Of a stretch of 64,000 nt of DNA, positions 1 through 64,000 are shown in pieces; position 1 is the first letter of the stretch; each line of letters opens with the position of its first letter. The stretch is taken from contig JAJONL010000001.1 of NCBI GenBank assembly GCA_021323395.1, positions 1-64,000 of the forward strand. Reading direction: 5' to 3'. The translations under genes were made by a program, and so were the position numbers. The notes under the pieces were generated by a model, which searched no databases, was not told the DNA's origin, and was given only the letters and a program-made list of their open reading frames with translations. The stretch is from Nitrospira sp. GTDB lineage: Bacteria; Nitrospirota; Nitrospiria; Nitrospirales; Nitrospiraceae.

Positions 1-1865
1 CGATGCGCGCGTTTGAACCCGACGATCAGCGGGTTAAACTCCGGTTGCATCGTTATAGTTTGAATAGCTTTCATCTTTAGTACGAGATCTACTAAGTCAA
101 AAGCTGTATTCGGTGCTCCCTTCAAGACAGTCTCCATCACGTCGTCTCTTAGGCCGTGGACGGTTCTGCCATAATGCCGGAGGCGCTCAAACATGAATTC
201 GGCGACGCGATGCCGACCTTCCTGCTCCGAATCAGGCATTCCCTGGAAATGGTCATCGATCACAATGTTTCTTGCATTGTCGATGAGCTTGCCAAGATTA
301 AGTTTGTGATTGCTCTCGAGTAGGATGCGGACTATTGCAGTCGCATGCCTCCGGAGTGCAAAGGGATCTTCAGAGCCCGTCGGTATAATTCCCACGTGAA
401 AAAAAGCGGCGAGCGAATCTATCCTGTCAGCGATAGACAGCACTTGGCCAACCAAGGTCTTCGGCAACTCTCCTTCAATCGATCGAGGAAGATATTGCTC
501 CCTAATGGCTGAGCTTACGACCTCTGGCTCTCCATCATGCCTGGCGTATTCACTTCCCATGATTCCCTGAAGCTCAGGAAACTCACCAACCATGCCTGTG
601 AGCAAGTCGGCCTTGCACAGACCGGCGGCCCTTTCACAGCTCTTCTTCAATTGATCGTTCTGCGGATCCAGGCGAGAGGCAATCAGACCTGCCAATTTCT
701 TCACTCGCTCCTGCTTCTGCGCCACGGTTCCTAGTTTCTGGTGAAACGTCACTTGCACCAATTTCTTAGCTCGCTCCGCCAACGATATCTTCCGGTCCTC
801 GTCGAAGAAGAACTTGGCATCAGCCAGCCGAGCGGCAAGCACCCGCTCGTTCCCCTCGCGGATCAACTGCATGTTCGACAGCTTCATGTTGGTGACCGCC
901 AGAAAGTTCGGCAGCAGCGCGCCCTTCTGATCAACCAATGAGAAGTAGCCTTGATGCTCCTTCATGGAGGTCATCAGGATTTCTTTGGGAAGCGCCAGAT
1001 AGTGCGGCTTGAACGAACCGAGGATCGTATGCGGATATTCCACCATGTAAACAGCCTGTTCGAGCAGGTCGTCATCCTGATGCAGATGGCCTCCGGCGGA
1101 CTTGGCCAGCGTGGCAAGCTGATCGAGGATCATCGTACGTCGCCGGTCCTGATCCACGATCACGCCATGACGTTCGGTTTCTTTGAGGTACTGCGCGATC
1201 GACCTCACAGCGAAGCCCTTCGTACCGGTGGGCTTTGCACCCAGCACCCGATGGCCCTGACTGGCATTACCCGCCTTGATCGTCGCGAACTGGATCGGAA
1301 GCGCCTTCCCGCCGCACAGCGCCACCAGCCACCGCACAGGTCTGGCGAAACGAACGCCGGTCTGGTTCCAATGCATGGCTTTTGGGAACGAGAGTTTGGC
1401 CAACAGCTGCGGCAAGGCTTGCGTGAGCACAACCGCCACCGGCTGCCCCTTCTCCTGCTTCACCGCAAAGAGATACTCGCCCTTCGGCGTCTGCCGCACC
1501 TGCAGTTGGTCGACCGAAATACCCTGGCCTGTGGCAAAACCAATCGCCGCCTTCGTAGGTTGGCCGATTTGGTCGAACGCCACGGCTTTTGATGGCCCCA
1601 TCGCCTCCTTCACGGCGGAAGCTTGCTGTCGCGCGAGCCCTTCAATCAACAGCACCAGCCGCCGAGGGGTGCCCATTGTACGGACCGAGCCGTACGAAAT
1701 GCGCAACTCCTTGAGCATGGTCTCGGCCGCTTGGTGCAGGGCGCGCAATGCCGGGGCCACAAACTGATAGGGCAGCTCTTCGGTCCCAATTTCGAGCAGC
1801 ACTTCCGTGGTGGCCGGAGCTTGGGAGCGTATAGGTTTTTTTGTCGCCGTTTTTTTTGATGGCAT
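1..1865 (-). CDS. glyS: Glycine--tRNA ligase beta subunit, C-terminus cut by window edge
   Basis: Beta subunit of the heterotetrameric (alpha2beta2) glycyl-tRNA synthetase, which charges tRNA-Gly in the cytosol. The frame is open from an ATG at 1865 to the left edge, giving about 621 residues of a family that is usually near 690, so the end (anticodon-recognition part) is missing. The N-terminus starts with a lysine-rich tail of about 18 residues, then the conserved segment VLLEIGTEELPYQF and a TPRRL motif seen in GlyS proteins. The ATG lies 13 bases after the stop of glyQ on the same strand, so the two subunits are co-transcribed. Family identification is firm; only the truncated end is unseen. 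Confidence 0.95.
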   Translation of the reverse strand, partial: MPSKKTATKKPIRSQAPATTEVLLEIGTEELPYQFVAPALRALHQAAETMLKELRISYGSVRTMGTPRRLVLLIEGLARQQASAVKEAMGPSKAVAFDQIGQPTKAAIGFATGQGISVDQLQVRQTPKGEYLFAVKQEKGQPVAVVLTQALPQLLAKLSFPKAMHWNQTGVRFARPVRWLVALCGGKALPIQFATIKAGNASQGHRVLGAKPTGTKGFAVRSIAQYLKETERHGVIVDQDRRRTMILDQLATLAKSAGGHLHQDDDLLEQAVYMVEYPHTILGSFKPHYLALPKEILMTSMKEHQGYFSLVDQKGALLPNFLAVTNMKLSNMQLIREGNERVLAARLADAKFFFDEDRKISLAERAKKLVQVTFHQKLGTVAQKQERVKKLAGLIASRLDPQNDQLKKSCERAAGLCKADLLTGMVGEFPELQGIMGSEYARHDGEPEVVSSAIREQYLPRSIEGELPKTLVGQVLSIADRIDSLAAFFHVGIIPTGSEDPFALRRHATAIVRILLESNHKLNLGKLIDNARNIVIDDHFQGMPDSEQEGRHRVAEFMFERLRHYGRTVHGLRDDVMETVLKGAPNTAFDLVDLVLKMKAIQTITMQPEFNPLIVGFKRAH

Positions 1866-1878
1866 GGTGGCGCGCGAC

Positions 1879-2805
1879 CTATAGTCTATTTCGTATAACT
1901 GGTGAATGGATTACGCTGCCCTTGGCCGTTCGAACAGGCTGCTTCATAAGCGGATGTCCCATGGCCGCCCGGTCGGCCAGGTACGATTCCGCGCAACGAC
2001 GAGCCAGCGCCCGCACGCGAGCAATATAAGACGTGCGCTCGGTCACGCTGATCGCGCCCCGCGCATCGAGCAGATTGAACATGTGCGAAGTCTTGATGCA
2101 GTAGTCGTAGGCCGGCAAGGTCAATTTCTTATCCAGCAGCCGCTTGCACTCGCCTTCGAAGGCTTGGAAGGTATCCATGAGCATGGGCACATCCCCTTCT
2201 TCGAAGTTGTAACGCGAGAACTCGACTTCGCTTCGGTGATGGACATCGCCATAGGTGACGCCGTCGGTCCACGTCAGGTCGTACACATTGTCGACCTGCT
2301 GGAGGTACATCGCGATGCGCTCGGTGCCATAGGTAATTTCACCGGTAATGGGATTCAGCGGAATGCCGCCGATCTCCTGAAAATAAGTGAACTGGGTTAT
2401 CTCCATGCCGTCAAGCCGGACTTCCCAGCCTAATCCCCAGGCGCCAAGCGTGGGCGACTCCCAATCGTCCTGGACGAATCTGATGTCGTGCTTTTTGGGG
2501 TCAATCCCAAGCTGTTTAAGGCTCTCCAGGTAGAGACCCTGAATGTTGTCGGGCGCGGGTTTCAGCACGACTTGGTACTGATAGTAGTGCTGCAGGCGGT
2601 TGGGGTTTTCGCCGTAACGACCGTCGGTGGGTCGGCGGCAGGCCTGTGGGTAGGCGGCGCGCCATGGCTCAGGACCGAGGGAGCGAAGAAACGTCGCAGG
2701 ATGAAAGGTCCCCGCGCCCATTTCCAAGTCGTACGGCTGATGGATGACGCAACCCCGGTCCGCCCAAAATCGATGCAGGGTCACAATGAGGTCTTGGAAA
2801 TTCAC
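1879..2805 (-). CDS. glyQ: Glycine--tRNA ligase alpha subunit
   Basis: Alpha (catalytic class II core) subunit of bacterial glycyl-tRNA synthetase, 308 residues, the usual length. The N-terminus [18 protein letters not shown], the segment [19 protein letters not shown] and the [18 protein letters not shown] region are hallmark GlyQ sequences. The first start in frame is a GTG at 2803-2805 with only a weak ribosome-binding site. An 11-codon ORF (2802-2837) ends by overlapping this GTG, which could couple translation. A TTGACA-like -35 lies upstream on the minus strand near 2885-2890, but no good -10 was seen. First gene of a glyQ-glyS operon. Confidence 0.96.
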
Positions 2806-3060
2806 CAGGGGTCCAGATCTAGCAGCAGGCTGCTCATGAAGGCTGATGAAAAGCAGGCTGAAGCTAGCAAGAACGGTTACAGGGTGTCAAGAAATGGAGC
2901 GTCCGATTTCAATAGGTTGCAGTGATGCATCTCGCTCGTACATCGACGATTTCAGTGATCCTCTCGCCGACGAGACGCTTGAATCAACAGCCCGCACTGG
3001 TTTATTCTGAAAATTCTTGAGCAACTCACTAGACAAAATTGTTTCACGCTATTTTGCGTT

Positions 3061-3522
3061 ATGAAGTTCTCCAAAAAAAGTGAATATGGCCTGCGCGCGC
3101 TGCTCGAACTTTGCGAGACCTATGGGGGGCGGGTCCTCCAACGCCATGAAATCGCCGATCGTCAAAACATCCCTGTAGAGTTCCTCGAACAGATCTTACT
3201 GGCGTTGAAACGCGCCGGCCTTCTGGCCAGCCGCCGCGGTATCCGAGGCGGGTACTCGCTTATCAAGTCACCGGAAGAGATCACGCTGGGGCAAGTCATC
3301 CGCATTTTGGACGGGCCATTGGCCCCGATCAGCTGTGTCAGTAAGACCGCCTACCAAAAATGTTCGGACTGTCCCTATGCCACCAAGGCCTCCTGTCCGC
3401 TCCAAGAAGCCATGGGAGAAGTACGTGATGCCATTGCCAACATTCTTGACCATTACACGTTGAGTCGCTTCGCCCTTTCCAAACAGGCGGAAGGATCCTA
3501 TGTCCATCATGATCGCTCATAA
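3061..3522 (+). CDS. Rrf2-family transcriptional regulator
   Basis: DNA-binding regulator of the Rrf2 family (CymR, IscR, NsrR relatives), 153 residues. Residues 1-80 hold the winged helix with the typical opening KFSKKSEYGLRALLEL, the recognition helix around IPVEFLEQILLALKRAGL and the SRRGIRGGY wing. Four cysteines (92, 101, 104, 112) sit where Rrf2 sensors bind an Fe-S cluster, although the spacing C-x8-C-x2-C-x7-C is not that of IscR. Its 3' end overlaps the start of the sulfate-binding protein gene by 23 bases, so it very probably regulates the sulfate transporter operon it leads. A small imperfect palindrome, ACAAAATTGT at 3033-3042, is a possible own operator. Target and ligand are inferences. 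Confidence 0.9.
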   Translation: MKFSKKSEYGLRALLELCETYGGRVLQRHEIADRQNIPVEFLEQILLALKRAGLLASRRGIRGGYSLIKSPEEITLGQVIRILDGPLAPISCVSKTAYQKCSDCPYATKASCPLQEAMGEVRDAIANILDHYTLSRFALSKQAEGSYVHHDRS

Positions 3523-4570
3523 ATTCACGTCCTTGAGCCTGGCCTTTGTCGTTTCGCTCTCCCTCCTCGGTCTGTGGTCCGCGCCCCTGCGGGCCGCCGA
3601 AACTCGCGAACTCATTCTTGCGGCTTACAGTGTGCCGAAGGAGGCATACGAGCGACACATCATTCCTGCCTTCCAACGCCATTGGAAACAACAGACCGGT
3701 CAAGATGTGCGGGTGCGCAGTTCCTATGGCGCCTCCGGCGCCCAGGCGCGGGCCATCATCGGAGGCTTCGACGCGGATGTCGCGGTGCTGTCGCTGGAGG
3801 GCGATATTGATCAGATCGTGAAGGCTGGTTTGATTGCCCATGACTGGAGAAAGGCGCCTCATGCCGGCATGATCTCCGCCTCGGTCGTGGCCCTCGGAGT
3901 CCGAAAGGGCAACCCGAAGGGGATCAAGGGCTGGGAAGATGCCGCACGCCCAGGCGTAGAGGTGCTCTACCCAAATCCCAAAACGTCCGGCGGCGCGATG
4001 TGGGATGTGATCGCAATTTATGGTGCCGGCCTGAAACTGGCCGAACAGGGCGCGGCAGGTAAAGCGGTCGCGCCGGACGCCGCCGACCGGCAGGCGATCG
4101 ATTTGCTCACCCGCATTCAACGCAACGTGAAGGTCATGGATAAGAGCGGACGGGAATCCGTCACGACGTTCGAACGCGGCGTCGGTGACGTGATCGTGAC
4201 CTATGAAAACGAATTGCTGCCGCGCGTGAAGAGTCAGCGCCCATATGAAATCATCGTGCCGTCCGAAACCGTGTGGATCGAAAACCCGGCAGCCGTCGTG
4301 GACAAATATGCCGAGCGCCACAAGGTCAAGGACGTGGCCGATGCCTTCGTCGCCTTCCTCCATGGGCCGGAAGCGCAAGCGGCCTTTCTGGAACTGGGAT
4401 TCCGGCCGCTTGACCATGGTGCAAGCGCCTCAACATCGGCAACGCTCCCTCAACCGACGCAGCTCTTCACCATCGCAGAACTCGGCGGGTGGGATCAGGT
4501 CAGCACAAAACTCTTCGGCGCGCAGGGCCTCTGGACCCAGATCGTCGAAAATATATCGAGGAAGCCGTAG
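3500..4570 (+). CDS. sbp: Sulfate ABC transporter, periplasmic substrate-binding protein
   Basis: Periplasmic receptor that binds sulfate (or thiosulfate) and hands it to the CysT/CysW/CysA importer. 356 residues with a signal peptide over residues 1-32 (hydrophobic run, then APLRAAE). The mature part starts with the LILAAYSVPKEAYE strand and carries NPKTSGGAMWD, the conserved anion-site loop of the Sbp/CysP family, plus FERGVGDVIVTYENE. The ATG at 3500 has AAGG seven bases upstream and overlaps the end of the Rrf2 gene, showing co-transcription. Sulfate versus thiosulfate cannot be told from sequence alone. Confidence 0.93.
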   Translation: MSIMIAHKFTSLSLAFVVSLSLLGLWSAPLRAAETRELILAAYSVPKEAYERHIIPAFQRHWKQQTGQDVRVRSSYGASGAQARAIIGGFDADVAVLSLEGDIDQIVKAGLIAHDWRKAPHAGMISASVVALGVRKGNPKGIKGWEDAARPGVEVLYPNPKTSGGAMWDVIAIYGAGLKLAEQGAAGKAVAPDAADRQAIDLLTRIQRNVKVMDKSGRESVTTFERGVGDVIVTYENELLPRVKSQRPYEIIVPSETVWIENPAAVVDKYAERHKVKDVADAFVAFLHGPEAQAAFLELGFRPLDHGASASTSATLPQPTQLFTIAELGGWDQVSTKLFGAQGLWTQIVENISRKP

Positions 4571-4583
4571 GCGCAAGGATCGC

Positions 4584-5465
4584 ATGACCTCCCATCGATT
4601 GCTCAGCCTTGCCTTGCGGTCCACCGCGGTCGGTTACGTGCTAGTGCTGATTTTCCTTCCCCTCGCTGCATTGGCCCAACAATCGGTTGTGGCCGGCTTA
4701 GACCGGTTCATCCAAGACATCGCGGCCCCGCAAGCTGCTGCGGCCCTCTGGCTCACCGTAGAAACGGCTGCCATCGCCACTGCTATCAATGCCCTGTTCG
4801 GGACGCTCGCGGCCCTGGTGCTGGTGCGGTATGAATTCGCCGGTCGCTGGCTCTTGAATGCGCTGGTCGATCTGCCTTTTGCCATCCCGACGCTTGTTGC
4901 AGGCTTGATGATCGCGGCCATCTATGGCCCGACCAGTCTGCTTGGGACCTGGCTGCAACAGGGCGGCATGGCAGTGCTCTACAACCAGCCCGGCATCATT
5001 CTGGCCATGTTGTTTGTCACGATGCCCTTTACCATTCGTTCGCTGCAGCCGGTCTTGATGGGGCTGGACCGTGATCAGGAAGAGGCGGCTTTCACATTGG
5101 GTGCCAGTCCTTGGATGACCTTTTGGAAGGTGACGGTGCCGTCGGTCTTGCCAGGCCTCTTAACCGGAGTATTCCTCACCTTCGTGCGAGCGCTCGGAGA
5201 GTTCGGCTCGATCGTCATCGTGGCAGGCAATATCCCGATGAAGACACAGGTCGCATCGGTCTATGTGTATGGAGAAATCGAAAGCTACAATCCCCAGGCC
5301 GCGACATCGGTCTCGGTGTTGATCTTGTTCATCTCCTTCCTGGTACTTCTATTGTTGGAACGACTCACCCGCCGACCGGGGGAACGATTGCCTCGCTTGT
5401 TTCAACGGTCACGCGGAAGAACGGAACAGGGGAACGGTTCGGCTCTGCCGACCGAGGCCCTATGA
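4584..5465 (+). CDS. cysT: Sulfate ABC transporter permease CysT (CysU)
   Basis: Inner-membrane permease subunit of the sulfate importer, 293 residues with six predicted membrane segments. The EAA loop that docks the ATPase is visible as EEAAFTLGASPWMTFWKVTVPSVLPGL, and RALGEFGSIVIVAGN is the usual CysT/CysW signature. I start the gene at the ATG at 4584, 13 bases after the sbp stop; the frame is open further upstream only because it runs through sbp out of phase. The C-terminal tail (about 30 residues, RTRRPGERLPRL region onwards) is polar and somewhat longer than usual. Confidence 0.94.
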   Translation: MTSHRLLSLALRSTAVGYVLVLIFLPLAALAQQSVVAGLDRFIQDIAAPQAAAALWLTVETAAIATAINALFGTLAALVLVRYEFAGRWLLNALVDLPFAIPTLVAGLMIAAIYGPTSLLGTWLQQGGMAVLYNQPGIILAMLFVTMPFTIRSLQPVLMGLDRDQEEAAFTLGASPWMTFWKVTVPSVLPGLLTGVFLTFVRALGEFGSIVIVAGNIPMKTQVASVYVYGEIESYNPQAATSVSVLILFISFLVLLLLERLTRRPGERLPRLFQRSRGRTEQGNGSALPTEAL

Positions 5466-5516
5466 GAATGTGGGTGTGGTGGTGACAACTGGCACGGCGG
5501 TGATGGGAGCTTGGGC

Positions 5517-6326
5517 ATGCGTCGGGTCCTGATCGGGATCGTCTGGTTCTATTTTCTGGTCCTGCTGGTCGGGCCCATTCTGTATCTGGCCAGCCAGAGT
5601 TTCAGCGAAGGGCTGGCCGCCTTTTGGACTGAAATCACGAGACCCGAAGCACTGCATGGCTTTACCCTCACGGCTGAAATTACTGTAATCGTGCTGGTGT
5701 TGAATCTTTTCTTCGGCACCATGACGGCCCTGGTGCTGGCACGCCAACAGTTTTGGGGCCGCAGCCTGGTCAGCGGCGTCATCGATCTTCCCTTTGCCGT
5801 CTCTCCCGTCATTGCGGGATTCATGCTGATCCTGCTATTCGGGCCAGACACGATACTGGGCACGTTCTTCGGCCAGGCGCAGATCAAGGTGCTGTTTGCC
5901 TTGCCGGCTATGATCCTCGCCACCCTGTTTGTGACGTTTCCCTTCATGGTGCGGGAGCTGACACCCCTGTTACAAACGTTGGGCACGGAAGAAGAAGAAG
6001 CCGCAAGAACATTAGGCGCGGGCGAATGGCAGGTATTTCTCAAAGTCACGCTGCCGGCGCTTCGCTGGGGGCTGGTCTATGGGGCGACCCTCACCGTGGC
6101 GCGAGCGATCGGTGAATTCGGAGCCGTGCTGGTAGTGTCCGGTAATATTCTGTTATTGACCCAAACCGCCACCTTGCATATTTATCAAAGCTACGTCGAC
6201 TTCAACTACGTGGCGGCCAATGCCGTCGCGTTGACCCTGCTCGCGGTATCCTTCGCCATCTTGACGGTGTTGGAGATCGCGAAGGCCCGGGCAGAAATGA
6301 CCGTAACGGCAGCGGGAGCGCAGTAA
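5517..6326 (+). CDS. cysW: Sulfate ABC transporter permease CysW
   Basis: Second permease subunit of the sulfate importer, 269 residues with about six membrane segments. The EAA loop reads EEEAARTLGAGEWQVFLKVTLPALRWGL, followed by ARAIGEFGAVLVVSGNI. I place the start at ATG 5517, seven bases after a GGGAG ribosome-binding site; an upstream TTG at 5511 in the same frame is the alternative. It lies 51 bases after cysT and 3 bases before cysA, so the four transporter genes form one operon. Confidence 0.94.
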   Translation: MRRVLIGIVWFYFLVLLVGPILYLASQSFSEGLAAFWTEITRPEALHGFTLTAEITVIVLVLNLFFGTMTALVLARQQFWGRSLVSGVIDLPFAVSPVIAGFMLILLFGPDTILGTFFGQAQIKVLFALPAMILATLFVTFPFMVRELTPLLQTLGTEEEEAARTLGAGEWQVFLKVTLPALRWGLVYGATLTVARAIGEFGAVLVVSGNILLLTQTATLHIYQSYVDFNYVAANAVALTLLAVSFAILTVLEIAKARAEMTVTAAGAQ

Positions 6327-6329
6327 GAA

Positions 6330-7427
6330 GTGAAAATCGAGGTGCGCGGGCTCACCAAGAAGTTCGGTTCCGGAACGGCGGTCGGCAACGTCTCGTTCGT
6401 GGTGCAGGAAGGAGAACTGCTCGGTCTGCTGGGGCCAAGCGGCAGCGGCAAGACCACGGTCCTCCGCTTGATCGCGGGACTGGAAATCCCGACCTCGGGA
6501 GACATTTTCATCGACGGCAAACGGGTCAACGACTTGACCGTGCAAGAACGCAATATTGGATTTGTCTTCCAACATTACGCGCTCTTCAAACATCTACCCG
6601 TATTCGATAACATCGCCTTCGGCCTCAAGATCAAAAAATGGAGCGCACGGGACAGCGCACATCGCGTCCAGGAACTGCTGGCCCTCATGAGTTTGGAAGG
6701 ATTGGGCGGTCGCTATCCGCACCAATTGTCCGGTGGACAGCGACAGCGTGTCGCCATTGCGCGCGCCCTGGCGCCCCGTCCCGCGGTGTTGTTGATGGAT
6801 GAACCCTTTGGCGCCGTGGATGCGAAGGTGCGGCAGGAGCTGCGCGAATGGTTGATCCGCTTGCATACGGACTTGAATGTCACCAGCCTGTTTGTGACGC
6901 ACGATCAAGAAGAAGCGATGGAAGTTTCCGGCCGCATCATCGTGTTCTCCAAAGGGAAGCTGGAACAGGCCGGCTCTCCCGCGGACGTGTATGAAGAACC
7001 GGCCACTGAATTTGTCGCCCGCTTCATCGGTTCGATGAACATCGTGGAAGGTATCGTGCAGCGAGAGCAGGTGCAGGTTGGCTCACTTGAATTTCCGGCA
7101 CCGGGGTGCCCAGATGGGCAGAAACTCCAAGTGGGATTTCGTCCCTATTATCTCAAGGTGGCGGAAGATCCGGCTCGCTACCGTCAACAGGCCAAACTAC
7201 GGCACATCTATTTTCTTGGCGTCGCCTACCGGCTGGAAATCGAAACCGCGGATGGGCTGATCTTGCGGTCCCGCATGAATAAGGAAGAATTTCGCCGCTG
7301 GCGCTTCACCGTGGGCCAAGCCGTGTCCTTCGCGATTACTCACTTCCGCATCCTCCCGCAAGAAGGCATGGCCCCGCTGCAAGGGACAGAAACTGGAAAG
7401 CCCATCACCGGTCCGTTGACGCCCTAG
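6330..7427 (+). CDS. cysA: Sulfate ABC transporter ATP-binding protein
   Basis: Cytosolic ATPase that powers sulfate import, 365 residues, usual length for CysA. The Walker A motif GPSGSGKTT, Q-loop, the ABC signature LSGGQRQRVAIARAL, Walker B LLMDEPFGAVD and the switch histidine in THDQEEAMEV are all present. Residues beyond about 240 form the TOBE-like regulatory domain. The start is a GTG at 6330, three bases after the cysW stop. With sbp, cysT and cysW it completes the importer that supplies sulfate for assimilation; no sulfate-reduction genes are present in the window. Confidence 0.94.
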   Translation: MKIEVRGLTKKFGSGTAVGNVSFVVQEGELLGLLGPSGSGKTTVLRLIAGLEIPTSGDIFIDGKRVNDLTVQERNIGFVFQHYALFKHLPVFDNIAFGLKIKKWSARDSAHRVQELLALMSLEGLGGRYPHQLSGGQRQRVAIARALAPRPAVLLMDEPFGAVDAKVRQELREWLIRLHTDLNVTSLFVTHDQEEAMEVSGRIIVFSKGKLEQAGSPADVYEEPATEFVARFIGSMNIVEGIVQREQVQVGSLEFPAPGCPDGQKLQVGFRPYYLKVAEDPARYRQQAKLRHIYFLGVAYRLEIETADGLILRSRMNKEEFRRWRFTVGQAVSFAITHFRILPQEGMAPLQGTETGKPITGPLTP

Positions 7428-7625
7428 GCGTAGACAGCTCTCAGCCTGCCTAATCCCGGATTGCTCGGACAAGCTCTTGGGTGCAACGTCCGGGTTGGAA
7501 AAACCGGCAGTTCGAGAAAGAGCCCGACATCGAGGCGGAAGCAGCAAGTTGAGAAGATCGGTCTCATTCCAGATGTATTCGTTCGAGAAAGACGTTGTGA
7601 GAGGTCGAAGCTTGCTTCGGAGGCC

Positions 7626-9176
7626 TCATCGCCACTCGACCGCGCCGAAACCGCTTTTTCCCAACAATACATACATCAGGCTGACCGTTCCGACCGTCTG
7701 ATTCCTATATTCCACGTTGGGATACGTCGCGTCTCGATGTGAGACCACATATCGCAGGGCGACGCCGTGGCGGTCAAAGAGCCGTACCGTAAAGGAGGCA
7801 TCTCCCCGCAGAATGTTTTCCCTTCCGTGCGGCTCCGGAGAGAGTAGCCCGGTGACATAGTACTCGCGTCCGGTCACGTCGAGCATGGCCCGATTCCCCA
7901 TGATAAGCCGCAGTGCGAGCAGCGCCTGCGGGCTGGCGCCATAGTGGTAATCTCGGTCGCCTGTGCGCTGGATGCTGCCCGCTGCGCCATACCCTGCGCC
8001 GCCGAGCGCGGTCCCTTGAAGCGCCACATCCTGCGAGAGCCACGTCTGCCAGGTGGTCCCAAGTGACAGGGCCGTGCTGGACACACGAAAAACTTGCGGC
8101 GAAATGTAGTCGTAGCTACCGTAGAGTCCCCAGATCCCGCGTGTGGAGTCATTGGGCGCATAGGTCGATCCGATGAGGAGCCCGCGGGTATTGATGCTCT
8201 CCAATGTGTTCGCGGTCACGGCGGTGAGATGAAAATCAAAATAGTCGAAGGGCCGCCCATAGGTATAACCGGGCTTGCCCGGAAGCCCATAGCTGAGGGT
8301 GACATCGCCTACCGCTCCCCGTTCTTTGACGGTGGAGGACACATTGTTACTACTTGCCGTGAGGGTGCCGCCGACTTGAAGACGCATAAAAGTAGCCGGA
8401 TTATGGCTCGGGTAGACTTCATCAAATCGATTGCCGAAGACGAGGCGATTGAATGCCGTGGGCGGAGAAATGACCCCGGCCGCGAGTTCCCTTAAGAAGC
8501 CGGGTTTGCTGCCGTCTTCGGTCTCCAGTAGCAGATTGGCCATTCGAAAGAGCGGTTCGCCGAGAAATGCTCCACCGAAGGTGGTGGTGATCTGGTCATT
8601 GATGGACGGCAGCGTTTTTTCTCCCCCCAATTCCCAGAGGAGACTGCCTGCGGCTGTGTAAGCCAAGGACTCCCAGAAGTTGAGGCCTGCCGATCTGGCC
8701 AAGCCGTGGTACACCGTTCCGCTATAGGGATGCAGGAACTGATTGATGGAAAACTGATCATCGTCGATGACCCACTTTGAATCGGTCAGATTCGTCCTGA
8801 AGGTGTTGCCGTTCGTCCGGTACAATTCCGTTGGTTCGGTGTAATGTCGGTCGTAGAGGTTCAACAGGAACAAGTAGGCGGGAATCTCAAGCGCCGGAAT
8901 CAAATAGCTCCTGCCAGGCCGCGTTTCCCAAGTAAATCGAAATGTAGCCTCCTCTGACGTTGACAACGAAGCCGTCTCGCGTTCCCGGGATGGAAACGTC
9001 CGCTCGCGACCGGCTCCGGGAATGTCGGGTCCCTGCACGGCGGCTGCATCGTCCTCCACTCCGTGAACGACTGAACTTTCGGCAAGGCTGATATGCGGGA
9101 TCCAGCAAGCCCACATGATGATCGAAAGGAGCGTTCCCCCGGGAAGCCACCAGCCAAACCTGTTCGACATGTCCAT
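7626..9176 (-). CDS. DUF3943 outer-membrane-type protein
   Basis: Uncharacterised envelope protein, 516 residues from ATG 9176, which has GGGAG five bases upstream; the frame stays open to 9308 but without a better start. Residues 1-38 look like a signal peptide (hydrophobic LLSIIMWACWIP, then SLAES). The middle holds the DUF3943 core: YHGLARSAGLNFW, then GSLLWELGGEKTLPSINDQ and GGAFLGEPLFRMANL. The C-terminal half is rich in alternating polar/aromatic strands (for example YGRPFDYFDFHLTAV), as in beta-barrel proteins. The gene stands alone. Function is unknown for the family; the outer-membrane location is an inference. Confidence 0.8.
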   Translation of the reverse strand: MDMSNRFGWWLPGGTLLSIIMWACWIPHISLAESSVVHGVEDDAAAVQGPDIPGAGRERTFPSRERETASLSTSEEATFRFTWETRPGRSYLIPALEIPAYLFLLNLYDRHYTEPTELYRTNGNTFRTNLTDSKWVIDDDQFSINQFLHPYSGTVYHGLARSAGLNFWESLAYTAAGSLLWELGGEKTLPSINDQITTTFGGAFLGEPLFRMANLLLETEDGSKPGFLRELAAGVISPPTAFNRLVFGNRFDEVYPSHNPATFMRLQVGGTLTASSNNVSSTVKERGAVGDVTLSYGLPGKPGYTYGRPFDYFDFHLTAVTANTLESINTRGLLIGSTYAPNDSTRGIWGLYGSYDYISPQVFRVSSTALSLGTTWQTWLSQDVALQGTALGGAGYGAAGSIQRTGDRDYHYGASPQALLALRLIMGNRAMLDVTGREYYVTGLLSPEPHGRENILRGDASFTVRLFDRHGVALRYVVSHRDATYPNVEYRNQTVGTVSLMYVLLGKSGFGAVEWR

Positions 9177-9590
9177 ACAGCTCCCGTTATACCAACGCCC
9201 TTGCCCTAGCAGCGTCCGTGACCCTTCACCCATAATACGTAGAACGGATTTCGCGACTGTGTGTAAGGAGTACGGGAGGAGCGATCCTATTGCAAGAGGT
9301 CCGTTCACCGTTATCTATCGAAATCACACTCGGCACGCGTCCATCCAAACCGCCCGTTTCGAGCGGCAGAGGAAGTCACGGATCGAATGGGAATTGGTAT
9401 GGTTCCGAGAAAACACCTGACCGCAGGCTCGTCGGAAATCGAGGCCGCTGGAGGGGTTCCGTAATCGGCTTGGTGTACCGAGTCCTCAGCGAGGAAGGCA
9501 GGTTTTCCAGAGTCCGGTCGACCACAGCCCGGCCTGAAAAATGGAATGCTGTACAGTTCGAGGTAGGCCAGACTGTAGGGCGATCCGGGG
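9177..9590. other. Intergenic stretch without a recognised gene
   Basis: About 410 bases between two minus-strand genes. Short frames occur on both strands but none has a good ribosome-binding site, a recognisable motif or neighbours pointing to it. The part near 9177-9250 presumably carries the promoter of the DUF3943 gene. I see no repeat or clear terminator. Confidence 0.5.
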
Positions 9591-10460
9591 CTACGGAACT
9601 TGGTGATACGTGATGCTGCGCTCGCGAATGTGAAATTCCTTCAGTCTCTCGCGGTTGCCTCTCACTTCCCACCATTGAAGCGCTTCCATGATCCAATTGC
9701 CGGTCGTATCGTATTCGTAGCGATAGACTTTTCGGTCGGTGGCCCGCCCCTCCGCATTGAAGATACGTTCTTCATTCTGGCTGCCGTGCTGATCGTAACG
9801 AAACTCCGATCGGCCTTGGGGCTGCCCGGTGAGATCAGTCACGATTTTTTCACGAATACGGCCGTGCTCGCCGTACCGCAGGGCCACTTCGTAGCCCATG
9901 TCGAACCCGTTCGATTTTATCACTTGGCCGCTGCCGGCATCGAACCGATAGTTGCGTTCGAACCGCTCCCGCAGTAAACGTCCCGCATCGTCGAAGGCAT
10001 AGACGTTTCGGTTGATGACCTGCTGAGCATTGTAGTGGATACCCCGTATTCGATCATGCGCCTCGTCATAGGCGTACAGCGATGCGTTTTCGAACGTCCC
10101 ATCGCTCCATGCGGCCACTTCGGCCGATCGATTGCCATGGTTATCATAGGCAAAACGCGTTTCTTTCACGAGCGCACCACGGCCGTCCCGCACCGTCTCG
10201 GCAATCCTTCTCCCGGCCTGATCATGATGATAGAGAAATCGCAACGGCCACAGGCCGTGAGAGGTTTCTTCGCCGGCCTGAATACGCTCGATAAGGCGCC
10301 CCTGGGCGTCGAACCGATCAGTCTGCACGAGCAAACTTTCTGTCGTGACCACCGACTGAACGCGTCCTATCAACCCCTCTTCTTCCCGGTCTGAACGCTC
10401 GGCGGAACATGCCGGCAGGGTCGGACCAGTCCCGAGCAGCATCACGACCATGATTATCAT
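9591..10460 (-). CDS. RHS/YD-repeat-like lipoprotein
   Basis: Secreted repeat protein of unknown role. From ATG 10460 it has 289 residues. The first 18 (MIIMVVMLLG to LPAC) resemble a lipoprotein signal with a lipobox cysteine. The rest is a series of strands of RHS/YD type: FDAQGRLIERI, YHHDQAGRRIAET, YDNHGNRSAE, YAYDEAHDRI, YAFDDAGRLLRERF, YDQHGSQNEE, YEYDTTGNWI, roughly one every 20 to 30 residues. It is far shorter than toxin-bearing RHS proteins and has no C-terminal toxin region. The start is uncertain: GTG upstream (near 10493) would add a positively charged stretch, and the frame is open to 10577. Confidence 0.7.
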   Translation of the reverse strand: MIIMVVMLLGTGPTLPACSAERSDREEEGLIGRVQSVVTTESLLVQTDRFDAQGRLIERIQAGEETSHGLWPLRFLYHHDQAGRRIAETVRDGRGALVKETRFAYDNHGNRSAEVAAWSDGTFENASLYAYDEAHDRIRGIHYNAQQVINRNVYAFDDAGRLLRERFERNYRFDAGSGQVIKSNGFDMGYEVALRYGEHGRIREKIVTDLTGQPQGRSEFRYDQHGSQNEERIFNAEGRATDRKVYRYEYDTTGNWIMEALQWWEVRGNRERLKEFHIRERSITYHQVP

Positions 10461-10566
10461 GAGGCGACATGACGGAGAGGAAATGGGCCGTCGTGGCCAA
10501 GACACGACAGGCAATCGAGTGGGTGAGTGGACCGGGAACGACGGTATGAACAGAGGCCGGGGCCTC

Positions 10567-10761
10567 CTAGCCCACATTATTCATGACGGTTCGTCGCGAA
10601 ACCGCGCAGTCGCGCGCGAGACGGGCATGCGGAGCTGCGAGGCCCCGAGGCGTACGTGAACAGTACGTCGAGGGGGCGAGTGGCGAGCCTGCCCGCCGAA
10701 GGCTCGTCGCAGCCGCGAATCCGCGTTTGCAGCAGAAGCGCTCATGAGTAATGCGGGCTAG
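10567..10761. repeat. Dispersed repeat R1 with terminal inverted repeats (MITE-like)
   Basis: Non-coding element of 195 bases. Its ends are inverted repeats of 20 bases (10567-10586 and 10742-10761) that match at 18 positions, of the form CTAGCCCRCATTAYTCATGA. The inner part carries GAGGCGTACG and AGTACGTCGAG, a core also present in the repeats at 34174, 38174 and, more diverged, 41898. No transposase is encoded. The last bases overlap the fabI stop codon. Confidence 0.75.
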
Positions 10762-11537
10762 TCGACGGACGCCAGCGACCCGAGAATATGGTATCCCCCA
10801 TCGACGTAGATCACCTCTCCCGTGATGCCGCGGCCCAGCGGGCTCACCAGGAACAGTGCCGTATCGCCCACTTCGCCCTGCTCCGTCGCCCTCCGAAGCG
10901 GAGCGAAGGCGCGGTGGTGATCGACCATCTTGCTGATCCCGGACACGCCGCGCGCGGCCAATGTCTTGATCGGCCCGGCAGAAACGGCATTCACGCGGAT
11001 ATTCTTCGGCCCCAGATCATGAGCCAGATAGCGCACCGTTGCCTCAAGCGCAGCCTTGGCCACACCCATGACATTGTAGTGCGGCACGACCCGCTCGCTG
11101 CCGAGATAGGTCAGTGTCACGACAGACCCACCCTCCGTCATCAGCGGCACTGCTGCCCTTGTCACCGCCACCAAAGAATAGGCGCTGACATCGAGGGCCG
11201 TCGCAAACCCTTGACGGGTGGTATTCAAAAACTCTCCCGTGAGTTCTTCCCGCGGAGCAAAGGCCAGGGAATGCACCAGAAAATCCAACCGCCCGAGTTT
11301 CTGTCCGACTTGCTTCATCATCGCGTCAATCTGGCTGTCGTCTCCGACATCACACACACAGGCCGACGCGCCAGGCAGAGTCCGGACCAACTCCTCGACG
11401 TTCTCGCGCAACCGTTCATTCTGATAACTGAACAACAACTGCGCACCCTCACGCGCCGCAGCCTGCGCGATCGCCCAAGCGATACTATGCTTGTTGGCCA
11501 CACCAATGATCAGACCCTTCTTCCCCTCTAACAACAT
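10758..11537 (-). CDS. fabI: Enoyl-[acyl-carrier-protein] reductase (NADH) FabI
   Basis: Last reductive step of fatty-acid chain elongation: reduces trans-2-enoyl-ACP with NAD(P)H. 259 residues, typical length. The N-terminal dinucleotide motif GLIIGVANKHSIAWAIA is the FabI variant of the SDR fold, and the catalytic set Tyr144, Tyr154 and Lys161 (in the YNVMGVAK segment) matches FabI spacing of Tyr-x6-Lys. The C-terminus GEVIYVDGGYHILG is also standard. The gene stands alone. Its TAG stop lies in the terminal inverted repeat of element R1, so the repeat inserted right at or over the original stop. Confidence 0.95.
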   Translation of the reverse strand: MLLEGKKGLIIGVANKHSIAWAIAQAAAREGAQLLFSYQNERLRENVEELVRTLPGASACVCDVGDDSQIDAMMKQVGQKLGRLDFLVHSLAFAPREELTGEFLNTTRQGFATALDVSAYSLVAVTRAAVPLMTEGGSVVTLTYLGSERVVPHYNVMGVAKAALEATVRYLAHDLGPKNIRVNAVSAGPIKTLAARGVSGISKMVDHHRAFAPLRRATEQGEVGDTALFLVSPLGRGITGEVIYVDGGYHILGSLASVD

Positions 11538-11746
11538 ACAGGCTCCTGCTCCTTCAATGAGATGATGCCCGGTCGGGCGCTGAACATATCATGAATTTGG
11601 GTGCGAGTGAATCGTCCGCGGCCACGAATTTCTCAGTGCACAGTGGCTATCACTGACCGCAAATCACGGTGGCCTGTGATCGGGTTCTTTCGGAAGTTTT
11701 CCAGCCCCTCTAACCGCTTCCCCTACGTTCTCATCCTCGGTGGGCA

Positions 11747-11878
11747 CGATGGAGCTTTCCTTTCAACTGTGCGCCACCTTCTTACCCTCCCACCCCGGCC
11801 GCGCCGAGACGCGCCCTATGCCCAGGCGAGGGGCTTCTGAGCCCGCGCGTTGCGCGAGCAAGAAAGGAAACTCCGTCG
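11747..11878. repeat. Long hairpin repeat, copy A
   Basis: Non-coding element within the 344-base gap between fabI and the next gene. Imperfect arms at 11747-11764 and 11862-11878 (16 of 18 positions pair, allowing a one-base bulge) enclose about 97 bases. The inner right part 11834-11860 is 27 bases long and matches 43041-43067 at 26 positions; it contains a small hairpin CGCGC-GTT-GCGCG (11844-11856). The inner left part (CACCTTCTTACCC, CCCAGGCGAGG) recurs at 42832-42880. The arms do not match those of the copy near 43 kb. The rest of the gap shows nothing recognisable apart from the fabI upstream region. Confidence 0.7.
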
Positions 11879-11881
11879 CGC

Positions 11882-12763
11882 TCACAACTTCTTCCTCACC
11901 TCTTGCCAGTTCTTCGCCGCCTTGGCTTTACGAGGCAACTCACCCTTGGGCGGTTCCGGCACTATGACGACCTCCATTCTGTGATGGAGAAGTGTGTCCG
12001 CAAATGACCGCGTGCGCCCGATGCCCGTCTTCATCGTCGTCCAGCCACCCTGCTTGAAGCCTTCTATCACCGCGTTCACATCCCTGGACGGTAGTGACAC
12101 CACAAAGCCCACAGGAAACTTATGGATGCTCAGCCAGCGGCGCGCCCCTCCAACGGATTTCATCATAGCGGACAACTGATCACCGGTCGGCACGTACACC
12201 ACATTGTAGTAATACTGGGTCAGGCGGGACAGTTCCTCGGCCGCATTGGACAGGGGGTGCGCCGGCAATTCCGCCTCCTTCCCGGTTGGGACGGGAGAAG
12301 GTGGCGTCATGGGCTCGTCAGGTTGGATGAGCGCTTCCATCTCAACCAGCAGGATGGGTCGTCGGCGCTCCCAGACACACAATGTCGCCTCGCCCTTTTC
12401 TGATTCGACAGAGGCCGTCTCGACGACCGTGACGGCGATGACGTGAGTGCCCCGCATCTTGGGCGTATAGTCGAAGGCGGCCTGCCCGCCTGCCCCGGTG
12501 CTCGCTGTCGCGACCGGCTTACCGTCGACGAATAACTGCAGCGGAACGTCGTCCCATGTCTGGCCTTCCATCGACGTCTTGCCGGAGAGCCGTGCCTCGA
12601 TCCGGACCGTCTGATTCGGCAAGGTCAATACATCCTTCACCATGATGATGCCGGAAGCCTTACCGGCCGCGATATCGGGAACCGTGCTCACCCAGGCGAG
12701 CAGCAGCGCTGTCAGACAGCCTCGCAACCGGCGACAAAGCGATATTGTCATGGTCCTGTTCAA
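11882..12763 (-). CDS. Secreted protein with Ig-like and degenerate HAD-like parts
   Basis: Hypothetical exported protein of 293 residues. Residues 1-36 form a signal peptide (RRLRGCLTALLLAWVSTV). Residues about 45-130 look like an Ig-like beta sandwich (VRIEARLSGKT, PLQLFVDGKPVATASTGAGGQAAFDYTP), as in secreted adhesin or Ig-repeat proteins. The C-terminal part begins RRPILLVEMEALIQ, continues YYYNVVYVPTGD and WLSIHKFPVGFVV, a layout reminiscent of LNS2/APP1-type HAD phosphatases, but the catalytic DxD would be replaced by Glu-Met-Glu. The HAD reading is by eye and tentative; if right, the domain is probably inactive or altered. A small membrane-protein gene lies upstream on the same strand. 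Confidence 0.7.
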   Translation of the reverse strand: MNRTMTISLCRRLRGCLTALLLAWVSTVPDIAAGKASGIIMVKDVLTLPNQTVRIEARLSGKTSMEGQTWDDVPLQLFVDGKPVATASTGAGGQAAFDYTPKMRGTHVIAVTVVETASVESEKGEATLCVWERRRPILLVEMEALIQPDEPMTPPSPVPTGKEAELPAHPLSNAAEELSRLTQYYYNVVYVPTGDQLSAMMKSVGGARRWLSIHKFPVGFVVSLPSRDVNAVIEGFKQGGWTTMKTGIGRTRSFADTLLHHRMEVVIVPEPPKGELPRKAKAAKNWQEVRKKL

Positions 12764-12787
12764 TTCCCAGAGATCTACGAGGTTTGT

Positions 12788-13030
12788 TTATGACAGGAGT
12801 CCGCGGTCACGGCTGACGGTAAGATACGTGTCGACCATGCAGAACAGAACCAGCCCAATCAATGGCACGAGGGCGACCGAAAACACCGAGAGCCAGAGGA
12901 CTATCAACAGTAGTCCGGCAAGGAGTAAGGGACCACCCCGCTTTTCGCCGATATAGAGATGACCGAATCCTGGCACGAGGGACAGCGCGGCGGCGAGGCA
13001 GGCATGAGACGTTTTTTCAAGCGGATCCAT
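12788..13030 (-). CDS. Small TM2-like membrane protein
   Basis: An 80-residue membrane protein with two or three hydrophobic segments (residues about 8-20, 32-52 and 54-70). The motif PGFGHLYIGEKRGG resembles the start of TM2-domain and DUF5683-type small membrane proteins, where P-G-x-G-x-x-Y precedes the first helix. It lies 24 bases upstream of the Ig/HAD-like gene and 36 bases after the peroxiredoxin gene on the same strand, so it may be co-transcribed. Function unknown. Confidence 0.7.
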   Translation of the reverse strand: MDPLEKTSHACLAAALSLVPGFGHLYIGEKRGGPLLLAGLLLIVLWLSVFSVALVPLIGLVLFCMVDTYLTVSRDRGLLS

Positions 13031-13066
13031 ATCGGCTGAGCGGCTCGCGTTTCTCAGGGCGTCGGC

Positions 13067-13534
13067 TTAAGCTTTGAGGACTGCCAGCACTTCGTCCACA
13101 TGGCCAGGCACTTTGACCTTGCGAAACAAGGCCTTGAGCCGCCCCGTGGCATCGATCACAAAGGTGCTCCGCTCGATACCCCAGTACTTCCGGCCATACA
13201 TGCTCTTCTCTTTGTAGACTCCGTAAGCCTTGCTCGTGGACGCCTCTTCATCACTCAAGAGCGCAAATGGTAACCCGTACTTTGCGATAAACTTCTGATG
13301 CGACGCTTTGCCATCCAGGCTGACTCCGAGCACGACCGCCCCGGCCTTCTCGATTGGCGCGAGCGAGTCACGAAAGTCGCAGGATTCTTTTGTACAGCCC
13401 GACGTGTCGTCCTTGGGATAAAAATACAACACCACCTGTTTCCCTTTGAGACTCTTCAAGGACACGGTCTTACCGTCCTGATCCGGCAAAGAAAAGTCCG
13501 GCGCCTTTGCACCCACCTCTAACTCATTCGCCAT
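13067..13534 (-). CDS. bcp: Thioredoxin-dependent peroxiredoxin, Bcp/PrxQ type
   Basis: Reduces hydrogen and organic peroxides using thioredoxin. 155 residues, standard for Bcp. The active site reads YPKDDTSGCTKESCDFRD: Cys47 is the peroxidatic cysteine and Cys52 the resolving cysteine, the atypical 2-Cys PrxQ arrangement. GVSLDGKASHQKFIAKYGLPFALLSDE and RSTFVIDATG are also family segments. The ATG has an AGGAGGAGA-like ribosome-binding site upstream. A thioredoxin gene is present at 29.3 kb. Confidence 0.95.
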   Translation of the reverse strand: MANELEVGAKAPDFSLPDQDGKTVSLKSLKGKQVVLYFYPKDDTSGCTKESCDFRDSLAPIEKAGAVVLGVSLDGKASHQKFIAKYGLPFALLSDEEASTSKAYGVYKEKSMYGRKYWGIERSTFVIDATGRLKALFRKVKVPGHVDEVLAVLKA

Positions 13535-13573
13535 GTACCCATCTCCTCCTGAAGGACGCTGCCTACCACGCCG

Positions 13574-14020
13574 CTAGCGCGGCCCGCTGCCGATATCCGG
13601 TTTTCTCGTACCATAGGGATGTTCTTTAGGCGGTCCCTTTTGCACGGTCGGACTTCCGAAGGGACGCAAGGCCGGCGAGTCCCAGATCACCTTATCGCCC
13701 GGAGCTAAGTTCGCCGCCTCGATAAAGTGTTGGCGGGCCACATCCGTTTCACCCAAGGCATTCAGAGTCAAGGCATAGTTGTAGTGCGCCTGTCCTGAAT
13801 CCGGAACCGCTTTGACGGCCTGCCAGAAGTAGTTCTTGGCCTCAGCGAATTGCCCGCTCTGGAACGCCTGCATCCCTTGAGTATTGAGGGCGACCGCCTG
13901 GGCAGTGGCTCCAGAAGTGAGTTCCAGCGGAACGAGCGGCTTTGGTTTGGAATGTGTACAGGCGGCAAACGATAACAACAGGACACACAAGGGAATCAAC
14001 AGTCCGAATCTCATACGCAT
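13574..14020 (-). CDS. TPR-repeat lipoprotein
   Basis: A 148-residue putative lipoprotein. The signal sequence ends in LSFAAC (Cys21), a good lipobox. Residues about 45-115 form two TPR units (NTQGMQAFQSGQFAEAKNYF, HYNYALTLNALGETDVARQHF), which mediate protein-protein contacts. The C-terminus is Gly/Pro/Lys-rich and disordered. Two DUF507 genes lie upstream on the same strand, about 30 bases away. Partner unknown. Confidence 0.82.
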   Translation of the reverse strand: MRMRFGLLIPLCVLLLSFAACTHSKPKPLVPLELTSGATAQAVALNTQGMQAFQSGQFAEAKNYFWQAVKAVPDSGQAHYNYALTLNALGETDVARQHFIEAANLAPGDKVIWDSPALRPFGSPTVQKGPPKEHPYGTRKPDIGSGPR

Positions 14021-14049
14021 GACCTCGTCAAAATATCTCGCCGCGCGCT

Positions 14050-14325
14050 TTATGGTTTGGCGCGCTTCTTTTGTTCATCTTCGCAGGCCTTTCTATACAT
14101 GACGTCCCATTCGGCACTTCCCTCCACGATGTGCCTGGAATACGACGCCAGTCTCGCCCGCACTTTCTTGTCGATCTCCGCCTCTAGTGCCAGTTCCGCC
14201 GCGACCACACGTTTAATCTCGCGTAAGACCTTGCCGTCATCCTCAAGCAATCGGCACTGAGCGCTCTTTTTGAGCGTCCCCAACATGAGGTGGGCGAGAT
14301 GGCTGGCTTTGTCGTCGCTAATCAC
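14050..14325 (-). CDS. DUF507 family protein (first copy)
   Basis: A 91-residue soluble protein of the DUF507 family, made of helices rich in charged residues (LREIKRVVAAELALEAEIDKKVRARLASYSR). No function is established for the family. The related gene at 14406-14687 lies 80 bases upstream on the same strand; the two share the pattern of an N-terminal helix, a middle ELxLExxIxxxVRxxL helix and a C-terminal YxxMxxxxxxK segment, so they are paralogues and may act as a pair. Translation likely starts at ATG 14325. Confidence 0.8.
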   Translation of the reverse strand: MISDDKASHLAHLMLGTLKKSAQCRLLEDDGKVLREIKRVVAAELALEAEIDKKVRARLASYSRHIVEGSAEWDVMYRKACEDEQKKRAKP

Positions 14326-14405
14326 AATGTGCGCCGTTTCGACTGGACCATGCCGGGGTCATGCGGGAAGGAATAAGGCCGGCGCCTCTGATGCGACCCC
14401 GTCTT

Positions 14406-14687
14406 CTACAAAATAATCCCTCGCTCTCGGACCAGCTTCTGCTTGATCATCGTGAACATCTTCTGGTAATCGACCTGTCCCTGTTCGATTTGTCGCTCGT
14501 ACGGCTGCATCAATCGACGCACTTCGGCATTCAACCGATCCTCAACTCCGAGTTCTTCCGTCATGGCCTGTTCCAGCGACTCACGAAGCGTTTTGCGATC
14601 GCCGGTCACTTCCATAAAGGCGAGTTCGTGCAATCGCGCGAGCAACGACTCAGCCATATGGTGAATGCGCTCTTTAGCCAGCCTCAT
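14406..14687 (-). CDS. DUF507 family protein (second copy)
   Basis: A 93-residue DUF507 protein. I choose ATG 14687 (MRLAKERIHHMAE), which matches the family N-terminus, over the upstream ATG 14720. Core segment: LEQAMTEELGVEDRLNAEVRRLMQPYERQIEQG, ending VDYQKMFTMIKQKLVRERGIIL. Tandem with the copy at 14050-14325. In family members of this type the C-terminal Met-x-x-x-(Lys)-x-x-Leu helix is best conserved. Role unknown. Confidence 0.82.
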   Translation of the reverse strand: MRLAKERIHHMAESLLARLHELAFMEVTGDRKTLRESLEQAMTEELGVEDRLNAEVRRLMQPYERQIEQGQVDYQKMFTMIKQKLVRERGIIL

Positions 14688-14743
14688 CGAACATACCCCA
14701 GACGGGTCATCCGTTCTCAATCGGGGAACTGCGAGGTGAATGA

Positions 14744-15154
14744 TTACCCAACCGTCGGTCCCTGCTCGAGTCGTTCCACGCGGATCGTGCTCGCATTCAT
14801 CGCCCGGCGGAGGGTCGCCGCATCCCCCACCACGCGCCCCACGACATTGACCCGATCCGCCGGAACGGGGTCCGGCCCCATGCTCATCGGCGTGCGGCCG
14901 AAAAAAATCGCCAACACTTGGCCGGCTCCCCAGAACGCCACATCGCCGACTTTGACCTGGGTCGTCGCCGTCTCGCGATGGTCCTTGACGCCGTCAAGCT
15001 TGAAATAGAACTCTTCGCCCCACACGTTCAACGGTCCTTCCGCGGGAAGCGCCCGATAAATTTCCTCTGCCGTGCGGGTCCCTTTCAACTCGGCGTCAAG
15101 CTGGACTCCGCCCACGCTGATCCTGATACGTTTCACGCTTCCATTCGTATTCAT
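14744..15154 (-). CDS. Cyclophilin-like-fold protein (TM1367 type)
   Basis: A 136-residue protein with the layout of the cyclophilin-like TM1367/DUF3830 group: RIRISVGGVQLDAELKGTRTAEEIYRALP, then NVWGEEFYFKLDGV, then VKVGDVAFWGAGQVLAIFFGRTPMS. This group has the beta-barrel fold of cyclophilins but is not known to be a prolyl isomerase. The start is ATG 15154 with GAGGGG just upstream; a GTG nine bases earlier is the alternative. It is the most upstream gene of the minus-strand run and divergent from the exonuclease gene at 15280. Substrate unknown. Confidence 0.75.
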   Translation of the reverse strand: MNTNGSVKRIRISVGGVQLDAELKGTRTAEEIYRALPAEGPLNVWGEEFYFKLDGVKDHRETATTQVKVGDVAFWGAGQVLAIFFGRTPMSMGPDPVPADRVNVVGRVVGDAATLRRAMNASTIRVERLEQGPTVG

Positions 15155-15279
15155 GCCCCTCACCTGCCCGCTGAAACCGACTGAATAGTGACGAAACTCC
15201 GCATCAGTCGCGGACTCTAACTTGTTTATCGCCTGAAATCAAGGTTACAATCCGGCGCAGTCTCCATCCTGACACCTCT

Positions 15280-16065
15280 ATGTTGACCTCAACGTTCGTC
15301 CATCTCCAGGGCATCGGATCCTCCACCGAACGACGATTGTGGGAAGAAGGTATTTCCAATTGGGAGTCCTTCCGTCAGCAGTCTCGCCTCGCCGGAATTT
15401 CACCTGCCCGCAAAGCCTCGTATGACGCCGATCTGGCTTCGGCTCAAGAGCATCTCGATCGCCGAAATGCCCGGTATTTTGCCGGCTGCCTCCACATGCG
15501 CGACCACTGGCGGCTGTTTCAGACGTTCGGCGCGCGAGCGCTCTACCTCGACATCGAAACAACCGGGCTCTCGGCTCGTGACGGACAGGTGACTCTCGTC
15601 GGGCTGTATCGCAATGGTCGCATGAGCTCGCTGATCCGAGGTGACTCTCTGACGCGGGACCTCCTTCAGGAGGAGCTCGATCAAGCCGATTTGTTGATCA
15701 CATTTTTCGGCAGCGTCTTTGATATCCCTTACCTCCAAGTCCACTTCAAGGGACTACAGGTCTCTATTCCACACTTCGATTTGTGTTTCGCGGCGCGCCG
15801 GGTGGGCTTGCAGGGCGGGCTCAAACATATCGAACGCAAGTTGGACATCGCACGGGAATCCGATCTTCATCAGCTCGATGGAATGGAAGCCGTTCGATTA
15901 TGGCATCAATACCGTGCAGGTGATGCCGCCGCTCTGGATCTCCTCGTTCGTTACAATGCCGCCGATACCCGGAATCTTGAGCCTTTGGCGGAATGTCTGT
16001 TTGACCGACTGATTGCGCGATATGGCCCACCCCCATCCTTTCATCTCGGTCTCGAACGCTCATGA
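15280..16065 (+). CDS. YprB-type RNase H-like 3'-5' exonuclease
   Basis: Predicted DnaQ/RNase H-fold nuclease, 261 residues. Residues 1-60 carry a helix-hairpin-like segment (LQGIGSSTERRLWEEGISNWESF). The nuclease core begins at LYLDIETTGL (Asp and Glu of the DxE metal site), continues LITFFGSVFDIPYL (second Asp) and ends YNAADTRNLEPLAE, the third motif with Asp. This layout matches the YprB_RNaseH_like (RNase_H_2) family. The stop overlaps the PP2C start by four bases (ATGA), so the two are translationally coupled. Nucleic-acid substrate is unknown. Confidence 0.85.
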   Translation: MLTSTFVHLQGIGSSTERRLWEEGISNWESFRQQSRLAGISPARKASYDADLASAQEHLDRRNARYFAGCLHMRDHWRLFQTFGARALYLDIETTGLSARDGQVTLVGLYRNGRMSSLIRGDSLTRDLLQEELDQADLLITFFGSVFDIPYLQVHFKGLQVSIPHFDLCFAARRVGLQGGLKHIERKLDIARESDLHQLDGMEAVRLWHQYRAGDAAALDLLVRYNAADTRNLEPLAECLFDRLIARYGPPPSFHLGLERS

Positions 16066-16847
16066 CCAGCATGTGGGACTGGACAGCGTATGGGCGAACG
16101 GATCGCGGCTTGGTTCGACGCACCAATCAGGATACATTTTTCGTCGATAATCGCCATCGCCTCTGGGCCGTCGCGGACGGCATGGGAGGTCACGCCGGGG
16201 GAGATGTCGCCAGTCAAATCGTCATGGATACCCTCGCCAACTTTGCACCAACGATGCGGCAAACCGCCGACGATGATGAGGAAGACGCTACCTTTCATCT
16301 GACCACCATGGTGAAACAAGCCCATACGGCCATCCTCACCCACGCCGATCATCACCCCTTTTTGGAAGGCATGGGAACCACGTTGGTCGCGGCACATCTT
16401 CTCCGGCTTTCGACGCCTCGCGTATTGGTGGTGAACGTCGGCGACAGTCGGGCCTATTTGGTCAGGGACAGAACGATCGTCCAGGTGACCCGTGACCATA
16501 CGTGGATCGAAGAACAGATTCGCAACGGACACCTCACCCCAAACGAAGCTGCTCATCACCCGGACCGCCACGTGCTCACCCGCGCGATGGGGCTTGGTTC
16601 CACCATTGAAATCGATGTCTTTCCCTATGACGTGGTGGATGGCGATCTTCTGTTGCTCTGCTCTGACGGCCTCACGAAAATGCTTCCGGACTCGCGCATT
16701 TTACAAACGGTCCTTCCGCACCGGCGTAATCCTCCCCTCGCGACTCAGGCGCTGGTTGGAGCGGCGCTAGAGGAAGGCGGGATCGACAACATCACCGTTA
16801 TCGCCTGCACCATGACTGAAAGACCCAATCCGGGAAATAGACATTGA
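16062..16847 (+). CDS. PP2C-family Ser/Thr protein phosphatase
   Basis: Metal-dependent phosphoprotein phosphatase (PPM/PP2C, Stp/PrpC group), 261 residues. Motifs in order: RRTNQDTFF (motif 1), WAVADGMGGHAGG (metal-binding Asp), GMGTTLVAAHL, VNVGDSRAYLVR, HVLTRAMG, LLLCSDGLTKML (metal Asp) and GGIDNITVI (metal Asp and Asn). All catalytic aspartates are present. No matching kinase is adjacent; a kinase/phosphatase/FHA set lies at 45-48 kb. Coupled to the exonuclease gene before it by a four-base overlap. Target unknown. Confidence 0.93.
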   Translation: MTSMWDWTAYGRTDRGLVRRTNQDTFFVDNRHRLWAVADGMGGHAGGDVASQIVMDTLANFAPTMRQTADDDEEDATFHLTTMVKQAHTAILTHADHHPFLEGMGTTLVAAHLLRLSTPRVLVVNVGDSRAYLVRDRTIVQVTRDHTWIEEQIRNGHLTPNEAAHHPDRHVLTRAMGLGSTIEIDVFPYDVVDGDLLLLCSDGLTKMLPDSRILQTVLPHRRNPPLATQALVGAALEEGGIDNITVIACTMTERPNPGNRH

Positions 16848-16913
16848 CAGCGCCTCCGGCCTCCAGGTAGCCTCGGAGAGTTGGACTTTTCCAAGGAGAC
16901 GTTTTCCCAATCT

Positions 16914-17825
16914 ATGAGCAATCGGCTACGTAGACACCAGTCCGGCCACATCCCGCTCCTGAGCCGGTTCCTCCTTGTTTCTCTGCTCAGTATGCTTCTC
17001 GGCTCATCGGCGTCAGCCGATGAGCCTCTCGACGCGGAAGCGACCTTGCGCATGCTCATGAGAGCGAATGCGGAACGCGACCTTACGACGATGTCCAAGT
17101 ATATGTCCCACGACGCCGACGCCATCGGCTACACAATCGACGGACGTGTGTATGAGGGCTGGCCGGCCTTTGCAGCAGACATGCGTAGCGAGTTCGAATC
17201 GGTGGCGAAACTGGAGCTCCCCATTAGGAAGCTGCAATTCTGGAACAAAGGCGATATCGCGTGGTTCGCGATGGAATCGGATTATATCCGCTACGTCGAT
17301 CCTCACGATCTCAGTCAACGAATGGTGCTACCGCTCCGCGAAACCGGCGTATTCGAGCGGCGAGACGGGCGTTGGATTCTCGTATCCTGGCATGAGTCCA
17401 CTCGCCATCACGGCACGGGAACCGGTCTCCCTACGGCCGACACGTCCCCCTTTCTCCATCTTACCGCCGACAATCAGCCGGCTGTCCTGGACAACGTGGA
17501 TTTGAGCGGAGAATGGGAAGTCACGGAGGTCGAAGACAATAAGAAATACGTTGCGACTCTCAATGCCAAGGGCAACGGCCCCTACAGCTGGCAGGGGGGG
17601 CAATTTTCAACCACGAGCTTCGACGACCGTCGCTGGCAAGGCACCTGGAAACAAACGGGGAATGACCGGGAAGGCGCATTTGAAATTGTCCTTTCTGAAG
17701 ACGGCACACAGGCCAAGGGTATCTGGTGGTATGTTCGGGTCGGCACGAAAGACAACATCCCGCCCAGACAGCACGGCGGCAGCTATCTGTGGAAACGGCT
17801 CACGCGGCCGCCCACAGCTCCTTAA
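16914..17825 (+). CDS. Secreted SnoaL/NTF2-like protein
   Basis: Exported protein of 303 residues. A signal peptide spans residues 1-36 (RLRRHQ charged region, FLLVSLLSMLLGSSASA). Residues about 40-165 form a SnoaL_3/NTF2-like alpha+beta cone: TLRMLMRANAERDLTTMSKYM, YEGWPAFAADMRSEF, GDIAWFAMESDY, TGVFERRDGRWILVSWHES. The C-terminal 120 residues are an extra beta-rich part (LSGEWEVTEVEDNKKYVATL, WQGTWKQTG) of lipocalin-like look. I use ATG 16914; a TTG at 16881 in frame, closer to a GGAG, is possible. SnoaL folds can be enzymes or binding modules; no function is assigned. Confidence 0.78.
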   Translation: MSNRLRRHQSGHIPLLSRFLLVSLLSMLLGSSASADEPLDAEATLRMLMRANAERDLTTMSKYMSHDADAIGYTIDGRVYEGWPAFAADMRSEFESVAKLELPIRKLQFWNKGDIAWFAMESDYIRYVDPHDLSQRMVLPLRETGVFERRDGRWILVSWHESTRHHGTGTGLPTADTSPFLHLTADNQPAVLDNVDLSGEWEVTEVEDNKKYVATLNAKGNGPYSWQGGQFSTTSFDDRRWQGTWKQTGNDREGAFEIVLSEDGTQAKGIWWYVRVGTKDNIPPRQHGGSYLWKRLTRPPTAP

Positions 17826-17899
17826 CGCGCGGACGACACTTCCTTGACATTGTTCACATATACTCACGGACGGCCGGTCTGTTACAACGAGGAGGGGCT

Positions 17900-18901
17900 A
17901 TGATTCGTGCGCTACTGACCATGCTCATACTGCTAGGGCTCGCGGGAGGGGTTGCTGCCGAGGGTGGGCACGATCATCACGCAATCCCGACCATGCCCAG
18001 CTTAGGCAATACCAACATCACGATCGACGAGCACCAGGTCACCCTCACCTTCGGGCCGGTCGATTTGCCTACCAGCCACGACGGCGATCTCGCCGCCAGC
18101 ATGCCGAAGAAAGTGTTTCAGTTGCCCGAGGACACGTACATGATCGGCTACAAGTCGGAGGTGTTCACGAAGGAAGGACGCCCCCTTCCCAAAAATTATC
18201 TGCATCACATTCTGATGTTGAATAACGACAAACCCAGCGTGTCATGCGATGGGGAACCCTTATTTTTTGCCGGGGCTGGTTTGGAAATGACCGAAGCCCG
18301 CTTTCCGGAGGGATATGGCGTGAAACTGGGCAAAGGACAAAACCTCATGTCCGTCGTCGCGTTCTACCATAAGGCTCCGCCCACCAAGGACGTGATGGCC
18401 CGGTTTACGATGTATGTGGCGCCAAAAGGCGCCCCGATCCAGGAGATGGAGGTGTACCAGGTAGGAGTCAACATCGTCTGCTACAGCAAGTTTGGGCAAC
18501 GGGGGGCGGATCAAACCGACGAGGGCATTGAGATCAAGCCCGGCGTCTCGGTCCTGTCGGCTCCGCTGAAATTCAACCTGGACGGCTGCGTCAAATTCGC
18601 CTATCCTCACGGCCACGACGAGCTGCTCATGGTCGCCCTCGAAAACAAGACCACGAGCCAGACTCTGCTGCGAACCGTACCCGATGTCGAGGCGGACGGG
18701 AAGTTCCGTGACTTCAGACCGTACCAGGTCTATCGGAACGATCATGGGTTTCCGGTCACCACCCAGGACGACTATGAGATGGTTATGGTTCACCACCATC
18801 CCCTACAGAACCCCAACGTGCACCACGGAATGGGAAACTATCTACTCTATATGACCCCGGGAGGCTGTCAGGCATCTGCAAACACCGCAGCCGCCCGCTA
18901 G
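17900..18901 (+). CDS. Secreted PHM/DBM-like copper protein (Cu type II monooxygenase family)
   Basis: Exported protein of 333 residues, start ATG 17900 with GAGGAGGGG upstream. Signal peptide residues 1-20 (VAAEGG cleavage region), then a His-rich HDHH segment. Two sequential beta domains match the copper type II, ascorbate-dependent monooxygenase layout: NYLHHILML (His102-His103), FPEGYGVKLG and AFYHKAP (His157) give a predicted CuH site; AYPHGHDELL (His237, His239) and HHGMGNYLLYM (Met311) give a predicted CuM site. All six ligands of PHM appear, with similar spacing. Oxygenase activity and substrate are inference; it might instead be an electron-transfer or copper-binding protein. Single gene, followed by a terminator. 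Confidence 0.72.
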   Translation: MIRALLTMLILLGLAGGVAAEGGHDHHAIPTMPSLGNTNITIDEHQVTLTFGPVDLPTSHDGDLAASMPKKVFQLPEDTYMIGYKSEVFTKEGRPLPKNYLHHILMLNNDKPSVSCDGEPLFFAGAGLEMTEARFPEGYGVKLGKGQNLMSVVAFYHKAPPTKDVMARFTMYVAPKGAPIQEMEVYQVGVNIVCYSKFGQRGADQTDEGIEIKPGVSVLSAPLKFNLDGCVKFAYPHGHDELLMVALENKTTSQTLLRTVPDVEADGKFRDFRPYQVYRNDHGFPVTTQDDYEMVMVHHHPLQNPNVHHGMGNYLLYMTPGGCQASANTAAAR

Positions 18902-18916
18902 ACGCTTCCCATCGTC

Positions 18917-18946
18917 ACCCACCGCAGTCTGGCGATTGCGGTGGGT
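18917..18946 (+). terminator. Hairpin downstream of the PHM-like gene
   Basis: A perfect 10-base-pair stem (18917-18926 with 18937-18946) around a 10-base loop, 16 bases after the stop codon, followed by a T/G-rich run (TCGTGTCTTGTTCCT). It probably ends the PHM-like transcript, although the T-tract is interrupted. Confidence 0.6.
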
Positions 18947-19249
18947 CGTGTCTTGTTCCTATCTCACAACCGCCTTGTCCGTCACATCCGCACGAGGGAA
19001 GCCTGAGCCGGCCCGAGTCTGGATCCTTGATTCCCCTACCGAAGCGGAACCGTCCCCTCGCCCAGCGGACTGGGATTCCGAGGAAGTTGTATGATATTGA
19101 ACCTCTCATGACTGCTGCTCTCTCAACAGGACGCCGGTCCTCCCGATGGGGATGAATATAACCATTGTTGAGCGGTAAAAATCTCATCACAATGGCGATG
19201 GCGTGCAGGCCACACGAGCACACCCCCGTGTGAGGACTATAGATCTTTC
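18947..19249. other. Intergenic stretch upstream of the signalling block
   Basis: About 300 bases holding the upstream region of the large signalling gene. No ORF with a credible start, no repeat and no clear -35/-10 pair was seen. Confidence 0.4.
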
Positions 19250-22200
19250 ATGTCGATACCTGAATCGTCGCTGAACATTCTTCTCATCAACGAACACTCC
19301 GACGAACTCAAACTGGTCACCTCCAGCCTGAGGGGATTCTTTGCCGACTGTCGTATTGAAGCCGGCTTTTCTTCGGAAGAGGCTCTCACCTTCAGTCAAC
19401 GGGCCGAATGGCACATCATCCTGATCGACCAGGACTTGAAGCCGGATAGTGGTCTCGACATCCTCGCTCGCGTTCGCCGTAATGCTCCGTACGCGGCGAT
19501 CATCCTTCAAACAAGCCAAAGCGATTCACAGATGGCCGTCCAAGCTTTGCAGAACGGGGCCGACTTTCTTCTCTTTAAGAGCTCACCCGGCTTTGTCACC
19601 GAGTTGCTCTTCTGCGTTCAGGAGGCCGTTGAGAAACGCGAGCTCCAAATGAGGCTTGACCGCACGTTTCAACGGCATCTGCGATTTATGGAGACGGTAA
19701 ACGATTTGCTCTATGAGCTCGACCAGGACGGACGCTTTGTTTACGTCAGTGCATCCGCAACCAGCATGCTCGGTTACACACCCGAGGAACTCGCCGGCCA
19801 GCATTATTCGATCCTTCTCCCGCCGTTGCAGGAGAGCGCCGGACGTTTTCGATTGAACGAACGGAGAGCCGGAAGTCGCTCAGTCCGACGGCTCGAACTG
19901 ACGTTGCATCGGAAAGCGCTTACAAATGTGCCGCCACTTACCGTATCCGTAGAAGTCACGGCCAAAGGCCTAGTCGACAACGCCCATCGATATATCGGCA
20001 CCGTAGGATTGCTTCGTGATCTGTCACAGGAAAAAGCTGATCAAGACCGCCTGGCACAATTGGAATCGAGACTCCAAGAGACCGATCGGCAACTTATCCT
20101 CTCCCAAGAAGCCGCCAGAGTATCACGTCAGCTCCAGCAACCACTCAGCACGCTCCTTCAGGACTCTCAACGATTGCTGAGCACAATCCAACTGAGCAAG
20201 TTCGAGCAGCACGTTCAAACCATGGTCGCTCAGGCCTCGCAGGCCAGCCAACTAAGTCAACAGCTGGTACAGGTCATTCACGCATGGCCCTTGGAAGGTG
20301 AACGTCTTCCACTCAATGACATTCTTCAGGAAATCGTGCAGTCGATCCAAGGGGGTCCACAAGGCAAAGAACTTCTCCTCTCAACATCTTTCGCTCCGGC
20401 GCTTCCCTTCATCCTGGGATCACGTGATGCCGTGATGGATCTCGCACGGATTCTGCTCGAATACGCGCAACGATGTATCTCTGGTCCTCCTACGCCATCA
20501 CGACTGATGTTACGCACCGAACCTCTCACCATTCAGGACAGCGGGCAGCTCCAAGACGACACAGCACCCCGATCCAAAGCCGCAGGAGCCTATGCCACAT
20601 TCACCATCCAAGAGGTCGAGAACGACAGGATGTCTTCTTCTCTGGCCTTGCCTGCAAGCAGCATTTCGCCGGAGAAGTTCTTACGGGCCCACCAGATCGT
20701 CCAGGCGCATGGCGGAGCCATTGAAATAGAGAGCCAGCCCGGTAGAGGCCTGAGGATCAAGGTGAGAATTCCTGCCATTGATGTTTCGGCCTGGCATGGC
20801 TCCCTGGAACAGCAGGAATCTTCTTCCTCAACCTCAGTTGCTTCACCCGCCTCCTCTCAAACAGGCATCTCAGCGCATACCGCACCACCCCACGAACGCC
20901 GCCGGTTCCCGCGCCGGTCGTCATCGTTCCCCGTTGACTTGACTGTCGGAAACAGCACGCTTCGTGGCGTCCTGCGAAACATAAGTGCGACAGGGACACT
21001 CCTGACGGTCCGTGACGTATTGCCACCTGTTCATATGCAACCGGCGTACATCGTCATCAAGACCACGGTAAGCTTTCTTGAACTCCAGGGTGTGGTTCAT
21101 GAGCGACCTGCGTCGAAGGCAGAGACCACCTTGCAGTCAACGAAGGACCTCGTCATATCGTTTGTACTGACCGGCGAGCAGGACCAAGGCGTGCTGCAAT
21201 CGCTTCTGGACGGATTGCAGGAGGGATCAACGACTGTGACCTTCGAAGCATTGATCCTTTCCTCTCCGGCCCTTGAGGATCGACAAGAAGAGTCGCCCTC
21301 ACATGGGAATTTTTCTGCGGATCGGCGCGAAACGATTCGCCTGGCGGTCACACGTCCCATCCGGCTCGCCGGCCCAGACCACCGAGCCGATCGTCCGCTT
21401 GGTGTAATCTTGAACTTGAGCCGAGACGGAGGGTGCCTCGAACTACCTGGCCATTCCGACTCTCTTCAGATCGACCAGATGATCAAATTGATTCCTGTCA
21501 CTCCATCCGTTCCAGCCGCCGCATCGACCCTGGAATCATCACACGAGCCATTGACCGCGCGCATCGTGTGGAGAAAGACTCTTTATGCCAAGATCACGCC
21601 TCGTCAGGTGCCGGCGGCCAGCGGGAGAGTCCGAGTAGGAGTGCGCTTTGAACACCTATCTGTCGCGCAGAAAGACAGGCTCCGAAACCTCCTGATACCG
21701 GCGATCGGCCCATCCGCTGATCTCGCAGAACCTCTGTCGAATGTTCCGGTGGCGACCGTGTGCCATAGCCTCAGAAACCGTGAAGGCCATTTGATTGCGC
21801 TCTGTCATGACAGTCCCACGCAAACGCGGGCATCGGCGCTTCCAGCGGTGCTGCTGTGTCCGGGCTATGGCATGACACAACAGGCCTACGTAGCCTTCGC
21901 GTATTTTCTCGCTGGAGACGGACTGCGCGTTCTGCGCTACGATCATAGCCGCCACATTGGCCTCAGCGACGGCGATCCAGTTCAAACAACATTCACATCC
22001 CTGGAAGACGACCTGGACACTGTCCTGGCATTTATACAGAAGGAGTGGCCTGGGACATCACTGACAGTTCTGGCGCCGGACATTCTCGGTCGAATTGCAT
22101 TACGTCGTCAGGATTGGCATCGACGGATTCGCCGGCTCATCCTGATCAACCCCACACTTGACCTTAGGCATTGCCTCACTACCCTTCATCGCCGCGATCT

Positions 22201-23449
22201 CGTGCAGGACCATTTGGCGGGGATCCGATTGGGCCTCGGTAACCTGTTGGGAATTCCGCTCGATATCGATCATTTTATAGCCGATGCCGTCGCGGCACAA
22301 TACACCGACGTGACGGCGCTGCAAAAGGATTTGACACACTGCGAAACAGATGTCGTGTTTGTGACATCCAACCCTGACGTCCAGGAAATCTCAATCCCCG
22401 CTCCATCACCGGCCATATTGAACGAGTCCGCGCGACTGCTCGGTGCACGAAGCAGCCACGTGAGCCTCCCCTCTCTCGTCATCGCTGCCGGGGACATCGC
22501 ACCCAAAATTTTGCTAGGCAGCTGGCAACGGCTCCGACAACTCTGTCACCAGCCTGATGCCGCAGTGCATGAATCCGCCGGGACCCTTCGAACTGTCTCC
22601 GGAGCCATTGCCATTCGCTCTCGCTATGAGCGGGATCGACTTCGCATCAAGTATGCCGTCGACGGAGCTGCCAGCGAGCGCCTCTGGGACGCACAAGCCA
22701 ACCTTACTCATACCCTGGACGATTTGCCGACCTATTGGCAGTATATCGATCAGCTCTATCAACTTTTACAGCCGCTTGACGGGGACTTGGCTCTTCTGGA
22801 TGTCGGATGCGGGATCCATTCCTTCGCCAGATTACTGCTCCTCAATCTCTCATACCGTCTTCGTGCTCAGACATGGCGCCACAGTCGACCGCTACGCTAC
22901 GTCGGAATGGATCACTCCCCTTCCTCGCTCCATGCCGCACAATCTGCAACAACAGATGCTTTGAGACATGTGGACGGTCTTTTCTCCGGCCGAATTTCCG
23001 GTCCAACACCAGTGGCCCAAAGCTGGACCCTTGCCCGATCATTAGAAGCGCTTCCGTTTGCCGACCATTCATTCGATCGCATCGTAGCGAATTTATCTCT
23101 CAGCTTTGCCACTTCCCCGCTCCAAACGTTACGCGAATTTTTCCGTGTGCTCCGTCCTGGAGGGAAGCTTGTCGTGAGTGCCTTTACGCCTGCTGCGGAC
23201 GTGGCCCTCTTGTATCGCCCGCCCTTGCATGAACGTGGCATCGATACGTTCACGGGAGACAGCCGCTTGACCTTGAATCGCATGGCACAGTGCTGCACAG
23301 CCCTCCGTATCGGTCAACTACACACATTTGAAGAAGACACACTGAGCGCCCGCTTTGAACAAATCACGCCCATCCCCGTGCGACTGCTGCGCGTGCTCTC
23401 CGGCCACATCTTGCTCGCGGCCGCAGAAAAACCTGATTCCTCTGGCTGA
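19250..23449 (+). CDS. Seven-part fusion: REC-PAS-kinase-like-PilZ-PilZ-LuxD-like hydrolase-SAM methyltransferase
   Basis: A 1399-residue cytosolic protein without membrane segments. Parts in order: receiver, residues 8-125 (phospho-acceptor Asp60 in ILIDQDL, Thr88, Lys110); PAS, about 145-255 (GRFVYVSASATSMLGYTPEEL); kinase-like region, 275-510, whose dimerisation helix reads VSRQLQQPLS with Arg293 where the phospho-His should be and an ATPase part lacking the N-box Asn; PilZ 1, 549-660 (RRFPRR, N577-x-S-x-x-G); PilZ 2, 690-815 (RRETIR, N722-x-S-x-x-G); alpha/beta hydrolase, 835-1105, with RYDHSRHIGLSDG, close to the LuxD acyltransferase motif; methyltransferase, 1110-1395 (LLDVGCG at 1182-1188, VLRPGGKLVVS). 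Likely output: c-di-GMP- and phosphorylation-controlled acyl/methyl transfer, which is inference. It heads a same-strand block with a kinase and two response regulators. Confidence 0.85.
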   Translation: MSIPESSLNILLINEHSDELKLVTSSLRGFFADCRIEAGFSSEEALTFSQRAEWHIILIDQDLKPDSGLDILARVRRNAPYAAIILQTSQSDSQMAVQALQNGADFLLFKSSPGFVTELLFCVQEAVEKRELQMRLDRTFQRHLRFMETVNDLLYELDQDGRFVYVSASATSMLGYTPEELAGQHYSILLPPLQESAGRFRLNERRAGSRSVRRLELTLHRKALTNVPPLTVSVEVTAKGLVDNAHRYIGTVGLLRDLSQEKADQDRLAQLESRLQETDRQLILSQEAARVSRQLQQPLSTLLQDSQRLLSTIQLSKFEQHVQTMVAQASQASQLSQQLVQVIHAWPLEGERLPLNDILQEIVQSIQGGPQGKELLLSTSFAPALPFILGSRDAVMDLARILLEYAQRCISGPPTPSRLMLRTEPLTIQDSGQLQDDTAPRSKAAGAYATFTIQEVENDRMSSSLALPASSISPEKFLRAHQIVQAHGGAIEIESQPGRGLRIKVRIPAIDVSAWHGSLEQQESSSSTSVASPASSQTGISAHTAPPHERRRFPRRSSSFPVDLTVGNSTLRGVLRNISATGTLLTVRDVLPPVHMQPAYIVIKTTVSFLELQGVVHERPASKAETTLQSTKDLVISFVLTGEQDQGVLQSLLDGLQEGSTTVTFEALILSSPALEDRQEESPSHGNFSADRRETIRLAVTRPIRLAGPDHRADRPLGVILNLSRDGGCLELPGHSDSLQIDQMIKLIPVTPSVPAAASTLESSHEPLTARIVWRKTLYAKITPRQVPAASGRVRVGVRFEHLSVAQKDRLRNLLIPAIGPSADLAEPLSNVPVATVCHSLRNREGHLIALCHDSPTQTRASALPAVLLCPGYGMTQQAYVAFAYFLAGDGLRVLRYDHSRHIGLSDGDPVQTTFTSLEDDLDTVLAFIQKEWPGTSLTVLAPDILGRIALRRQDWHRRIRRLILINPTLDLRHCLTTLHRRDLVQDHLAGIRLGLGNLLGIPLDIDHFIADAVAAQYTDVTALQKDLTHCETDVVFVTSNPDVQEISIPAPSPAILNESARLLGARSSHVSLPSLVIAAGDIAPKILLGSWQRLRQLCHQPDAAVHESAGTLRTVSGAIAIRSRYERDRLRIKYAVDGAASERLWDAQANLTHTLDDLPTYWQYIDQLYQLLQPLDGDLALLDVGCGIHSFARLLLLNLSYRLRAQTWRHSRPLRYVGMDHSPSSLHAAQSATTDALRHVDGLFSGRISGPTPVAQSWTLARSLEALPFADHSFDRIVANLSLSFATSPLQTLREFFRVLRPGGKLVVSAFTPAADVALLYRPPLHERGIDTFTGDSRLTLNRMAQCCTALRIGQLHTFEEDTLSARFEQITPIPVRLLRVLSGHILLAAAEKPDSSG

Positions 23450-23554
23450 ATAAAAAACCTGCATATATACTCCCCTCACAAGCACAGCACCGTCAGAGGG
23501 TGAGTGGACACCGCTGGTGGATGGTGACTGGATTGATGTCTCCAGAACACGCCA

Positions 23555-24838
23555 ATGACATGCGACAACGATAATCCGCGCCCCCCTCGCCAGCCAGTTG
23601 CCGTGGATCTCATCGAGGTGATCAGCGACTTTGCCGGAGCTGTGGGAAGGGCGAAGGACCTTTCAACTCTAGGCGACTCCATTGTAGGCGCCCTTCTACA
23701 ACAGTCCGGCTTCACCGAAGCGGCCATCTGGGCCAGAGAGGCCGATCCAGCACAGTACGGCCTCCTTGCATGCGTCGGGCAACACACGAGTTTCACGCTT
23801 CCGCGGACACTACCCGGCAACCACAGCCTCATTACGTGCCTTGCCGACTCTTGCCGCCTGCTTCGATATGAGCAGAAACGGGCCTCGCGAGTTGAGGAAG
23901 CATTGGCGCCAATGCGAGCAGCCATTTGTATTCCACTACATTCACACAAAGGCCTCGTGGGACTCTGCATTTTAGGCCCGCCCAGTCGGGACATTCAGCT
24001 CAGCGAAACCGACATCGCAGTCACTCAGGCGATCGCCCGCATTGCCGGTAATGCTTTGGATCAGCACATGGCGCAGGATGATTTGCGTCGATCGTCTACG
24101 CTGATGAGACGAGCCGACCGGCTGCGCTCTTTGGAGATTATGACAGACGGATTTGCTCATGAAATCCGCAATCCGCTCACATCGATCAAAACATTTATTC
24201 AACTGGCTCCCCAACGACTCCACGATTCCGCCTTCATCAAGGATTTCAGCCGACTGGCCATCGAAGACGTTCACCGCATCGAGCGCTTGTTGCATGAGAT
24301 TCTTGATTACGCCGGCTCCATCATTCCACATCCCACCGATGCGGACTTGAATGAACTCGTCACCTCATGTCTCGGTTTCGTCTCATCCGCTGCGTCGCAA
24401 CGAGGTACTCGCTTGCATACCGACCTGGCACCTGACCTCCCCCTCCTTTCGGTCGACCGCCAACAGATCAAACAGGTGCTTTTTAACCTCCTCTTGAACG
24501 CGCTGGACGCGATGCCGGACGGCCATGGAGTGATCAGCATCCAGACCCGGTTGCTTCCGCTCGTCGACGGCGCCTCATGGGTGCAAGTGCGGGTCAAGGA
24601 CGAAGGATGTGGTATCGCACCGGAGCATCTGGAACACATTTTCGATCCATTTTTCACCACCAAGCACTCCGATAGCGTCGGCGACGGAGCAGGCCTGGGG
24701 CTCACCACAGCGTACCAGATCGTTCATGACCACGGTGGTCTGCTGCAGGTCGGTAGTCAGGTCGGGGTCGGATCCACGTTTTCCGTCCATCTTCCCGCAC
24801 AGAGTGTGCATACCACAGTGTCAGCAGCACGGGAGTAA
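23555..24838 (+). CDS. GAF-domain sensor histidine kinase
   Basis: Soluble two-component sensor kinase of 427 residues with no membrane segment. Residues about 20-175 are GAF-like. The dimerisation/phospho-acceptor helix reads GFAHEIRNPLTSIKTFIQL with His202, typical of NtrB-type kinases. The ATPase domain has the N-box (QVLFNLLLNALDAM), G1 (DEGCGI), F-box (IFDPFFTTK) and G2 (GAGLGLTTAYQIVHDHGG). It ends one base before the NtrC-type regulator gene, so the two are a cognate pair. The input is probably cytosolic (small ligand on GAF), not identified. Confidence 0.93.
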   Translation: MTCDNDNPRPPRQPVAVDLIEVISDFAGAVGRAKDLSTLGDSIVGALLQQSGFTEAAIWAREADPAQYGLLACVGQHTSFTLPRTLPGNHSLITCLADSCRLLRYEQKRASRVEEALAPMRAAICIPLHSHKGLVGLCILGPPSRDIQLSETDIAVTQAIARIAGNALDQHMAQDDLRRSSTLMRRADRLRSLEIMTDGFAHEIRNPLTSIKTFIQLAPQRLHDSAFIKDFSRLAIEDVHRIERLLHEILDYAGSIIPHPTDADLNELVTSCLGFVSSAASQRGTRLHTDLAPDLPLLSVDRQQIKQVLFNLLLNALDAMPDGHGVISIQTRLLPLVDGASWVQVRVKDEGCGIAPEHLEHIFDPFFTTKHSDSVGDGAGLGLTTAYQIVHDHGGLLQVGSQVGVGSTFSVHLPAQSVHTTVSAARE

Positions 24839-24839
24839 C

Positions 24840-26252
24840 ATGAAAAAACGGGTACTGCTTGTCGATGACGAACCACGAGTCCGCGCATCGTTGAAGGCGG
24901 TTCTAGAGCCGTCTTATGACATTCTCGAAGCTGCGGACGCGGAGGGGGGTCTCCAGGCTTTCAAGCGTGAAGCTCCTGATCTCGTCCTCTTGGATGTAAT
25001 TTTGCCGGGAACGGACGGTCTGGCAGTGCTCCAAGCGATGCGCACGGAAGGGCGTGCAGTGCCGGTGATCATGCTGACCGGAACCAAATCCGTCAAAACG
25101 GCGGTCGACGCCATGAAGATGGGCGCCGCAGACTATCTGTCCAAGCCGTTCGACGTAGAAGAACTCCAAATTGTCATCGAACGGGCATTGGGAAAGCAGG
25201 AATTAGAGCTGGAGGTCCGGCAATTACGCGCCCAAGTGGTGCAGCGATACGCCTTTCACAATCTGATCGGCAAAAGCGCTTCCATGCAGGAAATCTATGC
25301 CAAGATCGAGCAGGTCGCAGACAGTCGCACCACCGTCCTGGTCACGGGTGAGAGCGGCACCGGAAAAGAACTCGTGGCCAAAGCGATCCATTACAACAGC
25401 ACGCGGCGGGAGCGGCCTTTTGTGGCGCTCAACTGCGCAGCTCTCCCGGAAACTCTGATTGAAAGTGAACTGTTCGGACACGAAAAAGGTTCCTTCACCG
25501 ATGCCACGGCCCGGCGTGTGGGGCAATTCGAATTGGCCCATACCGGCACACTTTTTTTGGATGAAATCGGCGACCTCAGTCCGGCCACCCAAGCCAAGCT
25601 TCTGCGGGTACTGCAAGAACGCGAGTTCACTCGAGTCGGAGGCGTGCAGTCCATCAAAGTCGACGTGCGGATCGTTGCCGCCACCAATAAAAACCTCGAC
25701 GAGCTGGTCCGGAAAGGTCTCTTCCGAGAAGATCTGTATTACCGCATCAATGTCATCGCATTGTATTTACCCCCGTTGCGGGAGCGGGGCGAAGATATCC
25801 CGCTCCTGGCCAAACACTTTCTCGCTAAGCGCATCGAAGAAGAGAAACGGCCTTCGCAGGAATTCAGCAAAGAATCGCTCGAGCTGGTTTCGCACTATCC
25901 ATGGCCGGGAAATGTGCGCGAGATGGAAAACATCATCGAGCAAGCGTTCATCTGGTCCAAGGGCTCCCATGTGATTCTGCCCGAGCATCTGCCCACGATA
26001 CTGCGCGCCGACACACGATCGACGTCGCTCCGTGACGACACACTCGCGGGAAGGCTCTCTCTCGAGAAAGCGGTGATGGAATTTGAGCGTGAAATCATCC
26101 TGGACGCACTCAAACGGACCACTTACGTACAAACACACGCGGCCACCATGCTAGGGATCAGTCGCCGCATGCTGAAATATCGCATGGACACGTTAGGAAT
26201 CAGCAGGCCGGACAGCGGCTCACCGCCCGAGCCATCGGTGACTCAGGAATGA
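24840..26252 (+). CDS. NtrC-family sigma54-dependent response regulator
   Basis: Response regulator of 470 residues; start ATG 24840, one base after the stop of the kinase gene. Receiver residues 1-120 with phospho-acceptor Asp52 (LVLLDVILPGTDG), Thr and Lys (LSKPFD). AAA+ domain about 140-365: Walker A GESGTGKE, sigma54-contact loop, Walker B TLFLDEIGD, R-finger region LYYRINV and sensor II WPGNVREMENI. The sigma54 loop reads GSFTDA, not the standard GAFTGA. C-terminal Fis-type helix-turn-helix about 415-455 (HAATMLGISRRMLKYRMDTLGI). It should activate sigma54 promoters when phosphorylated; targets unknown. Confidence 0.94.
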   Translation: MKKRVLLVDDEPRVRASLKAVLEPSYDILEAADAEGGLQAFKREAPDLVLLDVILPGTDGLAVLQAMRTEGRAVPVIMLTGTKSVKTAVDAMKMGAADYLSKPFDVEELQIVIERALGKQELELEVRQLRAQVVQRYAFHNLIGKSASMQEIYAKIEQVADSRTTVLVTGESGTGKELVAKAIHYNSTRRERPFVALNCAALPETLIESELFGHEKGSFTDATARRVGQFELAHTGTLFLDEIGDLSPATQAKLLRVLQEREFTRVGGVQSIKVDVRIVAATNKNLDELVRKGLFREDLYYRINVIALYLPPLRERGEDIPLLAKHFLAKRIEEEKRPSQEFSKESLELVSHYPWPGNVREMENIIEQAFIWSKGSHVILPEHLPTILRADTRSTSLRDDTLAGRLSLEKAVMEFEREIILDALKRTTYVQTHAATMLGISRRMLKYRMDTLGISRPDSGSPPEPSVTQE

Positions 26253-26439
26253 CACACCTGGACACAGAATTGTCCGGCACAGCTGTCTCGCTCTTTGCTC
26301 TGAGGCGGACGCGGGACAATTATGTTGTGGCCTGAATGGTTCAGACCTGCTATATATTGGCAAAAAGGCGGGGAACATGAACGGTATGGGTCTTGCGCTT
26401 CATCTTCCTTGTTTGCAGTGCACTTGAGGAGCGTTCTGA

Positions 26440-27579
26440 ATGGGAACTCACACACCTGTCGAGTACGTAGGCGAGAAGCCGTCAGTCCTCGTCGTCGACG
26501 ACGAAACCGGCCCTCGGGACGCGCTCAAAGTCATCCTCCGCCCCTTCTTCACGATCCACTCCGCCGACAACGCGAAATCCGCCCTTCAAGTCCTCAAAGA
26601 ACGCCACATCGATCTCATCACGCTGGATCAAAAATTACCCGATCGGCAGGGCATCGATCTCCTCCAAGACATCAAACAGGATTATGCGGATATCGAAGTC
26701 ATCATCATCACCGGCTATGGTAGCTTGAAGTCCGCGATGGAAGGCATTCGATACGGTGCAGCGGGGTACCTGCTCAAGCCGTTCAATGTCACCGAACTTA
26801 TCACCCTGATCAACCAAACGCTGGAGAAAAAGCAGCGCTTGGACTACTTGCGAGCGTTCCTTAAATCATCGACGGCCTTATGGGGCACCGAACAGGAGGC
26901 GGCTCAAGCCTGGAAGGACGTGCAGTCGCACTATTTTGCCATCGGCAAGCCCTCACCTGAGCTGGTGGGCACAGTCGACGTAACCGCTCTGATCCCTTTG
27001 CTGTCCGACCTTCTTGAAGCCAAGGACCGTCAACTGTTGAACCATTGCAGCCGAGTCAGTTTTTACGCGTCGCTCCTCGCAAATCAGATGAATCTTCCAC
27101 TCCCCGAACAGAAGGCGCTGGCGCTCGGAGCCTTTCTCCACGACATCGGAAAAATCAGCCTGTGCAATTATAAATATTCATCCAATGAAGACGAGTGCGT
27201 GGGAAATAGCGCCTACGGCAAAGAATACTCCGAGGCGGGCGCGCGTATGCTCTTACCGCTGGGGTTCCAAGCCGAGGTGGGTCAAATCGTGGCCTATCAC
27301 CGCGAACGCTTTGACGGCGCGGGCAACCCACACGGATTGCAGGGAGCCGGCATTCCTCTCTTGGCACGCATCGTCGCCATCGCGCAGGCCTTTGATAATC
27401 TTACGGTCGACATGCCGGGGCATCATCCGGTGTCTATCGATGACGCCATCCGCCAAATAACCCTGCAAGCAGATACGTACTTTGACCCCAAGCTGACAGA
27501 GGTGTTCGCACGCGTGGTGCGGGAATGCAAATCCTCCTTACCAGCCCTCGCTATTGCTAAGACATCGCCCGACAATTAG
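26440..27579 (+). CDS. Response regulator with a variant HD-GYP-like domain
   Basis: 379 residues: receiver 12-130 (Asp63 in LITLDQKLPD, Thr91, Lys113) followed by a 60-residue linker and an HD hydrolase region 185-360. The first site is intact (HDIGK, His234-Asp235), but the signature segment reads YHRERFDGAGNPHGL, so the family's HHE becomes Tyr-His-Arg-Glu and GYP becomes GNP; the later metal Asp appears as Gln316 (AIAQAFDNL). Classic HD-GYP proteins hydrolyse cyclic di-GMP. Here several metal ligands are changed, so it may be a weak or non-catalytic regulator. ATG 26440 follows a GGAGCG-like site; 187 bases separate it from the NtrC-type gene. Confidence 0.85.
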   Translation: MGTHTPVEYVGEKPSVLVVDDETGPRDALKVILRPFFTIHSADNAKSALQVLKERHIDLITLDQKLPDRQGIDLLQDIKQDYADIEVIIITGYGSLKSAMEGIRYGAAGYLLKPFNVTELITLINQTLEKKQRLDYLRAFLKSSTALWGTEQEAAQAWKDVQSHYFAIGKPSPELVGTVDVTALIPLLSDLLEAKDRQLLNHCSRVSFYASLLANQMNLPLPEQKALALGAFLHDIGKISLCNYKYSSNEDECVGNSAYGKEYSEAGARMLLPLGFQAEVGQIVAYHRERFDGAGNPHGLQGAGIPLLARIVAIAQAFDNLTVDMPGHHPVSIDDAIRQITLQADTYFDPKLTEVFARVVRECKSSLPALAIAKTSPDN

Positions 27580-27587
27580 GTGGAGCG

Positions 27588-29273
27588 CTACGTCCTGCCT
27601 TTCACATTTCCGATCATCTCGGCAGCCGCCGCCCGCGCCCTCTTCGTGATCGTGACGCCGGCCAACATTCGCGCCACCTCCTGCTCCCGTTCTTTGGGCT
27701 TCAAGAGTCTGACCTGCGTAATCGTTCGCCCCTGCCGAACCTCTTTTTCCACCAGATAGTGGGCGTGGGCCTGAGATGCGACCTGAGGCAGGTGCGTGAC
27801 ACATAAGACCTGATGGTGCCGGCCCAGATCTCGAAGCCGCGCGCCCATGACCTCTGCCACCGCACCGCCCACACCCGCATCCACTTCATCAAAAATGAGG
27901 ACCGGAACCTGATCGCTTTCCGCCAAGATCGTCTTGAGTGCCAACATAATCCGAGACAACTCTCCTCCGGATCCCACCCGTGCAAGCGGCTTGAGAGGTT
28001 CGCCGGGGTTGGCCGAGAACAGAAACTCGACGGCATTCTGTCCGGTTTGCCCATAGGCCGTCTCACCCGAGAGCGACGAAACTTCCACCGCAAAGCGGGT
28101 GCGATCCATCCGCAAAGCGGCCAATTCTTTAGTCACCTGAACCGTGAGCTTCTTCGCCGCCTCCTGCCGCTTGCGTGAAAGTTGTCCAGCCAGATCACGC
28201 GCGCGATGCGCCGCGTCCTCGACGGCACGGGCCAGGGTCTGCAACTGGCTTTCCGCCGTATCCAACTGTGAGAGTTGGATACGCAAAGACTCTTGCCATG
28301 CCAGCACGGCGTCTAACGACCCTCCGTATTTCTTCATGAGGCGATGGAGGCGATCAAGGCGCTGTTCGATTTCCATCAAGCGGGCAGGATTCGCTTCTAT
28401 CCGATCGCGATAGTGACGGACCTGATCGGCCAAATCCCGTAACGGAATCGCGGCGTCGTCCACAATTCTCCTCCATCCGGCGATGGTGGCATCGACCACA
28501 TCCATCTTGGCAAGCACCTTGCGGGCGGAAGCCAACAAACTCAGGATTCCCTGATCGTCCGCATACAGCAGCTCGTGCAGCTGGTCGGACAGCTCTCCAA
28601 GCTGTTGGCTATGCATGAGACGCGGACGCTCCTGCTCGAGCCGCGCGTCCTCATCCGCCGCCACCTCGGCCTCCGCAAGCTCTTGAAATTGAAATCGCAA
28701 AAGATCTTCCCGCTCTCGACGCTGGGCAATCTGAGCCGTCACGGTCGCCAGTTCGGAGGCGCGTGCTCGCCATATATCGTAGGAATCCAAGTAGTCCTTC
28801 CGAAGAGATCGGAGCCGACCGAAGTCATCGAGCGAGTCTAATTGAGCGGACGGCGACAGCAGTGATTGTTGCTCATGCTGACCATGCACATCGACCAACG
28901 CTCCCCCCAAATCCTCGAGCACGTGGACCGGGCAGAGATTGCCGTTCAGATAGGTTCGATTTCGACCTGTACGGGATATGACTCGTCGAATGAGGATATC
29001 GGTTTCGCCTGCCCGGGCAAACTCCTTGCTCTGAAGCATATGAAGAATAGGATGCCCGCACGACAGCACGAAGACCGCTTCCAATTCGGCTTCATCGGCT
29101 TGTGCGCGAATATGGTCGGATGAAGCGCGGCCGCCTACCAACAGAGTGACCGCATCGATGAGGAGAGATTTGCCGGCCCCGGTTTCACCGGTAAACACGA
29201 TGAAACCGGAGCTGAAGCGCACAGACAATTGCTCGATGACGCCAAAATTCGCGATGCGCAGCTCGGTCAGCAT
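27588..29273 (-). CDS. recN: DNA repair protein RecN
   Basis: SMC-like ATPase that acts early in repair of double-strand breaks. 561 residues, typical. N-terminus LTELRIANFGVIEQLSVRF and Walker A GETGAGKS (residues 29-36), Asp/Ala-rich coiled-coil arms between about 160 and 380, then the signature ARVGSGGELSRIMLALK, Walker B VLIFDEVDAGVGG and VLCVTHLPQVASQAHAH. The stop lies 8 bases from the convergent HD-domain gene. Eighteen bases separate recN from trxA upstream on the same strand, so the two are probably one transcript. Confidence 0.96.
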   Translation of the reverse strand: MLTELRIANFGVIEQLSVRFSSGFIVFTGETGAGKSLLIDAVTLLVGGRASSDHIRAQADEAELEAVFVLSCGHPILHMLQSKEFARAGETDILIRRVISRTGRNRTYLNGNLCPVHVLEDLGGALVDVHGQHEQQSLLSPSAQLDSLDDFGRLRSLRKDYLDSYDIWRARASELATVTAQIAQRREREDLLRFQFQELAEAEVAADEDARLEQERPRLMHSQQLGELSDQLHELLYADDQGILSLLASARKVLAKMDVVDATIAGWRRIVDDAAIPLRDLADQVRHYRDRIEANPARLMEIEQRLDRLHRLMKKYGGSLDAVLAWQESLRIQLSQLDTAESQLQTLARAVEDAAHRARDLAGQLSRKRQEAAKKLTVQVTKELAALRMDRTRFAVEVSSLSGETAYGQTGQNAVEFLFSANPGEPLKPLARVGSGGELSRIMLALKTILAESDQVPVLIFDEVDAGVGGAVAEVMGARLRDLGRHHQVLCVTHLPQVASQAHAHYLVEKEVRQGRTITQVRLLKPKEREQEVARMLAGVTITKRARAAAAEMIGNVKGRT

Positions 29274-29291
29274 GACGCTGAGCGTGGGGCG

Positions 29292-29639
29292 CTAAGCAGC
29301 GCCGGAATGTTGAGTCAGGAGTGAATCGATGATTTCTTTAAACTGGCGCTTTGGGCGCGCGCCTACCAAACGCTCCACCGCTTGGCCGTTTTTGAAAAAC
29401 AGAATTGTCGGAATGCTCATCACCTGATATCGACCCGCGATTTCCGGATTCTCGTCCGTATTGAGCTTGCGGACCTTGATCTTGCCCGCGTATTCCGTCG
29501 CCAATTCGTCGACGATGGGAGCGACCATCTGGCAAGGACCACACCACACCGCCCAAAAATCCACCATGACTAATCCGGATGCCTTCATGACATCGTCGTC
29601 CCATGTCGCATCGGTCGCTTTCAATGCATCGCCTGCCAC
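29292..29639 (-). CDS. trxA: Thioredoxin
   Basis: Cytosolic disulfide reductase of 115 residues. The active site WCGPC (Cys33, Cys36) sits after DFWAVW, and the cis-proline is in SIPTILFF. Length and sequence are those of TrxA. It reduces proteins such as peroxiredoxins (a Bcp is at 13 kb). Upstream of recN on the same strand. A GGAGGGGG ribosome-binding site precedes the ATG at 29639. Confidence 0.95.
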   Translation of the reverse strand: MAGDALKATDATWDDDVMKASGLVMVDFWAVWCGPCQMVAPIVDELATEYAGKIKVRKLNTDENPEIAGRYQVMSIPTILFFKNGQAVERLVGARPKRQFKEIIDSLLTQHSGAA

Positions 29640-29774
29640 AGTACCCCCTCCTTATCGCGATTTCACATCGCGATTCAGCTCGCCGTTCACGCACAAATGC
29701 GCGCTCTTAATCAGAACCGATACAGTCAAGTCATCCTATAACAGCGTTTCGCGGAGAGTCAAATCACCGCGCCC

Positions 29775-30293
29775 TTACCACTGCCACTCGGGTGGAACGC
29801 CGGACCACCAATCAGTCGGTCTCGCCTTCCGCCACACCGACTGTTCCTGCCACATCTGTTTAGCCGATCCTTCATCCAACCGGGAGGCCATCGCACCCGT
29901 CACATCGGCTTGCCGCTGCACAGCTTGTTGGATGAGTTCCTTGGCAATGCGCGCCAGCACATCCGGCGGATCGACCAGGTCCTCCGCTCGTCCTGTCGCC
30001 AGGTTAATGTACAGATGCTCCACACGTACCCACTGATCGGTATTCGCCAGATGTGCTAGATAGCCATCCAGGGCATGGTACACATAGGTAAGAAAGATAT
30101 AACTTCGGACTGATGGAATCTCCCGCACCTCCGCCTGGCAGGCTTCCACCGCATGCCGATAATCGCCGGCTTTGAGAAACATCGCCGCCCGCTGCAGGTG
30201 CGAGAGGCCCTCAGCCGCCTGGAGATGAGAGGGAGCGAGAATCTGCGCCACCATCTCCATGACACACAACGCTATAGGAAGAAGAGTCCGCAC
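29775..30293 (-). CDS. Secreted TPR-like hypothetical protein
   Basis: The frame is open up to 30527, overlapping lptD, but I place the start at GTG 30293, which has AAGG six bases upstream and begins a signal-like run (VRTLLPIALCVMEMVAQIL, then SHLQAAEG). This gives 172 residues. A helical pair LSHLQRAAMFLKAGDYRHAVEACQAE resembles one TPR unit; the rest has no motif I recognise. It follows lptD on the same strand, 77 bases away, so it may be part of the lptD transcript. Confidence 0.68.
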   Translation of the reverse strand: MRTLLPIALCVMEMVAQILAPSHLQAAEGLSHLQRAAMFLKAGDYRHAVEACQAEVREIPSVRSYIFLTYVYHALDGYLAHLANTDQWVRVEHLYINLATGRAEDLVDPPDVLARIAKELIQQAVQRQADVTGAMASRLDEGSAKQMWQEQSVWRKARPTDWWSGVPPEWQW

Positions 30294-30369
30294 ATCCTGC
30301 CTTTCATTCCGTCGCCGGATAGGAGTGCTCCGAGACCGGCACCTGTTCCAGCTCACACCAGTCGCCCTT

Positions 30370-32862
30370 TCAATAGCGACCCATCGGCATCGATTGGACA
30401 GGCACAGGATTCTGAGATCGTCCGTAGGGTCCACCCGGCGCGGCCCAAGGTAAACCCCGATCTCCGACCAACAGGGGGCCCAGCACGGTGCGCGCGACAA
30501 TCGTGCCGAAGTTTTCCGTCCATCCAATCCCCGTCATGCTCAACATAAACGAATAGCTCTGGCGGTCCGGGAACTGCAGATAGTACAGGCCCAGCGACCA
30601 GCACTTGCAAGGGTTTTGATACAGCGCCACCAGATCATATTCGGGACTGCGCCCGCCTTTGACATCGTAATAGCCCTTGGCGCCGAAGGTCCAGCCCCAG
30701 GGCGTTCGAAACCCTCCGCCTGCCGTCACAAATTGAATTTCGTCGGTGGGCGCATAGACCTCATTGAATGAGATCGGATTCCAAATGTCTCCGCGCCTGA
30801 CTCGGTTACCGTCCCGGCTGAACCGTTGGCCTATCTCTACGTACCAATAATTGGACTGTTGCACCCGGAGATCCGTATTCCACTGGCTGAAGGTGCCCCG
30901 GTACGGATCCAGAAATGCATCCACTGTGAGGTAGGAATTCGTCGGCGGCAGGATTTGTCCGCCCACCACGTTTTGCGAGAATGTATCGCCGGCGCTGGGA
31001 GGCCGGAAAAACTCGGGCGCCGTGTTCCCGATCACCGCGCGCATCCACAAGTCGGACATTTTTCGCCCTTGCACATCCACCATAGCGGGCTGTAACGGCT
31101 GCGTGATGGATCCAATGAAGGGCAAAATGCCGGGGGTAAATTCACGCGCGCGCGTTTGCACGGCGCCCACATGGTAACTCTGCGCCAGGGTCAGATCCAG
31201 CCAGTTGAACGATTGGCCATTCACCTGCTGTTCAAGCAGTTTGGTCCGAAGCGAGTAGGTGAGCAAATTTTTCTTCGGCAGGTCGTCGACCTGATCGATC
31301 TGCGCAATGTTGGATTGATCGCTGCCGGGCACGTATTCATAGATCATGCTGGGCTCGATCGTGTGCAGGAAGCTGCCGCCCTCACGCCCGGCGAAGCGTC
31401 GACTCAACTTCGACGTCGCGTCGATCGCTCCCCAAAACGTCTCGCGATGCAGCGGGCTCGCCTCCTGAATTCCGCGCGTATAATACACCTCTTTAAATTT
31501 GAAATGCGGTGTGATGCCGACGAGGTGACCGACATCGATCACATCCGTGGTGATGCCCGGCATCAAATCCATCCGATTCACCGCAAACCCTTGCTCGCGA
31601 TAAAAATTCACGAAGTTGCTGTCGAGGTTCAGGAGCAACGGCATCCCAAACGCGGAGGTGTTGGGCAAGACATACCCCACCTCCGGCAGACGCTGGAAGG
31701 TGTCGGGACCACCGGAATTCAAGGGTTGTAGGTACTGGCCGAGAAAGTAGGCGCTGCCATAGGGCAGTCGCTGGGTCGCCAATAACGTCGACTCACCACT
31801 CGGTGAGGCTCGTTGAGTACCTGAATTGCTCAATTGCTGCAGATAGAGCCGGTCCGACACGAATGACGCTTGCCCGCGAACCAAGAGCGTGTCCGTCACC
31901 TGCTGGATATGCTGTCCGCTGATCAAGCCTCGCAACCGCCGGTCATCCGTGCTGGTCTGGTCCACCCCTGACACATTCGGGAGCTGAGTCTGCTGAATGA
32001 AACTGGCAAACCACTGCCCGCTCGATCTGCGATCCAGGTAATAGCGATAGAGAAAGTCGCTTCCATAACCGAGACTGGAATAGTACGAGGGTGAGATCGT
32101 GAGATCCTGGCTGGGATTGATCGCCCAGAAGTAGCCCTGCTGATAGTGGAGACCGAAGCGGTTGTCGTACCCCGGCGTGGGGATGAGAAATCCACTGTGG
32201 CGCTTGTCGAGCGGATAGGTCAGCGTCGGCACAGGAATGATCGGGGTGTCGCGCATGCAGAGCCAACCCCGTTTCATCCCGACACTTTCACCCGTATTCA
32301 CGTCGAGATCGTCGAACTTGAACCGCCAGGCCGGCACTTCGCCCTCTTGGGCGTCACAGTTGGTAAACGTGCCCTCTTTGATTCGGTAGTGATCCTCCGA
32401 CAGGCGTCGGATGCTTCGGCCGGTAAAAAAGGAGTTGCTGGTCCGGACATACATCGAACCATGGGCGACCACACCCGCTTCCGTATTCACGTTCAACTCC
32501 AACCGTTCTGACTTGAGATCGGAGTTCGGATCCGCAAAATGCACATGGCCTGTCGCCACCAGCGTGCCAGGGAGCGCGTTGATCGTCACGTGATCGGCGG
32601 TAAGCCGCAGCGGACCTTGCGTCACGACCACCGACCCATCCGCCTCGTAGACTTCTTGTTCCTGAAGGTGATCGATGCGTTCGGCCGTGACAGTGAGCGG
32701 TTGATTCGTGGGCGAGGGTGTCGCAACCGTCGATTGGGCGAGGGCTGATCCACCCGCGAGGAGTGAGCAGAGCAGCCCGGAGAACAGGAGTGCCGACGCC
32801 TGCCGAGCATTCGCCCGCCACAGCCCCCCCGTCGAGTAGCGGTCTGGCCCCATCTCAGCCAC
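30370..32862 (-). CDS. lptD: LPS-assembly protein LptD
   Basis: Outer-membrane barrel that, with LptE, places lipopolysaccharide in the outer leaflet. 830 residues. Signal peptide residues about 17-43 (LLFSGLLCSLLAGGSALAQ). N-terminal jellyroll (OstA/LptA-like) residues 55-170: LTVTAERIDHLQEQEVYEADGSVVVTQG, TADHVTIN, GHVHFAD. The barrel part includes GFLIPTPGYDNRFGLHYQQGYFWAINPSQD, the well-conserved LptD segment. Overlaps the folC stop by 8 bases (folC is upstream). Shows that the organism has an LPS-bearing outer membrane. Confidence 0.93.
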   Translation of the reverse strand: MAEMGPDRYSTGGLWRANARQASALLFSGLLCSLLAGGSALAQSTVATPSPTNQPLTVTAERIDHLQEQEVYEADGSVVVTQGPLRLTADHVTINALPGTLVATGHVHFADPNSDLKSERLELNVNTEAGVVAHGSMYVRTSNSFFTGRSIRRLSEDHYRIKEGTFTNCDAQEGEVPAWRFKFDDLDVNTGESVGMKRGWLCMRDTPIIPVPTLTYPLDKRHSGFLIPTPGYDNRFGLHYQQGYFWAINPSQDLTISPSYYSSLGYGSDFLYRYYLDRRSSGQWFASFIQQTQLPNVSGVDQTSTDDRRLRGLISGQHIQQVTDTLLVRGQASFVSDRLYLQQLSNSGTQRASPSGESTLLATQRLPYGSAYFLGQYLQPLNSGGPDTFQRLPEVGYVLPNTSAFGMPLLLNLDSNFVNFYREQGFAVNRMDLMPGITTDVIDVGHLVGITPHFKFKEVYYTRGIQEASPLHRETFWGAIDATSKLSRRFAGREGGSFLHTIEPSMIYEYVPGSDQSNIAQIDQVDDLPKKNLLTYSLRTKLLEQQVNGQSFNWLDLTLAQSYHVGAVQTRAREFTPGILPFIGSITQPLQPAMVDVQGRKMSDLWMRAVIGNTAPEFFRPPSAGDTFSQNVVGGQILPPTNSYLTVDAFLDPYRGTFSQWNTDLRVQQSNYWYVEIGQRFSRDGNRVRRGDIWNPISFNEVYAPTDEIQFVTAGGGFRTPWGWTFGAKGYYDVKGGRSPEYDLVALYQNPCKCWSLGLYYLQFPDRQSYSFMLSMTGIGWTENFGTIVARTVLGPLLVGDRGLPWAAPGGPYGRSQNPVPVQSMPMGRY

Positions 32863-34150
32863 GAATGGGTGAGAGGGAACACCCTCGAAGAAGGGCCTTG
32901 ATCTCCCCGACCAGCATCAGAGAGCCAGTGACGCAAATCAAATCGGACGGCGCGGCTGAGCGCTTCGCGCAGGCCAGCGCATCGGGGGACGTCGCCGCCA
33001 CCTGCGCGGCAGGCACGCAATCCCGCAAGAGTTCATGAAGATCAGAACCGGTAGCGGCGCGAGGCAGATCCGCCTGCGTCAGGATCACGCTGTCGATCAG
33101 CGGCAACAACGGCTCGAGAAACTCACGCGGGCGTTTGTCGCGCATCATGCCGACCACCAGATGGATCTTGGCATGGGGCTTCACCCGACGCCAGTCGGCG
33201 AGATAGTCGGCCAGCACGACCGCGGCAGCAGGATTGTGCGCCCCGTCCAGAAGGATGGTCGGCGACTCGCCGACAGTTTCCAGCCGGCCTTCCCAGGCAA
33301 CATGCTGTAACCCCCTGCGAACCGCTTCGTCCGAGACGGCGAGGCCTCGCTCCCTGGCCAGTTCGATTAACGCCGCGGCGCAGGCCACATTGTCCAGTTG
33401 AAACCGTCCTTGAAGCGGACAGGACAGATGATCGTACTGTGCCGCCAGGCCGACGTAACGACAATCCACCGGTGATGTCCCGTCGCAGTGAAAGTCCAGG
33501 CCCATTGCAAACAGGGGAGCCGATTCCGCCAAGGCCCGTGTCTCGATCACACGGCGAGCCGGCGCATCGAGACGTCCGATCACCAACGGCACCGCTGGTT
33601 TGATAATTCCGGCCTTCTCAGATGCGATCGCTTCCAAGGTCGTACCGAGGTAGGCTTCGTGATCCAGACCAATCGTGGTGATGGCGGTCACCAGCGGTTG
33701 CACTACATTGGTTGCGTCGAAACGGCCGCCTAACCCCACTTCCAGCACCGCCACATCCACCCGGCATTCGGAAAAATATTGGCACGCGAGGGCCGTGGTG
33801 AATTCAAAAAATGTCGGAGCCAGATCGGGGGCCGCGTCGGCCCGTAATGCTTCTACTAAGGCCGTCACGCGCTCTTCCGGAATCATGACGCCATCGACAC
33901 GAATGCGTTCACGAAAATCGATCAAATGCGGCGACGTATAGAGGCCCACGCGATGGCCCGCCGCCTGCAAGATGGACGCGACCATCGCGGCCGTCGATCC
34001 CTTCCCGTTGGTCCCACCGATATGGACCACGGGAAACCGCCGCTGTGGATCGCCGGCTCGAGTCAGCAACGCACGAATTGTCTCCAGCCCCAACTTGACC
34101 CCGTGCTGCTGCAGGCCGTAAAGGAATTGCACCGTGGCGGAATAGGTCAT
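32855..34150 (-). CDS. folC: Bifunctional folylpolyglutamate / dihydrofolate synthase
   Basis: Adds L-glutamate to dihydropteroate and to folates. 431 residues, usual length. P-loop GGTNGKGS (residues 45-52), YTSPHLIDFRERI, AVLEVGLGGRFDATNVV and LDGAHNPAA (the Mur-ligase-type central and C-terminal motifs) are present. Mono- versus bifunctionality cannot be read directly. It is the first of a folC-lptD(-TPR-like) group; element R2 lies just upstream of it, toward accD. FolB is at 43 kb. Confidence 0.94.
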   Translation of the reverse strand: MTYSATVQFLYGLQQHGVKLGLETIRALLTRAGDPQRRFPVVHIGGTNGKGSTAAMVASILQAAGHRVGLYTSPHLIDFRERIRVDGVMIPEERVTALVEALRADAAPDLAPTFFEFTTALACQYFSECRVDVAVLEVGLGGRFDATNVVQPLVTAITTIGLDHEAYLGTTLEAIASEKAGIIKPAVPLVIGRLDAPARRVIETRALAESAPLFAMGLDFHCDGTSPVDCRYVGLAAQYDHLSCPLQGRFQLDNVACAAALIELARERGLAVSDEAVRRGLQHVAWEGRLETVGESPTILLDGAHNPAAAVVLADYLADWRRVKPHAKIHLVVGMMRDKRPREFLEPLLPLIDSVILTQADLPRAATGSDLHELLRDCVPAAQVAATSPDALACAKRSAAPSDLICVTGSLMLVGEIKALLRGCSLSPIRG

Positions 34151-34173
34151 GGAATATGCTCAAAGAAGACACA

Positions 34174-34295
34174 GAATGTTCAAAAAAAACGGCATGCAGC
34201 GAAGCCGCAACAAGCGGGGGGATGAGGCGTACGTGGTTTCGTACGTCGAGCCTCCGGGCGCCGTGAGAACAAAGTTGACGGACTTTTTCAACATC
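34174..34295. repeat. Dispersed repeat R2 (GATGTT-ended)
   Basis: Non-coding element of about 122 bases. Terminal inverted repeats: GAATGTTCAAAAAA at the left and, read on the other strand, GATGTTGAAAAAGTC at the right end. Inside is GATGAGGCGTACG and TACGTCGAG, the same core as in R1 and R3. It lies 10 bases past the accD stop and upstream of folC. Confidence 0.7.
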
Positions 34296-34305
34296 TCGCT
34301 GTCTG

Positions 34306-35142
34306 CTAGAAGTGACCGACCAAGGTACTGACCGCTTCCTTCAATTGCTTCCGCTCGACGATCATATCGATCATGCCATGATCGAGTAAAAATTCGGCGC
34401 GCTGAAACTGATCGGGCAATTGCTGCTTGATCGTTTGCTCGATGACGCGCGGACCGGCGAATCCGATCAAGGCCTTCGGTTCGGCGATAATGACATCACC
34501 CAGCATGGCGATACTCGCCGTGACTCCGCCGAACGTCGGATCGGCCAGAATCGAGACGAACGGAAGTTTCGCCTCGCCCAGCTTCGCCACCGCGGCGGAC
34601 GTTTTTGCCATCTGCATCAGTGACAGGATCCCCTCCTGCATGCGGGCTCCGCCTGAAGCCGTCACGAGGATCAGCGGCATCCGTCCCTGCAATGCCCGAT
34701 CGACGGCACGGCAAATTTTCTCCCCGACGACCGACCCCATGCTGCCGCCCATGAATCCAAAGTCAAAGACGCACAGCGCCACCTTGCGCCCATTGATCGC
34801 GCCCTGGCCGATGACCATGGCGTCTTTCCGCCCCGTCTTGTCCTGTTGCGCCTTGATCCGATCTTTATAGGAGCGAGTGTCCTGAAACTGCAGGGGGTCC
34901 TGGGGCTCGAGTTCGGCATCCCATTCCTTGAAGGTGCCGAGATCCACCAGCAAGTTGATGCGTTCAATGACCGAAATGGGGAAATGATAGTCGCACTTGG
35001 GGCACACTTTGTTGTTGCGATCCACCTCCTTGCGATAGACGATCTCCCGGCAGTGGTTGCACTTCAGCCACATCCCCTCCGCCACTTTGGAACGTTTGGG
35101 ATGCTCTGCCTCTTCGGTTTTCCCTTTTTTAAACCACGCCAT
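34306..35142 (-). CDS. accD: Acetyl-CoA carboxylase carboxyltransferase subunit beta
   Basis: Beta subunit of the carboxyltransferase that makes malonyl-CoA for fatty-acid synthesis. 278 residues. N-terminal zinc ribbon with Cys28, Cys31, Cys47 and Cys50, then the crotonase-like core: [94 protein letters not shown]. Complete. accA and the biotin subunits are not in the window. The gene stands alone between two repeats/remnants. Confidence 0.96.
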
Positions 35143-35152
35143 CTCTGGTCAC

Positions 35153-35254
35153 CTATAGTAGGAGGGTTTGCTCCTCTTCGAGCGCCGTCCAATGATGTAT
35201 GCCCAACTTCCCGAGTTCCTGCCTGATCTGTTCGCGAAACCACCCCGGACACAT
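35153..35254 (-). CDS. Possible 33-residue ORF upstream of accD
   Basis: ATG 35254 to TAG 35155-35153, 33 codons, ending 10 bases before accD. The predicted peptide (MCPGWFREQIRQELG..., ending EEEQTLLL) is not similar to anything I recognise and has no well-spaced ribosome-binding site. It may be a leader-type ORF, the tail of the decayed gene upstream, or chance. Confidence 0.25.
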   Translation of the reverse strand: MCPGWFREQIRQELGKLGIHHWTALEEEQTLLL

Positions 35255-35580
35255 CCTTCGCCACGTGCCGGAGGCTGTCCAAGACCTCGGCAATGGCGGC
35301 AATGACGACCGACTCATCGATTTCACCGACCAGATGATCAGCCGGCGTCGGCAACTCGCGTAAGTGGTCGAAATGGCGGTGGGGCAAAGAGACGCCGGAT
35401 ACGCGGCGTTCCTCGAACCGCGACCCGATGGTATCCGGCATCGACCAGCACGCGGTCATCGACCAGAAAGCCGCAGGTCCCGCGCTGAATCGAACCCTTG
35501 CTCCTTGAAACCAACTGGATTGATCCATGACCACCCAATATGCGGATATTCAGGGCCGGGCGGCCGTCTAGGACCTCAGC
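35253..35580 (-). pseudogene. Frameshifted metallo-beta-lactamase-fold hydrolase remnant
   Basis: Two frames together spell part of an MBL-fold hydrolase of the cyclic-nucleotide phosphodiesterase-like group. The upstream frame (near 35553 down to about 35440) reads LNIRILGGHGS, then TCGFLVDDRVLVDAG; the frame then shifts near 35431-35440 and continues TIGSRFEERRVSGVSLPHRHFDH, with the HxHxDH metal motif, then LPTPADHLVGEI and ESVVIAAIAEVLDSL. After about 110 further bases the similarity stops. No intact start or C-terminus exists, so it is a remnant. It lies between the nickel permease gene and accD. Confidence 0.65.
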
Positions 35581-35763
35581 CTTTTCTCACGCTCTTGTCG
35601 GTGCGACATCCGCACTGCGCGGAAGAATAGCATACCTCTTCGGATGGCGCACACAGATTTGCATGGTCGACACGACCATTGACCGTACTTCGTCACATGT
35701 GAAAGGAAAACCGTACCGTCCACTGATGTCACATACGCGTCCCTACGTAGGAGGTGAGATCAG

Positions 35764-36471
35764 CTACGACCAGCCGCCGCCCAGCCCGATTCGCACCATC
35801 ATCACGAGCCCCAGACCGATGCTGGCAAGACAAGCCAGTCCCTGCATCATCCTATAGGCTCTCGGCCCCACCGAGACCGAATAGACAACTGGCAGACTGA
35901 ACACAGCTCCGACACCGACCATCCCAAGGATCGACCCGGCGCCGAAGATCACGATATATCCGATCCCCTGACCAACCCCCGTTACCGTCGAAAGCACAAT
36001 CAACATGAGGGCCGCCGATCCCGCCAACCCGTGGGCCATGCCGATCAAGAGGGGGCGCAGCGATCCCTGGTACCAATGTCCATGGGCGTGGCCCGGTTGC
36101 AGGTGGTGACTGTGCAAATGCACATGCGGCCGTCCCTCATGGTCATGCGCATGAAGATGCCACTGCTCCCGATAGATCCGGCGCGCCAGCGCGAGGCCAA
36201 GGCCAACGAGCATCACTCCCACGAAAAATTCGAACGCCGACGCCAGCGATTCGGGAATCGTCAGGTTCAACACCAACAGCGCTACCCCCACGCACAGCAG
36301 CATGAGCGTGTGCCCGAGTCCCCAAAAAAATCCAATAGTGGTGGAGGCTTGCACCGTCGGTCGTTCTGCCAGGACCGTCGACAGCGCCGCGAGGTGATCC
36401 GCATCCAGGGCGTGACGGAGCCCCAGCACGAATCCAAGGCCCAAAATTGTCAGGGTATGGGGATCGAACAT
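35764..36471 (-). CDS. NicO/UreH-like nickel(cobalt) permease
   Basis: Membrane transporter of the nickel/cobalt family, 235 residues with about six membrane segments. The first helix has the family signature RHALDADHLAALS (His-x4-Asp-His, metal entry). A cytosolic loop (residues about 105-135) is rich in histidine (HLHAHDHEGRPHVHLHSHHLQPGHAHGH). I choose ATG 36471 with GGAG upstream; a TTG 12 bases earlier is an alternative. It follows moaA on the same strand by 60 bases. Which metal it carries is not shown; nickel for hydrogenase or urease is usual. Confidence 0.85.
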   Translation of the reverse strand: MFDPHTLTILGLGFVLGLRHALDADHLAALSTVLAERPTVQASTTIGFFWGLGHTLMLLCVGVALLVLNLTIPESLASAFEFFVGVMLVGLGLALARRIYREQWHLHAHDHEGRPHVHLHSHHLQPGHAHGHWYQGSLRPLLIGMAHGLAGSAALMLIVLSTVTGVGQGIGYIVIFGAGSILGMVGVGAVFSLPVVYSVSVGPRAYRMMQGLACLASIGLGLVMMVRIGLGGGWS

Positions 36472-36531
36472 CCACTGCTCCAAGAATGGTGCGTCGACTG
36501 ATCCGTCAGCAGGAGCAGCAGGAACTGACGG

Positions 36532-37596
36532 TCATCCCCCTCGCGCATGCATTTCCAAGTGGGGATCTTCACGGAGGCGGTTGATCTCAATGAGCCGTTG
36601 TTCCCGCAGTCCCAACACTTCTAAGGCTTTTCGTTCTTCGGCTCCCCGATCAGCACGCCCTTGCCAGGCCTCGATGATGAGAGCCTTCAATTCGTCGCGT
36701 GAACGGCCAGCCCGTAGCGGCGCCCGCAGGTCGAGACCGTCCTTGGCATAGAGGCAGAGATACCACATCCCATCTGCCGTAAGCCGACTGCGATCACAGG
36801 ACCGGCAGAACGGCGTGGTGGTCGAAGGAATAATGCCGAACCTGGTGCCGTCCGGTAAGACAAACCGTTCAGCCGGAGCCACCGAGTTCTCGATGATCGG
36901 CTTCACCCCGCCATAATGACGACCGATCTGATCCAGCATCTCAGCTCGCGACAGCACTTTTCCCATAGACCAGTCCGTGGCACCGCCGACATCCATGTAT
37001 TCAATGAATCTCACCTCACCGCCGACGGTCTTCCCGTACTCGAGAAGATCGATAAGTTCGTCATCGTTGTAGCCTTTCATGACGACCGTATCGAATTTCA
37101 AGGACGGAAATCCGGCTTGCACGACGGCCTTGATGCCGTCGAACACTTGGTGGTGTAAATCGCGCTTCGTCAAGGCGCGGAACCGGTCGGCGCGCAACGT
37201 ATCCAGACTGATCGTCACGCGATTCAACCCCGCAAACGACAGATCGGCGGCCTGGTCCGCCATGAGCACGCCGTTGCTGGTCAGGGCGATTTCGGTGATC
37301 CGGCGATTCTCGGAGAGTTGTCGGACAAACCGCGGCAGATCCCGACGCAGCAGCGGCTCTCCGCCCGTCAACCGCACCTTGTCGACACCCAACTCGGTAA
37401 AGACCGCCGTCAGTTCGGCCATCTCTTCGAAGGTCAGAATGGTGTCGCGCGGCAACCACGCATACTCATCTTCGGGCATGCAGTACTTGCACCGAAGGTT
37501 GCAGCGGTCCGTGACGGAGAGACGCAGGCTGCGGAGGGGACGCCCCAACCGGTCATGGATCGTGGGAGCGGGGGTATCGAGCGTGGTGTGATCCAT
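36532..37596 (-). CDS. moaA: GTP 3',8-cyclase MoaA
   Basis: Radical-SAM enzyme that turns GTP into the cyclic intermediate of molybdenum cofactor synthesis. 354 residues. N-terminal cluster motif DRCNLRCKYCMPE, then RLTGGEPLLRRDL and SLDTLRADRF; C-terminal cluster cysteines in PFCRSCDRSRLTADGMWYLCLYA. The protein ends in Gly-Gly as in active MoaA. Part of a same-strand group moaC-moaD-moaE-moaA-nickel permease. The cofactor supports molybdoenzymes such as nitrate/nitrite oxidoreductases. Confidence 0.96.
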   Translation of the reverse strand: MDHTTLDTPAPTIHDRLGRPLRSLRLSVTDRCNLRCKYCMPEDEYAWLPRDTILTFEEMAELTAVFTELGVDKVRLTGGEPLLRRDLPRFVRQLSENRRITEIALTSNGVLMADQAADLSFAGLNRVTISLDTLRADRFRALTKRDLHHQVFDGIKAVVQAGFPSLKFDTVVMKGYNDDELIDLLEYGKTVGGEVRFIEYMDVGGATDWSMGKVLSRAEMLDQIGRHYGGVKPIIENSVAPAERFVLPDGTRFGIIPSTTTPFCRSCDRSRLTADGMWYLCLYAKDGLDLRAPLRAGRSRDELKALIIEAWQGRADRGAEERKALEVLGLREQRLIEINRLREDPHLEMHARGG

Positions 37597-37648
37597 ACTG
37601 ATTCGAAGGCTCCTGCCTCCTACTCCCTACTACTCACCCCTTGGGGGG

Positions 37649-38122
37649 CTATGGGTGCTCCTCGACCCACACCTCCCCTTCGGGAGTATGTTCGAGTTTC
37701 CAAATCGGGGTGATTTGCTTCAGTTCGTCGATGGCCCACTTGCAGGCCTGAAAGGCCTCAGCCCGATGCTCGGCGCCGGCGATGATCAAGACGATGTTCT
37801 CTCCGATGCCGATCGCTCCATACCGGTGCAAGACGAGCATTTCGATCACATCGAAGTCCTTGAGCGCGCGCTCACGAATTTCGCGCAACTTCTTCTGCGC
37901 CATGCCCTCGTAATGCTCGAAGGTAATGCCGTCCACGTCCTTCCCCTTGGAGCGGTCGCGGGCCGTGCCCAGAAACATGGCAATCCCACCGATCCGTTTG
38001 GAACGCGCGCGTACCCGGCGCAGCTCTTCGTCGATCGAGAAATCTTCCCGTTGCACCCGGACCAGCATCGCCTCATCGTCGGTGGCGGGTTGGTCCGCTT
38101 TGGTGACCTGTTCGAGACTCAT
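37649..38122 (-). CDS. moaE: Molybdopterin synthase catalytic subunit MoaE
   Basis: Large subunit of molybdopterin synthase, which transfers sulfur from MoaD to precursor Z. 157 residues from ATG 38122 (GAGGGA upstream); the frame is open to 38167. Motifs: FLGTARDRSKGKDV, FEHYEGMAQKKL, VLHRYGAIGIGE, HRAEAFQACKWAIDELKQITPIWKLE. This last block contains the catalytic lysines. It lies 52 bases before moaA, separated from moaD by element R3. Confidence 0.95.
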   Translation of the reverse strand: MSLEQVTKADQPATDDEAMLVRVQREDFSIDEELRRVRARSKRIGGIAMFLGTARDRSKGKDVDGITFEHYEGMAQKKLREIRERALKDFDVIEMLVLHRYGAIGIGENIVLIIAGAEHRAEAFQACKWAIDELKQITPIWKLEHTPEGEVWVEEHP

Positions 38123-38173
38123 GTGTCGTCCCTCTTCCACTTCAGATTCTGTGGCACACTTTTCCATCCCGAA

Positions 38174-38289
38174 GGATGTTCAAACAGCCTGTTCCGCAAG
38201 GCCGCAGCAAGCGGAGGCGAGTCGTACGGTTTAGTACGTCGAGCTTCTAAGTGCAGCGAGAACGCCGCTGGCAGATTTTTTCAACATCC
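38174..38289. repeat. Dispersed repeat R3 (GGATGTT-ended)
   Basis: Non-coding element of 116 bases between moaD and moaE. Terminal inverted repeats GGATGTTCAAACA (left) and, on the other strand, GGATGTTGAAAAAA (right). The inner core reads GAGGCGAGTCGTACGG and TAGTACGTCGAGC. Its right end overlaps the last nine bases of moaD. Confidence 0.72.
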
Positions 38290-38544
38290 TTCACTTCCGC
38301 CCGCAAACGGAGGCAAGAGGGCAATCTCATCCCCATCTTTGACTTCAAGATCTTCGTGCGCAATGTCCTGATTGACCGACAGGAGCACCTTTTTTTTCTG
38401 CAGTAATTCGCCAATCTTCGGATAGGCCGCTTCTATCACGGCGACCAGATCCCTCACTCGCTTCCCATCGTGAAGCGCCAAGGACAAAGTTCCCTGATTC
38501 CCCGCCAACATCTTCGTCATGCCGAAGAGTCGCACCGTTACCAT
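38281..38544 (-). CDS. moaD: Molybdopterin synthase sulfur carrier subunit MoaD
   Basis: Ubiquitin-like sulfur carrier, 87 residues from ATG 38544. The fold is seen in VTVRLFGMTKMLAG, RDLVAVIEAAYPKIGELL, VLLSVNQDIAHEDLEVKDGDEIALLPPFAGG. In MoaD the C-terminal Gly-Gly is the reactive end. Here it is followed by Ser-Glu-Gly-Cys, and the last two codons plus the stop come from repeat R3. The protein would need trimming, or is impaired, unless another MoaD exists. Located between moaC and moaE. Confidence 0.9.
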   Translation of the reverse strand: MVTVRLFGMTKMLAGNQGTLSLALHDGKRVRDLVAVIEAAYPKIGELLQKKKVLLSVNQDIAHEDLEVKDGDEIALLPPFAGGSEGC

Positions 38545-38591
38545 GTCAGCACTCCGCCTTCTTTCGCCGCATGCCACCCCTCATGATCGTC

Positions 38592-39086
38592 TTAGGCCGG
38601 TCGCACATAGGCGCCGGATTTTCCGCCCGATTTCGAGAGGAGGCAGATGTCGCCGAAGCTCATGCCACGATCCACTGCCTTGCACATATCGTAGATGGTC
38701 AATGCGGCCATCGAGGCGGCCGTCATGGCTTCCATTTCCACGCCGGTTGGCCCGGTGGTCTTGGCAGTCGCCGTAATCGTGATGGAGCAGCGTCCCTCGC
38801 GATCCAATTGAGACGTTTCCTTGAATGAAATATCGACGCTGGTCAGTAGGAGAGGATGGCACATAGGGATGAGGTCCGGCGTCTTCTTCGCCCCCATAAT
38901 GCCTGCCACCTGGGCCACCGCCAGGACATCCCCCTTGGCGATTTTGCCATGTTGAATCTTTTCGAGGGTATCGGGTTGAAGAAATACAATAGCTTGCGCG
39001 GTCGCAAGACGTTCGGTTGAGGCTTTCGCCCCGACATCAACCATCCGTGCCAGCCCCGACTCGTTGAAATGCGTAAACTCGGCCAT
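38592..39086 (-). CDS. moaC: Cyclic pyranopterin monophosphate synthase MoaC
   Basis: Second enzyme of molybdenum-cofactor synthesis, partner of MoaA. 164 residues, full length. Motifs: [78 protein letters not shown]. First gene of the moaC-moaD-moaE-moaA group. Confidence 0.96.
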
Positions 39087-39409
39087 TCCCTATGCCAAAT
39101 CAGTTGGTTGTCGTGGTCTGAATCGCCGAATTATAGAAGCCGATGAAAAGGGGAGTCAAGCTATGCAGGGGGTGTCACCGCCACCGCCCTCAGTTCTCAC
39201 GGAACGATCCGTTAGAGGGCCGGCAAACAGGACAACCGGCACAGTGATCAAGTGCATTATGGACAGCAACCGAGTATCCTATCGGCCGAGGTTTTCACCA
39301 TCATGATCTGCACCGACTCAATCCTCTGCCAAAGCCATAATCCACAAAAGGTCGGCTGAAGGCATTGTAGGCCGCTCAACATGCAAAGCAATCGTCAAAA
39401 GGAGAGACT
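39087..39409. other. Intergenic stretch upstream of the small ORF
   Basis: About 320 bases between the divergent moaC and the small plus-strand gene. No recognisable gene or repeat; presumably holds the moaC promoter on the minus strand. The minus-strand frame 39318-39626 has no family and overlaps the small gene. Confidence 0.4.
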
Positions 39410-39559
39410 GTGAAACAGGGCTATCGGTTGATTGTGGTGGATAAAGACGGGGTGCTGGTCTCGGAATTCCAACTGAGGGAGAGCGACTTGGCTGACCCCG
39501 CGGCGTTTGTCGGGGCGCTCCGGCAATCGATCGAGAACATCGAAGATGAAGAGCCCTAG
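39410..39559 (+). CDS. Small 49-residue protein of unknown function
   Basis: GTG 39410 preceded by AAAAGGAGAGACT, a strong ribosome-binding site, to TAG 39557-39559. The peptide begins MKQGYRLIVVDKDGVLVSEF and ends in an acidic tail (IENIEDEEP). No family recognised. It lies 158 bases before the caspase-like gene on the same strand. The sequence is balanced in composition and looks like a real small protein. Confidence 0.6.
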   Translation: MKQGYRLIVVDKDGVLVSEFQLRESDLADPAAFVGALRQSIENIEDEEP

Positions 39560-39717
39560 ACGATCTTGCCGCAGGTGATGCGCCTACGGTTTCTCTGTGC
39601 CTCAGGTGTGAAATACCCGCATTCACGTCTCCTTTTCATTGACAGAGTTCCTCTTCAAGAATACCGTGTCCTCTCGACTCAGGATCGTGAATGCGTCGTC
39701 CGCGCAAGGAGGTACGT

Positions 39718-40629
39718 ATGGCAAAAACCAGTCCATCATCGTTCCGCAAGGCGAAAGCCCTATCGTTGCACATCGGCCTGAACGCGGTGAGTCCTGCCGC
39801 ATACGGTGGCTGGGATGGTCCGCTCGCGGCCTGTGAGTTCGATGCGAAAGATATGGCGGCCATCGCCAAATCGCGCGGCATGAAACCCACCCTCCTGCTG
39901 ACTCAGAAAGGGACACGCGCCCGCGTCCTGTCCGCGATGCGCAACGCGGCTAAACGCCTGGTAAAGGGCGACCTCTTTTTCCTCACCTATTCAGGCCACG
40001 GCGGCCAGGTACCAGATGTCACGGGGGAGGAGATAGACAAGAAAGATGAGACCTGGTGCCTTTACGACGGCCAGCTCATCGACGACGAGTTGTACTTTGA
40101 ATTGAGTCGCTTCGCCGGCGGTGTGCGCATTCTGGTGCTTTCAGACAGTTGTCACAGCGGTACCGTCACCCGTGCCATACCTCCGCAACCTGACGTCAAT
40201 TGGTCCACTGGACGCTCCAAAATGATGCCGCTTGCCGTGGGGATCCGCACCTATCGTGAACACCAGGCCTTTTACGACAGTCTGCAACGAGGTGTGGCTC
40301 AAGCCGCGGGGAAGTCATCCCCGGCGGATCCGGACAGCATACTCGCCCATCTTGTCGTCAGCACGCGGCTGACCGCGATCGCAAAACGTTTCAAGGCGGC
40401 GGTGATACTGATTTCAGGATGTCAGGACAATCAGACATCCCTGGACGGCGACCAGAACGGCGCGTTCACGGAACAGTTGTTGAAGATCTGGAATCACGGT
40501 ACCTACCGCGGGAATTACGCAAAGTTTCATGCCGCCATCAAGGCTGGTCTCCCGGCCGGCCAGACGCCCAATTTATTCACGCTCGGGGCCGCGGCCCGTT
40601 TTGCCCAGCAGCAGCCCTTCAATGTGTAA
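39718..40629 (+). CDS. Caspase-family (peptidase C14) protein
   Basis: 303-residue protein of the bacterial metacaspase/caspase group (peptidase C14). ATG 39718 follows a strong AAGGAGG site; the frame is open a little upstream. It opens [22 protein letters not shown], then [15 protein letters not shown] with the catalytic His94, then [15 protein letters not shown] with the catalytic Cys145, so the dyad is intact. No repeat, receptor or effector domain is fused. In metacaspases Arg/Lys specificity is usual; here substrate is unknown. No operon partner other than the small ORF upstream is obvious. Confidence 0.87.
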
Positions 40630-40838
40630 GCGGCCCAGCAAGCGGCCGGACAGTCCAGGCTGTCGCGCTTCATGAACACCCACAGGGGGCTGCAGGACGC
40701 TTCCCATGCTGCGGAACACCTTTCACCTGCCCTGCTTGGTATGCAGAGATCTCGATGGTCGAGGCTGTCGCTTCCATTAAAGACGAGGTTCTCGATACTT
40801 CGAGGCCAGGATTGTGCAATAACTGCGAGGAGATGGTC

Positions 40839-41357
40839 ATGATCGGAAAACTCTTTGTTGGCCTCATGACCAGCGTGTGCCTGCTCATGCTGGTTCTCAC
40901 CGTGAGTGCGGCGGATCTGACCGGCGGGTGGAAGGGAACATTGATCGGCGCGGACGGCAGTCAGGCTGAGGTTCAAATTGATTTCAGTCCGCAGGGCTTT
41001 CCGCTGTATGCCTATACCAACAACAGGGGCATCGCTCGACAGGTCGAATTGTCACACGTCGGGCAAACAGTAGAATACGTACCGCCTGGAGGCGGCGTGC
41101 AACGGATGGTGGTGAAGACGTTCGAAAAAGCACCGGGCCGACTGGCAGTGGGAATTGTCGGCTCCTTCGAACGGGCGAGCCAAGGATACATGGATCAGCG
41201 ACAGGAGGTGGCCCTCTTTGAATATAACCTCGCTCCAGCTGGATTACACATGCGGGTCACGACCAAGTCGACCGCGCACTTCGGCGATAAAGACATGATC
41301 GTGGGAGGGGATCCTGATTCAATCGTTGCCGAGGGACTGTTGCAGAAGCTGCGTTGA
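40839..41357 (+). CDS. Secreted hypothetical protein, lipocalin-like
   Basis: 172 residues. Start ATG 40839 with GAGGAG upstream. Signal peptide residues 1-24 (GLMTSVCLLMLVLTVSAAD). The mature part begins LTGGWKGTLIGADGSQAEVQIDF and is all beta, with repeated Val/Gly strands, similar to small lipocalin-like or intermembrane proteins, but I see no diagnostic motif. It stands alone, about 210 bases after the caspase-like gene. Confidence 0.7.
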   Translation: MIGKLFVGLMTSVCLLMLVLTVSAADLTGGWKGTLIGADGSQAEVQIDFSPQGFPLYAYTNNRGIARQVELSHVGQTVEYVPPGGGVQRMVVKTFEKAPGRLAVGIVGSFERASQGYMDQRQEVALFEYNLAPAGLHMRVTTKSTAHFGDKDMIVGGDPDSIVAEGLLQKLR

Positions 41358-41527
41358 CGGCGGTCAGCCAGTCCACCGGCCGCCAGGCATCTCATCCGCA
41401 TCCATGATCACTCAGCGCATTCGTGCCGGCCGGCACTGATACACCACGCCACCGCCTGCCTACGGTGCGGTCGACCCTGCAGTTCACTCGTCTACACAGG
41501 GGATAGTCGACGTGCAGGGCCTCCGGT

Positions 41528-41626
41528 TCAACGGCCCTTCTTCGCGCTCTTCTCCGCCCGCTTTTCCATCATGGTCTTCGCCGGCTTCTTCTTGGTGGTT
41601 TTCTTCTGTTGCATGCCCTTGGCCAT
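41528..41626 (-). CDS. Lysine-rich 32-residue basic protein
   Basis: ATG 41626 with AGGAGG six bases upstream, stop TGA at 41530-41528. The peptide starts MAKGMQQKKTTKKKPAKT and is about 40 percent lysine or arginine. This small basic composition resembles tiny DNA- or ribosome-binding peptides, but no family is recognised. A longer frame on the same strand (41484-42059) is in another reading phase and is not coding. Confidence 0.55.
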   Translation of the reverse strand: MAKGMQQKKTTKKKPAKTMMEKRAEKSAKKGR

Positions 41627-41897
41627 ACCTGCCTCCTGTGATGAATGATTGAATAGCAAACACAGACCGTTCGCATACTCGTTGCCCTTCGTTCATACAC
41701 GCAATCGTGCGCAATTGGAATAGGAAACGAGACCACCCGCGTCTCTTTTGTACGGAGCGAACGGCTCTTATAGATTCCGAGGCAGTGCTGACGCGGATGG
41801 TTGACGAACAGCTTGATCGTGAGCGATGCGCGAAATCTATCTTTTCTATTCCAATGCTCCAGCCTGACCTACAATGCCTGCTGAAGCCAATACGTCG

Positions 41898-42074
41898 TAG
41901 CCCGAATTGTTCGTGAATGCCGTTGCGAAGCGTTCGAGCCCGAAGCCCGCCGGGGCTTCTCGCAACTGAGGGCGACGCAGGCGTACGGCAGCCCGTCGAG
42001 GAAGCCAACGAGACAAGCTCCGCCGGGCGAGACGATCGGACGACGTAGTAGCTGTTCATGAATAATCCGGGTTA
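41898..42074. repeat. Dispersed repeat R4 with TAGCCCG-type ends
   Basis: Non-coding element of about 177 bases. Ends are imperfect inverted repeats: TAGCCCGAATTGTTCGTGAA at the left and, on the other strand, TAACCCGGATTATTCATGAA at the right, the same terminal type as R1. The inner core GCGTACGG...CCGTCGAGG is diverged. It ends 19 bases before the downstream start. Confidence 0.68.
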
Positions 42075-42092
42075 GAGCAGGAGATGCCCGCC

Positions 42093-42626
42093 ATGTTCCG
42101 GTCAGCGCGAGTATTCACTCCCAAAAACCGTCGCACTTCCCTTCAGATGACTCCCTTGCGGCCTTCAGGTCAGACGAGGGAAGATCGCCTGCGCGTCCTC
42201 CGACACCAGTGGGCAGATTTCCTCGTCCTCCCGACATGCCTGATCGTCCTCGCGCTCTATGAGTGGTGGAGGTGGCTCTTCTCCATTCCGGCAAATCCGC
42301 TCCTGCTGACCATTGTAGCGGGGGTGGCTCTGTCGCAGACGTGGGCGCGGCGGAAGGCGCACAGGGCGGAGATGAACCACCTTCAACTCGACAAGACCCC
42401 GTGCACGGCCAGGCAACTCATCGAGTTGTTACACTCCGAGGTACAACAACTATGTCAGAACCTCGTGAAACGAGCTTCAGCTCAAACGATACCGATGTTA
42501 GATCTACGGGTATGGCAATCTTTCAAACGCATATGTGATGCCGGGCTCAGCCTGTCGTTTGCTAAAAATCTCCTTGCAGCCCTGTTGTCAGAATTGAAGC
42601 GGCATGCGCCTTGGCCGAACCGTTGA
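42093..42626 (+). CDS. Hypothetical protein with one membrane segment pair
   Basis: 177 residues from ATG 42093, nine bases after AGGAG; the ATG at 42084 is too near the site. A hydrophobic hairpin lies at about residues 47-80 (FLVLPTCLIVLALYEWWRWLF, PLLLTIVAGVALS), followed by a helical, charged C-terminal half with many leucines and the cysteines Cys104 and Cys121. No family recognised. It is bounded by repeat R4 and the hairpin repeat B, in a gene-poor area. Confidence 0.55.
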   Translation: MFRSARVFTPKNRRTSLQMTPLRPSGQTREDRLRVLRHQWADFLVLPTCLIVLALYEWWRWLFSIPANPLLLTIVAGVALSQTWARRKAHRAEMNHLQLDKTPCTARQLIELLHSEVQQLCQNLVKRASAQTIPMLDLRVWQSFKRICDAGLSLSFAKNLLAALLSELKRHAPWPNR

Positions 42627-42824
42627 TTCTTGCCTGGTCAGACTCACGTATTTTCAGCAGGTCCTGCTCTGATTGATTCTGCCGCACTCTCCACGCCGTT
42701 CAACCGTATCCTATCACTCAGAAGTCTCCCGCCTAGCACCAACAGGCGTCATGGCACCATTCTGTGATTCCCTCTGCTCCGGACCATTGCTCCCCAAAGG
42801 TTGACCTTGTCACGTTCCCCGCAC

Positions 42825-43091
42825 CTTCTTACCCGCCCAACCCTCGGGCACGCCGGACGTGCCATTCACCCAGGCGAGGTCTTATGCGACCGCCATTGCG
42901 CGAAGTGCGTAACGGGTGGAGTGCCAAAGTCACATATGCCTGATTCCTTTCCCGGCAGGGTTGTCACCCGCTGCTCCCCTGCCTATTCACATCAACGAAG
43001 GTGGCCCATTGATCTCCCCTTGCGCGCGTCCAAGGAGGGCCTTCTGAGACCGCGCGTTGCGCGAGCACCGGAGATCAATGGGCCACCTTCG
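42825..43091. repeat. Long hairpin repeat, copy B (with a degraded half-copy)
   Basis: Occupies most of the 514-base gap before the FolB fusion gene. Perfect 22-base arms at 42996-43017 and 43070-43091 enclose 52 bases. The inner right segment 43041-43067 (27 bases) matches copy A near 11.8 kb at 26 positions and contains CGCGC-GTT-GCGCG (43051-43063). A second, degraded copy of the inner region lies just to the left: CACCTTCTTACCC (42832-42844) and CCCAGGCGAGG (42869-42879), also matching copy A, with a diverged tail at 42881-42907. The arms differ in sequence from those of copy A. No ORF of substance. Confidence 0.75.
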
Positions 43092-43140
43092 CTCTCCCCC
43101 TTGCTTGACAGTCCGAAAGGCCATCCACGACAATGCCGCC

Positions 43141-44079
43141 ATGGCCGAGCGCATCATCATTGAACGTCTGGAGTTCTACGGCCACTGTGGCGTCACGGAG
43201 GACGAACGTCGAAAGGCGCAGCTCATCGCTGTAGACCTCGAACTGGAGGCCTCCGTTGCATCCGCGGCCCTGTCCGATCGACTTGACGAGACGATCGACT
43301 ATGCTCAGGTGGCCGACCGACTGGTGGCCCTCGGAGCCTCCCTGGATTGCAAGCTTTTGGAAGCCATGGCTGAGCAACTGATCGGGCTGGTGTTTGCGGA
43401 ATTCCCCGTAGACCGCATACGTATATGGATCCGTAAGCTCCATGCCCCCCTCGCGATGGTGGCTGGATCGGTCGGCGTCCGATTCGAACGAACTCGTGCC
43501 GCGCACCATGCGCGTCGAGAAGGACCTATGCCGGCTCCCTTTCTAGTGCAGCAACTCGACAGGCTTCCAAAGGGCCGGGTGCTCGATGTGGCCGCCGGCC
43601 GTGGTCGGCACGCGCTCCATCTCTTATCCCACGGCATGCTGGTTGACGCTCTTGATCGAGACAAGGAGGCGCTCGCCGCGTTGGAGGCGACCGCACAAGC
43701 CCGTCATGTCACGGGTCTTACCACACGGGTGCTCGATTTAGAACAAGATCCGGACCGGCCGCCCAGCTTGGGAGAAGCCTGTTATGACGTCATCCTAGTG
43801 TTCTTCTATTTGCATCGCCCCTTGTTCCCCTCGCTGATGGAGGCCTTGAAACCAAATGGAGTCCTGCTGTACGAAACCTTCACCATCGACAACTATTTCC
43901 GCCGCGAGCACCCTCGCCGTTGGGAATTCTGCCTGGCCCATAATGAACTACTCCGCCTGACCTCTCCTTTGCGGGTTCTCCATTACGATGAAGGGGAACA
44001 TAATGGAGGCCATGGCACCGGACCGTCCTATACCGCGCGACTGGTTGCGCAGAAAGCGGGGCCTGAGACACCGCCATGA
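43141..44079 (+). CDS. FolB (dihydroneopterin aldolase) fused to a SAM methyltransferase
   Basis: 312 residues, start ATG 43141. Residues 1-118 are FolB-like: IIIERLEFYGHCGVTEDERRKAQLIAVDLEL, TIDYAQVADRL, LLEAMAEQLIGLVF, and RIWIRKLHAP with the lysine that matters in DHNA. Residues about 130-312 are a TehB-like class I methyltransferase: GRVLDVAAGRGRHALHLLSHG (SAM motif), VDALDRDKEAL, YDVILVFFYLHRPLF, LKPNGVLLYETFT. The link is in frame with no break. FolB acts in tetrahydrofolate synthesis; the joined methyltransferase has no established role there. The stop overlaps the next gene by four bases. Other folate enzymes: FolC at 33 kb. Confidence 0.85.
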   Translation: MAERIIIERLEFYGHCGVTEDERRKAQLIAVDLELEASVASAALSDRLDETIDYAQVADRLVALGASLDCKLLEAMAEQLIGLVFAEFPVDRIRIWIRKLHAPLAMVAGSVGVRFERTRAAHHARREGPMPAPFLVQQLDRLPKGRVLDVAAGRGRHALHLLSHGMLVDALDRDKEALAALEATAQARHVTGLTTRVLDLEQDPDRPPSLGEACYDVILVFFYLHRPLFPSLMEALKPNGVLLYETFTIDNYFRREHPRRWEFCLAHNELLRLTSPLRVLHYDEGEHNGGHGTGPSYTARLVAQKAGPETPP

Positions 44080-44924
44080 GTCGTATTGATCTGCATCTCC
44101 ATACCACCCACTCGGACGGCAGCTTTTCCACTCGTGAAGTCATGACCTTCGCGAAGCAAGCCGGTGTCACGGCACTCGCGATTACCGATCACGATATTGT
44201 CGACGGCGTGCCGGAAGCCATTGCGATCGGAACCGAACTGGGTATTGAAGCCATCCCCGGCGTCGAAATCAGTTCACGACAGGGGGACAGTGAACTTCAT
44301 ATCCTCGGTTACTTTTTGAACTGGGGCGATTCGCTGCTCGCACAGCGTCTGCTGAGTCTGCGAGACAGCCGCCATACCAGAAATCCCAAGATCGTCCAGC
44401 GTCTCAATGAGCTGGGCATCCCCATCACTTATGAAGAGGTGCGTGCATTAGCCGGGACGGAATCCGTCGGACGTCCCCACATCGCTCGCCTCCTAATGGA
44501 AAAAAAATTCGTCACCTCGGCAAAGGAAGCCTTCGACCGGTACCTGGCCAACGGCCGCCCGGCCTTTGTCGATCGCGACTTGCCCAACCCGGTTGAAGCC
44601 GTGCGATGGATTCGCGAAGCCGGCGGCGTGCCGGTGCTCGCCCATCCGACCTGGGTGCGAACATCGGCGGAAGGCTTGCGCACTCTACTTCGCGAACTGA
44701 AGGATGCCGGAATGGGCGGCATTGAGGTCCACTACAGCACGCACACCTCCAGTCAAACAGCCGAATACTTGGACCTGGCCAAGCAATGCGACCTGCTCGT
44801 GACGGGAGGGAGCGATTTTCACGGCGTCACCAAGCCCGACATCGAAGTCGGCATCGGCCGCGGTCAGTTGAAGGTCTCCGAGAAACTGCTCGATCCCCTG
44901 AGAAAAGCGGCCACTTCTGCCTGA
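44076..44924 (+). CDS. PHP-domain phosphoesterase (YciV/RnaAM-like)
   Basis: 282 residues. The PHP motifs DLHLHTTHSDG, AITDHDIVDG, IEAIPGVEISS, GYFLNWGD, VLAHPTW and TGGSDFHG are all there, giving the metal-binding histidines and aspartates. This matches the 3',5'-nucleoside-bisphosphate phosphatase / RNase AM (YciV/TrpH) group, which removes phosphate from pAp or trims RNA 5' ends. Its ATGA overlap with the FolB-methyltransferase gene shows coupling. Exact substrate uncertain. Confidence 0.88.
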   Translation: MSRIDLHLHTTHSDGSFSTREVMTFAKQAGVTALAITDHDIVDGVPEAIAIGTELGIEAIPGVEISSRQGDSELHILGYFLNWGDSLLAQRLLSLRDSRHTRNPKIVQRLNELGIPITYEEVRALAGTESVGRPHIARLLMEKKFVTSAKEAFDRYLANGRPAFVDRDLPNPVEAVRWIREAGGVPVLAHPTWVRTSAEGLRTLLRELKDAGMGGIEVHYSTHTSSQTAEYLDLAKQCDLLVTGGSDFHGVTKPDIEVGIGRGQLKVSEKLLDPLRKAATSA

Positions 44925-44943
44925 CGACACACCGCGCCGAACA

Positions 44944-44967
44944 GATTCCTCTCGCAAGAGGGGAATC
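44944..44967 (+). terminator. Hairpin with GCAA loop after the PHP gene
   Basis: Stem 44944-44953 with 44958-44967 (9 pairs plus one G-T pair) and a GNRA-type GCAA loop, 19 bases after the stop. No T-tract follows, so termination may need Rho, or the hairpin may protect the 3' end. Confidence 0.45.
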
Positions 44968-45064
44968 ATGCCTGGGGCGCCTCCATCGCAGCATCATTCC
45001 TTCGTTTCGTTGACACTCCATCCTCTTTCGCTACACTGAGACACAACTCCCGCGAATCGCCGAC

Positions 45065-46474
45065 ATGACAACATCCTGGGGCTGGATCGGCCCGTATCTG
45101 ATCGTCATTATCCTTGCCATCATGGTGGGGCCGTTTCTGGCCACCCTTCCGCTGTTCATCCAGACCTTCATTCCGCCGTTAGGGATGAATGCGGCGCAGG
45201 CGGTGCGATTTGTGGCGGACGGTCTCTGTCTGCTGATGATCTGGCTCGCCGCCGCGCGGGCCAGACAGGAACTGCGCGACAACGGCAGAGGACAAACCTT
45301 CCTCCGTGCCATTCTTTTTCCGACCTCGTTCTTTCTCATTGTCCTCGTCGGCTCTCGGGCCTATGACGCCCACGGGATTCCGGTACTCGGTCCTCCGACA
45401 CAACCACTGTACAATTGGCTGATCACCGGCGGCCTCATCGGTTCCGCCACCTGGTTGACCTTCGCGTGGGTCCGCCACGCCGATGCGTTGACGCAGGCCC
45501 TCGCCGGACGCCCGCGTCGGCGTCCCCTCAAAACGAACGACAAGAAAGAAGAGACACCGCCAACCGAAGTCCTGAGTAGTTCCGATCGCCTGTCTCCGAC
45601 TCCTGCTCATCCCGCCGTCTCTTCGGTCACCCGCGCCGCCGGCGTGCCGACTGTACTGGGGCGCTATCACATCGTCAAAGAGCTAGGCCGTGGAGCCATG
45701 GGTGTCGTGTACCTGGGAAAAGACCCGACGATCCAACGCTTCGTCGCCATTAAAACGATGCGGTTGGATGAAATCGATAATGAGGAAAACCTGAAGGAGT
45801 TTCGCGACCGCTTCTTTCGCGAAGCGGAATCGACGGGACGCCTATCACACCCCAATATCGTCACGGTCTACGACGCCGGCGAACAGGATGGCCTGGCCTA
45901 CATTGCCATGGAATATCTGGAAGGTACCCTGCTCAGTTGCTATTGCCAAAAATCAACGATCCTGCCCGCGAAACAATCCTTGCAGATCGTGGCGACGGTC
46001 GCCGAGGCCCTCGATTATGCCCACAGCCAAGGCGTGGTTCATCGAGACGTAAAACCCGCCAATATCATGATTCTGAAACAGCGTCTCGTGAAGGTGATGG
46101 ATTTCGGCATCGCCAAAATGGCGAGTGCGTCAAAGACGCAGACGACCATGATCCTCGGCACTCCCCGGTACATGTCGCCGGAGCAGGCGACCGGCAAAGA
46201 CGTGGACGGACGGTCCGATGTATTTTCTCTGGGGATCGTCCTGTTCGAATTGCTGAGCGGTGAGCGACCGTTCGACGCCGAAAACATGGCGGCGCTCGTG
46301 ATACGTATCGCGAAGGCCCCTCATCCTCCGCTCCTCAAATACCGTCGTGATCTGCCGTCACGCGTGCAATCCATTCTGGATCGGGCGCTGCAGAAGGAGA
46401 TCCCCAATCGATATCGCCACGCGAGCGACATGGCCCAAGACCTGCGAGATGTCTTCCAGGTCATGCCGAGATAA
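45065..46474 (+). CDS. Membrane Ser/Thr protein kinase
   Basis: 469 residues. Four membrane segments lie in the N-terminal part (about 8-30, 48-66, 82-99, 116-136), then a linker rich in Ser/Pro/Thr, then a Hanks-type kinase (about 198-465): GRGAMGVVY, ATP-lysine Lys230 in VAIKTM, catalytic HRDVKPANIMI (Asp328), DFGIAK (Asp346), activation loop ending GTPRYMSPEQ. All catalytic residues are present. Unlike PknB types the membrane part is before the kinase. It is followed, 8 bases on, by a PP2C gene and then an FHA gene, a complete phospho-signalling set. Confidence 0.92.
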   Translation: MTTSWGWIGPYLIVIILAIMVGPFLATLPLFIQTFIPPLGMNAAQAVRFVADGLCLLMIWLAAARARQELRDNGRGQTFLRAILFPTSFFLIVLVGSRAYDAHGIPVLGPPTQPLYNWLITGGLIGSATWLTFAWVRHADALTQALAGRPRRRPLKTNDKKEETPPTEVLSSSDRLSPTPAHPAVSSVTRAAGVPTVLGRYHIVKELGRGAMGVVYLGKDPTIQRFVAIKTMRLDEIDNEENLKEFRDRFFREAESTGRLSHPNIVTVYDAGEQDGLAYIAMEYLEGTLLSCYCQKSTILPAKQSLQIVATVAEALDYAHSQGVVHRDVKPANIMILKQRLVKVMDFGIAKMASASKTQTTMILGTPRYMSPEQATGKDVDGRSDVFSLGIVLFELLSGERPFDAENMAALVIRIAKAPHPPLLKYRRDLPSRVQSILDRALQKEIPNRYRHASDMAQDLRDVFQVMPR

Positions 46475-46482
46475 CCGCAGCC

Positions 46483-47319
46483 ATGCCCTCACTACGGATC
46501 AGACATGGGGTCGCCTCGGATGTCGGACTTACGCGCCGGCACAACGAAGACCGGTTCCATGCCGATCCTTCCATGGGTCTGTTCATCGTGTGCGACGGTA
46601 TGGGCGGACATCGCGCGGGCGAAGTCGCCAGCAGCCGAGCGATTGAGATCATTCCCCGCCATCTGGCGGCGTCTGCCGTAGAACCCTCTCCGCCGCTGAT
46701 CGGCATGGTATGTCCGGAGTTTTCCATGGCGACCAACCGGCTGGCCAGCGCTGTGCGGCTGGCCAATCACACAGTGCATCAAGAGGCGGCACATGATGCC
46801 GCATATAGTGGAATGGGCACCACGGTGGTCGCCGCGTGGCTTGTCGGGCCGGTCTTGTCGATCGCGCATGTCGGTGACAGCCGGCTGTACCTGATCCGGA
46901 ATCACGTGCTTCACTCCCTCACGGCCGATCATTCGTTGGTGCAGGCACAAGTGCTATCGGGACTTTTGGATGCCGAGGATGCCGAGCACGTGTCACATAG
47001 GCACGTCTTGACCCGCGCCGTGGGGGTGCATGCCACCGTGGATGTGGAGTTGGGAGAGCTTCACGTATTGGACGGCGATATCGTGCTGCTCTGCTCCGAC
47101 GGGTTGACGACCGGAGTGCCGACTGACGCCATCCTCCGTACCATCCAGGAATCGCCGGACCCGCAGACGGTCGCCGACCGTCTCGTTGCCCTCGCGAATG
47201 CCGCCGGTGGCACCGACAATACCACCGTCATCGTCACGACCATGATCCGGCATAAGTCGAGAATATGGAACCTGCTCCGTGGCCGCCTGTTTCCTGCACC
47301 CTTCACTGAGTCATATTAA
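46483..47319 (+). CDS. PP2C-family Ser/Thr phosphatase
   Basis: 278 residues of the PP2C/Stp family. Motifs: DVGLTRRHNEDRF, FIVCDGMGGHRAGE, GMGTTVVAAWL, VGDSRLYLIR, HVLTRAVG, VLLCSDGLTTGV, GGTDNTTVIV. Metal-binding aspartates are present. Nine bases after the kinase gene, so it is the likely counter-enzyme. A second PP2C is at 16 kb. Confidence 0.93.
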   Translation: MPSLRIRHGVASDVGLTRRHNEDRFHADPSMGLFIVCDGMGGHRAGEVASSRAIEIIPRHLAASAVEPSPPLIGMVCPEFSMATNRLASAVRLANHTVHQEAAHDAAYSGMGTTVVAAWLVGPVLSIAHVGDSRLYLIRNHVLHSLTADHSLVQAQVLSGLLDAEDAEHVSHRHVLTRAVGVHATVDVELGELHVLDGDIVLLCSDGLTTGVPTDAILRTIQESPDPQTVADRLVALANAAGGTDNTTVIVTTMIRHKSRIWNLLRGRLFPAPFTESY

Positions 47320-47328
47320 GGAGCCCCT

Positions 47329-48057
47329 ATGTCCCGGAAATCATCCGCATCACCCACGCTCCTCGTCAAGGTGCCGCAAGGCGGGACGAAGGAACTCGAA
47401 CTTCTTCACACACCCTTCACCATTGGGCGCAAGGCCGACAACGACCTCTGCCTTGAAGATGTCGCCGTCTCCGGGCACCACGCGCGCATCGTCCAAGTCC
47501 AGGAAGTTATGTTTTTGGAAGACCTGCGGAGTACCAACGGCACCTTCGTCAACGAACAGAAGATCGACCGGCGGCAGCTTCAAGACGCGGACAGCATCCG
47601 CATCGGCGCTCACCGATTGATTTTTCGCGGGAACCAGCTGGCTCCATTGGATTCACCGCCGTCCGGCAACCAACTGGTGACCGACAAAACCGTCGTCGTA
47701 TCAACCTCCTGTGTCGGCGAACGTCCGACGGCGCAGAAAGTCGGGCTGGTCGAGATACTCTCGGGAAAGACGAGTCAGTCGCAATATCGGCTGACGAAAC
47801 ATGTCTCGTTGATCGGGGCGCAAGACGATGCGGTCATCACGCTCACCGGCTGGTTCGCGCCGAAAACGGCGGCGGTGATCAGCCGTCGGGGGGACGGGTA
47901 CGTGGTGAGTCCTACAGAGAGCGGAAAACGCATACAGATCAACGGACGACCTCTCCAGGGAGAGCACCTGCTTCTGAATGGAGATGTCGTGGAAGTGGCC
48001 GGGATTACGATGCGGTTCCTTGAACAGCCTGCCATAAAAACTGCCGCAGCGCACTAA
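47329..48057 (+). CDS. FHA-domain protein
   Basis: 242 residues. N-terminal FHA domain (about 20-105): PFTIGRKADNDLCLEDVAVSGHHARI with the phosphothreonine-binding Arg, Ser and His, then LRSTNGTFVNEQKI. Residues about 140-240 look like a second, degenerate FHA-type sandwich (LIGAQDDAVITL, GKRIQINGRPLQGEHLLLNGDVVEVAGITMRF). It reads phospho-threonines made by the adjacent kinase. Same strand, 9 bases after the PP2C gene; its stop overlaps the convergent gene. Confidence 0.88.
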   Translation: MSRKSSASPTLLVKVPQGGTKELELLHTPFTIGRKADNDLCLEDVAVSGHHARIVQVQEVMFLEDLRSTNGTFVNEQKIDRRQLQDADSIRIGAHRLIFRGNQLAPLDSPPSGNQLVTDKTVVVSTSCVGERPTAQKVGLVEILSGKTSQSQYRLTKHVSLIGAQDDAVITLTGWFAPKTAAVISRRGDGYVVSPTESGKRIQINGRPLQGEHLLLNGDVVEVAGITMRFLEQPAIKTAAAH

Positions 48058-48674
48058 TCATCCGGTGAATTCACCAACCGTCCGCGCTTAGGCAGATATT
48101 GAAAACATTGATCCGACACTTCCTGCGCATGGGATTCCAGGCACTGGACGATCGATCCCCCGCCTAACGACTCGTCTCGGCAATACTGTCGGCGGTCTGC
48201 CTCGCAGGCCGCTCGCATCCGTCGCATGTGTGCGTTCATCCGAAGGAGCCGTTCGCGGAGCATCCCCCGACAGGGAATGGAAAGCCGGGCCGTTTTGCGT
48301 TGCAGGCAGGACCGTCGGTCACCCTCGTCCTCGGAGCAAAGACCGTCTATTTCCATCGCACATTTCAGATCCGTCCCGAGCGGAAGGAGCAGGGCCTCAG
48401 GCGAAGACCGCTCGACGGTAGGGAACTGAGCGTGGTTGGGGGCCTCTTGTACCTTGACCGGCGGAGCGGCATGCACCGTCGGCGACGGGACGTTTGCAGA
48501 AGATTGAATCGGCGGTGGGCTGAATGGAGATGGCGAGGATCGTTCCGACGGTCTGGGGCTTTCCGGCAGCAGGTAAATCGCGACAGCCCAGACAGCACCA
48601 AGGATGACGCAGCTCAGCACCGTGACCATGATGAGGGCACCGAATCGCGATGGGCCAGGCAAGCGGCTCTCCAT
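48054..48674 (-). CDS. Membrane-anchored Cys-rich protein, GLG1-like
   Basis: 206 residues. One membrane segment at about 15-37 (ALIMVTVLSCVILGAVWAVAIYLL), then a Pro/Ser-rich spacer, then a C-terminal Cys-rich region whose spacing (CEADRRQYCRDESLGGGSIVQCLESH, QC) is that of the cysteine-rich GLG1 repeat; a second, partial unit (DLKCAMEIDGLCSEDEGDRRSCL) precedes it. Such repeats bind other proteins and are disulfide-bonded. Role unknown. Its stop overlaps the FHA gene's by four bases, convergently. Confidence 0.7.
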   Translation of the reverse strand: MESRLPGPSRFGALIMVTVLSCVILGAVWAVAIYLLPESPRPSERSSPSPFSPPPIQSSANVPSPTVHAAPPVKVQEAPNHAQFPTVERSSPEALLLPLGTDLKCAMEIDGLCSEDEGDRRSCLQRKTARLSIPCRGMLRERLLRMNAHMRRMRAACEADRRQYCRDESLGGGSIVQCLESHAQEVSDQCFQYLPKRGRLVNSPDD

Positions 48675-48800
48675 GAATCTGGATCGGTCTGGTCCGTTCA
48701 GTGGACACTCAAGCAGTCTTCAGAGAGACATCCGAGAGTCGAGGAGGGCGGAATGGAAACTCCATCGTCCGGCACGCGCGTTCGGATGGTGTGCAAACTA

Positions 48801-49814
48801 TTAATTCTCAGGCGCCTCGACAATATGGTTCTCGAATCGTGTGCAGCCTTCGGCAAGCAGCCGATTGGTGAGCATTTCACCCGGCCATTCGATCGGCAAA
48901 TCGGCCGTGAACACCCACACATCCGGCGACGTCCACACTGGGCCATGGTCTTCGGGCAATTCCGGATCGAAGAGGTCCGTCCAGACCGGCATATAGACCC
49001 CGTTTCCGCATTGTGTGTGGAGGTGGGCAATGGTGCGCGCACGCACCATGGGATCGAGGTCGCGCCACACCGCAGCGGTTTCGTCGGCCAAGCGGTGAAG
49101 TCTCACGGCATTTTGCGCGTCGAACAGAGCGTAGGACGCATAGACCGGTACCTCCAAGGTATCCGGAGCCAGAGCCAACTCGGCGCATTGAGCAACCAGA
49201 CCTTCGAGCAGCGCCCGGCGAGCCGGTTCTTCCAATGAGTCCGGCAATCCCGGATCGGGCATGCCGATGAGTTGAAAAAAGAGAAAGGCCGTATTCTCAA
49301 CGGGAGGATAGAGACGAGAGGCAATGGCCTGGGTGCGCTGCGAATCCGCAATGCTGGCGAGATGTTCGTTGAGCGTTTGGAGCGTGAGTCCTTCGAGTGT
49401 CGCGTCAGTCAGCAAGCGAGGCTCCACTCGCACCACCACGCCGGCCGGCAACTGCAAATGACGATGGAGGAGATCCGCCGTCGCCACAGGATCGATCTTC
49501 AGCCCCAGCGGCTGACCCAGATTGGCCTGGAGCGGCAACTCCAGGGCGGCCATCAGTGCATAGGCTCCCTTTTCATCGTCGGGTCCGTCCATGATGACGG
49601 CACAGGAGGCCTCCGCAACCAAATCGAACATCCATTCCGCCATTTCCTCGTCGAGGGCGGCGAGGACCGTCAGCAGGTCCTGCTCGCGTCCTTGCTCAAT
49701 GAAGGCTTGCAGGGTATCGATCGCGGCATCCGTGTCACCGTGGTCATGGCGGCGCGCATTGATCAGATGAATCAAATCCCGCGTCAGCGGATCCGGTCGT
49801 GACCAACTCAACAT
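48801..49814 (-). CDS. Hypothetical protein, 337 residues
   Basis: Uniform coding sequence of 337 residues starting MLSWSRPDPLTRDLIHLINARRHDHGD, with no signal or membrane segment. It is acidic and mixed alpha/beta; I do not recognise a domain. No operon partner is obvious: the next same-strand gene upstream (yjbQ) lies 161 bases away. Only a cytosolic location is suggested. Confidence 0.72.
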   Translation of the reverse strand: MLSWSRPDPLTRDLIHLINARRHDHGDTDAAIDTLQAFIEQGREQDLLTVLAALDEEMAEWMFDLVAEASCAVIMDGPDDEKGAYALMAALELPLQANLGQPLGLKIDPVATADLLHRHLQLPAGVVVRVEPRLLTDATLEGLTLQTLNEHLASIADSQRTQAIASRLYPPVENTAFLFFQLIGMPDPGLPDSLEEPARRALLEGLVAQCAELALAPDTLEVPVYASYALFDAQNAVRLHRLADETAAVWRDLDPMVRARTIAHLHTQCGNGVYMPVWTDLFDPELPEDHGPVWTSPDVWVFTADLPIEWPGEMLTNRLLAEGCTRFENHIVEAPEN

Positions 49815-49975
49815 GGCCGGCCTCCCACGTTGATGCGAATGTCTAGTAAATGGTATCCGTTCATCCTGTTGTCCATGTTGCCAAACTTTCCAGAACGTGG
49901 CAAGCCTGCGGCGGTTCTTCGTCGAGGTCCTCAGCGAGTCATTCGAGGCGGGATTGAGTCATCACACCCGATTGG

Positions 49976-50389
49976 TCATTCGCCGATGACCTTCACCAGC
50001 ACACGCTTGCGCCTCCGTCCATCGAACTCACCATAAAAAATTTGCTCCCACGGTCCGAAATCCAACTTTCCATCCGTGATCGCCACCACGACCTCGCGGC
50101 CCATGAGCTGCCGCTTGATATGGGCATCGCCATTGTCTTCTCCGGTGTCATTGTGCCGGTAGGTCGCAGCCTGCGGAGCAAGTCGTTCCAGAACAGCCTC
50201 GTAATCCTGAAGCAACCCCGTCTCGTCGTCATTGATATAGACGCTGGCAGTGATATGCATGGCATTCACCAAGACCATGCCTTCGCGCACCCCGCTTTTT
50301 CGCACCGCGGCATCGACCTGCGCCGTGATGTTGAGGTAGGCGCGTCTGGTCTGTGTCTCGAACCACAGTTCTTCGCGATAAGACTTCAT
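49976..50389 (-). CDS. yjbQ: YjbQ family (UPF0047) protein
   Basis: 137 residues from ATG 50389; the frame is open to 50458. Conserved UPF0047 features: [58 protein letters not shown] and [27 protein letters not shown]. The family has a barrel fold with conserved His residues; weak thiamine-phosphate synthase activity has been reported for it. True role unknown. Confidence 0.88.
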
Positions 50390-50683
50390 CGTGAGACTCC
50401 GCGACAGGACCGTGATCGATTCTGCAACGAGGATGTTCGAACTTGCAAGCCCTCGCATCGATCACGGTGCAAATGGTCCGACCGCCCATCGACGTGGTGA
50501 CACTGGCTGTTCGGAGATGATCCCGGCCCTGCCTTCCAATCGACCCCAGTGATTGAACCGTCGGTCTGATTGAGATCAAGATGGGCCGTTTCTTTATACA
50601 ACCAAATTGACAGCCCGGAGAGCCGGTGATAAGTACCTAGGGGTAGGCAAGCGCCTCGCATCCTTGAATGAGGAGGTCCTCCA

Positions 50684-51379
50684 ATGTTTTCTTCAACGGG
50701 CAATCCTGCGCTCAGCAGCGAGTGGACGAACCGGCATCTCTTGTTCGCACGTCAGCCCGAACCGGATCTGGAGTTCTCCGACGAGGACCTCGACGAACCG
50801 AGGCCGTCCCCCGCGCCGCCGATGAACGGGCCGAAGCGGTCTGGAAAGGGCCCTGTTCTTTGGATCTTGTTGCTGATCGGTGTGGGAGGAATCGGTTATC
50901 TGGCGCTGAACCCCGACGGAGCCATGCAACTCATCGAGCCGTATCTCGACGGCGGCACGGAAAATACCCAGCCCACGCCTCGGACGCCACCGGGCACGAC
51001 CCAGCCTTCGACGGTGATTCCGCCCGAACTGACTGATATAGGCTCCCCGTCGCTTCCGGAAGCGGCCCCGAGACCTCCCGTGATCGCGAACCCTGCAACG
51101 TCGCCGGTAAAGCCGGCGCCTGCCTTCGTGGATGTGGCCAGTCCCCAGTTTTCTGAGGGACAACGCGTCATGGTCATTCCTGATCCGACCAGACCGCTAT
51201 CTCCTGTACCGCTCTTCATCGATCCGGCAGCCACGAAAGTCAGCACCACCGTACAGACCAGCGCCACACTCACGGTGTTGGATGGAGACCATCAACCGAC
51301 CGGCTGGGTCTATGCCGTGCGAACCGAAGACGGTCGAAAGGGGTGGGTTCCCGAGCATGGGTTGAGACTCAAACGATAA
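50684..51379 (+). CDS. Membrane protein with SH3-like domain
   Basis: 231 residues. N-terminal disordered acidic part (1-50), a membrane segment at about 57-75 (PVLWILLLIGVGGIGYLAL), a long Pro/Thr-rich linker, and a C-terminal SH3-like beta domain from about 165 (VSTTVQTSATLTVLDGDHQPTGWVYAVRTEDGRKGWVPEHGLRL) of the bacterial SH3 type. Such domains often bind peptidoglycan or proteins in the periplasm. ATG 50684 follows AGGAGG. Ends at a terminator. Confidence 0.75.
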   Translation: MFSSTGNPALSSEWTNRHLLFARQPEPDLEFSDEDLDEPRPSPAPPMNGPKRSGKGPVLWILLLIGVGGIGYLALNPDGAMQLIEPYLDGGTENTQPTPRTPPGTTQPSTVIPPELTDIGSPSLPEAAPRPPVIANPATSPVKPAPAFVDVASPQFSEGQRVMVIPDPTRPLSPVPLFIDPAATKVSTTVQTSATLTVLDGDHQPTGWVYAVRTEDGRKGWVPEHGLRLKR

Positions 51380-51404
51380 CACACGCCCACATCCGTTCCC
51401 TCCT

Positions 51405-51447
51405 GCGACGGCTCGTTCTTCATAGAATGGGCCGTCGTCCTTTTTTT
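51405..51447 (+). terminator. Intrinsic terminator after the SH3 gene
   Basis: Stem CGACGGC (51406-51412) with GCCGTCG (51431-51437), then a run of seven T (51441-51447). Lies 26 bases after the SH3 gene and before the HAD gene. Confidence 0.8.
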
Positions 51448-51507
51448 GTCGGCATGCCCTTGTTATAATGCCGCGCCCATTTATGTCGAATCGATGCACG
51501 ACAAGCC

Positions 51508-52242
51508 ATGCCTATAGATGTACGAGTCACGCGAATGAATGAGTTGCGCGCCGTTATTTTTGATTTCGACGGGGTCATCGCCGACACGGAACCGCTTCAC
51601 TTCGCCGCCCTTCGAGAGGTTTTAGCCGGGATCGATATCGCCCTCACGGAGGCGGAGTACTACACCGACTACCTTGGTTTTGACGACCGCGGTTGTTTCA
51701 TGACCGCCTTGCATCAGCACCATCGTCAGGCGACACCCGCCGTGCTTACGGAGTTGATGCACCACAAGGCTCTCGCATATCTGAACGCTGTCAAACAACA
51801 TCTGGCGATCTTTCCCGGCGTCCGCGAACTCGTCCGAGAAGCCGCAGAACGGTATCCACTCGCCATTGCCTCCGGCGCGCTGCGAAACGAAATTGAGCTG
51901 ATTCTGGAAGAGTCGGGCCTCCGCAAGGCATTTCGACATATCACCAGTGCCGAAGATGTCATCAGTGGCAAACCGGCTCCCGACCCCTTTCTCCATGCCA
52001 TGGCCGGTTTGAATGGGTCGCTGGAAAGCCTGGCCCTGACTCCCGGTGATTGTTTGGTGATTGAAGATTCGTTACCCGGCATCAGAGGCGCGCGCGCGGC
52101 GGGCATGAAGGTTCTGGCGGTCGCCAACACGCATGCCATGCAAGATCTCCACGAGGCCGACAGCTTGACCCATTCATTGGTAGACATTCGTCTCTCCGAC
52201 CTCCAGGCTCGTTTGTGGGGGACAGCTCAAGGACGCGCATGA
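51508..52242 (+). CDS. HAD-superfamily phosphatase
   Basis: Haloacid-dehalogenase-type hydrolase, 244 residues, beta-phosphoglucomutase/phosphatase subgroup. Motif I AVIFDFDGVIADTEP (two catalytic Asp), motif II IASGAL, motif III Lys in ISGKPAPDPF, motif IV VIEDSLPGI. An alternative start at ATG 51535 begins just before motif I and may be the true one, since neither has a strong ribosome site. It overlaps the BtuF-like gene by four bases. Substrate not determinable. Confidence 0.87.
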   Translation: MPIDVRVTRMNELRAVIFDFDGVIADTEPLHFAALREVLAGIDIALTEAEYYTDYLGFDDRGCFMTALHQHHRQATPAVLTELMHHKALAYLNAVKQHLAIFPGVRELVREAAERYPLAIASGALRNEIELILEESGLRKAFRHITSAEDVISGKPAPDPFLHAMAGLNGSLESLALTPGDCLVIEDSLPGIRGARAAGMKVLAVANTHAMQDLHEADSLTHSLVDIRLSDLQARLWGTAQGRA

Positions 52243-53171
52243 GAATCTGTTCATTCGTACCGGGAGCTACGGAAGTCGTCGCGGCCGTAGGTCTGCAGAG
52301 AGACCTCGTCGGCATCAGCCACGAATGTGACTATCCGCCGGACCTCGGCCAGATCCCGGTCCTGGTCCGCCCGCGCGTGCACAGTGATCGCCTGTCGAGC
52401 GCGCAAATTGATGAGCAGGTAGGCACCATGCTTTCAGCTGGAACGGATCTGTACGAATTGGACGAGCGACAGCTGCTAGCGTCGCGACCCGATCTGATCA
52501 TCGCGCAGGATTTGTGCGACGTGTGCGCGATCACCCCTTCGCAACTGAACCACGTTCTCCAGGCGCTTACACCCTCGCCCCGCATGGTGACTCTCAATCC
52601 CCGACACTTGGAAGACGTGCTTCGGGACATTGAAACGCTTGGAGTGGCATTGGGGCAGAAGGAGGCTGCAACACAACTGGCCACTGGGCTGCGCAGCAGA
52701 CTTGACGCGGTTCGCGCCAATCTCCCTTCCGAGATGAGAGGTCTGAAAGTTGCCTGCCTCGAATGGCTTTCGCCGCTCTATACGGCCGGCCATTGGGTTC
52801 CGGATATGGTGGAAGCCGCGGGAGGCGTCGATGCCTTGGCCACAGCTGGGTCAGTTTCTCACAAGGTGGATTGGAATACGCTCTGCGCCGCCGCTCCGGA
52901 CGTGATCGTCCTCATGCCCTGTGGGTTTACCATCGAGCGCACGAAGACCGAACTTGCCACCGTCATGGAGCACCCGCAGTGGAAGAGCCTGCCGGCGGTT
53001 CAGAATGGAGCGGTCTTTCTTGTCGATGCCCTGGCATACTTCAGCCGGCCCGGTCCGCGCCTGATTGACGGCGTCGAACAATTGGCGGCCATCTTCCGCG
53101 CGACTGGACAGGACCACCAGCTTCCGAAATCGGTGGAACGACTCGACAGGCCTGCAGCGCTGCCACGATGA
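52239..53171 (+). CDS. BtuF-like substrate-binding protein without signal peptide
   Basis: 310 residues of the BtuF/FhuD-type (PF01497) binding-protein fold: RICSFVPGATEVVAAVGLQRDLVGISHECDYP, RPDLIIAQDLCDVC, VACLEWLSPLYTAGHWVPDMVEAAGG, APDVIVLMPCG. Such proteins bind cobalamin or iron complexes for ABC importers. No signal peptide or lipobox is present and no permease is adjacent, so it may be a cytosolic ligand-binding protein. The four-base overlaps with the HAD gene and with hpnD suggest one operon. Confidence 0.85.
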   Translation: MRICSFVPGATEVVAAVGLQRDLVGISHECDYPPDLGQIPVLVRPRVHSDRLSSAQIDEQVGTMLSAGTDLYELDERQLLASRPDLIIAQDLCDVCAITPSQLNHVLQALTPSPRMVTLNPRHLEDVLRDIETLGVALGQKEAATQLATGLRSRLDAVRANLPSEMRGLKVACLEWLSPLYTAGHWVPDMVEAAGGVDALATAGSVSHKVDWNTLCAAAPDVIVLMPCGFTIERTKTELATVMEHPQWKSLPAVQNGAVFLVDALAYFSRPGPRLIDGVEQLAAIFRATGQDHQLPKSVERLDRPAALPR

Positions 53172-54040
53172 CGCCCGCTGACGCACAAGCCTACTGTACG
53201 ACCCTCACCAAAAACAGCGGGAGCAACTTTTATTACTCCTTCCTGTTTCTTCCCAAAGCACGCCGCGACGCCATGTACACGGTCTATGCCTTTTGCAAGG
53301 AAGTGGACAACGCCGTCGATGAGCCGCCCCCGGGAAGCCATCCGCAAGAGGAATTGGCTCGTTGGCGGCGCGAGCTGGCCGCCGCCTATGAAGGCACACC
53401 GACCTTGCCGGTGACCATCAGCCTTGCCCGGCATGTCCGAGCGTTATCGATTCCCCACGCCTACTTCGAAGAGCTCATCAAAGGCGTCGAAATGGATCTG
53501 ACGACCACGCGGTATGCCGCCTTTGAGCAACTGTCGCTGTATTGTTATCGCGTCGCGTCGGTGGTGGGATTGATATGTCTGCATGTCTTCGGGACCACGT
53601 CCCCACGCGCACAGGATTACGCCGTCAATCTCGGCATGGCCTTTCAACTGACCAACATCCTTCGCGACCTCGGCAACGACGCCGAATGTGGCCGCGTGTA
53701 TCTTCCGCAAGAGGATCTGGCGCGCTTCCAATACCGAGAAGACGATCTCATGCGGCGGCGCTATACCCCGGAATTCACGGAGCTCATGCGGTTCGAGGTC
53801 GGCCGGGCGCAGGAATTTTACGCGAAGGCCACCCGAGCGCTGGAATCGCTGCCGCGGGCCGAACGCCGAGCCTTGACGGTCGCAGAAATCATGCGAGGTG
53901 TGTATAGCCGTATCTTGCATCGCATCGAAGAGTCCGGATATCGCGTGCTGGGTGAACGGGTCACGCTGTCCCCCAGTCACCGGCTGGCCGTGGCTGCCGG
54001 CGTATGGCTGCAGTCACGCCTCCCCTTCTCGACTTCATGA
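53168..54040 (+). CDS. hpnD: Presqualene diphosphate synthase HpnD
   Basis: Squalene/phytoene-synthase fold, 290 residues. First Asp-rich motif DNAVDEP (Asp47, Asp51) and second motif NLGMAFQLTNILRDLGNDAE. HpnD joins two farnesyl diphosphates to presqualene diphosphate in the hopanoid route. Overlaps both neighbours by four bases, and is followed directly by hpnE. The assignment HpnD rather than HpnC rests on the direct link to hpnE and on the sequence of the second motif; HpnC is not in the window. Confidence 0.87.
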   Translation: MTPADAQAYCTTLTKNSGSNFYYSFLFLPKARRDAMYTVYAFCKEVDNAVDEPPPGSHPQEELARWRRELAAAYEGTPTLPVTISLARHVRALSIPHAYFEELIKGVEMDLTTTRYAAFEQLSLYCYRVASVVGLICLHVFGTTSPRAQDYAVNLGMAFQLTNILRDLGNDAECGRVYLPQEDLARFQYREDDLMRRRYTPEFTELMRFEVGRAQEFYAKATRALESLPRAERRALTVAEIMRGVYSRILHRIEESGYRVLGERVTLSPSHRLAVAAGVWLQSRLPFSTS

Positions 54041-55341
54041 GCGGAACGGTGCTCATTCTCGGCGGTGGAATCGCCGGATTGACGGCGGCGTTGCATCTGA
54101 GCGCGAGCGGGCATTCGGTCACGGTGATCGAACAGGCTGCCACTGTCGGAGGTCGCCTCTGCCAGGCCCCGCCACCGCTGCTCCTTGAGGCCCATCACGC
54201 GACCTGGTCTTTGCTCCATCGACTCGGTAAAGATGTCGCCACTCGCCGCCTCCGGCATACCCCGCTTGAGTTCCTGCAATCGAGCGGCGCCCGTATTCAG
54301 TTCTTGCATCTTCCCTTGCCCTCCCCGCTCAATACGCTGCTCGGAACCACCTTGTTTCAAGGCCTGTCGATGCGGGATCGCTGGCACCTGCTGTCGTTCC
54401 TCGAACGAACCTGGGAACAGGATCCGCCGTTGCCGAACGATCTCGACCTGCGTGCGGCCGACGAATGGCTCGCCGGCATCGGCCAATCGGAGAGCGCCAG
54501 GTCCGGAGTCTGGAACTGCCTGGCGCGGTTACTGTTGGGGGCCTCGCTTTCGCAAGTGTCGGCTGGCCTCTTCATGCGAACGCTGCGCCGCTGCTTTTTG
54601 ACCGGTGCCAAGGCGACGAAACTGATCCTCCCTTCCCACGGAATAGACTCGTTTCTTCTCGCGCCGCTCAAGGCCCAACTCGCTACGATGGGCGTCCAGT
54701 TCCGGTTGAACACGACGGCAACCCGTCTTCAATTCGACCGAGACCGCGTGACGCGAGTCGACTCAACCGACCGTACCAGCTTCACCGCCGATTGGTATGT
54801 TGCCGCGCTTCCTCGCCATCGCTTGACCCCTCTGTTGCCGGAACGAATCGTGACCCACTATGCCTATTTCCAACAGCTCAGCCGTCTCAACGAATCCCCA
54901 CTGGTCATCGTACGCCTGCATGTCGCTCAGGCCATCGACCATACGCAGCTCCTGTTGCTTGAGCAACGGACGTTCCATTGGATGATCCGGCATCCTGATC
55001 GTGAACTGCACGAACAGGCTGCCGTGGTGTGGGCGATCGCGGTCGAGGCGAAGGATCTCATCACAGAGGCGAATGAGGCCCTCATTCGCCTCGCCCTGAA
55101 AGACATGGAGGCGGCTTTTCCCACACCCGCCTCAGTTCCTAAAGTGATCAAGGCGGACGTCGTCAGACAGCCTCAGGCCTATCTCACACCTCAACCGGCA
55201 ACCCAACAATGTCGTCCACTGCCTCGCAGTCCCTTCTCAAACTTTTTCGTGGCAGGCGATTGGACCGATACCGGATGGCCGGCCAACTTGGAGTCAGCTA
55301 TTCTCAGTGGCCAACGATGCGCCGAGGCCATTTCTGCTTAG
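54037..55341 (+). CDS. hpnE: Hydroxysqualene dehydroxylase HpnE
   Basis: FAD-dependent enzyme of 434 residues that reduces hydroxysqualene to squalene. Start ATG 54037 (ATGA overlap with hpnD). N-terminal FAD motif VLILGGGIAGLTAALHLSASGHSVTVIEQ, and a C-terminal FFVAGDWTDTGWPANLESAILSG segment, as in phytoene desaturase relatives. Together with HpnD it makes squalene for hopanoids; squalene-hopene cyclase is not in the window. Confidence 0.9.
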   Translation: MSGTVLILGGGIAGLTAALHLSASGHSVTVIEQAATVGGRLCQAPPPLLLEAHHATWSLLHRLGKDVATRRLRHTPLEFLQSSGARIQFLHLPLPSPLNTLLGTTLFQGLSMRDRWHLLSFLERTWEQDPPLPNDLDLRAADEWLAGIGQSESARSGVWNCLARLLLGASLSQVSAGLFMRTLRRCFLTGAKATKLILPSHGIDSFLLAPLKAQLATMGVQFRLNTTATRLQFDRDRVTRVDSTDRTSFTADWYVAALPRHRLTPLLPERIVTHYAYFQQLSRLNESPLVIVRLHVAQAIDHTQLLLLEQRTFHWMIRHPDRELHEQAAVVWAIAVEAKDLITEANEALIRLALKDMEAAFPTPASVPKVIKADVVRQPQAYLTPQPATQQCRPLPRSPFSNFFVAGDWTDTGWPANLESAILSGQRCAEAISA

Positions 55342-55458
55342 AGACCGGCTGCATGCTTGCGCCAGACCCTGCTGTTGGGGTGTCTGTTACGTTTCTACAA
55401 TATTGACAAGGAATCGGCTCGCGACTAAGATCCCGCGTACCATTACGCGCTATCTCAC

Positions 55459-56130
55459 ATGTCTGAGCCCCTGATCACCCTTCCGGAACTCGCTGACTCC
55501 CTGCGCAATTGCCAGCGATGCCAGCTCTCCACACTCGGTCGCACCCAGGTGGTCTTCGGCGTCGGCAATCCCCACGCATCCGTCATGTTCGTCGGAGAGG
55601 CCCCCGGATTTCACGAAGACCAAAAGGGGGAACCATTCGTGGGCGCAGCCGGGCAACTGCTGAACGAATTATTGCAGTCGGTAGGACTCTCCCGCGCGGA
55701 CATCTACATCGCGAATGTCATCAAATGCCGACCCCCGAACAATCGCGATCCCGAACCCCGGGAAGTTGAGACCTGCAAACCGTTTCTCCTGCAACAAATC
55801 GCCATGATCAAACCCCAACTGGTCTGTTCGCTAGGGAATTGGGCCACCCAGACTCTCTTGGAGCGGAAGGTCGGCATCACCAGGGTGCGAGGACAGGCGT
55901 TTTATCTGAGAGAGTTCGTGCTCTTTCCGCTGCTGCATCCCGCCGCCGCCTTGCATCAAGGCACTATGCTGCAGCCCCTGCGCGAAGACTTTCAGAAGCT
56001 GAAAAAGTTTCTCGACCGGCACAAGCAGAATGGCGCGACGCCGCAGCAGGTAACCGGTGACTCAGGCCGTACGCCGCAGAGCGAGCCCCCTCCCTCTATT
56101 GCCCAACAGATGGATTTGTTTGGGTCGTAA
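55459..56130 (+). CDS. Family 4 uracil-DNA glycosylase
   Basis: Iron-sulfur uracil-DNA glycosylase (UDGa), removes uracil from DNA. 223 residues. The 4Fe-4S cysteines are Cys18, Cys21, Cys90 and Cys106; motif A is VGEAPGFHEDQKGEPFVG, and HPAAAL is the second motif. The C-terminus has a Gln/Pro-rich tail ending QQMDLFGS, which fits a sliding-clamp-binding peptide (Q-x-x-[LM]-x-L-F). Stands alone after hpnE. Confidence 0.93.
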   Translation: MSEPLITLPELADSLRNCQRCQLSTLGRTQVVFGVGNPHASVMFVGEAPGFHEDQKGEPFVGAAGQLLNELLQSVGLSRADIYIANVIKCRPPNNRDPEPREVETCKPFLLQQIAMIKPQLVCSLGNWATQTLLERKVGITRVRGQAFYLREFVLFPLLHPAAALHQGTMLQPLREDFQKLKKFLDRHKQNGATPQQVTGDSGRTPQSEPPPSIAQQMDLFGS

Positions 56131-56191
56131 TGAGCCGCCGTCGATCTGGCTGCTTCACTTTGGGAGAGAACAGCCAGACTGAAGACATTAG

Positions 56192-56647
56192 TTAGATCCG
56201 GGCGGAGTTGTTTTCGGCGTCACTCACGGAAGGTATGTCGTGCGTCGTCTCCTGAGGCATCTCTTCCTCCTCGGGAGCCCCAAACCAAGCCACTAACATG
56301 TCGTCCCACCAAGCTTCATCGATCTCCGGGCCGGGATCGACGCCGAGAAATGCCACATCCTCGGACGAAATACCTTCTCCGATTAACTTCGGCTGGAACT
56401 TCGCGCGATCGATCACTTCCTTCGTGGCATACCCGCCCAAGATCCACGAGTCCGGATCCGCGCGTCTGGATTTATATGCCTTGAGCTCCAGCTTCAGGTA
56501 AGTGAAAACCTGTTGCTGGCGCGTATCACCCACCCCACTGTGGGGCAGACTCAGCGTCTTCTCAATTTTCTTTCGCCAATGACGATCTTCGTACCGTGAG
56601 GTAATCAATTGGAGCATCGTCTTGCCTGATTCCGCATCAAGTGCCAT
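56192..56647 (-). CDS. Hypothetical protein, 151 residues
   Basis: Cytosolic, acidic protein of 151 residues. Distinct segments: ITSRYEDRHWRKKIEKTLSLP, VFTYLKLELKAYKSRRADPDSWILGGYAT, FLGVDPGPEIDEAWWDDMLVAWFG, and an acidic tail. No recognised family. It is on the minus strand after the dienelactone hydrolase gene by 100 bases. Confidence 0.7.
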   Translation of the reverse strand: MALDAESGKTMLQLITSRYEDRHWRKKIEKTLSLPHSGVGDTRQQQVFTYLKLELKAYKSRRADPDSWILGGYATKEVIDRAKFQPKLIGEGISSEDVAFLGVDPGPEIDEAWWDDMLVAWFGAPEEEEMPQETTHDIPSVSDAENNSARI

Positions 56648-56750
56648 GGTGCCTCTCGATTGTGTCTACTGCGTGAAATTCTCTCCTATCCCGACGTGCC
56701 TTCTTCGAGCCTGTCTCGCGCCATTACAACTACAACCAACGACAGATATT

Positions 56751-57461
56751 TCACCGCCCCTCAACAAGATGCTGCTTGAAGAACGCGACGGTCCTCGCCC
56801 AGGCATCCTTGGCTGCCGCGGCCTTGTAAACATCTTTTCTCGCATCGTTAAAAAATGCATGCGTTGCGCCGGGATAGGTTTTGATCTCCCCCGGCTTCTG
56901 ATACATTTTGAGCGCCGCCGCCAACCGCTGGACATCGGCCTTGGTGATCCACCCGTCATCCTCGCCATAGAAATAGAGGACGGGACAGCCTAACTTCCTT
57001 AACGGAGTATCGGGATTGGGCACCTGTCCGTAAAATGGAACCGCCGCTTTGATATCTGACGTGAGACAAGGCAACATGAGCGCGTAGAATCCACCCATGC
57101 AAAATCCCGTCACGCCAAGGCGCGCCGCATCAACCTCTGGAACGGTCTTGAGATAGGTCACTGTCGCCTGCAAATCCTTGAGCCCATCTTCCTGCGCGAG
57201 TCGATTCATGAATGCACCGGCCTCATTGGCATCCGTCGTCACCACATGCCCGAGGCGGGAATAGAGATCTGGTGCAATGGCAAAGTAGCCTTCACGGGCG
57301 AACCGCCTCGCAATATCCTTGATATGCTCGACCAGCCCCCACCACTCCTGCGCAATGATGATTGCCGGTCGCTTCTCCTTGGTGACAGGCGCTGCCACAT
57401 AGGCCATCAGCGTGATGCCATCGCCGGGATACTGGATCGTTGTCTCGCGAATATCCGCCAT
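56751..57461 (-). CDS. Dienelactone hydrolase family protein
   Basis: Alpha/beta hydrolase of 236 residues. Nucleophile motif GFCMGG (Cys), with YFYGEDDGWI (acid) and GATHAFFND (His) giving a Cys-Asp-His triad typical of the dienelactone hydrolase family. EWWGLVEHIKDIARRFAREGYFAIAPDLY is the usual start segment. Natural substrate unknown. 23 bases from tldE on the same strand. Confidence 0.9.
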   Translation of the reverse strand: MADIRETTIQYPGDGITLMAYVAAPVTKEKRPAIIIAQEWWGLVEHIKDIARRFAREGYFAIAPDLYSRLGHVVTTDANEAGAFMNRLAQEDGLKDLQATVTYLKTVPEVDAARLGVTGFCMGGFYALMLPCLTSDIKAAVPFYGQVPNPDTPLRKLGCPVLYFYGEDDGWITKADVQRLAAALKMYQKPGEIKTYPGATHAFFNDARKDVYKAAAAKDAWARTVAFFKQHLVEGR

Positions 57462-57484
57462 TGTCTAGGCCCTCTCAAATCAGA

Positions 57485-58843
57485 CTACTGCCCCGCGATG
57501 GTCATTTCGGCTAGTTTCACAGTCGGACAGGCGATGCGTCCACGAAACACCAGATCCGTGCCGATCGTCTCAATATTGGCGTACATCTGCTTGAGATTGC
57601 CCGCGATGGTAATCTCTTCCACCGGATAGGCCAATTCGCCGTTTTCGATCCAAAAGCCACTCGCCCCGCGCGAATAGTCACCCGTCACCATATTGATCCC
57701 GAACCCGATGAGATCCGTCACATAGAGGCCCTGTTTCACTGAGGCCAGGATGGTTTCCGGTGCGGTGGTGCCCGGTACCATGTAAAAATTCGTCGGGCCG
57801 ACCGACGGACTTTCTCCGATGCTACGAGACGCACTGCCGGTCGAGGCCATACCGAGTTTCTTGCCGGAGTAGGTATCCAACAGGTAACTGGTCAATCGAC
57901 CGCGTTCGACGACCGCTTGCTTTCTCGTGGACAATCCTTCGCCATCGAATGGACGCGTACCGAGGCCACCCGGCATGAGGCCGTCGTCATAAATCGTCAC
58001 GAACTCCGGGGCAATCTGCGCTCCCAATTGCCCGATGAGAAATGACGCTCCCTTATAAAGCGCATAGCCGGACAGCGCGCTGCAGAGATGACTGAGCAGG
58101 CTGCCCGCCACCTCCGGATCGAACACCACCGGCGCGCTGCAGGTCGGCACCTTTCGTGCGCCCAGTTTTCGCACGGTTCGCCTGGTCGCTTCCTTTCCGA
58201 TGGCTTCGGGACTTTCCAGTTTTGCGAAGGACCGATCGACGCCATACCAATAGTCACGCTGCATGCCGGCGCCATCCGAGGCGATCGGAGACACCGACAG
58301 CGAAAAGCTGCTGTTGGCATATTGCCCGAGAAAACCGTGGCTGTTCGCCAGAATGATCCGGCCGGACGAAGAATCGCACTCCGCCCCCTCCGAGTTGGTG
58401 ACGCGGGGGTCGGCGGCGAACGCGGCACGTTCAGTGCGAATCGCCAAATCAATCTGCTGGTCAGTCTGCAGCTTCGTGGGATCGTAAATGCTGAGGTCCG
58501 GAAATGCCATGGCGTACTGTCCCGGCTCGGGAAGGCCGGATACGGGATCCTCGATGACCGCCTGCGCCAATGCGCAAGTTTCGCCTACGAACCGTTCCAA
58601 CGAATCGCGGGAGAAGTCCGAAGTCGAAGCGCTGGCCGATCGCTGTCCAAAAAAAACCCGCAGGCCCAACCGCTTTTCACGCGCCTTCGTCAATCGGTCC
58701 ACCGCCCCCATCCTAACCTGCACCGACAGGGTTTCTCCGTCTGCCACCATGACGTCCGCCGCAGTCGCCCCTTGCTTGGACGCTCGCGCTAGTAGATCCT
58801 GCGCGAGGGTTGAATAATCCTGTTCACCGATCATACGTGTCAT
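57485..58843 (-). CDS. tldE: Metalloprotease TldE (PmbA)
   Basis: Partner subunit of the TldD/TldE protease that trims peptides such as microcin precursors and degrades unfolded short substrates. 452 residues from ATG 58843; the frame is open to 58954. Motifs: VVFDPEVAGSLLSHL, DDGLMPGGLGTRPFDGEG and GYLLDTYSGKKLG-like segments plus FWIENGELAYPVEEITIAGN. One base after the tldD stop, so translationally coupled. Confidence 0.92.
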   Translation of the reverse strand: MTRMIGEQDYSTLAQDLLARASKQGATAADVMVADGETLSVQVRMGAVDRLTKAREKRLGLRVFFGQRSASASTSDFSRDSLERFVGETCALAQAVIEDPVSGLPEPGQYAMAFPDLSIYDPTKLQTDQQIDLAIRTERAAFAADPRVTNSEGAECDSSSGRIILANSHGFLGQYANSSFSLSVSPIASDGAGMQRDYWYGVDRSFAKLESPEAIGKEATRRTVRKLGARKVPTCSAPVVFDPEVAGSLLSHLCSALSGYALYKGASFLIGQLGAQIAPEFVTIYDDGLMPGGLGTRPFDGEGLSTRKQAVVERGRLTSYLLDTYSGKKLGMASTGSASRSIGESPSVGPTNFYMVPGTTAPETILASVKQGLYVTDLIGFGINMVTGDYSRGASGFWIENGELAYPVEEITIAGNLKQMYANIETIGTDLVFRGRIACPTVKLAEMTIAGQ

Positions 58844-58844
58844 G

Positions 58845-60281
58845 TTAGGCCTTCGTCCCGCCAACGGTGATTTCATCGATTCGAATGGTCGGCAGTCCGA
58901 CTCCGACCGGCACCGACTGCCCTTCTTTTCCGCAGGTGCCGATGCCTTCATCAAGCTTCAAATCGTGTCCCACCATAGAAACCTGTTTCAGAATTTCCGG
59001 CCCGCTGCCGATCAGCGTCGCGCCCTTCACCGGCTTGGTAATCTGCCCATCCTCAATGAGGTAGGCCTCGCTCGCTGAAAATACAAACTTGCCGTTGGTG
59101 ATATCCACTTGGCCGCCGCCGAATGAGACGGCGTAGAGGCCTCTCTTCACAGATTTGATGATGTCCTGGGGATCGGACTCGCCGGCCAACATGAATGTAT
59201 TGGTCATCCGGGGTAACACCACGCTTTGGTAACTCTCCCTCCGTCCGTTACCCGTCACAGGAATGCCCATCAGGCGCGCGTTCAGCTTATCGGTAATGTA
59301 CCCCCGCAAAATGCCTCGCTCGATCAAGACCGTGCGGCTGGTCGGTGTGCCCTCATCATCCACATTCAGCGAGCCACGCCGAAACGGAAGTGTTCCATCG
59401 TCTACGATCGTGCAGACCTCCGAGGCGACCTGCTTCCCGAGAAGATGGGAGAAGGCCGAGGTCTTCTTGCGGTTGAAATCCGCCTCAAGGCCATGTCCGA
59501 TGGCTTCATGCAGCAAAATACCGGGCCATCCTCCACCCAACACGACCGGCATGACGCCTGCCGGCGCATCGACGGCGCTCAGATTGAGGATTGCTTCCCG
59601 CGCCGCTTCTTGGGCGAAGTGGAGGTACCGCTGATCCTTCTGAAAATATTCCAAGCCGATCCGACCGCCGCCACCGAACGTTCCAACCTGGCGATTGCCG
59701 TTTTCCTCAGCGATGCAGGTGACTTGCAACCGCGACAGGGGCTGAATATCTCCGACCATGAGGCCGTCCGAGGTCGCGACCAGCATGACCTTGTATTCAG
59801 TATTGTAGGCAGCCATTACATTTCTGATCCGAGGATCGTACCGTCTGGCTTCGGCATCGATGGCATTGAGCAGGGTCACACGATCGCAGGTGGCCACTTC
59901 AATATCGGGGCGGTCATGAGGGTAGAGGTTCCGCGCCAAGGCCGGCCGATGGGTCACGGAAACCGGCGCAATACCCTCAGCCGAATCCGCGATATATCGC
60001 GCCGTCTCGGCGGCGATATTCAAATCTTTGGGGGTCAGCTCATCGGAATAGGCAAATCCCGTCTTCTCCCCGACGGTCGCGCGCACACCCACCCCCTGCC
60101 CGATACTTTTGGTCGCGCGCTTGACGATCCCCTCTTCCATCGAGACCGATTCAGACTGGCAATATTCGAAATATAAGTCGGCGTAATCGACCGTCGATAC
60201 CTTCACCCGTCCCAGCGCCTGCTCGATTTCTCGGTCAGTGACGCCGAAACGCGCCAGCGCGCCGGCCTCGTTCTTTGTCAT
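58845..60281 (-). CDS. tldD: Metalloprotease TldD
   Basis: Catalytic, zinc-binding subunit of the TldD/TldE protease. 478 residues from ATG 60281; the frame is open to 60338. The zinc motif GILLHEAIGHGLEADF (HExxxH) is intact, as are SVVLPRMTNTFMLAG and FGGGQVDITNGKFVFSASEAYLIEDG. Upstream partner of tldE. Confidence 0.94.
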   Translation of the reverse strand: MTKNEAGALARFGVTDREIEQALGRVKVSTVDYADLYFEYCQSESVSMEEGIVKRATKSIGQGVGVRATVGEKTGFAYSDELTPKDLNIAAETARYIADSAEGIAPVSVTHRPALARNLYPHDRPDIEVATCDRVTLLNAIDAEARRYDPRIRNVMAAYNTEYKVMLVATSDGLMVGDIQPLSRLQVTCIAEENGNRQVGTFGGGGRIGLEYFQKDQRYLHFAQEAAREAILNLSAVDAPAGVMPVVLGGGWPGILLHEAIGHGLEADFNRKKTSAFSHLLGKQVASEVCTIVDDGTLPFRRGSLNVDDEGTPTSRTVLIERGILRGYITDKLNARLMGIPVTGNGRRESYQSVVLPRMTNTFMLAGESDPQDIIKSVKRGLYAVSFGGGQVDITNGKFVFSASEAYLIEDGQITKPVKGATLIGSGPEILKQVSMVGHDLKLDEGIGTCGKEGQSVPVGVGLPTIRIDEITVGGTKA

Positions 60282-60472
60282 ATAGTGACTCCTCTCATAC
60301 GGTTGCTGAGTATAACGCACTCTTTTCTGGAGGCGCAATGCAAAGGCTCTCGAACCATCTGCAAATACAGCGAAATTAGGAAATACTGTTTGACATTCCC
60401 ATACCCCACGGCTAGACTCGCGTTACCTTTCCGGAGATCCACCTGAACAAACAAAGGTGCAGTAGCCGCTCC

Positions 60473-61258
60473 ATGAACGATTCTCGATCACGCGATATCG
60501 AGCCTGTTCCCGACTCTGACCTGCTCTCCCAACTCGAACCAGACCTCCTGCCGAAACATTTGGCCGTGATTATGGATGGCAATGGTCGATGGGCCGAGTT
60601 ACGCGGTTTGCCGCGCATTGCCGGCCACCAGGAAGGCATCAAATCTGTTCGTGAGTTGATTTCCCTTTCCATCGAACTCGGCATCAAAATCCTGACGATT
60701 TACGCCTTCTCACAGGAAAACTGGAATCGGCCGGCACAGGAAATTACCGCACTCATGGGCCTCCTGGAGCATTACCTGTCGACGGAGCGTTCAAGTCTGG
60801 TTGAAAAAGGCGTGCGATTCCAAACGATCGGCAGGGTGTCATCGCTTCCTCAGACCGCGTTGCAGTGGGTTCGGACCACCGAGCAGGAGACCGCTCACCT
60901 GGACAAGTTGATCCTGAACGTCGCCTTGAGCTACGGGGGCCGTGCAGAACTGGTCGATGCGGCCAGAGATCTTGCCCGGGCTGTGCAAGACGGCCGATTG
61001 TCGGTGGATCAACTCGATGAACGCGCCATGCAACAGGCCTTGTACACACCGGACCTTCCGGATCCCGATCTCTTGATCCGCACCAGCGGCGAGACCCGTA
61101 TCAGCAACTTCCTGCTCTGGCAGTTAGCCTATACGGAACTCTACTTCACCCCGACACTGTGGCCGGATTTCCGTCGGCGCGAAATATTGATCGCGTTGAT
61201 TGAATACCAGCGGCGCGAGCGCCGTTTCGGTCGTGTGTTCACCAGTGTCTCCTCCTAG
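60473..61258 (+). CDS. uppS: Undecaprenyl diphosphate synthase
   Basis: Cis-prenyltransferase that makes the C55 lipid carrier for peptidoglycan and LPS. 261 residues. IMDGNGRWAELRGLPRIAGHQEG (FPP and P-loop site), YAFSQENWNRP, RTSGETRISNFLLWQLAYTELYF are diagnostic. First gene of uppS-cdsA-dxr-rseP. Confidence 0.95.
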   Translation: MNDSRSRDIEPVPDSDLLSQLEPDLLPKHLAVIMDGNGRWAELRGLPRIAGHQEGIKSVRELISLSIELGIKILTIYAFSQENWNRPAQEITALMGLLEHYLSTERSSLVEKGVRFQTIGRVSSLPQTALQWVRTTEQETAHLDKLILNVALSYGGRAELVDAARDLARAVQDGRLSVDQLDERAMQQALYTPDLPDPDLLIRTSGETRISNFLLWQLAYTELYFTPTLWPDFRRREILIALIEYQRRERRFGRVFTSVSS

Positions 61259-61301
61259 CCTTTTCGTGGTGAAACCAGGAGCTTTCCAGTGCGAGGACAC
61301 G

Positions 61302-62141
61302 ATGTCGAAACCCGCACGACCACGCTCATCGTCGGAAGCGGTTCGTCGCGTCCTCGCAGCCGTCGTCTTTATTCCTCTTTTTTACCTGCTGGTACACGAT
61401 CTCGGACCGATAGCCTTTTGGGGTCTTGTCGCCGTCTCCGGCATGCTGGCGGTGGGAGAATTTTATCGGCTCCATGTGGGACAGGCCACCTGGCCCTGGT
61501 GGGGCTGGGTAGGTGTGGCGGCCACCGCCTTGCTGCTGAGCAGCGCGCAGTGGCCCTCCCTCGTGTCGAATCGAGCGGTATTATTGAGCACCGTCGTGGC
61601 GGCACTCTGCCTCCCGCTCCTGTCAACAAAACCGCTCCGCGATGCATTCATGGACGGGCTAGCTTTGGTGATGGGGGTCCTGTACATCGGATTGATGCTC
61701 GGTTATCTTCTGCTCATCAGAGGATTGCCCGACGGAGCGCTGCTGATCTTCTTCGTGGTAGTCGTGACCTGGGCGGGGGATACCGGCGCCTATCTCGCCG
61801 GAAAGTCTTTGGGACGGCATGCGCTCGCGCCGGTGATCAGCCCGAAAAAAACGTACGAAGGTTTGGCCGGCGGTTGTCTCCTTGCCTGCATACTGGCTTT
61901 GGTGGCCCGTGGATGGTTCCTCCCAGCTTTCTCTCTGTGGGATTGCTTGATATTGGGCCTGCTCCTTACGATGGCCGGACTCATCGGGGACCTGACAGAA
62001 TCGGCCATCAAACGAAGCGCGGGCTTTAAAGATTCCGGCTCGCTGATTCCCGGCCACGGGGGCATGCTCGATCGACTGGACAGCCTCTTGTTCACTGCTC
62101 CGGCGTTCTACTACTATGTCACCATCACTAACCACGTGTAA
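61302..62141 (+). CDS. cdsA: Phosphatidate cytidylyltransferase
   Basis: Membrane enzyme making CDP-diacylglycerol for phospholipids. 279 residues from ATG 61302 (GAGG five bases upstream); the frame is open to 61200 across the uppS end. About eight membrane segments and the signature SPKKTYEGLAGG...DLTESAIKRSAGFKDSG with HGGMLDRLDSL. Next to uppS and dxr. Confidence 0.94.
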   Translation: MSKPARPRSSSEAVRRVLAAVVFIPLFYLLVHDLGPIAFWGLVAVSGMLAVGEFYRLHVGQATWPWWGWVGVAATALLLSSAQWPSLVSNRAVLLSTVVAALCLPLLSTKPLRDAFMDGLALVMGVLYIGLMLGYLLLIRGLPDGALLIFFVVVVTWAGDTGAYLAGKSLGRHALAPVISPKKTYEGLAGGCLLACILALVARGWFLPAFSLWDCLILGLLLTMAGLIGDLTESAIKRSAGFKDSGSLIPGHGGMLDRLDSLLFTAPAFYYYVTITNHV

Positions 62142-62173
62142 TGGATAACTGTCCGCCTGCTGTGGAGCACGCC

Positions 62174-63334
62174 ATGAAGACTATCGTCATTCTCGGATCG
62201 ACCGGGTCGATCGGAACCAACACCCTCGATATCGTGGACCGGTTCCCGCAGGATTTCCGCGTGATCGGCCTGACGGCCGGGTCGAACGATGACAAGTTGG
62301 AAGAGCAGATCAGACGGGTTCGGCCAGCATTTGTGGCGCTCGCAAATGAGGCTGCCGCCGACAGACTGCGCCAACGGTGTGCGGATCTTTCCGTCCACAT
62401 TCTCTCTGGAAATGACGGCGTCGCACAAGTGGCGCAAACTCCGGAAGCCGAATTGGTCGTATCGGCGATCGTCGGCGGCGCGGGGCTGGTTCCGACGTTG
62501 GCCGCCATTCGCGCCGGAAAACAGATTGCGCTCGCCAATAAGGAACCGATGGTGATGGCCGGGGCACTCATGCAAGCGGAAGCCACGAAGCATCATGTCC
62601 GCATTTTCCCGGTCGATAGTGAACATAGCGCAATTTTCCAATCGCTCGAAGGGCATCGGCGTGAAGACGTCAAACGCCTGATCCTGACCGCGTCCGGAGG
62701 ACCGCTGTGGGACTTCACCCGTGAACAATTGCAAGACGTCAGCCCTGAACGTGCCCTACAACATCCCAACTGGAAGATGGGCTCAAAGATTACGATCGAT
62801 TCGGCCACACTGATGAATAAAGGGTTGGAAGTGGTCGAGGCGCGCTGGCTGTTCGATATCCCGGATGCCCAGATCGAAGTGCTGGTCCATCGCGAGAGCA
62901 TCATCCATTCTCTGGTAGAATACCGGGACCGATCGGTGATCGCGCAGCTTGGCCTTCCCGATATGCGCACCCCGATTTCCTATGCCTTGCGTTATCCAGA
63001 ACGGATGCCGTTGGAATTGCCGTCGCTGGATCTGACCGAAATCGGCAAGCTGACGTTCTTCAAACCGGATCATGACCGATTTCCCTGTCTACGGCTGGCA
63101 TACGATGCATTGGAGGTCGGCGGCACCATGCCGGCAACGATGAACGCAGCCAATGAAGTAGCTGTCGAGGCGTTTCTTCAGAACGGAATTCGTTTTCTCG
63201 ATATTCCGGATATCATTCGGAGTACAATGGAATCACATGCGCCGCGACAGATTGACGGCCTGGATGACGCCTTGGAAGCGGACCGCTGGGCTCGGGAAAA
63301 AGCCGAATCTCTCGTGCATGCATTGACTCAGTAA
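62174..63334 (+). CDS. dxr: 1-deoxy-D-xylulose 5-phosphate reductoisomerase
   Basis: Makes 2-C-methylerythritol 4-phosphate, the committed step of the non-mevalonate isoprenoid route. 386 residues. NADPH motif ILGSTGSIGTNTLDIV, ALANKEPMVMAG, VDSEHSAIFQ, LTASGGPL, KMGSKITIDSATLMNKGLEV, HRESIIHSLVEY. Start ATG 62174 with GGAG upstream; an ATG at 62141 overlapping the cdsA stop is possible. Confidence 0.96.
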   Translation: MKTIVILGSTGSIGTNTLDIVDRFPQDFRVIGLTAGSNDDKLEEQIRRVRPAFVALANEAAADRLRQRCADLSVHILSGNDGVAQVAQTPEAELVVSAIVGGAGLVPTLAAIRAGKQIALANKEPMVMAGALMQAEATKHHVRIFPVDSEHSAIFQSLEGHRREDVKRLILTASGGPLWDFTREQLQDVSPERALQHPNWKMGSKITIDSATLMNKGLEVVEARWLFDIPDAQIEVLVHRESIIHSLVEYRDRSVIAQLGLPDMRTPISYALRYPERMPLELPSLDLTEIGKLTFFKPDHDRFPCLRLAYDALEVGGTMPATMNAANEVAVEAFLQNGIRFLDIPDIIRSTMESHAPRQIDGLDDALEADRWAREKAESLVHALTQ

Positions 63335-63359
63335 TATCCTGAACCCAAAGGAGTTTGTT

Positions 63360-64000
63360 GTGGGAACAGCCTTTGCCTGGTCACCTGATTTTGTCTCGCT
63401 TCTGACCCACTGGGCGCTTCCGTTCCTGGTGGTTCTGGGCGTGCTCGTCGCCTTCCATGAAATGGGACATTTTCTGGCCGCACGGTGGGTCGGGGTCAAA
63501 GTCCTGAAATTTTCCCTCGGTTTTGGGCCGAAGATATTCGGTCGGCAGATCGGAGAAACCGAGTACCTCTTATCTGCGGTTCCTCTGGGGGGTTACGTCA
63601 AGCTCTTTGGAGAAGACGAACATGAAACGATTACGCCGGAAGACAAGAAACGCGCATTTGCCCATCAATCGCTATGGGGTAAAACGCTGGTCGTCGCCGC
63701 CGGACCGATTTTCAACTTTATACTGGCCTATTTGATTTATACGGTCTATATCGGCCTGGGCTATACCCTGCCGGTGCCAAGTTTCAAAGACATCATTCCG
63801 GAGGTCGAAGCTGTGCTGCCGGGATCTCCGGCGGATCAGGCAGGATTGAAACCCGGCGACCGCATCCTTCGGGTCAACGACAAAGAAATCTCGACGAGCG
63901 CCGAGTTGCTCAAATACATCGCGCAAAGCAACGGCAAACAGCTGACGCTGGACCTCACGCGCGGAGAACAAATAAAGACCGCACTCGTCACCCCCAGTAA
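63360..64000 (+). CDS. rseP: RIP-type site-2 zinc metalloprotease RseP, C-terminus cut by window edge
   Basis: Intramembrane protease that cleaves anti-sigma factors. Open from GTG 63360 (with AAAGGAG upstream) to the right edge: 213 residues visible. The zinc motif HEMGH (His33, Glu34, His37) is in the first membrane segment, followed by FGRQIGETEYLLSAVPLGGYVKL, a second membrane segment (GPIFNFILAYLIY) and a PDZ domain (GSPADQAGLKPGDRILRVNDKEI). The second half, including the other metal ligand, is beyond the window. It follows dxr by 25 bases. Confidence 0.93.
   Translation, partial: MGTAFAWSPDFVSLLTHWALPFLVVLGVLVAFHEMGHFLAARWVGVKVLKFSLGFGPKIFGRQIGETEYLLSAVPLGGYVKLFGEDEHETITPEDKKRAFAHQSLWGKTLVVAAGPIFNFILAYLIYTVYIGLGYTLPVPSFKDIIPEVEAVLPGSPADQAGLKPGDRILRVNDKEISTSAELLKYIAQSNGKQLTLDLTRGEQIKTALVTPS

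Follow-up and report, generated by a model that had tools for sequence, protein, structure and literature searches.

LuxD, the myristoyl-ACP thioesterase/acyltransferase of Vibrio harveyi (structure 1tht, family Acyl_transf_2, PF02273), uses a Ser114-Asp211-His241 catalytic triad. NifL is a kinase-like regulator that binds the sigma-54 activator NifA. Members of the genus Nitrospira carry out nitrite oxidation and comammox, and little has been learned about how they signal between cells or through c-di-GMP. In Ralstonia, the methyltransferase PhcB makes 3-OH MAME/PAME, which is sensed by the histidine kinase PhcS (PMC8578825), and the gibberellin receptor GID1 is an alpha/beta hydrolase without its catalytic His (PMC3531792). 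Here we describe a protein, P0001 (positions 19250..23449), encoded within a window of 64,000 nucleotides of Nitrospira DNA, in which all features given below lie on the forward strand. We give an even chance to the view that P0001 is a repurposed synthase, that is, a non-catalytic intracellular regulator derived from an enzyme ancestor with PilZ, LuxD-like and methyltransferase domains.

Architecture and conservation of the seven-part protein

ORF analysis of the window shows that P0001 begins with an ATG and runs through 1399 uninterrupted codons (1399 aa), in the order receiver, PAS, histidine-kinase-like, PilZ, PilZ, LuxD-like alpha/beta hydrolase and methyltransferase. A sequence-only reading of this DNA had proposed this frame and order, and Pfam and structure models agree with it. 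The same architecture, free of internal stops, is present in all 27 unbroken genomes of the genus, at 50-78% identity to the window (two further same-genus copies, split by contig ends, fall outside these 27), and is also full length across Nitrospiraceae; a frameshift or misassembly, a concern raised in that reading, is therefore excluded. All P0001 domains are under purifying selection, with dN/dS values of 0.21-0.27 for the whole protein, 0.16-0.28 for the hydrolase and 0.11-0.24 for the methyltransferase, and the seven-part proteins form a single clade (SH-aLRT 100). A search for viral relatives gave only weak matches, within the methyltransferase range, and the 20 best-listed plasmid matches span the receiver/PAS/kinase part only. 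The sequence-only reading knew of no such arrangement, and our literature searches on the architecture, on LuxD together with Nitrospira and on pseudoenzymes likewise gave no description of it.

The receiver (19277..19582, aa 10-111; Response_reg, 9e-11) carries a phospho-acceptor Asp60 and a Thr88 that are invariant in the 27 genus orthologues, and its acidic pair is Asn14-Glu15, with Asn14 in all 27 and Glu15 in 26 (one has Asp). It is followed by the PAS domain (19682..20020, aa 145-257; Pfam 2.7e-11) and by a histidine-kinase-like region with a DHp-CA fold (20057..20794, aa 270-515). By sequence, the HisKA (E 0.32) and HATPase_c (E 0.11) matches are sub-threshold; the predicted model of residues 6-515 (pLDDT 79, pTM 0.37) best matches PAS-DHp-CA histidine kinases (4gcz, 2.8e-16), and NifL (9qq6) is among its fold matches. 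Arg293 (20126-20128) occupies the place of the phospho-His in all 27 genus orthologues, and an N box is missing in the window and throughout the genus. Pfam detects two PilZ domains (2.1e-12), the first at 20891..21274 (aa 548-675) and the second at 21314..21724 (aa 689-825). Among the 27 orthologues, the RxxxR and NxSxxG motifs of the first are invariant, as is the RxxxR of the second, whose other motif reads N[S/N/G]xxG, Ser being replaced by Asn or Gly in four. Judged by these motifs, the PilZ domains of P0001 would be expected to bind c-di-GMP.

The LuxD-like hydrolase and the methyltransferase

The kinship of the hydrolase (21755..22564, aa 836-1105) to LuxD, also proposed in the sequence-only reading, is borne out. 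Pfam assigns it to Hydrolase_4 (5.6e-10) and, over aa 836-1043, to Acyl_transf_2/LuxD (3.3e-7; 30.3 bits against a cut-off of 20.3), although it scores 32 bits against the NCBI LuxD model, far under the 420-bit cut-off. The motif RYDHSRHIGLSDG is present and near invariant across the genus, and the model of the hydrolase and methyltransferase (pLDDT 88.5) has LuxD 1tht, the closest solved relative, as its top PDB match (1.4e-13, TM 0.76-0.78). However, when the triad columns are placed by alignment to 1tht, the catalytic Ser114 is replaced by Asp944 (22079..22081) in 27 of 27 genus orthologues, and the columns of the other two triad residues, Asp and His, are scrambled or variable. Despite the LuxD-like fold and motif, this missing triad makes it very improbable that P0001 is a fully active acyl- and methyltransferase gated by phosphorylation and c-di-GMP. 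The luxC/luxE fatty acid reductase operon is absent beside P0001, whose neighbours are a kinase, a sigma-54 regulator and a receiver-HD protein.

The invariant Asp944 could indicate new chemistry. In haloalkane dehalogenases and epoxide hydrolases the nucleophile is an Asp and a His is needed, and Asp944 might act in the same manner, as it is unchanged within the genus and Asp occupies the Ser114 column in every seven-part protein of the wider clade, as well as in the lone L106, where it occurs together with the triad Asp and His. We regard such catalysis as improbable in P0001, because the required His is missing in the seven-part clade, the acid is not conserved, and the hydrolase groups with LuxD by both fold and sequence.

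The class I SAM-methyltransferase domain (22625..23434, aa 1126-1395; Methyltransf_11 at aa 1183-1309, 2.5e-12) may still be active, given that its motif I is kept and that it is among the most conserved parts of the protein. In this scenario, to which we give a chance of about one in four, the dead hydrolase would hold or present a substrate that is methylated under receiver and PilZ control, a reduced form of what the sequence-only reading had envisaged. The Asp/Gly/Gly of motif I (DxGCGxH) is invariant in the genus, the post-I acid is Asp in 26 orthologues and Glu in one, the dN/dS is low, and one locus (L145) encodes a receiver-PAS-PilZ-methyltransferase protein from which the hydrolase is missing. 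Weighing against activity, the third Gly of motif I is His1190 and the adenine-site Asp is Ser1264 in all 27 orthologues, and in sister clades further SAM contacts are gone, for instance the post-I acid.

Intact relatives and the neighbouring kinases

Relatives with an intact hydrolase align to LuxD over the entire triad (3.5e-25). All genes lacking the kinase-like head keep Ser-Asp-His, except for L106, which has D-D-H, three relatives with N-D-H, and those members of the triad-less clade that are short or cut by a contig end. By Pfam across 147 genomes, a HisKA_7TM kinase lies directly downstream of 47 of 52 intact-type genes, as compared to 0 of 52 seven-part genes. A comparison of locus sets, independent of the Pfam test, gives the same division: the next kinase has 716-1009 aa and 3-13 hydrophobic segments at 30 intact-triad loci, and at most 482 aa and 0-1 such segments at 53 Asp-type loci. 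Beside P0001, the partner GAF-HisKA-HATPase histidine kinase (23555..24838) has no membrane segment and shares homology with the C-terminal portion of those 7TM kinases that adjoin intact enzymes; the kinase beside seven-part genes is the 7TM-type kinase minus its membrane part. The window genome contains only two HisKA_7TM domains, both beside its intact paralogue, and in L137 and G322 the enzyme and the 7TM kinase are fused as one ORF. The idea of a lipid-signal context, put forward in the sequence-only reading, thus gains ground from the 7TM sensor kinases adjoining the intact relatives, which show a synthase/sensor-type adjacency; at the window locus the triad is lost and the kinase is soluble. 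Of that reading, the domain order, LuxD kinship and lipid-signal context stand, whereas acyltransferase activity does not.

The loss of the triad together with the 7TM sensor is one evolutionary event, perhaps two counting L106 (a single clade has p-AU 0.66), and therefore the 53 Asp-type loci are not independent. L128, L129 and L138 have the same locus with triad and 7TM kinase both kept; these three and L106 would be living intermediates, which makes it possible to test the sequence in which the parts disappeared.

P0001 could instead serve the intact paralogue (G000 C99, L039 4449-7214) as a regulatory subunit or as a decoy, since both genes occur in 15 of 16 further same-genus genomes of the sample. 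This, too, seems improbable: the two loci are unlinked, and the seven-part gene occurs in many genomes without an intact copy, including one of the genus (G020) and most other genera.

Downstream of the partner kinase lie an NtrC-type sigma-54 response regulator (24837..26252), syntenic throughout, and a syntenic response regulator with an HD (HD-GYP-like) domain (26440..27579). Upstream of P0001, a conserved block (19033..19110) with CCCCTACNGAAG / CCCCTC boxes and TGTATGATATTGAA is a probable promoter. No sigma-54 -24/-12 promoter rises above background upstream of P0001, the upstream region matches no known RNA in Rfam, and a genome-wide regulon of the boxes is ruled out, as the P0001 site is their sole mismatch-free occurrence in the genome.

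A proposed change from signal-making enzyme to regulator

We favour a signal-making enzyme turned regulator because the catalytic residues are lost in 27 of 27 orthologues and the neighbouring kinase has no membrane sensor. The ancestor would have been a c-di-GMP-responsive enzyme that freed an acyl chain from its carrier and then methylated it, with the product detected by an adjacent 7TM-GAF histidine kinase. The Nitrospiraceae locus would then have acquired the receiver-PAS-kinase-like head in frame, and lost both the Ser-Asp-His triad and the membrane sensor of the neighbouring kinase. P0001 would combine the phosphorylation state of its receiver with a PAS cue and c-di-GMP, and the pocket of its dead hydrolase or of its methyltransferase may in addition hold a ligand. 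By protein contact, it would then act on the GAF kinase and the sigma-54 regulator, which are encoded in the same direction. More tentatively, the Nitrospirota PilZ-LuxD-like-methyltransferase enzyme and 7TM-GAF kinase might be an undescribed c-di-GMP-gated lipid-signal system, with P0001 its synthase turned intracellular receptor, whose dead hydrolase pocket binds an acyl ligand (or whose Asp944 traps it) and which controls the sigma-54 regulator. As candidates for a new lipid signal and the kinase that receives it, the intact pairs are concrete and can be expressed, and P0001, if the favoured reading is true, would be a bacterial example of an alpha/beta hydrolase that has changed from enzyme to regulator.

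Among known systems, LuxD is the best sequence and fold match for the P0001 hydrolase, but P0001 lacks its Ser, Asp and His and carries receiver, PAS, PilZ and methyltransferase domains in the same chain. The intact relatives and their neighbouring kinases have the appearance of a signalling pair of enzyme and sensor that is as yet undescribed. They resemble PhcB/PhcS by analogy, as a methyltransferase enzyme lies directly adjacent to a membrane sensor kinase; they differ in having acyl-transferase and PilZ domains fused to the methyltransferase, and a HisKA_7TM-GAF kinase. GID1 parallels the proposed change of an alpha/beta hydrolase enzyme into a non-catalytic signalling protein, although it is a plant protein of another hydrolase family. 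Finally, P0001 shares with NifL a PAS and kinase-like module next to a sigma-54 activator gene, whereas NifL has no receiver, PilZ, hydrolase or methyltransferase domain, and P0001 is linked to its sigma-54 regulator by gene position.

Architecture and conservation of the seven-part protein

The seven-part gene (19250-23449, + strand) was read as a single open frame of 1399 codons without a break. Pfam matches define its receiver (aa 10-111), its PAS domain (aa 145-257), two PilZ domains, a hydrolase (Hydrolase_4 and the LuxD family Acyl_transf_2) and a methyltransferase (Methyltransf_11), with the histidine-kinase part falling below threshold in the Pfam sequence search. Residues 6-515, modelled with AlphaFold2 (pLDDT 79), have PAS-DHp-CA kinases as their top fold matches; the pTM of this model is only 0.37, so the arrangement of domains within it is unreliable. 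The model of residues 834-1399 (pLDDT 88.5) best matches the Vibrio harveyi LuxD thioesterase (1tht) in the PDB, which, with the Acyl_transf_2 match, bears out the LuxD likeness noticed in the sequence-only reading.

The window comes from a Nitrospira genome, and N. defluvii is among the named relatives. Same-genus orthologues share 50-78% identity with the window protein. As 27 full-length genus copies, the window's included, could be aligned and are free of stops (two further copies are split by contig ends), the frame is not an artefact of frameshift or misassembly. Several other genera of the family carry full-length copies at 29-36% identity, and a survey of 246 genomes from the phylum showed none beyond this family. 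In close pairs of seven-part genes dN/dS is 0.21-0.27 for the whole protein, 0.16-0.28 for the hydrolase and 0.11-0.24 for the methyltransferase, low values which indicate that all main parts are maintained; PilZ2 is under looser constraint (0.32-0.76). Upstream of the gene, ~75 bp (19033-19110) are strikingly conserved in the genus and read CCCCTACNGAAG, CCCCTC and then TGTATGATATTGAA. Judged by its sequence, this block resembles a promoter of the extended -10 type accompanied by a pair of activator boxes, and the two-box pattern has a single mismatch-free occurrence in the genome.

Active-site residues and evolution of the family

The hydrolase of L138, an intact relative, aligns to 1tht across Ser114, Asp211 and His241. 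In the window protein the Ser114 position is occupied by Asp944, which is unchanged in 27/27 genus sequences, and the triad Asp and His columns vary. The protein is therefore not a functional acyltransferase of the LuxD type. Within the kinase-like part, Arg293 replaces the phospho-His (27/27) and the N box is absent from the window and genus sequences (n=27); a sister-genus member (L040) retains the His. Receiver residues Asp60 and Thr88 are retained across the 27, as are RxxxR and NxSxxG in both PilZ domains, except for the PilZ2 Ser in 4/27. In the methyltransferase, which may still be active, DxGCG and the post-I acid are retained, the third Gly is His and the adenine-site Asp is Ser (27/27); other SAM contacts have been lost in sister clades.

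In a set of 93 relatives, all proteins that possess the kinase-like head have Asp in the nucleophile position and no longer contain the triad. Head-less genes retain Ser-Asp-His, the exceptions being three Asn variants, L106, the contig-cut seven-part genes L072 and L073, and a short frame (L100) that sits within the triad-less clade of the tree. The Asn variants (L134, L132 and L055) keep the triad Asp and His, and the kinase downstream of L134 is a 7TM kinase. L073 is a Nitrospira-type gene on a contig labelled Nitrosospira, a record name that is probably wrong.

The seven-part proteins form a single clade (SH-aLRT 100). L106 has Asp as nucleophile and keeps the triad Asp and His; grouping it with this clade gives the higher likelihood and is not rejected (p-AU 0.66). 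That grouping would imply, from the sequences, that Ser changed to Asp first, followed by Asp/His loss and head gain. The corresponding chromosomal position is occupied in L128 and L138 by genes for receiver-PAS-PilZ-PilZ-hydrolase-methyltransferase proteins with intact triads, and in L129, also intact, by an enzyme gene that has receiver-PAS-PilZ as a separate adjoining gene. L106 (L106:1-4157) has one PilZ and already adjoins a soluble GAF kinase, an intermediate form. L145:3700-5913 encodes a receiver-PAS-PilZ-methyltransferase protein in which the hydrolase is absent; a HisKA_7TM kinase is encoded close by on that contig (G186 C13).

Partner kinases

With few exceptions, the downstream neighbour of the relatives is a GAF histidine kinase, followed at this chromosomal locus by an NtrC-type sigma-54 regulator and then a receiver-HD protein. 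The latter (26440-27579), inspected by eye in translation, has GNP at the GYP position of HD-GYP enzymes. In Nitrospira moscoviensis (L102:7367-12508) the reading frame of the methyltransferase carries on through the sigma-54 AAA+ domain to give 1714 aa in all, the intervening GAF kinase and receiver being deleted.

The window's partner kinase has 427 aa and no membrane segments; kinases adjoining intact enzymes have 716-1009 aa, and the Pfam-scanned examples carry one or two HisKA_7TM sensors each. Across fetched loci, the neighbour kinase is multi-pass at 30/30 intact-triad loci and not multi-pass at 53/53 Asp-type loci, two of which have a single hydrophobic stretch. A separate Pfam search of 147 genomes of the order placed HisKA_7TM directly downstream of 47/52 intact-type versus 0/52 seven-part genes; the contigs of the five misses, two of them Asn variants, lack a HisKA_7TM match. 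One or two evolutionary events lie behind these counts, so they are not independent trials of the joint loss of triad and 7TM sensor. The enzyme/7TM-kinase pairing itself extends to other families of the phylum (L148-L150) and, with one to four HisKA_7TM domains per genome, is hardly due to chance. Enzyme and kinase are fused in one 1666-aa frame in L137 and G322, possibly one genome under two names. In L137:8882-13879 the intact PilZ-PilZ-LuxD-like-methyltransferase is joined in frame to a HisKA_7TM-GAF-HisKA-HATPase kinase, which is C-terminal and distinct from the N-terminal kinase-like head. L135, on a contig named Nitrospinota, carries an intact enzyme with its membrane kinase that closely resembles a copy from Nitrospirales, reflecting either transfer or mis-binning.

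In the window's genome, all HisKA_7TM domains lie on contig C99, next to the intact paralogue, and Acyl_transf_2 occurs only in that paralogue and the window gene. The seven-part gene is independent of the paralogue, since one genome of the genus (G020) and many of other genera carry only the seven-part gene.

Proposed function and known systems

LuxD frees fatty acid from acyl carriers. Intact PilZ-LuxD-like-methyltransferase genes may direct synthesis of an acyl signal, perhaps a methyl ester, under c-di-GMP control, and the adjacent 7TM kinase would read it. At one Nitrospiraceae locus, the signal-making and membrane-sensing parts would both have been lost and the receiver-PAS-kinase-like head gained. 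The best reading of the seven-part protein is that of a regulator inside the cell, which would integrate phosphorylation, a PAS cue and c-di-GMP, and may act on the adjoining GAF kinase and sigma-54 regulator.

The individual parts of this protein are already known. What is new, as far as can be told, is the way the domains are combined, the presence of a conserved pseudoenzyme and the pairing of the enzyme with a 7TM kinase; the literature searched, with partial coverage, yielded no description of either the architecture or the enzyme/kinase pair. A precedent for the proposed action on a sigma-54 system is NifL, a kinase-like protein that controls a sigma-54 activator; its structure (9qq6) is among the fold matches of the residues 6-515 model. 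GID1, an alpha/beta hydrolase turned receptor following loss of its catalytic His (PMC3531792), is a precedent for a hydrolase that lost a catalytic residue and now signals, as proposed here. The signalling suggested for the intact pair is modelled on PhcB/PhcS, in which a methyltransferase can produce a fatty acid methyl ester and the adjacent histidine kinase senses it (PMC8578825), a known case of synthase/sensor-kinase signalling.
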